Origin: Acetofilamentum sp.
Lineage (GTDB): Bacteria > Bacteroidota > Bacteroidia > Bacteroidales > JAADGE01
DNA: 33,753 nucleotides
NCBI GenBank assembly: GCA_020720665.1
Contig: DYOF01000016.1
Coordinates: 1-33,753, forward strand
Direction of reading: 5' to 3'
The notes beneath the pieces are model-generated. The model was given only the letters and a program-made list of their open reading frames with translations, was not told where the DNA came from and did not search any database. Shown here one piece after another: positions 1 to 33,753 of this stretch. Position numbers and translations under genes: made by a program. Position 1 is the first letter of the stretch, and the number at the start of each line of letters is the position of its first letter.

Positions 1-2
1 AT

Positions 3-52
3 AAGCATTCAATTTGCAGATTATTAATTAATTATAAATTTTTAGACACATG
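3..52 (+). repeat. 3' end of the shared leader repeat, copy A, in front of the EF-G2-like gene
   Basis: These 50 bases match the 3' end of the repeat at 22779-22828 at 45 of 50 positions without gaps. They also match the inverted copy at 30467-30517 with one indel. The shared core is CAATTTGCA, an AT-rich stretch, then TTTTTAGACACATG, whose final ATG is the start codon of the downstream gene. The body of this copy lies outside the window. The conserved CAATTTG resembles the TAnnTTTG -7 promoter element of this phylum, so the tail may carry the transcription start; that is inference. Confidence 0.75.
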
Positions 53-2209
53 AAAGTATATAACACAGGAGATATAAGGAATATTGCTTTAGTAGGAAAT
101 GCAGGAAGCGGTAAAACTACCTTGGCTGAAAATTTCGCTCTTGAGGGAGGAAAAATTCAAAGAAAAGGAACAATTGATTCAAAATCAACCCTATCAGATT
201 ACAGACCGGTTGAGCATGTACAAGAAGGTTCGGTTTTTTCATCAATATTAAACAGCGAGTGGAACGGAGTTAAAATCAATATTTTAGATGCACCCGGAGC
301 ATTAGATTTTATAGGAGGTGCTGTTTCTTCAATAGCAATTGCCGATACAACACTTTTAGTTTTAAATGCTCAAAACGGAATTGAAGTAGGTGCCGAAATA
401 CACTGGAGATTAGCCGAAAAATTAAATAAACCTGTTGTTATCATTGCAAATCATTTAGATCACGATAAAACAAATTTTGAAAAAACAATAGATCTGGCAA
501 AAGAGCAGTTAGCTTCGTCCGTTACGATTGTTCAGTATCCCGTAAATCAAGGACCCGAATACAACTCAATGATTGACCTTATTACAATGAAAATGTATAA
601 ATGGTCAGCTGACGGAAGCAAACAAGAGGTATTGGACATTCCGGATTCAGAAAAAGAAAAAACCGATGAACTCAGGATGATTTTAATTGAGGCGGCAGCT
701 GAAAATGATGAAGCTTTAATGGAGAAATTCTTTGAAAATGATACACTTACCGAAGATGAAATGAGAGAAGGTATATTAAAAGGAATTTTAGGCAGAGGAA
801 TGTTCCCCGTATTATGTACATCAGCAAAAAATAATATGGGAACCAAACGTTTAATGGACTTTATAAAAAATGCACTACCCTCTCCTGCCGCAATGCCCGG
901 AATGAAAACAAAAGACGGAAAAGAAATAAAACCGGATGCATCCGGAACAAAATCACTCTTTGTTTTTAAAACCGGTGTTGAAGAACATTTAGGCGAAGTT
1001 AACTATTTTAAAGTGGTTTCGGGAGAAATTGCCGAAAGCGACGACTTAGTAATTGTATCAAACAAAAATAAAGAACGAATTTCTCAAATATTTGCCGTTA
1101 ACGGAAAAAACCGAGAAAGTTTACCCAAAATTGTTGCCGGAGATATCGGTGCAACCGTTAAATTAAAATACACAAAAAATGAAGATACATTAACAGAAAA
1201 AGGCAATGAAGATTGTATTGAATCAATTAAATATCCGAATCCGAAAATTCGCAAAGCAATACGAGCTTTAAGCGAATCAGACGAAGAGAAATTGGGCGAA
1301 TACCTGCATCGTTTGCATGATGAAGACCCGACCTATATTTTGGAATATTCAAAAGAACTGAAACAACTTATTCTTCACGGACAAGGAGAACATCATTTGA
1401 ATACCTTAAAATGGCACTTAGATAATACATTCAAAATTCCTACAGAATTTTTAGCTCCTAAAATTCCTTACAGAGAAACGATTACAAAAGCAGCACAATC
1501 CGATTTCAGACACAAAAAACAATCCGGCGGAGCCGGTCAATTCGGTGAAGTTCATATGATTATTGAACCACATGAAGAAGGAAAACCAAAACCGACTACT
1601 TATAAATTGAACGGTAAAGAATATACTGTTACCGTCAGAGACGAAGATGTAATTGAATTAAAATGGGGCGGTAAATTAGTTTTTTACAATTGTATTATCG
1701 GCGGTGTAATTGACAAAAACTATATGCCTGCAATTATTAAAGGACTTATGGAAAAAATGGAAAACGGACCCTTAACCGGAAGTTACGCCAGAGATATCCG
1801 AGTAAGTGTTTATGACGGAAAAATGCACGATGTTGACTCAAATGAAATATCATTTAAAATTGCGGGTTCAAAAGCGTTCTCAGCAGCGTTTAAACAAGCG
1901 GGTCCCAGAATTTTAGAACCTATTTATAATTTAGAAGTTATGGTTCCGTCTGACAGTATGGGTGACGTAATGAGCGACCTGCAAGGCAGAAGAGCAATTA
2001 TTCAAGGAATGAGCAGTGCTAAAGGTTTTGAAATTATCAATGCGAAAGTACCTTTAGCTGAGGTTTCAAAATATGCAACGGCTTTAAGCTCTATTTCGGG
2101 CGGAAGAGCAACTTTTGAATTAGAATTTGATGAATATGCCCCTGTTCCGGGTGATATTCAAAATGAACTGATAAAAGCTTACGAAGAAGAACAAGGTGAT
2201 GAAGATTAA
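50..2209 (+). CDS. EF-G paralogue (EF-G2-like translation factor, probably defective in GTP hydrolysis)
   Basis: At 719 aa this has full EF-G length and domain order: G domain, domain II, then domains III-V from about residue 400. The P-loop GNAGSGKTT (16-24) is intact. The other GTPase motifs are not: the catalytic His of DTPGHVDF is Ala in DAPGALDF (80-87), switch I RGIT is replaced (EGSV, about 59-62), and NKxD is NHLD (134-137). These changes match the Bacteroides EF-G2 described as supporting translation without GTP hydrolysis during carbon limitation. It should bind the ribosome in the cytosol and act in translocation. The ATG at 50 ends the shared leader repeat, and a terminator follows at 2233. 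The canonical fusA is presumably elsewhere. The family call is firm; the loss of GTPase activity is inferred from motifs. Confidence 0.9.
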   Translation: MKVYNTGDIRNIALVGNAGSGKTTLAENFALEGGKIQRKGTIDSKSTLSDYRPVEHVQEGSVFSSILNSEWNGVKINILDAPGALDFIGGAVSSIAIADTTLLVLNAQNGIEVGAEIHWRLAEKLNKPVVIIANHLDHDKTNFEKTIDLAKEQLASSVTIVQYPVNQGPEYNSMIDLITMKMYKWSADGSKQEVLDIPDSEKEKTDELRMILIEAAAENDEALMEKFFENDTLTEDEMREGILKGILGRGMFPVLCTSAKNNMGTKRLMDFIKNALPSPAAMPGMKTKDGKEIKPDASGTKSLFVFKTGVEEHLGEVNYFKVVSGEIAESDDLVIVSNKNKERISQIFAVNGKNRESLPKIVAGDIGATVKLKYTKNEDTLTEKGNEDCIESIKYPNPKIRKAIRALSESDEEKLGEYLHRLHDEDPTYILEYSKELKQLILHGQGEHHLNTLKWHLDNTFKIPTEFLAPKIPYRETITKAAQSDFRHKKQSGGAGQFGEVHMIIEPHEEGKPKPTTYKLNGKEYTVTVRDEDVIELKWGGKLVFYNCIIGGVIDKNYMPAIIKGLMEKMENGPLTGSYARDIRVSVYDGKMHDVDSNEISFKIAGSKAFSAAFKQAGPRILEPIYNLEVMVPSDSMGDVMSDLQGRRAIIQGMSSAKGFEIINAKVPLAEVSKYATALSSISGGRATFELEFDEYAPVPGDIQNELIKAYEEEQGDED

Positions 2210-2232
2210 AAAATGATTTAATATAAATGAAT

Positions 2233-2263
2233 AAAGCACTCCGTTAAGAAGTGCTTTTTTTTT
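2233..2263 (+). terminator. Rho-independent terminator of the EF-G2-like gene
   Basis: Arms AAAGCACT (2233-2240) and AGTGCTTT (2250-2257) form an 8-bp stem around a 9-base loop, followed by a T run to 2263. It sits 24 bp after the stop codon. Confidence 0.85.
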
Positions 2264-2276
2264 AAATAATTTAGAT

Positions 2277-2284
2277 TAATTTTG
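2277..2284 (+). promoter_or_regulatory. Candidate -7 element of the lptF/lptG-like gene
   Basis: TAATTTTG fits the Bacteroidota TAnnTTTG consensus. It lies 26 bases before the ATG at 2311 and downstream of the preceding terminator. No clear TTG -33 box is visible at the expected spacing. Confidence 0.4.
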
Positions 2285-2310
2285 TTGCTGCACGCTTAGT
2301 TTTAAATTTA

Positions 2311-3387
2311 ATGAAAATTCTTGATCAATATATAATTAAAAAATTTTTAGGAACCTTTTTCTTTTCAATCTTATTGATAATCAGCTTAGCAATTGTAATT
2401 GACCTGACAGACAAATTAGATGCCTTTATTGAAAAACAAATTCCTTTAAACGAAATTATTTTTGATTATTACTTAAATTTTATTCCGTATTATACTAATT
2501 TGTTCCTATTTCTGTTTATTTTTATTTCCGTTGTTTTTTTTACATCAAAAATGGCAGGAAAGTCTGAAATAATTTCAATAATCGGAAACGGAATCAGCTT
2601 CAACCGAATGTTATATCCGTATTTTATTTCGGCATTTGTTTTAGCTGTTTTCTCATATTCATTAAGTAATTTTATAATCCCGCCGGCAAATCAAGTTCGT
2701 TTGAATTTTGAAAATACATATATTCAGGGTACCTATTACAACAGCGACCGGAATATACACAAACAAGTCAGTCCGGGAGTTTATATTTATATGGAGAATT
2801 TTAATACACTTACAAATACCGGGAATAAATTTTCAATAGAACATTTTGAGGGCAGTGTTTTAAAGTCGAAACTAATGGCACAACGAGTAAAATGGGACAG
2901 CACAATTAATAAATGGCATGTAACACAATACTATATTCGAGACATCTTAAAAGACAAAGAAATTATTAAAAACGGCAAAAGCATTGACACAAGCCTTAAT
3001 ATCACTCCTATTGATTTTAAGAGAAGAGATACTGACAAATCAACTATGAACTTCTCGGAACTTAATAGTTATATTGCAGACAAAAAACTAAGAGGCGAAA
3101 CCAATATAAATACCTACCTATTAGAACGTTATCAGAGAACAGCATTTCCCTTTTCAACATTTATTTTAACCTTATTAGGGGTTTCATTGTCATCACGCAA
3201 AAGCAAAGGAGGAACCGGTATAAAAATATTCATCGGTTTAGGTATCAGTTTTGTATATATTTTTTTAATGAGAATTGCTGAACAGTTTTCAATTAAAGGA
3301 GGATTTCCTCCTCTGCTTGCCGCATGGTTTCCAAATTTTATTTTTTTAATTGTTGCTTATTTCCTCTATCGAATTGCACCGAAATAA
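2311..3387 (+). CDS. LptF/LptG-family permease (YjgP/YjgQ), lipopolysaccharide export
   Basis: This 358-aa protein has the layout of LptF/LptG: hydrophobic helices near residues 12-32, 50-80 and 100-125, a periplasmic domain at about 125-280, and three more helices to the C terminus. In this family, two such permeases form the inner-membrane part of the LptB2FG transporter, which extracts lipopolysaccharide and passes it to the periplasmic bridge. LptF and LptG cannot be told apart from the sequence alone, so no symbol is given. The gene has its own candidate promoter and is closed by hairpins at 3410-3453. It is not in an operon with murI, which converges on it. Confidence 0.85.
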   Translation: MKILDQYIIKKFLGTFFFSILLIISLAIVIDLTDKLDAFIEKQIPLNEIIFDYYLNFIPYYTNLFLFLFIFISVVFFTSKMAGKSEIISIIGNGISFNRMLYPYFISAFVLAVFSYSLSNFIIPPANQVRLNFENTYIQGTYYNSDRNIHKQVSPGVYIYMENFNTLTNTGNKFSIEHFEGSVLKSKLMAQRVKWDSTINKWHVTQYYIRDILKDKEIIKNGKSIDTSLNITPIDFKRRDTDKSTMNFSELNSYIADKKLRGETNINTYLLERYQRTAFPFSTFILTLLGVSLSSRKSKGGTGIKIFIGLGISFVYIFLMRIAEQFSIKGGFPPLLAAWFPNFIFLIVAYFLYRIAPK

Positions 3388-3409
3388 TCAAACAAGTAAT
3401 TCGTTTCTA

Positions 3410-3453
3410 AAAGAAAAATCGGGTGATTTCTTTTTTAAGGGAAGGCCTTTTTT
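3410..3453 (+). terminator. Bidirectional terminator between the lptF/G-like gene and the murI remnant
   Basis: Two hairpins lie in tandem. The first pairs AAAGAA-AAATC (3410-3420, small bulge) with GATTTCTTT (3425-3433), followed by T residues. The second pairs AAGG (3437-3440) with CCTT (3446-3449) before a T run. Read on the minus strand the first hairpin is also followed by T-rich sequence, so it can end transcripts from both sides. This was probably murI's native terminator; it now adjoins the murI remnant rather than the intact gene. Confidence 0.6.
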
Positions 3454-3454
3454 A

Positions 3455-3928
3455 TTATTGTAAATACATTTTTTGAAGATTAACTTCATCATCAAAAAAC
3501 ATTTCGGCTAAGGTTTTAAAAAAATCGGTATAATCTGAAACATAAAATTCATGTTTGGGAGAGGTTTCGCTTGTATTTAACAAATTATTTTCACTTAAAA
3601 TTTCTTTTAATTTTTGTGCAACAACTACAGATGAGTCAATAATATTTGTTTTGAAGTTGTAAAATTTGCGGATTTGATTTTTAATGATAGGGTAATGTGT
3701 ACATGCCGGAATTAAGCCGTCAATTCCTTGTAAAGTTTCATCAGATAAATATTCTTTAATAATTGCATTACTGATGTTATCGTAGATAAAACCCTCTTCA
3801 ATCATAGGAACCAACATCGGTGTTGCTAATGAAACAATTTCTTTATCCGGTGCAATTGCATTTATTTTTGTCGTGTAAGTATTACTTTTAATTGTTCCTT
3901 TTGTTCCGATAACACCAATTTTTTTCAA
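3455..3928 (-). pseudogene. murI 3' remnant (duplicated C-terminal half of glutamate racemase)
   Basis: The 157 codons are identical to residues 115-271 of the intact murI at 6147-6962. It keeps the second catalytic Cys (in ACTHYP) but lacks the N-terminal half with the other catalytic Cys and the Asp-Ser motif, so it cannot be an active racemase. The only in-frame start is an internal TTG that overlaps the stop codon of the preceding module gene (TTGA). This looks accidental, because the stop itself is supplied by murI sequence. I read it as the by-product of a long target duplication. Confidence 0.9.
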
Positions 3929-3932
3929 ATTT
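3455..3932. repeat. 478-bp perfect direct repeat, left copy (murI 3' half)
   Basis: Read base by base, this segment is identical to 6147-6624 at a constant offset of 2692 bp. The left boundary is the first base of the reverse-complemented murI stop codon: position 3454 is A where 6146 is T. The right boundary is where 3933 (C) and 6625 (T) diverge. The two copies flank the module at 3933-6146. Confidence 0.97.
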
Positions 3933-4503
3933 CAAACAATTCAGCCGGATTAATCTTAAACTGTAACATTTTTGCAGTTTCTCGTCCACCGTCTCCGCCT
4001 TTTCTTTGCATTGTTATTTGTCCGATTTTTATATTTCCTTGTTTTGTAATTATTACACTACCTGATGAATAATGATTAATAACGACATTAATCGGTTTCA
4101 AAATCCATCTTGCATTTTTATCAATTTTCTGAGCGACAAGCATCCATTCAGCAGAACACTTCCCTCGTCCCTTGATTATATCATTAACAATCAAACTTTT
4201 ATTTTTTTCTAACCATAATAATATTTTTTCTTGATTTGACGAACTAAATTCGTTCATAAAAGTCCTTCTTTTGTCTTTCGGATTTTTTATTGTTGGTGTT
4301 ATTTCTCCTGTATACTTTTTCAAAATTGTTACAATATCGCCGGGTATATTCCACATTTCTTGAAACTTATCTACCCGGCGTTTATCAATTTGATTAAATC
4401 CTTTCGAATTGCTTACAAGTTTAACTTGCAAATTTTCAACATCAATTGCTTTTTTGAGTTTGATTGTTACCTGAACTTGCACATCTGTTTTATAACCAGA
4501 CAA
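3925..4503 (-). CDS. Type II restriction endonuclease-like protein, 5' end probably frameshifted
   Basis: The unbroken frame gives 192 aa from a TTG. I recognise the general look of a short type II restriction enzyme: a conserved GFNQIDKRR segment, and near the C terminus MQRKGGDGGRE with Gln166-x-Lys168, which could be a Q-x-K variant of the PD-(D/E)xK site. The frame stays open upstream of the TTG without an ATG. An ATG at 4574 opens MYSDLVDFG and then stops. Restoring one base near 4546 would join it to LKYKLSEIEYVEANV and give about 216 aa, so I infer a one-base deletion. The last residue and stop codon lie inside the duplicated murI sequence. It is last in a four-gene minus-strand operon. 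The exact family and recognition site are unknown. Confidence 0.55.
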   Translation of the reverse strand: MSGYKTDVQVQVTIKLKKAIDVENLQVKLVSNSKGFNQIDKRRVDKFQEMWNIPGDIVTILKKYTGEITPTIKNPKDKRRTFMNEFSSSNQEKILLWLEKNKSLIVNDIIKGRGKCSAEWMLVAQKIDKNARWILKPINVVINHYSSGSVIITKQGNIKIGQITMQRKGGDGGRETAKMLQFKINPAELFEI

Positions 4504-4596
4504 TACGTTTGCTTCAACGTATTCAATTTCAGATAATTTATACTTTAACCAAAATCAACCAAATCTGAGTACATTAATGTTTTTTTAACTTGTTAA

Positions 4597-5154
4597 CTAT
4601 AATTCGTGATATTTATCTGATTTATAAATTAATTTCCAATTATCCGAATTTTTCCAAATTTCAATAACTGAATTCGAGTAATTCTCTTCATAAATATCAA
4701 AGTTGTTATATAATTTTCTTAACGGAATTGGAAATGTAACGTTTATTTTAGGTGTAAATTTAAATTTTTTATGTTTAATTAATTTTTTTGACAAATTCAT
4801 CCACTGCTCTAATTCAATTAGTTCGTCTTTTGAATTTGAAATTTCAAGTTGAGTTTGAATAAATAAAAGAGCTCTCGTAATTATAACAACATTTTCGGGA
4901 TACAATACAAAATATATCCAATAATCTCTTTCAAAAAACAACTTATCAATTGCTCTAACACCATTTATAGCAATCCATTTATCACTATTTTGCATGGTTT
5001 TTATTTCAATCTTTCTAACTTTCCCATCTTTATAAACAGATAATCCGTTAAACCCGGAGAGCCTTTTAACTAGTTCAATCTTAGCTCCTTTAAATGTTTC
5101 TAATGAACAAACCAACCCGGTGCCTATTTTTTCTATTGAATTGCTATGATCCAT
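4597..5154 (-). CDS. Hypothetical protein with a PD-(D/E)xK-like nuclease signature
   Basis: This 185-aa soluble protein has no signal peptide. The segment GLSVYKDGKVRKIEIKT (about residues 37-53), followed by a strand-rich stretch and an aromatic DYWIYFVLY, resembles the core of small PD-(D/E)xK nucleases, with Glu-x-Lys in IEIKT. The first catalytic Asp is not obvious, since GFNG has Asn at the likely place. It starts 3 bases after the 64-aa gene ends and stops 22 bases before the ATG at 4574 of the next gene, so it is co-transcribed. It could be a nuclease subunit, a nickase or an accessory DNA-binding protein of the module. The nuclease reading is tentative. Confidence 0.5.
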   Translation of the reverse strand: MDHSNSIEKIGTGLVCSLETFKGAKIELVKRLSGFNGLSVYKDGKVRKIEIKTMQNSDKWIAINGVRAIDKLFFERDYWIYFVLYPENVVIITRALLFIQTQLEISNSKDELIELEQWMNLSKKLIKHKKFKFTPKINVTFPIPLRKLYNNFDIYEENYSNSVIEIWKNSDNWKLIYKSDKYHEL

Positions 5155-5157
5155 ATT

Positions 5158-5352
5158 TTATAATGCCTTAGGATTTAGAAATTTATTTATTGCTTTTTGC
5201 AAATCTATTGACAAATTGTAAAATAGAATAGCATTTTTTGCATCTTTTAATGCTATTCTCTTTTGTTTGATAATTTTATTACAACAAATATAAAATAAAC
5301 GATTAGAACAATCCGGCATGTTTACCGGCAATTCCTTTAATTCATTTTTCAT
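5158..5352 (-). CDS. Small hypothetical protein (64 aa) in the restriction-modification module
   Basis: I do not recognise this gene. It encodes a Lys-rich, mostly helical 64-aa protein with three Cys in its first half and no membrane segment or clear helix-turn-helix. Its ATG lies 9 bases after the stop of the truncated methyltransferase, and it ends 3 bases before the next ATG. The tight spacing supports a translated gene. By position it could be a controller or accessory protein, but the sequence does not show this. It is not the missing methyltransferase C terminus: neither this frame nor the others contains the expected Gly-x-Glu motif. Confidence 0.4.
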   Translation of the reverse strand: MKNELKELPVNMPDCSNRLFYICCNKIIKQKRIALKDAKNAILFYNLSIDLQKAINKFLNPKAL

Positions 5353-5361
5353 AATCAGAAT

Positions 5362-6042
5362 TTAATTACAAAATAAATTTGTTCCGCTCCCCATAAACGG
5401 GTCATAAATTAAATCTCCTTTATTTGACCAAGTATTAATCTGGTCAGCAACAAGTTTCTCCGGAAAAATTGCCGGATGTTTGTAAGCAATTTTATCTTTT
5501 GTTGAAATTCCGCCACCTATTGAGTAAGAAAAAACATTTCCGACTTTCTTTTCTGTTGTTCTTTCAACTTTTTTATAGTCCAAACTTCCTTCTTTTCCTC
5601 TATTTTTCATATTAGCAAGTCCTTGATATTTGGTGATTTCAGTTATCGGATTAAAAGTTTTAGGTGTATTTTTTGAAAACACAAACATATATTCAAAGTG
5701 CTGATGATAACGATTTCCTGTCGTCGGCATCGGATTGTTTTTGTAATAAAGCATTGTGTCATGAACGTTAAATCCAATTTCCTTGAAATAAATTGCTTGT
5801 TTAAAAGATGTTAATGTCTCAGAACCATTTTCAGTTTTATCTCCGACAACCCAAATAATTACTCCTCCGATTTTCAAAATTCTGTATAATTCATTTGCAA
5901 TTTTTTCAAAAGGAAATTTATAGCCGTTATAATCTCTTAAATCATCGTAAGGTGGTGATGTAATAACCATGTCAATAAAATTATCATTCATTAATTTCAT
6001 TGTTTCAAGGCAATTTTCATTGTAAATTGTATTTAATTCCAT
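5362..6042 (-). CDS. DNA methyltransferase (N4-cytosine/N6-adenine type), truncated after motif I
   Basis: This 226-aa protein belongs to the N4/N6 DNA methylase family. The catalytic TSPPY (motif IV, about residues 28-32) comes first. Then follow LKIGGVIIWVVGD (motif V region), a target-recognition stretch, KHPAIFPEKL (motif X) and finally the AdoMet-binding DPFMGSGT (motif I), which is the beta-class order. Normal members continue 25-40 residues past motif I, with an acidic residue that binds the AdoMet ribose. Here the frame stops five residues after DPFMGSGT. It is the first gene of the module and has a candidate promoter at 6061-6068. Target base and site cannot be read. Activity is doubtful. 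Confidence 0.8.
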   Translation of the reverse strand: MELNTIYNENCLETMKLMNDNFIDMVITSPPYDDLRDYNGYKFPFEKIANELYRILKIGGVIIWVVGDKTENGSETLTSFKQAIYFKEIGFNVHDTMLYYKNNPMPTTGNRYHQHFEYMFVFSKNTPKTFNPITEITKYQGLANMKNRGKEGSLDYKKVERTTEKKVGNVFSYSIGGGISTKDKIAYKHPAIFPEKLVADQINTWSNKGDLIYDPFMGSGTNLFCN

Positions 6043-6060
6043 TTTTTGAAATTTTTAATA

Positions 6061-6068
6061 CAAAAATA
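6061..6068 (-). promoter_or_regulatory. Candidate -7 element of the restriction-modification module
   Basis: On the minus strand this reads TATTTTTG, matching TAnnTTTG, 18 bases before the methyltransferase ATG. It lies inside the inserted segment, so the module would carry its own promoter. No convincing -33 TTG was found. Confidence 0.4.
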
Positions 6069-6103
6069 GACTATTATCAGAAAATGAACTTAAGTAACAG
6101 AAT

Positions 6104-6129
6104 AATAATTTTGAATTATCAAAATTATT
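6104..6129. promoter_or_regulatory. AT-rich 10-bp inverted repeat at the right edge of the module
   Basis: AATAATTTTG (6104-6113) and CAAAATTATT (6120-6129) are perfect inverted arms around AATTAT. The repeat lies between the murI stop codon and the methyltransferase promoter. It could be a regulator's operator or a weak terminator for murI, but no T run follows on the minus strand. Confidence 0.35.
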
Positions 6130-6146
6130 GAGTTTAATTATATATT

Positions 6147-6624
6147 TTATTGTAAATACATTTTTTGAAGATTAACTTCATCATCAAAAAACATTTCGGC
6201 TAAGGTTTTAAAAAAATCGGTATAATCTGAAACATAAAATTCATGTTTGGGAGAGGTTTCGCTTGTATTTAACAAATTATTTTCACTTAAAATTTCTTTT
6301 AATTTTTGTGCAACAACTACAGATGAGTCAATAATATTTGTTTTGAAGTTGTAAAATTTGCGGATTTGATTTTTAATGATAGGGTAATGTGTACATGCCG
6401 GAATTAAGCCGTCAATTCCTTGTAAAGTTTCATCAGATAAATATTCTTTAATAATTGCATTACTGATGTTATCGTAGATAAAACCCTCTTCAATCATAGG
6501 AACCAACATCGGTGTTGCTAATGAAACAATTTCTTTATCCGGTGCAATTGCATTTATTTTTGTCGTGTAAGTATTACTTTTAATTGTTCCTTTTGTTCCG
6601 ATAACACCAATTTTTTTCAAATTT
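6147..6624. repeat. 478-bp perfect direct repeat, right copy (3' half of intact murI)
   Basis: This is identical to 3455-3932. It covers codons 115-271 and the stop of intact murI plus a few bases into the preceding codons. Recombination between the copies would remove a 2692-bp unit and leave a normal murI. Confidence 0.97.
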
Positions 6625-6962
6625 TCATGTTTAGCGATGTATTCTGTTGCAGGATCAATAACATTCAAAACGATTGCTTTGCCTTCCGCTCGTTTTTTTA
6701 CGCTTTCGAATGCAGCCGCAGATGCTGTATTACAGGCAATTAAAATAATTTTGCAGTTTTTTTCGAGTAAAAAATCAGTAATTCTCAATGAATAATTTTC
6801 AACAGTTTCAGCAGATTTATCTCCGTAAGGAAGATGAGCGGTATCTCCGAAGTATATTATTTTTTCATCAGGCAATAAATTTTTTACGGCAGCAGCAACG
6901 GTTAAACCGCCGGCACCCGAATCAAATATACCGATTGGTAAACTCGAATTAAAATTACTCAT
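6147..6962 (-). CDS. murI: Glutamate racemase MurI
   Basis: This 271-aa enzyme interconverts L- and D-glutamate for peptidoglycan synthesis. The substrate-binding IFDSG (Asp14-Ser15) and both catalytic cysteines are present: Cys77 in ACNTAS and Cys190 in ACTHYP. Length is normal. It is downstream of the ompH-bamA group with an inverted repeat between. Its last 157 codons and stop form the right copy of the 478-bp duplication, so the gene is intact but has lost its original downstream neighbourhood: its transcript now runs into the methyltransferase gene. Because the copies are identical, the sequence cannot say which 3' half is the original. Confidence 0.95.
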   Translation of the reverse strand: MSNFNSSLPIGIFDSGAGGLTVAAAVKNLLPDEKIIYFGDTAHLPYGDKSAETVENYSLRITDFLLEKNCKIILIACNTASAAAFESVKKRAEGKAIVLNVIDPATEYIAKHENLKKIGVIGTKGTIKSNTYTTKINAIAPDKEIVSLATPMLVPMIEEGFIYDNISNAIIKEYLSDETLQGIDGLIPACTHYPIIKNQIRKFYNFKTNIIDSSVVVAQKLKEILSENNLLNTSETSPKHEFYVSDYTDFFKTLAEMFFDDEVNLQKMYLQ

Positions 6963-6974
6963 ACTAATTTTTTT

Positions 6975-7017
6975 AATTCAAACCTGCATTTCAGAATTGA
7001 AGATGCAGGTTTGAATT
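6975..7017. terminator. 15-bp perfect inverted repeat between ompH and murI
   Basis: AATTCAAACCTGCAT (6975-6989) pairs perfectly with ATGCAGGTTTGAATT (7003-7017) around a 13-base loop. In the direction of transcription (minus) it follows the ompH stop by about 20 bases and precedes the murI ATG by about 13. No U run follows on that strand, so it may be an attenuator or an RNA-stabilising or processing hairpin rather than a plain terminator. Confidence 0.5.
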
Positions 7018-7036
7018 TAATTTTGAGGAAACAGAA

Positions 7037-7573
7037 TTAATTAGCAGATAATTTTTTTCTGATTTCTTCTGTTACATCAATACTTTGGGTTTTAGAGAAA
7101 TATAACAAAGTAGTTTCATCAAAAATATAAATAAATTCACCTGCTTCTGCAACATCTTTTATCGCTTTTTGAACTTTTTCGGTAATAGGGGTTAATAACT
7201 CCATCTGCCGAGCATTAATTTTTTGTTGAACACTTCCTTCATAGGTTTGTAAACGTTGTTGCAAAGCTAATAATTCAGCTTGTTTATCTTCCATTGTAAG
7301 CTCGTCCCATTTTTCAGGACTTGCATCAGCTAATTGACTGTTTTCGACAATTTCCGTATATTTTTTTTGATATTCTGCTTGCATTTCTTGGAAGCGAGAA
7401 GTATATTTTTTTGTCATCTCTTCCAATTCGGTTTTTGCACTTTTTGTTTCGGGCATTTCGTCAATCAGTGTTTGAGAATTTGTATGTCCGAATTTTAATT
7501 TTTGTGCTGTTGTTGTTCCCATAACAACGGTCAGCAAAAATACTACTGCACTTAATTTTATTAATAATTTCAT
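7037..7573 (-). CDS. OmpH/Skp-family periplasmic chaperone (distal copy)
   Basis: This 178-aa protein has an N-terminal signal peptide (to about Ala-Gln at residue 24) followed by an OmpH/Skp domain: a short beta strand, a long Lys/Glu/Gln-rich coiled coil (about 45-130) and a closing alpha/beta segment. Skp-type trimers hold unfolded outer-membrane proteins in the periplasm and deliver them to BamA. A second OmpH gene lies 27 bp upstream and bamA lies above that, so the three form a co-transcribed assembly cluster. Tandem OmpH copies are usual in this phylum. Confidence 0.88.
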   Translation of the reverse strand: MKLLIKLSAVVFLLTVVMGTTTAQKLKFGHTNSQTLIDEMPETKSAKTELEEMTKKYTSRFQEMQAEYQKKYTEIVENSQLADASPEKWDELTMEDKQAELLALQQRLQTYEGSVQQKINARQMELLTPITEKVQKAIKDVAEAGEFIYIFDETTLLYFSKTQSIDVTEEIRKKLSAN

Positions 7574-7600
7574 TTTATTGATTTATAGATTTATAGAATT

Positions 7601-8113
7601 TTAATTATATCCGAGTTTTTTCAGAATGTCATCACTGATATCATATTTAGGATCCGTATAAATTAGAGACATATCAGCTGCTTTATCAAAAATAAAAGAA
7701 TAGTTTCCCTCTGTTGCAATTTCTTTAATGGCGTTATATACTTCGTCTTGTATGGGTTTAATTAATTCTTGACGTTTTTTATACAGTTCGCCTTCGTTTC
7801 CGAAATATTTTTCTTTTAATTCATTTGCTTCGTTTTCTAATCGAATAATTTCATCTTCTCTTTGACGTTTCATTTCAGATGATAAAAGGGCACTTTCTGT
7901 TTGATAATCTTTGTACTTTTGTTCTACATTTTTGTATTTTGCTTCAATTTCTTTTTTCCATGTTTCTGATTGTGCATCAAGTTTGTTTTGAGCGTTTTCA
8001 TATGCCGGTATTTTACCTAAAATATATTCGGTATCCACATATGCATTTTTTTGTGCTGTTATCGGAAAGGAAAAAAATCCGATTAAAAGTAATGATACGA
8101 TTGATTTTTTCAT
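7601..8113 (-). CDS. OmpH/Skp-family periplasmic chaperone (proximal copy)
   Basis: This 170-aa protein has a signal peptide ending near ITAQ (residue 21), then the family start NAYVDTEYIL, a long charged coiled coil (about 40-120) and the C-terminal YSFIFDKA segment. It has the same fold as the downstream copy but a clearly diverged sequence, so the duplication is old. Role: periplasmic holdase for outer-membrane proteins feeding the Bam complex. It follows bamA by about 90 bp; that gap contains an imperfect hairpin at 8148-8173. Confidence 0.88.
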   Translation of the reverse strand: MKKSIVSLLLIGFFSFPITAQKNAYVDTEYILGKIPAYENAQNKLDAQSETWKKEIEAKYKNVEQKYKDYQTESALLSSEMKRQREDEIIRLENEANELKEKYFGNEGELYKKRQELIKPIQDEVYNAIKEIATEGNYSFIFDKAADMSLIYTDPKYDISDDILKKLGYN

Positions 8114-8147
8114 TTTTTAAGATTTTAATTATTAATTACTTGTACGT

Positions 8148-8173
8148 TTTAAGAAGATTATTTTGTTCTTAAA
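8148..8173. other. Short inverted repeat between bamA and ompH
   Basis: TTTAAGAA (8148-8155) and TTCTTAAA (8166-8173) form an 8-bp AT-rich hairpin around a 10-base loop. On the minus strand it lies in the ompH leader, after the bamA stop. It could moderate readthrough or mark a processing site; its function is unknown. Confidence 0.3.
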
Positions 8174-8206
8174 GTTTTTCAAGCAAAAATGATGCAAAAC
8201 TGATAA

Positions 8207-10672
8207 TTAAAATTGTTGTCCCATTGTAAAGTGAAATTCGTTTCCGTGCGCTTTTGTTTCTCCGGATTGGCTGTCAAAGCCGTAACCCCAGTCAAATCCG
8301 AGTTGTCCCAACATCGGCAGAAAAACTCTTATACCTACACCGGCAGAGCGTTTAATACTGAACGGATTAAATGTTTTGGTATCATACCATGCGTTTCCGG
8401 CTTCAACAAAAACTAAACCGTAAATGTTTGCACTTTCACTTAATATTGCCGGATATCTTAATTCCATTGTGTATTTTGTGTATATATTTGTTCCTTTTTC
8501 GGGGTTTAATTTTCCGTCTTCGTATCCTCTTAAACCAATAATATCAACGCCGTAGGAATTGTATGACATTCCGCTTCCGCCGACACTATAGCCTCCTATA
8601 GGCGAGTATCCGATATCTTTATTATAGAAACCCAGCATTCCGAATTCTGTTTTTGTATGGAAAACAAGGTCGCCCCAAATCGGTGAATACCATTCTCCTT
8701 TAAAAGACCATTTATGATATTCTAACCATTTATATTTTTCTTCTTCGGAAAGACTTGAATAGTTTTTATTACTAAATAAAGAGAGCGGAGGCGTAAGTTC
8801 TAAACCTAAGGAGAAATTTGAACCTCTTCTGGGGTATAAGGGATTATCAACAGAATTTCTTCCGAAAACGGTATTGAAATTTATACTGTTAAATATTCCG
8901 TCAGAAACATTTTTAATATAGTTTCCATATATCCAGTTTTTCATGTTATAATTTTGGTAGCCCAAGGCATTATAAAGTGTGAAATAATTATCGGGCCATT
9001 TCAGTCGTCGACCTAAACCTACGGATGCACCTGCTATTTTTGCAATTCTTAACGGGTCAGGGTCTCTGACATAAATTGTTCGGTTGGTTTGAATGTTGTA
9101 ATAAAATGAAACTGACAATGAATTTGGTTTTTTTCCGCCTAACCATGGTTCTTGGAATGAAATACTGTATAATTGGAATTGAGAACCGTTTGTTTGTGCA
9201 CTTATACTGAATTTTTGTCCGTCTCCGGTAGGTAAGGGTTGCCAAGATTTTTTATCAAAGATATTTTGAATTGAGAAATTATTAAAAGACAGTCCTAATT
9301 TTCCTACTAACATACCGGCTCCCCATCCTCCGGAAATTTCAACGCGGTCATTTCCTCTTTCAATTAATGAATATTCGATATCAACTGTGCCGTCTGCTTG
9401 GTTAGGAATCGGAGTAGGAACAATATGTTCGGGGTCAAAATGTCCTAATGTTGCCAGCTCTCTTATTGATCTGATTATATCACTTTTACTGAATAATTCA
9501 CCCGGAACGGTGTATAATTCACGTCTTATAACATAGTCGTTTGTTCTGTCATTCCCTTTTAATAACACATTATTTATTCGAGCTATGGGTCCTTCATACA
9601 TTCTTAATTCGATATCAACCGAATCGTTGTCAATTTTTTTCTCAATTGCTCGTATATTAAAGAACAAATATCCGTTATCCATATATAAATTACCTACTGC
9701 ATCTTCGTCCGCTGTCAATCGTTTATCTAATTTTTCTTTGTTATAGACGTCGCCTTTTTTTATTTGTAATTTTTTGTTTAAAGCTTCCGTTTCATATTTT
9801 TTGTTACCCACCCAATTAATTTTTCTGAAATAGTATTGCTTTCCTTCATCAACTTTAATATAGATATTTACATTTCTTTCATCGGCATCATAAACTGAAT
9901 CGACCACAATTTTAGCATCTCTGTATCCTTCTTTATTATATTCGGCAATGAGCTTCTTTTTGTCTTCTTCGTATGTTTCGAGAATATATTTTGAAGGTTT
10001 AAAAAGACCATACCACCTTTTTTCTTTGGTATCCTTAATTTTTCGCCATTTTATTTTTCTATCAGCAAATACAGTGTTTCCGTCAATTGTTAAGTTTTCA
10101 ATACGTGTTTTTTTATTTTTGATAACATATATATTTAAAATAACGGCGTTTTGGTAGCTTGTATCTTGCTTTTTGTATATATTAACTTTAGTTTTGGAGT
10201 ATCCTTTTTCGGCATAAAATTCGCGAATAATATTTTTAGACAAAACGAGTGTATTATCGGTTATTTGTCGTCCTTTAACAAGTTCGAGCTTTTCATTTAA
10301 TTCTTCTTGGTCAGAATTATTGATTCCGAAGTATTTTATTTCGGACAAACGAGGTCGTTCTTCGAGGTATATTTCGAGCCAAATTTTTGAATTTTCGGTT
10401 CTTAACACATTAATTTGAACATCGGAAAACATTTTTTGTTCCCATAATTTTTTTACGGCATCCGTTATCGCATCTCCGGGAATAGAAATTTTATCGCCTA
10501 AGGAAAGTCCGGTAATTTGTATGAGAGCGTTTCTGTCAAGATATTTGATACCTCGTGTTTGAATGCCGGCAATTTCAAATTCTTCCGGATTTTCATAATC
10601 GATATTGATTTGGCTGAATGTATTGTTAAAAATAACTGCAAGAAGTATTAACAGAACTGTTTTTTTTATCAT
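8207..10672 (-). CDS. bamA: Outer-membrane protein assembly factor BamA
   Basis: This 821-aa Omp85 protein has a signal peptide (to about residue 20), a series of POTRA domains over roughly residues 30-420, and a 16-strand barrel in the C-terminal half ending in aromatic Phe (MGQQF). The loop-6 motif of Omp85 proteins appears as LRGYEDG in the barrel. BamA folds and inserts beta-barrel proteins into the outer membrane. It sits downstream of uppS and upstream of two OmpH chaperones, the conserved order in Bacteroidota. A TATATTTG promoter element lies at 10751-10758. Confidence 0.95.
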   Translation of the reverse strand: MIKKTVLLILLAVIFNNTFSQINIDYENPEEFEIAGIQTRGIKYLDRNALIQITGLSLGDKISIPGDAITDAVKKLWEQKMFSDVQINVLRTENSKIWLEIYLEERPRLSEIKYFGINNSDQEELNEKLELVKGRQITDNTLVLSKNIIREFYAEKGYSKTKVNIYKKQDTSYQNAVILNIYVIKNKKTRIENLTIDGNTVFADRKIKWRKIKDTKEKRWYGLFKPSKYILETYEEDKKKLIAEYNKEGYRDAKIVVDSVYDADERNVNIYIKVDEGKQYYFRKINWVGNKKYETEALNKKLQIKKGDVYNKEKLDKRLTADEDAVGNLYMDNGYLFFNIRAIEKKIDNDSVDIELRMYEGPIARINNVLLKGNDRTNDYVIRRELYTVPGELFSKSDIIRSIRELATLGHFDPEHIVPTPIPNQADGTVDIEYSLIERGNDRVEISGGWGAGMLVGKLGLSFNNFSIQNIFDKKSWQPLPTGDGQKFSISAQTNGSQFQLYSISFQEPWLGGKKPNSLSVSFYYNIQTNRTIYVRDPDPLRIAKIAGASVGLGRRLKWPDNYFTLYNALGYQNYNMKNWIYGNYIKNVSDGIFNSINFNTVFGRNSVDNPLYPRRGSNFSLGLELTPPLSLFSNKNYSSLSEEEKYKWLEYHKWSFKGEWYSPIWGDLVFHTKTEFGMLGFYNKDIGYSPIGGYSVGGSGMSYNSYGVDIIGLRGYEDGKLNPEKGTNIYTKYTMELRYPAILSESANIYGLVFVEAGNAWYDTKTFNPFSIKRSAGVGIRVFLPMLGQLGFDWGYGFDSQSGETKAHGNEFHFTMGQQF

Positions 10673-10750
10673 CAGAAATTGTTTTTCATTATTTAGTAAC
10701 AGTCTTAAAACGTTTATAAATTCTAATTGTTACATGTCAGAATTTTTTTG

Positions 10751-10758
10751 CAAATATA
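10751..10758 (-). promoter_or_regulatory. Candidate -7 element of bamA
   Basis: The minus strand reads TATATTTG, a full match to TAnnTTTG, about 80 bases before the bamA ATG. It would give bamA and the ompH genes a transcript independent of uppS. A -33 TTG at the proper spacing was not clear. Confidence 0.45.
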
Positions 10759-10799
10759 ATATTTGTTTTCAATTATGGGTTTTATAAATTTCAATTATT

Positions 10800-11561
10800 T
10801 TATGATTTTTCTTCAGCATCATTATCTAATTGTTCAGTTATTTTTCCGAATCTGCGTTCTCTTTGCTGATAATTATAAATAGCTTCAAAAAAGAGTTTTT
10901 TATTAAAATCGGGCCAAAGTGTTTCTGTAAAATATAGTTCGGAATAAGAAATTTGCCACAATAAGAAATTACTGATTCTGTATTCGCCTCCTGTTCTGAT
11001 TAATAATTCAGGGTTTGGAATACCGGCTGTTTGCATATTTTCTGAGATAAGTTCCGGGCTTATATTTTCTGTTTTTATTGTATTTGATTTTACCTGTTCA
11101 GCAATTTTTCTCACCATTTCCGTAATTTCTTGTTTTGAGCTGTAACTTATTGCTAATATCAAATTAAGTCCGCTGTTATTTTTTGTTTCGGAAATTATTT
11201 CATTTAAGTTTAATTGAACGTTTGAAGGAAGGGTATTCAATTCTCCGATTGCACTTAGTTTGACATTGTTTTCAATTAAGTTTTTAGTTTCATTTTTTAC
11301 TGCTGTAATGAACAGAGACATCAGTGCATTAACTTCAATTTTTGGTCTGTTCCAGTTTTCTGTTGAGAAAGCATAAAGAGTTAAATATTTAATTCCTAAT
11401 TCTCCGGCACCCTTTACAACATCTCTTACTGCCTTAACTCCGTTCTTGTGACCGAAAATCCGTTTATTTCCTCTGATTTTTGCCCATCTTCCGTTTCCGT
11501 CCATAATAATGGCAACATGTTTGGGTAATTTTGATTTCTCGATTTTATCTTTTAAACACAT
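10800..11561 (-). CDS. uppS: Undecaprenyl diphosphate synthase (isoprenyl transferase)
   Basis: This 253-aa cis-prenyltransferase makes the C55 carrier lipid precursor for peptidoglycan and surface-glycan synthesis. It opens with the signature HVAIIMDGNGRWA (about residues 15-27) holding the catalytic Asp of the diphosphate-binding site. It continues with YAFSTENW and, near the C terminus, LLIRTGGEYRISNF and the ELYFTETLWPDF segment. Length is normal. It begins 5 bases after the stop of the upstream beta-barrel gene, indicating one operon. Confidence 0.95.
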   Translation of the reverse strand: MCLKDKIEKSKLPKHVAIIMDGNGRWAKIRGNKRIFGHKNGVKAVRDVVKGAGELGIKYLTLYAFSTENWNRPKIEVNALMSLFITAVKNETKNLIENNVKLSAIGELNTLPSNVQLNLNEIISETKNNSGLNLILAISYSSKQEITEMVRKIAEQVKSNTIKTENISPELISENMQTAGIPNPELLIRTGGEYRISNFLLWQISYSELYFTETLWPDFNKKLFFEAIYNYQQRERRFGKITEQLDNDAEEKS

Positions 11562-11566
11562 CTGAA

Positions 11567-12232
11567 TTAATTCTTATTTTTCGAGTACGCCGGACACCAT
11601 TTTTTTTCTGTTCGAATATTGTAAGTAACAGTTATGCCGGCTATAGAATACCAATCTGTGTTTTTTTGCTTGGTAATTTGTTTGTTTGTTGTTTCAAGAG
11701 GAACTAATAAATCAAGTCTGTCGGAAAAACTTGGTCGAAATGACCACTCGGCACTTAATGTAAGTCTTTTAGAAGGAGAATATTTATATCCTATACCGAT
11801 TGGAATTGAAGCGGTATAGGAACTGAATGAATTTGAGATAACAAATGCTATTCCGGCAGTGATATAAGGTGCTGAACTATTTTTCACATAGGAGTTAAAT
11901 GTATTAAAGTTGAATTCGCCTTGAATACCTATTTCATAAATTGTATTTGAAAATGAGTGAGCTCTTGTGATTTGGTATATATTGTTAAAGTCTAAATCGT
12001 TGCCGGTTATTTTTGCTCTTAGGATATTAATTTTATAGGCATAGTAATCATTTAAAGATTGTCTGAATGTTAAACCGAAAGCTATTCCGGGTGAATAAAA
12101 TTGTTTAGTATGGTTAATATCGCCTAAATAATAAGAGCTTCCGAGTGTAATGCCGGGTTCAAAATTAAAATTCTGGGCTTTAATGTCTGATGTTAAAATC
12201 AGAATAAGAGATATAAAAAGAAATTTTTTCAC
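11567..12232 (-). CDS. DUF6089-type outer-membrane beta-barrel protein (PorG-like)
   Basis: This 221-aa protein starts with a signal peptide (to about ALA-like site at residue 19) and then a run of amphipathic strands typical of an 8-stranded barrel, beginning with FEPGITLGSSYYLGD. The tail WCPAY is characteristic of the DUF6089 group, as I recall. Members beside uppS and bamA include PorG, a component of the type IX secretion system in Porphyromonas. It precedes uppS by 5 bp. Whether it serves type IX secretion here cannot be told from this window, because no other secretion genes are present. Confidence 0.75.
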   Translation of the reverse strand: MKKFLFISLILILTSDIKAQNFNFEPGITLGSSYYLGDINHTKQFYSPGIAFGLTFRQSLNDYYAYKINILRAKITGNDLDFNNIYQITRAHSFSNTIYEIGIQGEFNFNTFNSYVKNSSAPYITAGIAFVISNSFSSYTASIPIGIGYKYSPSKRLTLSAEWSFRPSFSDRLDLLVPLETTNKQITKQKNTDWYSIAGITVTYNIRTEKKWCPAYSKNKN

Positions 12233-12338
12233 AGATTCTTTTTCAGATAAAATAAAAATGTTTCATTTTCACAATAAACTGTTTTATTAAAAAAACATTG
12301 TGTTAAAAACGAAACATTTTTGCTTTATAATTACAATC

Positions 12339-13217
12339 TTAGTATTTAGGCATACTAAATACGCTGTTAATTTTATAGTATCCGGTAATTACTGTAAAGA
12401 AATAAGAATCTTTGTACGCAGGGTCTCCTCTTCTTTTAGTTCCTGCAGGATACGGTGTTGCGTATATATCAGTAACAATTCCTTGATCATAATCGAGAAC
12501 CAAATGTTTATCATCAAAACCGGTTCCTTTAGCAGTGTATATGTCACTGGCATCATCTAAATAATCGGTTGTTGTATATCGGTTAGAGAAATCAATACCG
12601 AGAGACCAACGTTCAGTTAAGACATATTTCATACCGAGACCTACACTAAAATATCCTGCAACATAACCATATGCTACATTTTCGTTTTGTAATGGTCTTA
12701 ATTTAACCCAATTGCCGTCACCTCTGACCAACTCCGATTTCGGATTATAATAAAAAATTCCTCCACCTAAGGCAACGTAGGCACTTAAATTATTTATTCC
12801 CTTATAACTGGAAAAAGTATATCTGCCGAGGTTTTTTTCTTTGATAAAATAATATTCAAATTGAGTTCCGGCTTCCCAAATATTTGTTCTGAAATGTAAA
12901 TTTCTGCTTTGGCGTCCGATACTTTGAGATTCTGCATCATCGGCTTTTACTCGGGCATAAGAAATATAAGGTTTAACCGATAAATCTCTTATAATTCTGT
13001 ATCTGATACCTCCTTGAATGACCGGTCTTGTATAAGCCCAATCAATATCTCTTAAGCTAAAATAGTGGGCTGCATCTTTTGCTCCGCCTCCTAAATCACC
13101 CAAAAAGAAGTTGGTTCCGACTCCTCCGTAGATAGCTATTCTTTCATGTTTCCATCTTTGAGCATCTGACATAAAAGGAATTAATAAAAATATAAAAAAA
13201 TATAAAACCTTTTTCAT
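12339..13217 (-). CDS. Outer-membrane beta-barrel protein, DUF6089-like (second copy)
   Basis: This 292-aa protein has a signal peptide ending near SDAQ (residue 20), followed by alternating strands through to a Tyr-rich C terminus. The start ERIAIYGGVGTNFFLGDLGGG resembles that of the smaller barrel gene downstream, so the two are probably distant paralogues. It leads the envelope cluster and has a TATTTTTG promoter element at 13250-13257. The 106-bp gap to the next gene suggests partial or separate transcription. The exact function is unknown. Confidence 0.7.
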   Translation of the reverse strand: MKKVLYFFIFLLIPFMSDAQRWKHERIAIYGGVGTNFFLGDLGGGAKDAAHYFSLRDIDWAYTRPVIQGGIRYRIIRDLSVKPYISYARVKADDAESQSIGRQSRNLHFRTNIWEAGTQFEYYFIKEKNLGRYTFSSYKGINNLSAYVALGGGIFYYNPKSELVRGDGNWVKLRPLQNENVAYGYVAGYFSVGLGMKYVLTERWSLGIDFSNRYTTTDYLDDASDIYTAKGTGFDDKHLVLDYDQGIVTDIYATPYPAGTKRRGDPAYKDSYFFTVITGYYKINSVFSMPKY

Positions 13218-13515
13218 AGTTCAGTTATTAATGTAAGTAATTTGAGAAGCAAAAATAATCACATATTTTAAAAAAAAAAAAAAAAATACATTTATCTGAC
13301 AGTCAGAGTGCGATTATTTTTATAAAGTGAAGTATTAATTATTATAATATTTTGTTTATTAATACATTAGCATCCTGACTTACAAATTTAAGTTAATAAT
13401 TATTTAACAAGCCTATTCCAAAAAGTCGCCCTGCGAATTATTTGCAAAATATCGAAAATTTTATATACATATTATTAAGCTAATTTAACACATGCGATGC
13501 AATTATCAGCAAAAG
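13218..13515. other. Non-coding gap between the beta-barrel and glycosyltransferase genes
   Basis: This 298-bp AT-rich gap holds the beta-barrel gene's promoter on its left side, a 17-A run (13270-13286) and a short palindrome CTGACaGTCAG (13296-13306). No open frame, RNA gene or strong terminator was recognised in the remainder. Confidence 0.5.
13250..13257 (-). promoter_or_regulatory. Candidate -7 element of the DUF6089-like gene
   Basis: The minus strand reads TATTTTTG, matching TAnnTTTG, 32 bases before the ATG at 13217. A long T tract (the A run at 13270-13286) lies just upstream and may act as an UP-like or spacing-sensitive region. Confidence 0.45.
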
Positions 13516-14517
13516 TTATCGATAAAAATTATTATTAAAAGCATCAAAAGCCTTTTTTTTTAATAAAACTCGCATAATAAAAGCTTTTAAAAATCCGATT
13601 CCGTATGCAATATATTGTGCGTAAGTTGTAATAACAGACAGAAATCCGATACTGATATTTCTATTTTTAACTGATGAATCTGAAAATATTATTAAAGAAT
13701 GAAGACATATCGGACTTACAAAAAAAAATGAAAATGAAACGGACATAATTATTAATCCTAAAACGGACAATAAAAATACAAGGGGGAACAGGTGAACAAG
13801 TTTAAGAGATTCGGGATATTTTATGTAAAGGTTAATTCTTGCAATTCCTGAATTAAAAATTTGTTTAAAAAATTGCTTAAGTTTAGTTCTTCTTTTATGG
13901 TAAACAAAAGCGTCTTTTAATAGTTGTGTTTTATATCCGGCATTAATTATTCGGATACTCATATCAATATCTTCTCCGAAACGCATTTCTGAAAATCCGC
14001 CGGTAGTTTCAAAAACCTGTTTGGAATAGCCCATATTAAAACTTCGCGGATAAAATTTGTCAACTTTTTCACTTTTACCTCGTATTCCTCCTGTGGTTAA
14101 AAATGAAGTCATACTGTAATTTATTGCTTTTTGCAGTTTTGTAAAACTCTTATGGGCATTATCAGGACCGCCGAATGCATCAGTGTAGTTTTTATTTAAG
14201 TTTTCAAATACAATTTCAATATACTTTTCAGGAATAATGCAGTCGGAGTCAAGAAAAATAAAATAGTTTCCTGATGCCCTTTTTGCTCCGTAATTTCGGC
14301 TTGTTCCGGGTCCTGAATTTGGTTTGTAAAAATATTGTATATTTAGTTTATTATTATATTGTTCGACTATTTTATCAGATTTTTTTTCGGAACCGTCTTC
14401 AACAATAATAATCTCAAATTTATTTACGGATTGTTCAGTAAGGCTTTGCAGCAGTTCAGATACTTCATCAGGACGATTATAAACCGGTATGATAAGAGAA
14501 AAAGAGAGTTCCGTCAT
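13516..14517 (-). CDS. Family 2 glycosyltransferase with C-terminal membrane segments
   Basis: This 333-aa protein has a GT-A fold: FSLIIPVYNRPDEV at the N terminus, Glu40-Asp41 in the nucleotide-binding strand, the metal-binding Asp90-Ser-Asp92, and FGEDIDMS later as the likely catalytic-base region. Two hydrophobic stretches (about 243-275 and 288-315) attach it to the cytoplasmic membrane. It probably transfers a sugar from a nucleotide donor to a lipid-linked or surface glycan; donor and acceptor cannot be read. It is on the same strand as the debranching-enzyme gene, 47 bp downstream of it, but has its own -7-like element. Confidence 0.85.
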   Translation of the reverse strand: MTELSFSLIIPVYNRPDEVSELLQSLTEQSVNKFEIIIVEDGSEKKSDKIVEQYNNKLNIQYFYKPNSGPGTSRNYGAKRASGNYFIFLDSDCIIPEKYIEIVFENLNKNYTDAFGGPDNAHKSFTKLQKAINYSMTSFLTTGGIRGKSEKVDKFYPRSFNMGYSKQVFETTGGFSEMRFGEDIDMSIRIINAGYKTQLLKDAFVYHKRRTKLKQFFKQIFNSGIARINLYIKYPESLKLVHLFPLVFLLSVLGLIIMSVSFSFFFVSPICLHSLIIFSDSSVKNRNISIGFLSVITTYAQYIAYGIGFLKAFIMRVLLKKKAFDAFNNNFYR

Positions 14518-14534
14518 TCTATTAGTTTGTTCTA

Positions 14535-14542
14535 CAAAAATA
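14535..14542 (-). promoter_or_regulatory. Candidate -7 element of the glycosyltransferase gene
   Basis: The minus strand reads TATTTTTG (TAnnTTTG) 17 bases before the ATG at 14517, in the short gap after the debranching-enzyme gene. Confidence 0.4.
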
Positions 14543-14564
14543 TAAAATTAAAAGTAAACCGGAA

Positions 14565-17348
14565 TTATTTATTTTTTATTACCACAGTACTTATTCCGGG
14601 AATTTTTATTTTATCGTTTTCTATTTTAACTTCTGTATTTGTTATGTTTTTTATTCCGGAAAACTTATTATCAACAATAACTTCCCATGTTTTAAATTTT
14701 CCGAGAGCCTTAATTTTTAAACTCAAAGTTTTTGTTGAAGAATTATGAAACACCATGAACTGATTATTTTTGTGTGTTATTTTGAATGCAATATAAGCGT
14801 TTTGTTCGATTGAATAGTTAGAAACCGGGCTAAAATCTTTTTTACTGAGATCAATTATGACTTCAAATTTTTGATTTAAACTTTCAGGTGAAATTGAGTT
14901 GTTTCCGAAAACGGTGTAAGCATAGTCCGGAAAATCCCATAGTTCCGGAGTTTTTATCAATTTGATGCACAAACTGCGGTCATCACTCCATTTGTTTGTA
15001 TCAAAATTATTGATTTGTAATTTGTTAAAACTAATTTCGCCTTCTCCCGCTTCATTTAAACATATTTTATACGGATTATGTTTTGGGTTAGGATTGTCAG
15101 GATGAATTTCGCCTGCTAAATAATATTGCTCTCCGGGAAATCCGTTAATAAATTTTATGGATAAAGCATCGAGTTTATAGCTTTTAAAAGAATGAACATG
15201 TTTTTCGCTGCTTGTTTCAGATATAAATTCTATGCTGTTATTTAGGTCGGAAGCGGAATTTATTCTGAACGCAGAAAAATGTCGTCTCATACGAATCAGT
15301 CCTTTAAGGTACTCAAGTAATTCCTTTGATGTTGAAGAAAAACCGTCAGTCAGTCTGTTCCAACGGAACATATTTGTATAATCATTTGAACAGTAGGAAT
15401 TTTCATGAAAAAATAACGAATCTTCTTCTTTATCAATTTCAGATGAAGTAAAAGCCCGATGTTTTTCTTTATCAAAATCCGCTAAAGGTTTTGTTCTTAA
15501 AATTTCGTCACCTCCGTGCAATAGTATTCTTCCTTGTGAAGTAAATAAAACCGCATATGCTGATTTCATCATTTTTAAGCGAGTTTTTTTATTCGGATTT
15601 TTTACGGTTAAATTTATTTTATCCCATAAAGTTAATCCGTCATGTACGGAAACATAATTTAAACAATTTGACGGTTCGGCAGCGAACAAATTATATGGGT
15701 TATAAAAAACGTTTTTATTAAAAGGCAAATCATCAGAATCAAAAGTTTTGACACCTCCGGTAACGGCTGAAGCCAAACGGCTGCTTTCTTCAAAATTTCC
15801 TTGACCAAAACCTTTTAAATGACCATTTCCGGCAACAGCATCTCTGAATGAGTCGTTAAAAATGCCTATATTTAATTGAGGAAAATCTGTTTTAATAAAT
15901 GCATTCTCTTTTAAATCTGTAAAATTCCAAGCTTCTCCGTATAAAACCGGTTCGTTCGGATTGTTTTTGTTATAGCAATATCCTACTTCATTTCGAATTT
16001 GCGACATTGTTTCCTTATCCGTAAAACTCATTAAATCAAAACGAAAACCATCTATATGGTATTCTTGAACATAAAATTTTAATACGTCAATAATAAATTT
16101 TCTTACTTGTTTTCTTCTGCTTTCAATGCTTGCACCGGCACCGGTATGTCCGGAAATCTTATAGTCTGAATTTAATCGGTAATAACAACCGGGTGCAATG
16201 TTTTCAAAAGTATCGGCAATATAAGTATGATTAAAAACAACATCTGAAATAACACCTATTCCGGCATTATGAAGCGCTTGAATCATTTCCTTAAATTCAT
16301 AAATGCGTGTGTAGGGATTTTCAGGGTTTGTTGAATACCTGCCTTCAAGTGTAAAATAATTCATCGGGTCGTATCCCCAATTATAGTTACTTTTTTTTGC
16401 TTCTTTTCCGGTGTATTCCCTATTTTGTTCGTTTTGTGTATATGCTTTATTTACAGGCATTAACTGAACGTGAGTTATGCCGAGTTCTTTCAAGTAATCA
16501 ATTTTTTCAATTAAACCTTTAAATGTGCCTGCAATTTTTTTATTAATAATTCCGGGCTGTATTGTAAAATCTCTGACATTGATTTCATATGCAATAAGGT
16601 CCGATTCATTTTCAATAAATTTAAAATTTCTATAGGTTTTTATAAATTTCGGAGGAAATGCTTTGGTTTTATCAAAATCAATTATTGCAGCTTTACCGAT
16701 TTTGTCTTCTGTTGTTGAATTAAACGAAGCCATTGATTTTGCGTAAGGATCTAATGCAATATATTCCTTACCGTAGGCTGTAATTTTGTATTGATAATAA
16801 TAACTCTTTTCTGAAAGATTGATATTTAACGAATTACTATCAATACGTATTTCCCAAACTCCCGGCGAAACGCTGTGTAATTTTAACGGTTGGTATAATG
16901 ATAAAAGATTTTGCTTTTCGTCAAAAATCAGAAGTTCAACATCAACAGCCGGAGGCGACCAGATTTTAAATTGAATTATATTCTCATTAAAACTGATTCC
17001 GAAATTATTATCCGGCGAAAAATAAACGGTATCAATTATTCCGTCAATTTCAGGGTTTAAAAAAGCATAGACTGTTTCACCTTTAAATTCAATAATATAA
17101 TTAAAATGTGGTTTAAAATCACCGACAATTATAAGCTGCTTATTATTTTCGGACAGAATAATTTTTAAATCGTTTAATTGTTCTTTTTTATGGTTAAATA
17201 CAAAAATGGAATCAGAAGATAAAAAAGGGACTTCAAGAAATGCTTGAATTTCGGTAAGTGAATTTATAAAGGCACTTTTAATGAATTTATTTTCATTATT
17301 TATAAATAAATTATAATTTTTAAGACTTTCTAAAACTAAATGTTGCAT
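14565..17348 (-). CDS. pulA: Type I pullulanase-like glycogen/starch debranching enzyme (GH13)
   Basis: This 927-aa protein cleaves alpha-1,6 branch points in glycogen, starch or pullulan-type glucans. It has an N-terminal extension, a CBM48-like domain (about 115-200) and a GH13 barrel. The pullulanase signature YNWGYDP is at 322-328, region I DVVFNH at 369-374, region II GFRFDL with nucleophile Asp438, acid/base Glu472 in YGEAW, and VSVHD ending in Asp570. An all-beta C-terminal domain follows. No signal peptide is present, so it should act in the cytosol on stored or imported glucan. It diverges from the adenylate kinase gene over 68 bp. The substrate is inferred from the family. Confidence 0.88.
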   Translation of the reverse strand: MQHLVLESLKNYNLFINNENKFIKSAFINSLTEIQAFLEVPFLSSDSIFVFNHKKEQLNDLKIILSENNKQLIIVGDFKPHFNYIIEFKGETVYAFLNPEIDGIIDTVYFSPDNNFGISFNENIIQFKIWSPPAVDVELLIFDEKQNLLSLYQPLKLHSVSPGVWEIRIDSNSLNINLSEKSYYYQYKITAYGKEYIALDPYAKSMASFNSTTEDKIGKAAIIDFDKTKAFPPKFIKTYRNFKFIENESDLIAYEINVRDFTIQPGIINKKIAGTFKGLIEKIDYLKELGITHVQLMPVNKAYTQNEQNREYTGKEAKKSNYNWGYDPMNYFTLEGRYSTNPENPYTRIYEFKEMIQALHNAGIGVISDVVFNHTYIADTFENIAPGCYYRLNSDYKISGHTGAGASIESRRKQVRKFIIDVLKFYVQEYHIDGFRFDLMSFTDKETMSQIRNEVGYCYNKNNPNEPVLYGEAWNFTDLKENAFIKTDFPQLNIGIFNDSFRDAVAGNGHLKGFGQGNFEESSRLASAVTGGVKTFDSDDLPFNKNVFYNPYNLFAAEPSNCLNYVSVHDGLTLWDKINLTVKNPNKKTRLKMMKSAYAVLFTSQGRILLHGGDEILRTKPLADFDKEKHRAFTSSEIDKEEDSLFFHENSYCSNDYTNMFRWNRLTDGFSSTSKELLEYLKGLIRMRRHFSAFRINSASDLNNSIEFISETSSEKHVHSFKSYKLDALSIKFINGFPGEQYYLAGEIHPDNPNPKHNPYKICLNEAGEGEISFNKLQINNFDTNKWSDDRSLCIKLIKTPELWDFPDYAYTVFGNNSISPESLNQKFEVIIDLSKKDFSPVSNYSIEQNAYIAFKITHKNNQFMVFHNSSTKTLSLKIKALGKFKTWEVIVDNKFSGIKNITNTEVKIENDKIKIPGISTVVIKNK

Positions 17349-17416
17349 AAAACAAAGATATAATTTTTCATAGTTTAAGAAAATATTTACTAAATTAGTG
17401 CAAAAAAAAATAAATC

Positions 17417-18586
17417 ATGTTAAACATAGCTCTTTTCGGACCGCCCGGAGTCGGTAAAGGAACTCAATCCGAATTTTTAGTAAAAAAATATAATTTATTT
17501 TATATTTCAACAGGAGATTTATTAAGAAAAGAAATTAAAGCAGAAACAAAATTGGGAACTGACGCTAAAACTATAATTGCTGAAGGCGGTTTAGTTTCTG
17601 ATGAAATTATTGTCCAAATTATTGAAAAAACCATCAAATCAAATTCAGAAGCAAATGGTTTTCTATTCGACGGCTTTCCGCGTACATATATACAAGCATA
17701 TATTTTAGAAGGACTAATGATAAAATTAGGTTCAAGTTTAGATTGTTTTATCAGTTTGGAAATTAAAGAAGAAGAATCGATTAAACGATTATTAAACAGA
17801 GGGATTACTTCCGGCAGAAGCGATGATAATGAACCGGTTATAAAAAAAAGATTAAAAGAATATAAGGAGAAAACATTACCGGTTCTAAACTTTTATAAAG
17901 AAAGACAAAATTATATTTCAGTAAACGGCTTACAAAATATAAAAAAAGTTTCTGAAGATATTGAACGAATTATAAATGAACGATTGAGTAAAAAACTCCT
18001 GAACATTGTTATGTTTGGTTATCCGGGTTCCGGAAGAGGTTCTTTAAGTAAAGCACTTTCTGAAAAATATCAATTGGAGTTCGTAGCTACAGGTGCGATG
18101 CTTGATGATGAAATTAAGAAAAAAAGTGAAATAGGAAAAAAAATCGAATGTTTATACGAAAGCGGACAGTTAGTTCCTGATGAAATTGTTATTCCGTTAA
18201 TTGAGAAAAAGCTGCAGCAATCTAATAATGTCAGAGGATTTATTTTTAAAGGCTTTCCTCGAACATTGGTACAGTCATATATTTTAGACGGGTTATTGAA
18301 AAAATACGATTCATATATTGCAAAAATTTTTGATATAAAGGTTGATACCTTAGAACTCATAAAACGGCTCGATAAAAGAAGCAAAACTGACTCAAAAATG
18401 CCTTATGACAGCAGTACAGAAAAAATTGTAAAACGATTGCAAGAACATGAAAATAAAACTATTCCTGTTATTGAAAAATATAAAGAAACACATGATGTTA
18501 TTACTATTGACGGAATGCCCTCGTTGAATTTAGTTTTGGAAAATATTTCAAAAGAAATTGAAAACAGCTTCAAAAATTTGAAATAA
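17417..18586 (+). CDS. adk: Tandem adenylate kinase: active domain fused to a degenerate second domain
   Basis: This 389-aa protein is about twice the usual length. Domain 1 (1-190) is a short-LID adenylate kinase with GPPGVGKGTQ (Lys14), TGDLLR, DGFPRT (85-90) and GRSDDNE, so it should convert ATP + AMP to 2 ADP. Domain 2 (about 195-389) has the same fold order but lost key residues: Walker A is GYPGSGRGS with Arg207 for the invariant Lys, TGDLLR has become TGAMLD, DGFPRT is KGFPRT, and the LID Arg motif is missing. Domain 2 may be regulatory or structural. The frame runs through both domains without a break. The hydrolase gene begins at the base after the stop. Confidence 0.9.
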   Translation: MLNIALFGPPGVGKGTQSEFLVKKYNLFYISTGDLLRKEIKAETKLGTDAKTIIAEGGLVSDEIIVQIIEKTIKSNSEANGFLFDGFPRTYIQAYILEGLMIKLGSSLDCFISLEIKEEESIKRLLNRGITSGRSDDNEPVIKKRLKEYKEKTLPVLNFYKERQNYISVNGLQNIKKVSEDIERIINERLSKKLLNIVMFGYPGSGRGSLSKALSEKYQLEFVATGAMLDDEIKKKSEIGKKIECLYESGQLVPDEIVIPLIEKKLQQSNNVRGFIFKGFPRTLVQSYILDGLLKKYDSYIAKIFDIKVDTLELIKRLDKRSKTDSKMPYDSSTEKIVKRLQEHENKTIPVIEKYKETHDVITIDGMPSLNLVLENISKEIENSFKNLK

Positions 18587-19375
18587 ATGAAATTATACTT
18601 TAGAACATTCGGAAACGGAACTCCGATTATTATTCTGCACGGATTGTTCGGAATGTCAGACAATTGGATACCTGTTGCAAAAATACTTGCAGAGGGAAAT
18701 AAAGTATTTTTACCTGATTTAAGAAATCACGGAAAGTCTCCGCATAGCTCTGTTCATACTTATCAATCAATGAGTTCGGATATATATGAATTCATGCAAG
18801 ATAACTCCCTCGAAAAAGCAATTTTAATAGGTCATTCAATGGGAGGCAAAACGGTTTTACAATTTGTTTCGGATTTCCCTGATAAAGCGGAAAAGTATAT
18901 TATTATAGATGTGTCTCCTAAACTTTTTTTTGATAAAAATTATGTATCCGAATTATTTCATGAAGAATTACTAAAAAAATTGATTGATATAAAAATTCAA
19001 TTAATGAGAAACAGAACAGATTTATCTCATCATATTCAATCTGAATTTAAAGACAAATTTATTCAAAATTTAATTGAAAAAAATGTTACAAAAGATAATG
19101 AAAATAAGCTGAAATGGAAATTAAACCTTAGTGCTTTACACGCTAACCTTAATAATTTATTTGAAGATATTGAACTTTCAGAAAACCACAGAAATATTGA
19201 TACATTATTTATTTTCGGGAGTTTGTCTGCATATTATAATAACTCTGTATTGAACTACTTAAAACAAGAATTACCCGAAGTACAAATTAAAAAAATAGAA
19301 GGAGGAAATCATTATTTACACGTAAATAAAATAGATGAATTAACAAATGAAATTCAAGAGTTTTTAAACCATTAA
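18587..19375 (+). CDS. Alpha/beta-hydrolase (YbfF-like esterase)
   Basis: This 262-aa single-domain hydrolase has the oxyanion motif HGLFG (18-22), nucleophile Ser84 in GHSMGG, an acidic residue in the late strand region and a likely catalytic His242 in GGNHYLH. Lack of a signal peptide makes it cytosolic. It resembles small acyl-ester/thioesterase hydrolases of the YbfF type; the substrate is unknown. Its ATG follows the adenylate kinase stop with no spacer (TAAATG), indicating translational coupling. A terminator follows at 19397. Confidence 0.85.
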   Translation: MKLYFRTFGNGTPIIILHGLFGMSDNWIPVAKILAEGNKVFLPDLRNHGKSPHSSVHTYQSMSSDIYEFMQDNSLEKAILIGHSMGGKTVLQFVSDFPDKAEKYIIIDVSPKLFFDKNYVSELFHEELLKKLIDIKIQLMRNRTDLSHHIQSEFKDKFIQNLIEKNVTKDNENKLKWKLNLSALHANLNNLFEDIELSENHRNIDTLFIFGSLSAYYNNSVLNYLKQELPEVQIKKIEGGNHYLHVNKIDELTNEIQEFLNH

Positions 19376-19396
19376 TTAAAACAATATAAAAATAAA

Positions 19397-19420
19397 AAAA
19401 CTGCCCTACCGGACAGTTTT
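19397..19420 (+). terminator. Terminator after the adk-hydrolase operon
   Basis: AAAACTG (19397-19403) pairs with CAGTTTT (19414-19420), with a possible inner CC/GG pair. The T run after the stem is short and interrupted. It lies 22 bp after the hydrolase stop. The 150 bp that follow up to radC are AT-rich and show no other clear feature. Confidence 0.65.
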
Positions 19421-19592
19421 AATTGTTTTCCTTGTTTTTGATTTAGGTTTTTTTCAGGTAAATCGGTTGTGTTGTTTGTTTATGTGTTTCTCTTTTAATA
19501 TAAAGATGCTCAAATTTTAATATTCCATAAAAAAAGTATTATTTTTAGAAAAAATTCAATTGTTTGCCGAAATCAAATTTTAAACTAATAAA

Positions 19593-20282
19593 ATGAACCC
19601 TAAAACTTCAATAAAATATTGGTCGGATGACGACAAACCGCGAGAAAAATTAGTTTTAAAGGGAATTGAAAGCTTGTCTGATGCCGAACTGATAGCCATA
19701 TTAATCGGTTCGGGAAACAAAAAAGAATCGGCAGTTGAATTATCAAAACGAATTCTTTCAGAATCTGAACAAAATTTAAATGAATTAGCAAAAAAGACAA
19801 TAAACGAATTAAAAAAATTTAACGGGATAGGCGAAGCAAAAGCCATTTCAATCGTTTCGGCTTTGGAACTGGGAAAGCGTAGGAAAATATCAGAAGTTAT
19901 TGAAAAAAAACAAATTACAGGCAGTAAAGACGTTTTTGAAATTTTCGGTCATAAATTGGGCGATTTACCGGTTGAAGAATTTTGGTTAATAATGCTGAAT
20001 CGAGCAAATAAAATAATCGAAATGAAACGAATCAGCTCAGGAGGAGTTTCGGGAACTGTAATTGATATAAAAATAATTCTGAAAGAAGCCATTGATAAAA
20101 CTGCATCAGGTATAATCGTATGCCATAATCATCCGTCGGGTAATATAAAACCAAGTCGCTCAGATATTGATTTAACAGCTAAACTCAAACAGGCTTCCGA
20201 TTTATTAGACATTTCTTTAATAGATCATGTAATTGTTTCATTTTTCGACTTTTATAGTTTTGCTGATGAGAAATTATTATAA
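19593..20282 (+). CDS. radC: RadC family protein (UPF0758, JAB/MPN+ domain)
   Basis: This 229-aa protein has an N-terminal helix-hairpin-helix part (GIESLSDAELIAILIGSG and FNGIGEAKA) and a C-terminal JAB domain with the metal site His178-x-His180, Ser188 and Asp191 in HNHPSGNIKPSRSDID. Despite its name, a DNA-repair role for RadC is not established; the JAB site suggests a zinc hydrolase acting on an unknown substrate. Length and motifs are complete. It probably shares a transcript with the following gene, 9 bp away. Confidence 0.93.
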   Translation: MNPKTSIKYWSDDDKPREKLVLKGIESLSDAELIAILIGSGNKKESAVELSKRILSESEQNLNELAKKTINELKKFNGIGEAKAISIVSALELGKRRKISEVIEKKQITGSKDVFEIFGHKLGDLPVEEFWLIMLNRANKIIEMKRISSGGVSGTVIDIKIILKEAIDKTASGIIVCHNHPSGNIKPSRSDIDLTAKLKQASDLLDISLIDHVIVSFFDFYSFADEKLL

Positions 20283-20291
20283 GAAAGATTT

Positions 20292-21167
20292 ATGAACGAA
20301 CTAAGGCATATAATACATGAAAATATCAATCGTGTTCTTTGGGATAAGTGTGTAAGCAGAGCATTCAACGGCGATGTTTTTGGGTTTTCTTGGTTTTTAG
20401 ATGCCGTATTCGACCGTTGGGATGCCCTTATAATTGACGACTATAAGGCTGTAATGCCTATTCCTGTTTATATAAAAAAAAGATTCCGGAAAATTGCTCA
20501 AAAAATAATACCTATAAAATTTAATTTATATTTCAATGAACATATTGAAACGAAAATTAAAGATATTGATTTAAATTTCACTGTACTTTTTAAAACTATT
20601 AATGTAATAAAAACTGAGAATAAAGAATTGTTTTCAAATGAAATGAGATTTAAAAAACACAAATCCTTTCATATGGATTTAATCAATTCATATGATTCTT
20701 TAAAACATACCTACTCTGATTTTGTGAAAAAACAAATTAAAATATCAGAAGAAAATAAAATATTTTATAATATAGGAATATTGCCTAACGGAATTGCACT
20801 GTTAGCATCAATTTCAGATAAGCTGAATAAAAAACAACAAAATCTGATACGGAAAATTACGGCAGTTTCATTGCGAAAATTTAAAGGTGAGATTTACGGT
20901 GCATTTAATGATAAAAACAGATTAATTGCAACCGCTTTTTTTCTTAACTCACACTTTAAAACCTATTTAATTACAAGTTATCAAACAAAAGAATCAATTA
21001 ACAAAAGAGCCCTGTTCGGGCTCATTGATTATTATTTGAAAACACATTCAGAACTAGCTTTAACTCTTGATTTTTTTGGTTTAAATGCAATGCCCGATGA
21101 ATTTTATTTGGGCATCGGAGCGGTTGAATACCCGTATTATACCTATCGCAAACGCTTTTATTTATAA
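20292..21167 (+). CDS. Hypothetical protein, GNAT/FemAB-like acyltransferase fold
   Basis: This 291-aa soluble protein is of a type I associate with Bacteroidota. The opening WDKCVSRAFNGDVFGFSWFLDAV followed by WDALIIDDYKAVMPIPV resembles proteins annotated as GNAT or FemAB-like acyltransferases. The C-terminal half (GEIYGAFNDKNRLIATAFFL, then LDFFGLNAMPDEFYLGIGA) fits the second acetyltransferase repeat. No catalytic residue can be named. It follows radC by 9 bp and its 3' end overlaps the convergent aminopeptidase gene by 10 bp. The substrate is unknown. Confidence 0.6.
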   Translation: MNELRHIIHENINRVLWDKCVSRAFNGDVFGFSWFLDAVFDRWDALIIDDYKAVMPIPVYIKKRFRKIAQKIIPIKFNLYFNEHIETKIKDIDLNFTVLFKTINVIKTENKELFSNEMRFKKHKSFHMDLINSYDSLKHTYSDFVKKQIKISEENKIFYNIGILPNGIALLASISDKLNKKQQNLIRKITAVSLRKFKGEIYGAFNDKNRLIATAFFLNSHFKTYLITSYQTKESINKRALFGLIDYYLKTHSELALTLDFFGLNAMPDEFYLGIGAVEYPYYTYRKRFYL

Positions 21168-22456
21168 AACTCTTCAAAAACCTGCTTCATATAAAAATGA
21201 TCTTTTACACCCGAAAGCTCTCTGATTGAGTGCATTGCCAACATCGGATTTCCTACATCAACCATGCGAATATCTAATTGTGTAGAAGCAATACTGCCGA
21301 GTGTGGAACCACCTGCAATATCTGATTTATTTACATATTTTTGAACCGGAACTCCTGCTTTATTACATAACATTTCAAAAGTTGCTGATGATAAAGCATC
21401 TGTCGTATATTTTTGATTTGCATTAATTTTAATTACAGGTCCCATATTAATTTTCGGTTGTAATACCGGGTCATAATTTTCCGGTAAATTCGGATGAATG
21501 GCATGGGCATTATCAGCCGAGATACCGAAAGAATTGATTTTCGCTCTGAAAAATGCATCTTTTTCAGAATTTAATGCCCACGTTATTCGTTTCAATACAT
21601 CTTTTAAAAACGGCGATGCGGCACCTTGTTTAGTTTCGCTTCCTACTTCTTCATTATCAAAACAAATCATAACGTTTGTGGAATGCCTTGTTTGGCTGTT
21701 AAATAAGGCATCTATTCCGGCATGAACCATCGATAAATCATCAATCCGCCCGGATGAAATAAATTCGTTCTTTTCTCCTATAATTGAACCTTTTTCAAAT
21801 TCATACAAGCTTAAATCGAAATCTAAAACCTTATCGGGTTCAACATTTAAGTGGTTAGCAATTAAATCTTTAAAATATCCGTCTTTATCAAAAGTTTCTT
21901 CAACCAATCGTAATATCGGCAACATATCTTTTTGCTTGTTAAATTCTTTTCCTTCGTTAACACTTCGGTTTAAATGAATTGCTAAATTAGGAATAATTAA
22001 AATCGGTTTTTTTATATTTATGAATCTCACATCAGGTCTTATCGGGTTTTCGCTCATTAAAGAAACTCTTCCGGCTAACGATAAAGGTCTGTCCATCCAT
22101 GTACTTAAAATTGGTCCGCCGTATGTTTCAACATTTAATTTTAAATAGTTTCCGGCACCAAGCATTTCCGGTGAGGGTTTTAGTTTTAATGCAGGTGAAT
22201 CGGTGTGGGCAGCAATTATTCTGAACCCGTCTTTTTCAATTTCTCCGGTTCCTACTATAAATGCTACCAAAGCCGATGCATTTTTTGTTGTAAAATAACG
22301 TCCGCCTTTTTCTAAATTCCAACTTTCGCCTCTGTGAAGTTGTTTAAACCCTTTTCTTAATAAAGCAGCTTTTATATTTCTAACTGCCTGAAAAGCAGTC
22401 GGACTTTCATATAAAAAGTCAATTAAATCATTTGCATATTTTATATTGGTTTCCAT
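21158..22456 (-). CDS. apeB: M18 family aminopeptidase (aspartyl aminopeptidase-like)
   Basis: This 432-aa cytosolic zinc peptidase of family M18 releases N-terminal, often acidic, residues from peptides. It shows the metal-ligand motif AAHTDSP (about 80-86), the SGRIDDLSMVHAGIDAL segment containing a bridging Asp, the catalytic Glu pair in FDNEEVGSET, and the late HAIHPN and GGSTLGSI motifs. Length is standard. Transcription probably starts from the TATATTTG element at 22480. Its 3' end overlaps the convergent acyltransferase-like gene. Confidence 0.93.
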   Translation of the reverse strand: METNIKYANDLIDFLYESPTAFQAVRNIKAALLRKGFKQLHRGESWNLEKGGRYFTTKNASALVAFIVGTGEIEKDGFRIIAAHTDSPALKLKPSPEMLGAGNYLKLNVETYGGPILSTWMDRPLSLAGRVSLMSENPIRPDVRFINIKKPILIIPNLAIHLNRSVNEGKEFNKQKDMLPILRLVEETFDKDGYFKDLIANHLNVEPDKVLDFDLSLYEFEKGSIIGEKNEFISSGRIDDLSMVHAGIDALFNSQTRHSTNVMICFDNEEVGSETKQGAASPFLKDVLKRITWALNSEKDAFFRAKINSFGISADNAHAIHPNLPENYDPVLQPKINMGPVIKINANQKYTTDALSSATFEMLCNKAGVPVQKYVNKSDIAGGSTLGSIASTQLDIRMVDVGNPMLAMHSIRELSGVKDHFYMKQVFEEFYK

Positions 22457-22825
22457 TCAAATTAAGTTTTAAATTTTCACAAATATAATGAATGTTTTAC
22501 GGAAATAAAAACTTGAAATACGATTTGCATTCAATTTCTTTAATGAAAATTTTGATTATTAATAATTCAGACAAAAACTTTTCACGAATTGTTATATATT
22601 TGAATTTTCATAATTATAAAATTAAAAGTAATGAAACACCCGGGTAGAACCCTGAAAGGCTCAGCGAAGCTAAACAATTTTTCACACACAGGAGCATGAT
22701 TGACAGAAGATATTATTTAATGCTGATTTATGAAGGTGTTCCTAAGTGCAGAGAAAAATAAACAAAATAAATAAATAGAAACATTCAATTTGCATATTAT
22801 TAATTACTTACAAACTTTTAGACAC
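22457..22825. other. Divergent intergenic region between apeB and the S46 peptidase gene
   Basis: This is 369 bp without a gene. The left part holds the apeB promoter element. From about 22500 to 22630 it is featureless AT-rich DNA. The right 195 bp are shared leader repeat copy B. Confidence 0.7.
22480..22487 (-). promoter_or_regulatory. Candidate -7 element of apeB
   Basis: The minus strand reads TATATTTG, a full TAnnTTTG match, 23 bases before the ATG at 22456. Confidence 0.5.
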
Positions 22826-22828
22826 ATG
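22631..22828 (+). repeat. Shared leader repeat, copy B, in front of the S46 peptidase gene
   Basis: The body (22631-22757) matches copy C (30541-30663, reversed) at roughly four of five positions by eye. Conserved blocks include GAACCCTGAAA, TCAGCGAAGCTAAA, AGGAGCATGATT, ACAGAAGATATT and GAAGGTGTTCCTA. The tail (22779-22828) is shared with copies A and C and ends in TTTTAGACACATG at the gene's start codon. AACACC (22635-22640) is complementary to GGTGTT (22735-22740), so the body could be closed by a stem. AGC-GAA-GCT forms a small inner hairpin. The result could be a structured RNA leader or a small mobile repeat. Confidence 0.8.
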
Positions 22829-24994
22829 ATTAAAATAACTTCAATTCTATTTACATTTTTAATGCTTATTGTTCATCAGGTTAAAGCCGATGAAGGAATG
22901 TGGATTCCCTTGTTTTTGAAGAAATATAATATTGAAGAAATGCAAAAAAAGGGGTTTAAACTTACTGCCGAAGATATATACAGTATAAACCAAGCCAGTA
23001 TGAAAGATGCTGTAATGATTTTTGGCGGAGGTTGTACGGCTGAATTAATTTCGGACAACGGTTTAATTTTAACTAATCATCATTGCGGTTTCAGCAGTAT
23101 TCAATCACACAGTTCTTTAGAACACGATTATTTGACAGACGGTTTTTGGGCAATGAACCGAAACGAAGAGCTGCCAAATGAAAAATTAACAGTTACATTT
23201 TTAGTAAAAATGGAAGATGTAACCGAAACAGTTTTAAACGGTGTTTCTGATGATATTGATGAATCAGACAGAGAAATTTTAATTGAAAAGAATATTGAAA
23301 AAATAAAAGCAATCGCTTCCGAAGGAAATGATTATAAAGTTGTTGTAAAACCATTTTTTTACGGTAATCAGTATTTTCTATTTGTTCAAAAAGTTTATAA
23401 AGATGTCCGTTTAGTAGGTGCACCGCCTTCATCTATCGGTAAATTCGGAGGAGATACTGATAATTGGATGTGGCCCAGACACACCGGCGATTTTTCATTA
23501 TTCAGAATTTATGCCGATAAAAATAATGAACCTGCTGAATATTCAGAAGATAATGTCCCGTATAAACCCTTAAAGCATTTTCCGATATCGGTAAAGGGAG
23601 TAAAAAAGGGCGATTTTACTATGGTATTCGGGTATCCCGGAAGCACCGAAGAATATTTAACTTCTTATGCCGTAGATATGATTCAAAATAAAATTAATCC
23701 GCACCGAATTAATATTAGAAAAAATATAATTGACATTTTGAGCTCAGATATGAACAGTAATCCTCAAATTCGGATACAATATGCTTCAAAATATGCAGGA
23801 ATAGCCAATTATTGGAAAAAATGGATGGGCGAAAACAGAGGTTTGGAAATACTAAATGCCGTTGAACGCAAAAAAAATAATGAAATTGAATTGGAAAAAT
23901 GGATTAATTCCGACAAAAACAGATCGGCAAAATACGGAAATCTTTTACCGGAATTTAAAGATTTATATGAAAAATATACACCTTATTTTCTTGCCGAAGA
24001 ATATTTTTATGAAGCAATTTGGCGAATGGAGTCTATGCGTTTCGGAGCAAGGATTGCAAGCTTTGTTAAAACAGGCGATAAAATTTCTAAAACCGATATT
24101 GAAAAGTTAAAGCTATTTGCAGATAATTTTTATAAAGACTATAATATTAATACAGATAAAAAATTATTCAGTTCGTTATTGAAACTCTATATAAACAATG
24201 TTGATTCGCAATTTCAACCCGAAATTTTAAATGCATTTTCAATTTTAAATCATTTTAACTTTTCAAATGATGAAATTGTTGATTTATATGCAGATTATTA
24301 TTTTAACAAAACATTTTGGCTGAAAGAAAAAGAATTTAATGATTTTATTGAAAAATATTCATACGGAAGCGAAGATTTACTTAAAATAACAGAAACACCC
24401 GGCTATAATTTTTATTACGATTTTGTTAATGTTTATTACACGAAAATTAAACCTTTTTCTGAAAAATATGCAACTCAAATTGACCAAAAGAGCCGTCTTT
24501 ATATGAAACTGTTAATGGAAGCTGATACTTCAAAAATCTTTTATCCTGATGCAAATTCAACATTAAGAATTGCATACGGGCAAGTGGATACATACGAACC
24601 GAGAGACGGAGTTAAGTATCAATATTACACAACTTTAAGCGGAGTTATGGAAAAAGATAATCCCGAAATTTATGACTATGATGTTCCTGTTCGACTAAGG
24701 GAATTGTATAAGCAAAAAGATTTCGGTACTTATGCCGAAAACGGTGAAATGCATGTTTGTTTTATTGCCTCAAATCACACAACAGGAGGCAATTCCGGTA
24801 GTCCTGTTATAAATGCTGACGGAGAATTAATAGGTGTTAATTTTGACAGAAACTGGGAAGGCACCATGAGCGACATTATGTACAATCCTGATCAATGCAG
24901 AAATATTACTTTGGATATTCGTTACGTATTGTTTCTTATTGATAAATTTGCGGGTGCAACTCATTTAATTGAGGAAATGACAATTGTTAAATAA
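22826..24994 (+). CDS. S46 family dipeptidyl-peptidase (DPP7/DPP11-like)
   Basis: This 722-aa exported serine peptidase removes dipeptides from peptide N termini, a nutrient-acquisition activity of this phylum. The ATG at 22826 is chosen because a signal peptide begins there (MIKITSILF to about HQVKA, then ADEGMW). An upstream TTG would add 12 residues encoded by the leader repeat. The catalytic His86 is in TNHHCG and the Ser near 657 is in GGNSGSPV, followed by NFDRNWEGTMSD, which looks more DPP7-like than DPP11-like. It likely acts in the periplasm. Specificity needs the S1-pocket residues, which I cannot assign confidently. Confidence 0.92.
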   Translation: MIKITSILFTFLMLIVHQVKADEGMWIPLFLKKYNIEEMQKKGFKLTAEDIYSINQASMKDAVMIFGGGCTAELISDNGLILTNHHCGFSSIQSHSSLEHDYLTDGFWAMNRNEELPNEKLTVTFLVKMEDVTETVLNGVSDDIDESDREILIEKNIEKIKAIASEGNDYKVVVKPFFYGNQYFLFVQKVYKDVRLVGAPPSSIGKFGGDTDNWMWPRHTGDFSLFRIYADKNNEPAEYSEDNVPYKPLKHFPISVKGVKKGDFTMVFGYPGSTEEYLTSYAVDMIQNKINPHRINIRKNIIDILSSDMNSNPQIRIQYASKYAGIANYWKKWMGENRGLEILNAVERKKNNEIELEKWINSDKNRSAKYGNLLPEFKDLYEKYTPYFLAEEYFYEAIWRMESMRFGARIASFVKTGDKISKTDIEKLKLFADNFYKDYNINTDKKLFSSLLKLYINNVDSQFQPEILNAFSILNHFNFSNDEIVDLYADYYFNKTFWLKEKEFNDFIEKYSYGSEDLLKITETPGYNFYYDFVNVYYTKIKPFSEKYATQIDQKSRLYMKLLMEADTSKIFYPDANSTLRIAYGQVDTYEPRDGVKYQYYTTLSGVMEKDNPEIYDYDVPVRLRELYKQKDFGTYAENGEMHVCFIASNHTTGGNSGSPVINADGELIGVNFDRNWEGTMSDIMYNPDQCRNITLDIRYVLFLIDKFAGATHLIEEMTIVK

Positions 24995-25019
24995 GCGGCA
25001 ATTTTTTAATTTTTAGACT

Positions 25020-25754
25020 ATGCTGTTCACAAAAACAAGTAAATTAGCCGAAATTGTTCACCAAAACTATTTGTTGATACCTATTATTTCTCGTTTTGGA
25101 ATAAAGTTCGGATTCGGTGATAAAAATGTTGAGCAAGTTTGTAAACAATATCAAATTCATACCGATTTTTTTATAGAAATTATTAATACCTTTAATGATA
25201 AAGAATATACGCCTTCAAAAAAATTACGCGAATTGCCGTTAAATATTACGGTTAATTATCTGTTAAAATCGCATAAATATTTTAATCAAGTTAAATTACC
25301 CATCATTGAAAATTTAATACATCAGTTAAAATGGGAAAATGCCGACAACAAAAATAATAAATTAATTTTAGATAAGTTTTTTAACGAATACAGAAATGAA
25401 GTAATTGAACATACTTCAAATGAAGAAAAAGAAGTTTATCCGTTTATTTTAGAAATTGAGAAAAATTTTCATAAAACTCGGGCAGATGAACAATTCTTGA
25501 ATGTTTTATCTAAAAAGTCAATTAGAAAATATGCCGATACACATGACGAATTAAACTCAGCTCTTTTAGATTTAAAAAATATTATCATTAAATATCTTCC
25601 GCCGGCTGATAACAATGAAATAACTAATCAAATTTTACAAGAAATATTCGGTTTGGAAAAAGACATGGAAGACCACACGAAACTGGAAGACAGTGTTGTA
25701 GTGCCTGCTGCCGTTATGATGGAAAAAGAATTACGAAAACAGTTAGATAAATGA
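25020..25754 (+). CDS. RIC/ScdA/YtfE-like di-iron hemerythrin-domain protein
   Basis: This 244-aa cytosolic protein has an N-terminal DUF542-like region (LAEIVHQNYLLIPIISRFGI, about 9-28) in which the usual Cys pair is GFG, then a hemerythrin-like helical bundle. Likely iron ligands are a His in LKSHKYF, His...Glu in EHTSNEEKEVYPF, a His in DTHDEL and His...Glu in DHTKLEDS near the C terminus. RIC proteins help repair iron-sulfur centres after nitrosative or oxidative damage, or sense these stresses. The gene overlaps the following LuxR regulator by 4 bp (25751-25754), so the pair is translationally coupled. Confidence 0.78.
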   Translation: MLFTKTSKLAEIVHQNYLLIPIISRFGIKFGFGDKNVEQVCKQYQIHTDFFIEIINTFNDKEYTPSKKLRELPLNITVNYLLKSHKYFNQVKLPIIENLIHQLKWENADNKNNKLILDKFFNEYRNEVIEHTSNEEKEVYPFILEIEKNFHKTRADEQFLNVLSKKSIRKYADTHDELNSALLDLKNIIIKYLPPADNNEITNQILQEIFGLEKDMEDHTKLEDSVVVPAAVMMEKELRKQLDK

Positions 25755-26350
25755 GTATGGGAAAACTTTCATTTATTATTGCAGAAAATTCTTATATAAT
25801 TCGTACCGGTTTAGTTCGAATTATTAACAGTTTTTCCGAAGCTGTTGTATTAAAAGAAGCAACCGAATTAAACAGTTTAATTAAAATAGTTAATAAACAT
25901 AAACCCGATTTTGTAATTGTAAATGCCAAACTGATTGCCGACCCGCATGATGACATCAGAACCCTTTTTTCAGATAATCTGTCAACAAAATTTATAATTT
26001 TCGTAGGGAGTCGTCGAAAAAATGAACATTTTGTACATTTTAACGAAAAAATATCTGTTGATGACGAAAAAACAGAAATTATTTATAAAATCCAAAATCT
26101 CATTATCAGCCGCTTGCCCACGGAACGTTCAGATGAAGGTAACGAATTGTCAGAAAGGGAAAAAGATGTTGTAAAACAAATTGCACTCGGGCAAACAAAT
26201 AAAGAAATAGCCGAAAAACTATTTATAAGTACACATACAGTTATAACACATCGAAAAAATATAACCGGAAAATTAGGAATTAAAACGGTTTCAGGTTTAA
26301 CCGTATATGCCATTTTAAATAATATTATTGAAATTGACGAAGCCGTCTGA
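25751..26350 (+). CDS. LuxR/NarL-type regulator with an atypical receiver domain
   Basis: This 199-aa protein has a receiver-like domain (1-120) followed by a LuxR helix-turn-helix (about 132-190: LSEREKDVVKQIALGQTNKEIA, then STHTVITHRKNI). The receiver lacks the phospho-accepting Asp: the expected position, in FVIVNAKL, is Asn58. The N-terminal acidic cluster is reduced to AEN. Phosphorylation is therefore unlikely, and control may come from protein contact, plausibly with the coupled di-iron protein. Targets are unknown. nadK starts 17 bp after its stop. Confidence 0.85.
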   Translation: MSMGKLSFIIAENSYIIRTGLVRIINSFSEAVVLKEATELNSLIKIVNKHKPDFVIVNAKLIADPHDDIRTLFSDNLSTKFIIFVGSRRKNEHFVHFNEKISVDDEKTEIIYKIQNLIISRLPTERSDEGNELSEREKDVVKQIALGQTNKEIAEKLFISTHTVITHRKNITGKLGIKTVSGLTVYAILNNIIEIDEAV

Positions 26351-26367
26351 AAATTTGAATTAAACAT

Positions 26368-27249
26368 ATGAAAGCAGCAATTTTCGGAAAAAATTATAAT
26401 GAAGAATTTACAAATTCCTTAATTGATTTTTTTACAATTATTCACAAATTCGGTTTTGAAATTCTGATTTACGAACCTTATTATAAGTTTATTAAATCGT
26501 TTTCGAACTATGACCCGCAACCCTCAGATATTTTTAATGACGCTCTGAATAAGGAAGATGGCGTTGATATTTTGTTCAGTATAGGCGGAGACGGAACATT
26601 CTTAGAAAGTGTTACGTTTGTCAGAGATTTAGAAATTCCGATTGCCGGTATAAACAGCGGAAGATTAGGCTTTTTAGCAAATATTTCGCAAGAAGATATA
26701 CCTGTTGCTTTAAATGCAATTATTAAGGGTAATTATAAAATTGAAGACAGAACATTATTGGAAATAAACTCATATAAACAAGTTTTTGAAAATTTTAATT
26801 ATGCCTTAAACGAAATTACCGTTCAAAAAAGAGATTCCGGGTCAATGATTACAATAAAAGTGTTTGTGAACGGTGAATTTGTAAATACCTATTGGGCCGA
26901 CGGGCTGATACTTTCAACACCTACCGGTTCAACTGCCTATTCATTAAGTTTGGGCGGACCTATTGTTGTTCCGGGCTCTCGTAATTTTATTTTAACTCCA
27001 ATAGCCCCCCATAATTTAACGGTGAGGCCTATTGTAGTTCCTGATAATACGGAAATTTCAATTGAAGTTGCCGGAAGAACAGAAAATTATTTATTATCAG
27101 CCGATTACCGTTCCGAAATTGTTGAAAAAAATACCAAGCTGTTGATAAAAGCTGCAAATTTTAGCGTAAAAACCATACGTATTGAAAATACTAATTTTTA
27201 TGATACAATCAGAGAGAAATTATCATGGGGCTTAGATAAGAGGAATTAA
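26368..27249 (+). CDS. nadK: NAD kinase
   Basis: This 293-aa cytosolic enzyme phosphorylates NAD to NADP. It carries GGDGT (73-77, with Asp75 as the likely catalytic residue), GINSGRLGFLA, the ALNEITVQKRD region and TPTGSTAYSLSLGGPIV. Length is typical for this phylum. It follows the LuxR gene closely on the same strand and ends in a 4-bp overlap with the convergent miaA stop. Confidence 0.95.
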   Translation: MKAAIFGKNYNEEFTNSLIDFFTIIHKFGFEILIYEPYYKFIKSFSNYDPQPSDIFNDALNKEDGVDILFSIGGDGTFLESVTFVRDLEIPIAGINSGRLGFLANISQEDIPVALNAIIKGNYKIEDRTLLEINSYKQVFENFNYALNEITVQKRDSGSMITIKVFVNGEFVNTYWADGLILSTPTGSTAYSLSLGGPIVVPGSRNFILTPIAPHNLTVRPIVVPDNTEISIEVAGRTENYLLSADYRSEIVEKNTKLLIKAANFSVKTIRIENTNFYDTIREKLSWGLDKRN

Positions 27250-28166
27250 TCGCCGGTATTTTGAAGTATGTATTGAAAAATTTCTTGCTTATTATCCGGA
27301 TGAAACCATTTAATTTTATTATCGCGTTTAAACCAAGTTATTTGACGTTTTGCGTATCGCCTTGAATTTCTTTTTATGAGCCTGACAGCCTCATCTAAAT
27401 CATATTCTCCGTCAAAATATGAAAATAATTCTTTGTATCCCACAGTATTTAGGGCGTTCAAATGCTTAAACTCCCGGAATTGTTTTGCTTCATTTATAAG
27501 TCCTTCATCTAACATTTGTTCAACTCGTTGATTTATACGAGTATATAATTCATGCCGTTCTCTTTCCAATCCGATTTTTAATATTTTATAGCTTCTTAGT
27601 TTTTGAGGTTTTGTTAAAAATGATGTATAAGTTTTTCCGGTTTGAAGGCAAACTTCAATTGCTTTTAAAATTCGTTTAGGATTATTCAAATCAACCGTTT
27701 TGTAATGTTCCGAATCTAATCGTTGTAAGTCGAATCGAATACTCTCAATGCCTTCATTTTCAAGTTGTTTTATAAGCATATTTCTGATTTCGGGGTCGGC
27801 ATCAGGGATATCGTCTATTCCGTTACAAACGGCATCAATATACATGCCCGACCCTCCCGCTAAAATAACTGTTTTTTGTGTTTTAAAAATTTCATTTAAT
27901 AGTTCCGTAACTTCAATTTCAAATATTCCGGCGCTGTAATAATCATGTATGGATTTATCTCCAATCATATAGTGTTTAACTGTTTTTAATTGTTCTTCTG
28001 AGGGTGCGGCTGTACCTATTTTTAACTCTTTGTATATTTGTCTTGAATCGGCTGAAATTATAACTGTTTTAAGCATTAATGCCAATTCTGTACTTAAATC
28101 TGTTTTACCGATTCCGGTAGGTCCGAGAATTACAATTAAAGTATTTCTTAAATCATTATTTCTCAT
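27246..28166 (-). CDS. miaA: tRNA dimethylallyltransferase MiaA
   Basis: This 306-aa enzyme adds a dimethylallyl group to adenosine 37 of tRNAs reading UNN codons. The P-loop GPTGIGKT (15-22), the ISADSRQIYKELKIGTA motif with the catalytic Asp, the GGSGMYIDA segment, and the late YAKRQITWFKR motif are all present. Its start overlaps the end of the potassium-channel gene by 11 bp, so the three genes from DUF2851 to miaA form a minus-strand operon. Confidence 0.95.
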   Translation of the reverse strand: MRNNDLRNTLIVILGPTGIGKTDLSTELALMLKTVIISADSRQIYKELKIGTAAPSEEQLKTVKHYMIGDKSIHDYYSAGIFEIEVTELLNEIFKTQKTVILAGGSGMYIDAVCNGIDDIPDADPEIRNMLIKQLENEGIESIRFDLQRLDSEHYKTVDLNNPKRILKAIEVCLQTGKTYTSFLTKPQKLRSYKILKIGLERERHELYTRINQRVEQMLDEGLINEAKQFREFKHLNALNTVGYKELFSYFDGEYDLDEAVRLIKRNSRRYAKRQITWFKRDNKIKWFHPDNKQEIFQYILQNTGD

Positions 28167-29202
28167 TGAAATATAAACCGGTTTCCAATAATTCTTTTAA
28201 TTTATTTACTTGCGGAACTGTTCCGAGAACGAATAATTTATCTTCCTTTTTTAGTTTAATATTTCCGCTCGGATTGAATACATAAGATCCGTTTTCTTGT
28301 TTAAGACCGATGATATTTGCACCGGTTTTTTTTCTGATATCCAAATCTGAAATTGTACTGTTGACAAAGCAAGATGCTAAATCGTCGCAAGATATTTCTT
28401 CTAAATTAACATCTACACCTTCTCTGAGCATAATCATTTCTAAAAATTCAATGATATCAGGTTCACTTACTAATTTTGCCATTCTTGAACCGCCTACAAT
28501 ATCAGGCATTAAAATATTATCTGCACCGGCACGTTTTAATTTTGAAAACATGTTTTCATCCGAAGCCCTTGATATAATTCTCATTCGTGTATTAAAATCT
28601 CTGGCGGAAAGGACTAATAATAAGTTATCTGCATCATTCGGAAGGGTAGTAATTAATGCCTTGGCTTTGTCCGTGTTAACTTTTTGCAGGGTTTCTTCAT
28701 GAGAAGCATCACCGGCAATGAACGTAACATTTTTATTCATAAGAAAACCTTCATTGATATCTTCATTCATAATATTAGGCGAATTGTCAATAACTACAAT
28801 CGTTTCATTCAATTTTAATAATTCTATGGCAGCTTGTCTTCCGTTACGACCAAAACCGCAAATTATAATGTGATTTTCCAATTTTTTAAGTTTTTTATTT
28901 TTATAAAATGTTTGAGCCAATTTTCGATATTCTCCGTCAATAAAAACACGTGTAACGGAAGTTAAAAAATAACCGAAAATACCGATACTGAAAATTATTA
29001 ACAAGCTTGTAAATATCATTCCGCCGTCCGATAATGTATGAACTTCTTCAAACCCGACAGTTGAGACGGTAATTATTGTCATATACACGGCTTCAACAAG
29101 CGTATAATTTTCAATAAAAATAAATCCGATTGTTCCGCTTATCATAATGATAATCAGTGCAACAGATGCAATATATATATTTTTGAATTCTTTAAGCATC
29201 AT
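28156..29202 (-). CDS. Two-helix potassium channel with cytosolic TrkA (RCK) domains
   Basis: This 348-aa MthK-like channel subunit has TM1 at about 9-29, a pore loop with filter TVSTVGFE (45-52), and TM2 at about 62-84. A TrkA-N domain follows with the nucleotide-binding GFGRNG (116-121) and D/N residues at the end of its second strand, then a TrkA-C domain to residue 348. It should conduct K+ across the inner membrane under nucleotide or ion control of the RCK ring. The filter's last residue is Glu rather than Asp or Gly of common channels. It overlaps its neighbours by 11 bp on both sides. Confidence 0.88.
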   Translation of the reverse strand: MMLKEFKNIYIASVALIIIMISGTIGFIFIENYTLVEAVYMTIITVSTVGFEEVHTLSDGGMIFTSLLIIFSIGIFGYFLTSVTRVFIDGEYRKLAQTFYKNKKLKKLENHIIICGFGRNGRQAAIELLKLNETIVVIDNSPNIMNEDINEGFLMNKNVTFIAGDASHEETLQKVNTDKAKALITTLPNDADNLLLVLSARDFNTRMRIISRASDENMFSKLKRAGADNILMPDIVGGSRMAKLVSEPDIIEFLEMIMLREGVDVNLEEISCDDLASCFVNSTISDLDIRKKTGANIIGLKQENGSYVFNPSGNIKLKKEDKLFVLGTVPQVNKLKELLETGLYFNEK

Positions 29203-30469
29203 CTCGGTTTAGGTATAAATGCCCTATTCTGCAATCAATACATTTGCGTTTCATACAATATTCATTGTATAATTGCATTAAGGATTGTGAAAAATAAGCA
29301 TTTTTAATATTTATACCTAATGTAGTCCATTTTTTTAATATATGATTGTTTTCGGCTTTAATATCTTCAAATAAATTTAAAGCACGTTCTTTAATTATTG
29401 AATTGCCTTTTTCGTTTCCGTATAAAAATAAAATCGGCAAAACTGTATTTATTAAAAGATTATCAATTGCTGATTTTCCGAAGTTTTTAATTTTAAAATT
29501 ACTTTTTTCTCCGAATGTGTAGTGATTATTCCAATATTCAGATGCTTTGATTTCAAAAAATTGATAAAATTCTTTAATGTTTTCAATTTCAATTATTTTA
29601 GAAAATAAATGAGACGATTTATAAGTAAGCCGTGCAAATTGAGATAAACGAATTGTAGGAAAATTAACAGGTCGAATTCTTAAAAACTTCCATAGAGAGG
29701 AATCAATGGGTTTTAATAGATATTTTGATGATAAAAATTTATATTCTTGTTTTAATGAATTATAGTATTCATCATCAATATTTTCGTTTGATAAAAATCC
29801 GGCTTGTCCGAATAATAATGCTTCAAGTTGGTATAACTGAGTTTTATTTTTGGCAAGGATTAATGATGGTAATGATTTTGCAGTTAATTCAAAAGGTAAG
29901 CTATTTGTTTTAAAACCGAATGCATTAGCCAAACTGATGTAAAACGTTTCTTCCCAATTGTTATTTGTAAAATGCAATATTGTTTTAAGATATTCGGTTT
30001 TTTGTTCTATACGTTCTGTTATAAGTCTTGTAAGCCATGAATTTATAATAAAATCATCCTGTTTATTAATAAAGTTACCGCATGCAATATTATTTTCAGA
30101 AAGAAGTAATTCATTATATTTTTTCAATAAAACCGGCTTAAACTTTAATTTTACGGTTAACAATTTTTGGTTCTTAGAATTAAAAACATCTGTATCATGT
30201 TCATAAACAACATGTAAAATAACATTGTCGTATGCTTTATTTCTATGATGGGAATGCTTATTCCAATCGGAAGATTTAAGATGAATTTCAATATTCCCTG
30301 CCCAAATTGTGTGTTCGTATTTTATTTTAGCATTAAAAAAGTCGGGTCCGGCATCATTATTTTTTTGTCCGACATCAATTATTTCAATTTCATTACCGTT
30401 TTCATCCGATAATGAATGTTCTGAAAATAAACGGTTTGCCCAAATATAATGTAAAAAATTCTCTTTCAT
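29192..30469 (-). CDS. DUF2851 family protein
   Basis: This 425-aa protein of unknown function is typical of Bacteroidota. The start ATG at 30469 is chosen because MKENFLHYIWANRLF is the usual family N terminus; an upstream frame would only translate the leader repeat. The N-terminal half contains EIIDVGQKNNDAGPDFFNAKI and a strand-rich region with HLKSSDWNKHSHH, which may hint at a nucleic-acid or nuclease-like fold. The C terminus has a CxxC-like KRKCIDCRIG. It leads the operon with the channel gene and miaA, and the shared leader repeat sits directly upstream. Confidence 0.8.
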   Translation of the reverse strand: MKENFLHYIWANRLFSEHSLSDENGNEIEIIDVGQKNNDAGPDFFNAKIKYEHTIWAGNIEIHLKSSDWNKHSHHRNKAYDNVILHVVYEHDTDVFNSKNQKLLTVKLKFKPVLLKKYNELLLSENNIACGNFINKQDDFIINSWLTRLITERIEQKTEYLKTILHFTNNNWEETFYISLANAFGFKTNSLPFELTAKSLPSLILAKNKTQLYQLEALLFGQAGFLSNENIDDEYYNSLKQEYKFLSSKYLLKPIDSSLWKFLRIRPVNFPTIRLSQFARLTYKSSHLFSKIIEIENIKEFYQFFEIKASEYWNNHYTFGEKSNFKIKNFGKSAIDNLLINTVLPILFLYGNEKGNSIIKERALNLFEDIKAENNHILKKWTTLGINIKNAYFSQSLMQLYNEYCMKRKCIDCRIGHLYLNRDDA

Positions 30470-30663
30470 GTGTCTAAAAATTTGCAATTTATGAAAAATA
30501 TGCAAATTGTTATGCTTGTCGATATTTGTTAAACTTGTTTCTCTCTGCACATAGGAACACCTTCATCAATTTGCAAGGAATAAATATCTTCTGTTAATCA
30601 TGCTCCTTTGTGTGAAAATCTTTTAGCTTCGCTGAACATTTCAGGGTTCTCATGGGTGTTCAT
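30467..30663 (-). repeat. Shared leader repeat, copy C, in front of the DUF2851 gene
   Basis: Read on the minus strand, this copy begins with ATGAACACCC at the base after the stop codon of the STAS-like gene and ends in TTTTTAGACACATG, the DUF2851 start codon. It fills the whole intergenic region. GAACACC at its 5' end (read as GGTGTTC on + at 30655-30661) is complementary to GGTGTTC at its body's 3' end (+ 30555-30561), a 7-bp closing stem. It is inverted relative to copies A and B but in the same sense as its own downstream gene. Confidence 0.8.
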
Positions 30664-31041
30664 TTAAAACTTTCTTAGCCAATTTTCAGCGGCTTTTTTT
30701 GAGGAAAAAATTTCTACAAGATAATTGGGTTTGGCACTATAATCTTTATAAAGTTGTCCTAATGCGGTTTCAAAAGTGCCGGATACAATAATTGCATCAT
30801 AAACAAAAAGTCCTTTTGTTATTAATTCTTTGTTAAATTCGGCAATTTTGAGCATATCTTCGGGTTTAACAGTTTTAAAAATTTTGGCTTTTTTTGCATC
30901 AGAAAGTATTTTTAATTTCGAGGGAAGTGATTTATTTGTGCTTAGCCCTTTAGTATATTCAAGAAACTCCTGAACAGTTACTTCGCCGGACATGACCGTT
31001 TCAAGTATGCCGGTTTCGGTATTAAATTTTGATGTTATCAT
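30664..31041 (-). CDS. STAS/SpoIIAA-like small protein
   Basis: This 125-aa soluble protein has the pattern of the STAS/SEC14-like small proteins of Bacteroidota: a beta hairpin start (SKFNTETGILETVMSGEVTV), a helix, LKILSDAKKAKI as the central strand and loop, and a C-terminal KPNYLVEIFSSKKAAENWL. No enzyme site is visible. Such proteins may act in signalling or lipid binding; the role here is unknown. It lies between dnaK and leader repeat copy C, which begins right after its stop codon. Confidence 0.7.
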   Translation of the reverse strand: MITSKFNTETGILETVMSGEVTVQEFLEYTKGLSTNKSLPSKLKILSDAKKAKIFKTVKPEDMLKIAEFNKELITKGLFVYDAIIVSGTFETALGQLYKDYSAKPNYLVEIFSSKKAAENWLRKF

Positions 31042-31091
31042 GATAAAGTGTTTTTTAGGTAATCTAATTTACAAAAAAAAATATATTTATC

Positions 31092-31124
31092 AAAAAAAAA
31101 TGCCGATTTTTTTGAAATCGGCAT
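31092..31124 (-). terminator. Rho-independent terminator of dnaK
   Basis: ATGCCGATTT (31100-31109) and AAATCGGCAT (31115-31124) form a perfect 10-bp stem with a 5-base loop. On the minus strand a run of nine T follows (+ strand A run 31092-31100). It lies 20 bp after the dnaK stop. Confidence 0.9.
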
Positions 31125-31143
31125 AAAATTTAGTTTGCGGTTT

Positions 31144-33081
31144 TTATTTTACTTCCTCATAATCAACATCTTGAACATCGTCATCAGGTTTTTTTGAATC
31201 ATCATTTCCGCTTTGTTTGTTTGCATACGGATTATTAATGTCGGCATTTTGGAAGTCGGCTCCTTGTTGACCTCCTTGTGCGCCTTGATTATACATTTCT
31301 TGCGAAGCTGCTTGGAAAACCGTATTCAGTTCATTCGTTGCATTATCAATACCGCCGAGATCTTCATTTTTGTGAGCTTCTTTCAGTTTATTCAAGGCTT
31401 CTTCAATAGGTCCTTTTTTATCTGCCGGAAGTTTATCACCAAATTCTTTTAATTGTTTTTCGGTTTGGAAAATTAACTGATCAGCCTGATTAATTTTATC
31501 AATTCTCTCTTTTGCTTGTTTGTCATTATCAGCATTTGCGGCTGCTTCATCTTTCATTTTTTTAATTTCTTCATCAGATAAACCGGATGAGGCTTCAATT
31601 CTTATTTTTTGTTCTTTTCCGGTTCCTTTATCTTTTGCTGATACGTGAAGAATACCGTTTGCATCAATATCAAATGTAACTTCAATTTGCGGCACACTTC
31701 TGGGTGCAGGCGGGATTCCGTCTAAATGGAAACGTCCGATGGTTTTATTATCGTTTGCCATAGCACGTTCACCTTGTAAAATATGTATTTCAACTGAGGG
31801 CTGATTATCGACGGCTGTTGTAAAAGTTTGCGATTTTTTGGTCGGAATTGTAGTATTGGATTCAATCAGTTTGGTCATAACTTTACCCATGGTTTCTATA
31901 CCTAATGAAAGAGGTGTAACATCTAACAATAAAACATCTTTAACCTCACCGGTTAAAACACCTCCTTGAATTGCAGCGCCGACAGCTACAACTTCATCCG
32001 GATTTACTCCTTTTGACGGGGTTTTTCCGAAAAACTCTTCAACTTTTTGTTGAATTGCAGGAATACGAGTTGACCCTCCTACTAAGATTATTTCATCAAT
32101 ATCAGAATTTGAAAATCCGGCATCTTTCATTGCTAATTTACAAGGCTCAATAACTCTTTGTATTAAAGTATCGGCAATTTGTTCAAATTTAGCTCTGCTT
32201 AAGGAACGAACTAAGTGTTTCGGAATTCCGTCAACCGGCATAATATACGGCAGGTTAATTTCGGTAGTGCTTGAACTGGATAATTCAATTTTTGCTTTTT
32301 CGGCAGCTTCTTTTAATCGTTGAAGTGCCATAGGGTCTTTTCTTAAATCGATGTTTTCATCGTTTAAAAATTCTTGAGCTAACCAGTTGATAATAACTTG
32401 GTCAAAATCATCTCCGCCTAAGTGTGTATCACCGTTTGTTGATTTTACTTCAAATACACCGTCTCCTAATTCTAAAATTGAGATATCGAATGTTCCTCCT
32501 CCGAGATCAAAAACTGCAATGGTTTGGTCTTTATCTTTTTTATCAAGTCCGTAAGCTAAGGATGCGGCTGTCGGTTCATTAATGATTCGTTTTACATTTA
32601 AACCGGCAATTTCTCCTGCTTCTTTTGTTGCTTGTCTTTGCGAATCACTGAAATAAGCAGGTACAGTAATTACGGCATCGGTAACTTCTTGTCCGAGATA
32701 ATCTTCGGCTGTTTTTTTCATTTTTTGAAGAACCATTGCCGAAATTTCTTGCGGAGTGTATAAACGGTCATCAATTTTTACACGGGGTGTATTATTTTCT
32801 CCTTTAACAACTGTGTAAGGAACTCTTTCGACTTCTGTTTTTACTTTATCAAACGTTTCGCCCATAAATCGTTTGATAGAATATATTGTTTTTGTCGGAT
32901 TTGTGATAGCTTGTCGTTTTGCCGGATCACCAACTTTTCTTTCTCCGCCGTCAATAAAAGCAACTATTGAAGGCGTAGTTCTTTTTCCTTCGCTGTTCGG
33001 AATAACAACCGGCTCATTTCCTTCCATAACTGAAACACATGAATTTGTTGTTCCTAAGTCTATACCTATTATTTTTCCCAT
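31144..33081 (-). CDS. dnaK: Chaperone DnaK (Hsp70)
   Basis: This 645-aa protein is the ATP-dependent chaperone that refolds client proteins with DnaJ and GrpE. The nucleotide-binding domain starts with [11 protein letters not shown] and includes [19 protein letters not shown] and LVGGSTRIP. The linker is [15 protein letters not shown], followed by the substrate-binding domain and helical lid. The tail ends in EEVK, like the EEVD-type ends of related proteins. Length is normal. dnaJ and grpE are not adjacent. It is transcribed from a promoter at 33195-33223, leaving a leader of about 105 nt. Confidence 0.97.
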
Positions 33082-33194
33082 TTATATTATATTTATTAAA
33101 TTAGTATTCTGTTTTCAGCAAATAATTATCAATCTTTATGCCGATATATTATTTTGTTTTTTTTCGGAAAAAAAGACAGATTATAATATGTTGG

Positions 33195-33223
33195 CAAAAT
33201 TAACTTGTCAGCTTTTGTGACAA
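33195..33223 (-). promoter_or_regulatory. dnaK promoter with an embedded palindrome
   Basis: On the minus strand, TTG (33221-33223) and TAATTTTG (33195-33202) are separated by 18 bases, close to the Bacteroidota TTG/TAnnTTTG arrangement. A perfect inverted repeat TTGTCA-N7-TGACAA (33205-33223) overlaps the -33 box and fills the spacer, an ideal site for a repressor or activator. It does not look like a CIRCE element. Confidence 0.6.
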
Positions 33224-33289
33224 AAAGGCAGTTTTAAGGGTTTATGCAACTAAACAGAAAGAATTTGAGTCCGGTTATTAATTTGAATA

Positions 33290-33718
33290 ATGAATATGAA
33301 CTATTTTACTTGGAAAAATAATTATCTTACAGGGAATAAAGAAATTGACGAACAACATAAAATGTTGTTTCAATTGGTAAATTTATTTTATTCTGAATTA
33401 TTTTCTGAGGAATTTTCAAATGAGAATATCAGAATATATCAAATTCTGGAGGAACTTGACGCATTCTATGAATATCATTTTAAATATGAACGTCATGTTT
33501 ATTCTGATGAAATAACTTCCGAACATTTCGGAACCGAAAATCTGTTGAAAAAAGAAATCGAATCACTTGAAATTAATAAAAAAGCTACGGAAATTATGCG
33601 GTTTTATCGCTTTGCCGAATTTTTAAGAAAATGGCTTATAAAACACGTTTTGAAATTAAATGACAATTCGGTAATGGAAATTTTAAAACAACATACAATT
33701 AATATTTCCGGAAATTAA
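33290..33718 (+). CDS. Bacteriohemerythrin-like protein with an incomplete iron site
   Basis: This 142-aa protein has the hemerythrin outline: a Trp-containing N-terminal strand, EIDEQHKMLF (His23), a four-helix bundle with His63...Glu67 in YHFKYE, His79, and a final helix with WLIKHV (His119). Two expected ligands are replaced: Glu83 stands where the second His of the HxxxH pair belongs, and Asn124 is at the usual Asp position, with Asp125 one residue later. O2 binding may therefore be altered or lost. It is transcribed divergently from dnaK across a 208-bp region that holds the palindrome. It ends 35 bp before the window edge. Confidence 0.78.
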   Translation: MNMNYFTWKNNYLTGNKEIDEQHKMLFQLVNLFYSELFSEEFSNENIRIYQILEELDAFYEYHFKYERHVYSDEITSEHFGTENLLKKEIESLEINKKATEIMRFYRFAEFLRKWLIKHVLKLNDNSVMEILKQHTINISGN

Positions 33719-33753
33719 TGTTTCAAAAATTAAATTTAGATTTTTTAATTTAA

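What the first reader, a model, noticed from the sequence alone, without database searches (positions are those of the whole stretch)
22631..22757. The leader repeat body may be a structured RNA or miniature mobile element
GAACACC at the body's 5' end is complementary to GGTGTTC at its 3' end in copy C (7 bp), and AACACC/GGTGTT in copy B, so about 110 nt can be closed by a stem. An AGC-GAA-GCT hairpin and a GAaCC...GGcUC stem lie inside. The second stem is GAAC...GUUC in copy C, suggesting compensating change. The same arrangement would also fit terminal inverted repeats of a small non-autonomous element carrying an outward promoter.
Basis: partly seen in the sequence, partly recalled or inferred. 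Interest (0 to 1): 0.6.

Follow-up and report, generated by a model that had tools for sequence, protein, structure and literature searches.

The report
Mobile repeat inserted at start codons
The repeat is a roughly 170-base piece of mobile DNA that has copied itself well over a hundred times through this bacterial genome, and almost every copy sits exactly at the ATG where a gene's protein begins, a landing habit for which I found no precedent and no responsible enzyme.

Summary
Each copy is ~170 nt (190 nt in the window's B and C), flanked by ATGA(A) on both sides; the downstream ATG is the gene's start codon. The genome holds about 120-180 copies. At least 76 of about 85 scorable non-tandem copies stand at the ATG of an ORF, in sense orientation. 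Related copies in five same-genus genomes behave the same way. Three insertions in one relative are absent at 91-97% identical loci of another, where a single ATGAA remains: real, recent mobility. There are no terminal inverted repeats (GGTGTT lies ~85 nt inside), so it is not a classical MITE. The closing stem AACACC:GGTGTT shows no covariation and its last pair is mostly lost in relatives; the other two stems belong to an optional 25-nt insert. One pairing covaries: internal TATSTG with terminal CASATG, which includes the start codon. I found no reverse transcriptase, TnpB or IS110 transposase in the three high-copy genomes and no transposase gene carrying these ends. Best reading: a non-autonomous, PATE-like element moved in trans by an unidentified enzyme. 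Start-codon placement exceeds what tolerance alone predicts; whether by targeting or by selection is open.

The parts
22631..22635 (+). Copy B, left flank ATGAA = the former start codon site
   Evidence: 5' junction ATGAA in 68 of the 81 delimited G000 copies
22636..22825 (+). Copy B, the mobile element (190 nt, long variant with the 25-nt insert)
22635..22640 (+).
   Evidence: conserved, no covariation
22647..22671 (+).
22735..22748 (+). Copy B, internal guide-like block GGTGTT-CC-TAAGTG, a well conserved part of the element; near complement of the 3' end/5' end junction CASATG-AACAC
   Evidence: TATSTG in most copies; B carries one mismatch
22817..22829 (+). Copy B, 3' terminus TTTAGACACATGA; CACATG 22823-22828 is the covarying partner of the internal guide and contains the start codon
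22826..24994 (+). Gene behind copy B: dipeptidyl-peptidase family S46
   Evidence: PF10459, E 2e-236
22595..22602 (+). TATATTTG, a match to the Bacteroidota -7 promoter motif TAnnTTTG upstream of copy B: probable native promoter of the gene, left in place by the insertion
   Evidence: motif from general knowledge, inference
30659..30663 (-). Copy C, left flank ATGAA, directly after the TAA stop of the preceding gene
30470..30658 (-). Copy C, the mobile element, inserted inside an operon-like gene pair
30465..30469 (-). Copy C, right ATGAA = start codon of the DUF2851 gene (29192-30469)
1..49 (+). Copy A, 3' part only; cut off by the contig end
   Evidence: window is a whole contig, C81
50..54 (+). 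Copy A, right ATGAA = start codon of an EF-G-like GTPase gene (50-2209)

Best explanation
The repeat is a non-autonomous mobile DNA element of about 170 nt. It enters next to the pentamer ATGAA, in practice at the start codons of genes and always pointing into the gene. Shown: the gene's own 5' UTR and ATGAA stay in place, the element follows, and its 3' end restores an ATG(AA) in front of the coding sequence, so the gene survives with a 5' leader lengthened by ~170 nt. Shown: an element can take another in its own ATGAA, giving tandem arrays. Inferred: it is moved in trans, most likely by a single-strand (HUH/IS200-IS605-like, PATE-type) or similar site-specific reaction in which the internal block GTGTT-CC-TATSTG pairs with both ends (AACAC at the left, CASATG at the right) and brings them together. 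Inferred: older copies decay from inside while the 3' end next to the start codon is kept because it has become the gene's translation-initiation region (possibly its promoter too). Open: whether start codons are actively chosen or only insertions there are kept.
For: Copy number: 127 matches to the internal block against 7 in the reversed control, 192 to the 3' terminus against 14. Placement: 76 of the ~85 scorable non-tandem copies open an ORF at the restored ATG; several of the exceptions have a mutated ATGA or an ATG a few bases on; 33 of 40 delimited copies in relatives likewise. The base after ATGA is A in 64 of 66 and 21 of 21. Empty sites: L277/L285, L271/L286, L265/L288. Window count: 11 start-codon ATGAA against 11 other intergenic ATGAA (one of them copy C's own left flank); binomial p below 1e-13 for the observed placement. 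21 copies lie at starts no more than 30 nt after the previous stop. Pairing TATSTG:CASATG: 59 of 79 fully paired against mean 35, maximum 47 in 2000 shuffles; it is the only helix RNAalifold finds in the G000 set. Decay with the 3' end retained: L290, L293, L071, L074, L080.
Against: No transposase with these ends was found; the only Y1 protein in the high-copy window genome is a dapF-fused RAYT with its own, different REP. The 3' hairpin expected of a PATE is no better than in shuffled sequence. The pairing covaries at one base pair only, and on a tree the co-changes point the right way (3.8 to 0.2 of 6 pairs) without reaching significance. Because ATGAA stands at both ends, duplication by staggered cuts cannot be told from single-strand insertion beside ATGAA. 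The start-codon counts come from loci found through the element, and ORFs were called mechanically.
Confidence: 0.72

Rival explanations
1. Classical MITE: a DDE-transposase element with a 5-bp target-site duplication (ATGAA), copies away from start codons removed by selection.
For: Exactly one ATGAA in the empty sites and two around the element.
Against: The ends AACACCC.../...TAGACAS are not inverted repeats; GGTGTT is ~85 nt from the 3' end. The duplicated pentamer is constant, whereas most DDE duplications vary.
Confidence: 0.12
2. A cis-regulatory RNA leader (riboswitch or start-codon sequestering switch) spread to many genes because its regulation is useful.
For: Always in the 5' leader, sense orientation; the start codon lies in the covarying helix; in G008/G013 the guide can also pair with an upstream GCACATAG.
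Against: Genes are unrelated (phosphofructokinase, LptC, Skp/OmpH, EF-G-like, lipoproteins); no Rfam match; old copies lose the body but keep the 3' end; tandem copies; many copies, B among them, break the helix.
Confidence: 0.08
3. An RNA-level element: it is cut out of the transcript, or moves by reverse splicing and reverse transcription into mRNA-sense sites.
For: Sense orientation only; the internal block can pair with both ends, like a splicing guide; operon-internal sites.
Against: No reverse transcriptase in G000, G003 or G004; no ribozyme family match; 170 nt is very short; internal ORF sites are not used.
Confidence: 0.06
4. Mobile promoter cassette: the element brings a promoter in its AT-rich 3' end, and copies persist at start codons because they raise expression.
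For: The 3' 30-45 nt is the part kept in decayed copies; Correia and other MITEs carry promoters (PMC10969869).
Against: No clear Bacteroidota -33/-7 motif shared between species; the native promoter region remains upstream; operon-internal copies need no promoter.
Confidence: 0.12

Closest known systems
PATEs (palindrome-associated transposable elements, IS200/IS605-derived; Haloquadratum, PMC3119063)
   Same: No terminal inverted repeats, no coding capacity, high copy number, fixed short target motif.
   Different: Clear subterminal palindromes not shown (3' end no better than shuffled); no cognate IS200/IS605 element found; start-codon placement not described in the passages read.
MITEs with promoters (Correia repeats, QMITE1, BrickBuilt; PMC10969869)
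   Same: Short, non-coding, dispersed, near gene 5' ends.
   Different: They have terminal inverted repeats and mostly variable duplications, and lie in intergenic space generally, not at the start codon itself.
Rickettsia palindromic elements (RPE; as described in PMC10969869)
   Same: About 150 bp, exact relation to coding sequence.
   Different: RPEs lie in frame inside ORFs; this element lies before the ORF and does not fuse to the protein.
REP elements moved by RAYT
   Same: Many copies, possibly moved in trans by one housekeeping-like transposase.
   Different: REPs are 20-40 bp hairpins; the only RAYT here has its own distinct REP.
IS110 elements and their bridge RNA (general knowledge)
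   Same: ~170-nt non-coding unit, a guide-like block complementary to the donor ends, a short core at both ends.
   Different: Both guide halves would pair with the same strand; no IS110 transposase in G000, G003 or G004.

Membership tests
Mobile genetic element (general) | Occupied and empty alleles of the same site | tested here: met
   Three G003 insertions absent in G004, flanks 91-97% identical
Classical MITE | Terminal inverted repeats | tested here: not met
Classical MITE | Target-site duplication | tested here: inconclusive
   ATGAA on both sides, once in empty sites, but a constant motif may be a target plus an element end
PATE (IS200/IS605-derived) | No terminal inverted repeats, no coding capacity | tested here: met
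PATE (IS200/IS605-derived) | Subterminal palindromes at both ends | tested here: inconclusive
   Left: mean stem 4.6 against 3.4 shuffled in G000; right: 5.1 against 5.2
PATE (IS200/IS605-derived) | Y1 transposase element with the same ends | tested here: not met
   One Y1 protein in G000 (dapF-RAYT); no fetched Y1 locus in the genus carries the element
OMEGA / TnpB-associated element | TnpB in the genome | tested here: not met
   0 of 14 genomes; IscB itself was not searched
IS110 bridge-RNA element | IS110 transposase in the carrier genome | tested here: not met
   Absent from G000, G003, G004
Retroelement / group II intron | Reverse transcriptase in the carrier genome | tested here: not met
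   Absent from G000, G003, G004; trans supply from outside not excluded
Structured regulatory RNA | Match to a described family | tested here: not met
Structured regulatory RNA | Covariation across several helices | tested here: not met
   One covarying pair in one helix; closing stem none
Promoter-bearing MITE (Correia-like) | Active outward promoter | not testable with these tools
   needs transcript 5'-end mapping

The most novel reading that the evidence does not exclude
A mobile element that actively targets translation start codons, using an internal nucleic-acid guide (GTGTT-CC-TATSTG) that base-pairs with both of its own ends, and that is moved by an enzyme of an unknown class.
Probability: 0.25. 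Interest if true: 0.92.

Novelty: new variant of a known kind. Interest (0 to 1): 0.72.

Why it matters
Bacterial short repeats are known between genes, in tRNA genes or in frame inside genes; I found no description of a family whose normal address is the start codon. It rewrites the 5' leaders of several percent of a genome's genes (about 80-180 gene starts) while sparing the proteins, and it does so separately in several species of one genus. If placement is active, it points to an enzyme or guide that recognises start codons in DNA; if selective, it is a large natural experiment on how 5' leaders may be changed. It may also explain why this genome assembles into 237 pieces, since many contigs end inside copies.

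Tried and rejected
Small ORFs in the element (MKHPGKTIFYTQEYD..., MTNRRYYLMQIYKGVP...): rejected, 1-nt indels shift the frame between copies. RAYT as mobiliser: rejected as main idea, its REP is a different sequence and RAYT is absent from some carrier genomes. TnpB, IS110 and reverse transcriptase: absent from the high-copy genomes. Terminal inverted repeats: not at the ends. Closing stem as an RNA helix: no covariation. Promoter-bubble targeting: weakened by 21 operon-internal copies. Element in phages, plasmids or viral contigs: none beyond a 25-nt chance match. Pattern scan of named genomes: apart from two contigs whose lengths equal contigs of relative G013, single 17-mer matches taken as chance and not examined one by one. 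Literature searches for start-codon insertion gave no precedent; subscription papers are not held.

Full report
The window is contig C81 of a 2.6-Mb, 237-contig genome. Its gene content (peptidase S46, DUF2851) looks like a Bacteroidota member. Two contigs of the same-genus genome G013 have the lengths of contigs of a MAG labelled 'Chlorobiota bacterium CSMAG_422'.

Observation. The window's first 49 bases are the 3' end of a third copy, cut by the contig end.

Extent and copy number. A search of the window's genome returned 68 matching pieces and many more candidates. Pattern counts give 127 sites for the internal block GTGTTCCTATSTGC (7 in the reversed control) and 192 for the 3' terminus TWWAGACASATGA (14 in the control). 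I fetched stretches around most of them and located 115 copies by profile. Typical length is 173-176 nt counted from left ATGA to right ATGA. A variant with a 25-nt insert, to which B and C belong, is rare.

Position. Aligned copies read: native 5' UTR - ATGAA - ACACCC ... TTTAGACAS - ATGAA - coding sequence. Of the copies with usable downstream sequence, 76 open an ORF of at least 50 codons (or running off the stretch) at the right-hand ATG; 18 are the upstream members of tandem arrays; 13 were scored 'other', of which three or four are gaps, contig ends or mis-located termini and the rest mostly have a mutated ATGA or a start a few bases on. All are in sense orientation by construction of the reading (guide to terminus to ORF). 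The base after ATGA is A in 64 of 66 and 21 of 21, so the target is effectively ATGAA. In the window, ATGAA occurs 11 times at start codons, 11 times elsewhere between genes (one of them copy C's own left flank) and 193 times in ORFs. Avoidance of ORFs alone would therefore leave about half the copies away from starts; the observed share has binomial p below 1e-13. At least 21 copies lie at starts whose upstream neighbour ends no more than 30 nt before, copy C among them, so promoter regions as such are not the target.

Mobility. Related elements (66-76% identical) occur in five same-genus genomes, about 65 detected copies in G003 and 39 in G004, again at start codons. With G003 flanks joined and searched in G004, three loci came back without the element, at 91-97% identity over the joined flanks and with a single ATGAA. 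Others carry the element in both species, and two are decayed in G004 with the body partly deleted but TTAGA(C/T)ACATGA kept before the start codon. In the window's genome several genes likewise keep only the last ~30 nt.

Structure. RNAalifold on the G000 copies finds a single helix: TATSTG (internal) with CASATG (the 3' end including the start codon). Observed full pairing is 59 of 79 against a shuffled mean of 35 and maximum of 47. Double changes sit at one base pair only, G-C against C-G (25 copies). On a tree built without these columns, S2 changes at least 9 times and S3 15 times, and independent pairs agree 3.8 to 0.2 out of 6, which is too few for significance. Read together, the internal block GTGTT-CC-TATSTG is close to the reverse complement of the junction CASATG-AAACAC that would arise if the two ends were joined; this is direct from the sequence, its meaning is inference. 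A protein that binds both sites would also keep them alike, so pairing is not proven.

Mechanism. No terminal inverted repeats, no coding capacity and a fixed short target resemble PATEs, the non-autonomous IS200/IS605 derivatives (PMC3119063). But the right-hand palindrome is not better than chance, the single Y1 protein of G000 is a RAYT domain fused to DapF with a separate REP, and no Y1 locus fetched from the genus has these ends. TnpB was found in none of 14 genomes, and reverse transcriptase and IS110 transposase not in the three high-copy genomes. The enzyme is therefore unknown; a multi-copy transposase lost from the draft assembly remains possible.

Known or new. I found no Rfam match, no copy in plasmids or viral contigs and only a 25-nt chance match in phages, and no paper describing a start-codon-directed repeat. 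It is filed as a new variant of a known kind (non-autonomous bacterial mobile elements); the stronger reading, active start-codon targeting through an internal guide, is given as the novel case.

Noticed in passing
L101 370-1830 (G000 C114) and L228 (G008 C26): Diaminopimelate epimerase (dapF) is fused in frame to a RAYT-like Y1 transposase domain, 84% identical between the two species, with a REP-like palindrome at the joint. A possible domesticated or in-frame inserted transposase.
   Followed up: partly
window 3455-3754 and 6147-6446: A 300-nt perfect direct repeat 2.7 kb apart, inside two ORFs: recent duplication or an assembly effect.
   Followed up: no
window 17417-18586: One ORF holds two ~73% identical stretches 579 nt apart, each with a GFPRT-like motif: looks like a duplicated adenylate-kinase domain.
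   Followed up: no
G000 C138:10006-10336, C144:22759-23102, C151:3232-3577, C199:51990-52336: In tandem arrays neighbouring copies can share an identical 3' half while 5' or central parts differ, suggesting chimeric insertion or conversion.
   Followed up: partly
L266 and L240 (G003, G004): After the element the start codon reads MKKQ-stop because of a run of A; the real frame is 2 nt off. Possible slippage-dependent gene or a decayed one.
   Followed up: no
window 22647-22671; G003 L239, L259, L283: The 25-nt module (CC)..AAAGGCTCAGCGAAGCTAA sits at different places of the element in two species, as if it were itself a tiny inserted repeat.
   Followed up: partly
L126 (G008 C9): A 20-nt palindrome CTGCCTGCCGGCAAGGCAGG interrupts the internal block of one copy between GTGTTCC and CTATGTG.
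   Followed up: no
G000 C44:26395 with G003 L239; G000 C126:3239 with G003 L275: The Skp/OmpH-like and LptC-like genes carry an element at the start codon in two distant species; in the first case a relic lies upstream of the newer copy.
   Followed up: partly
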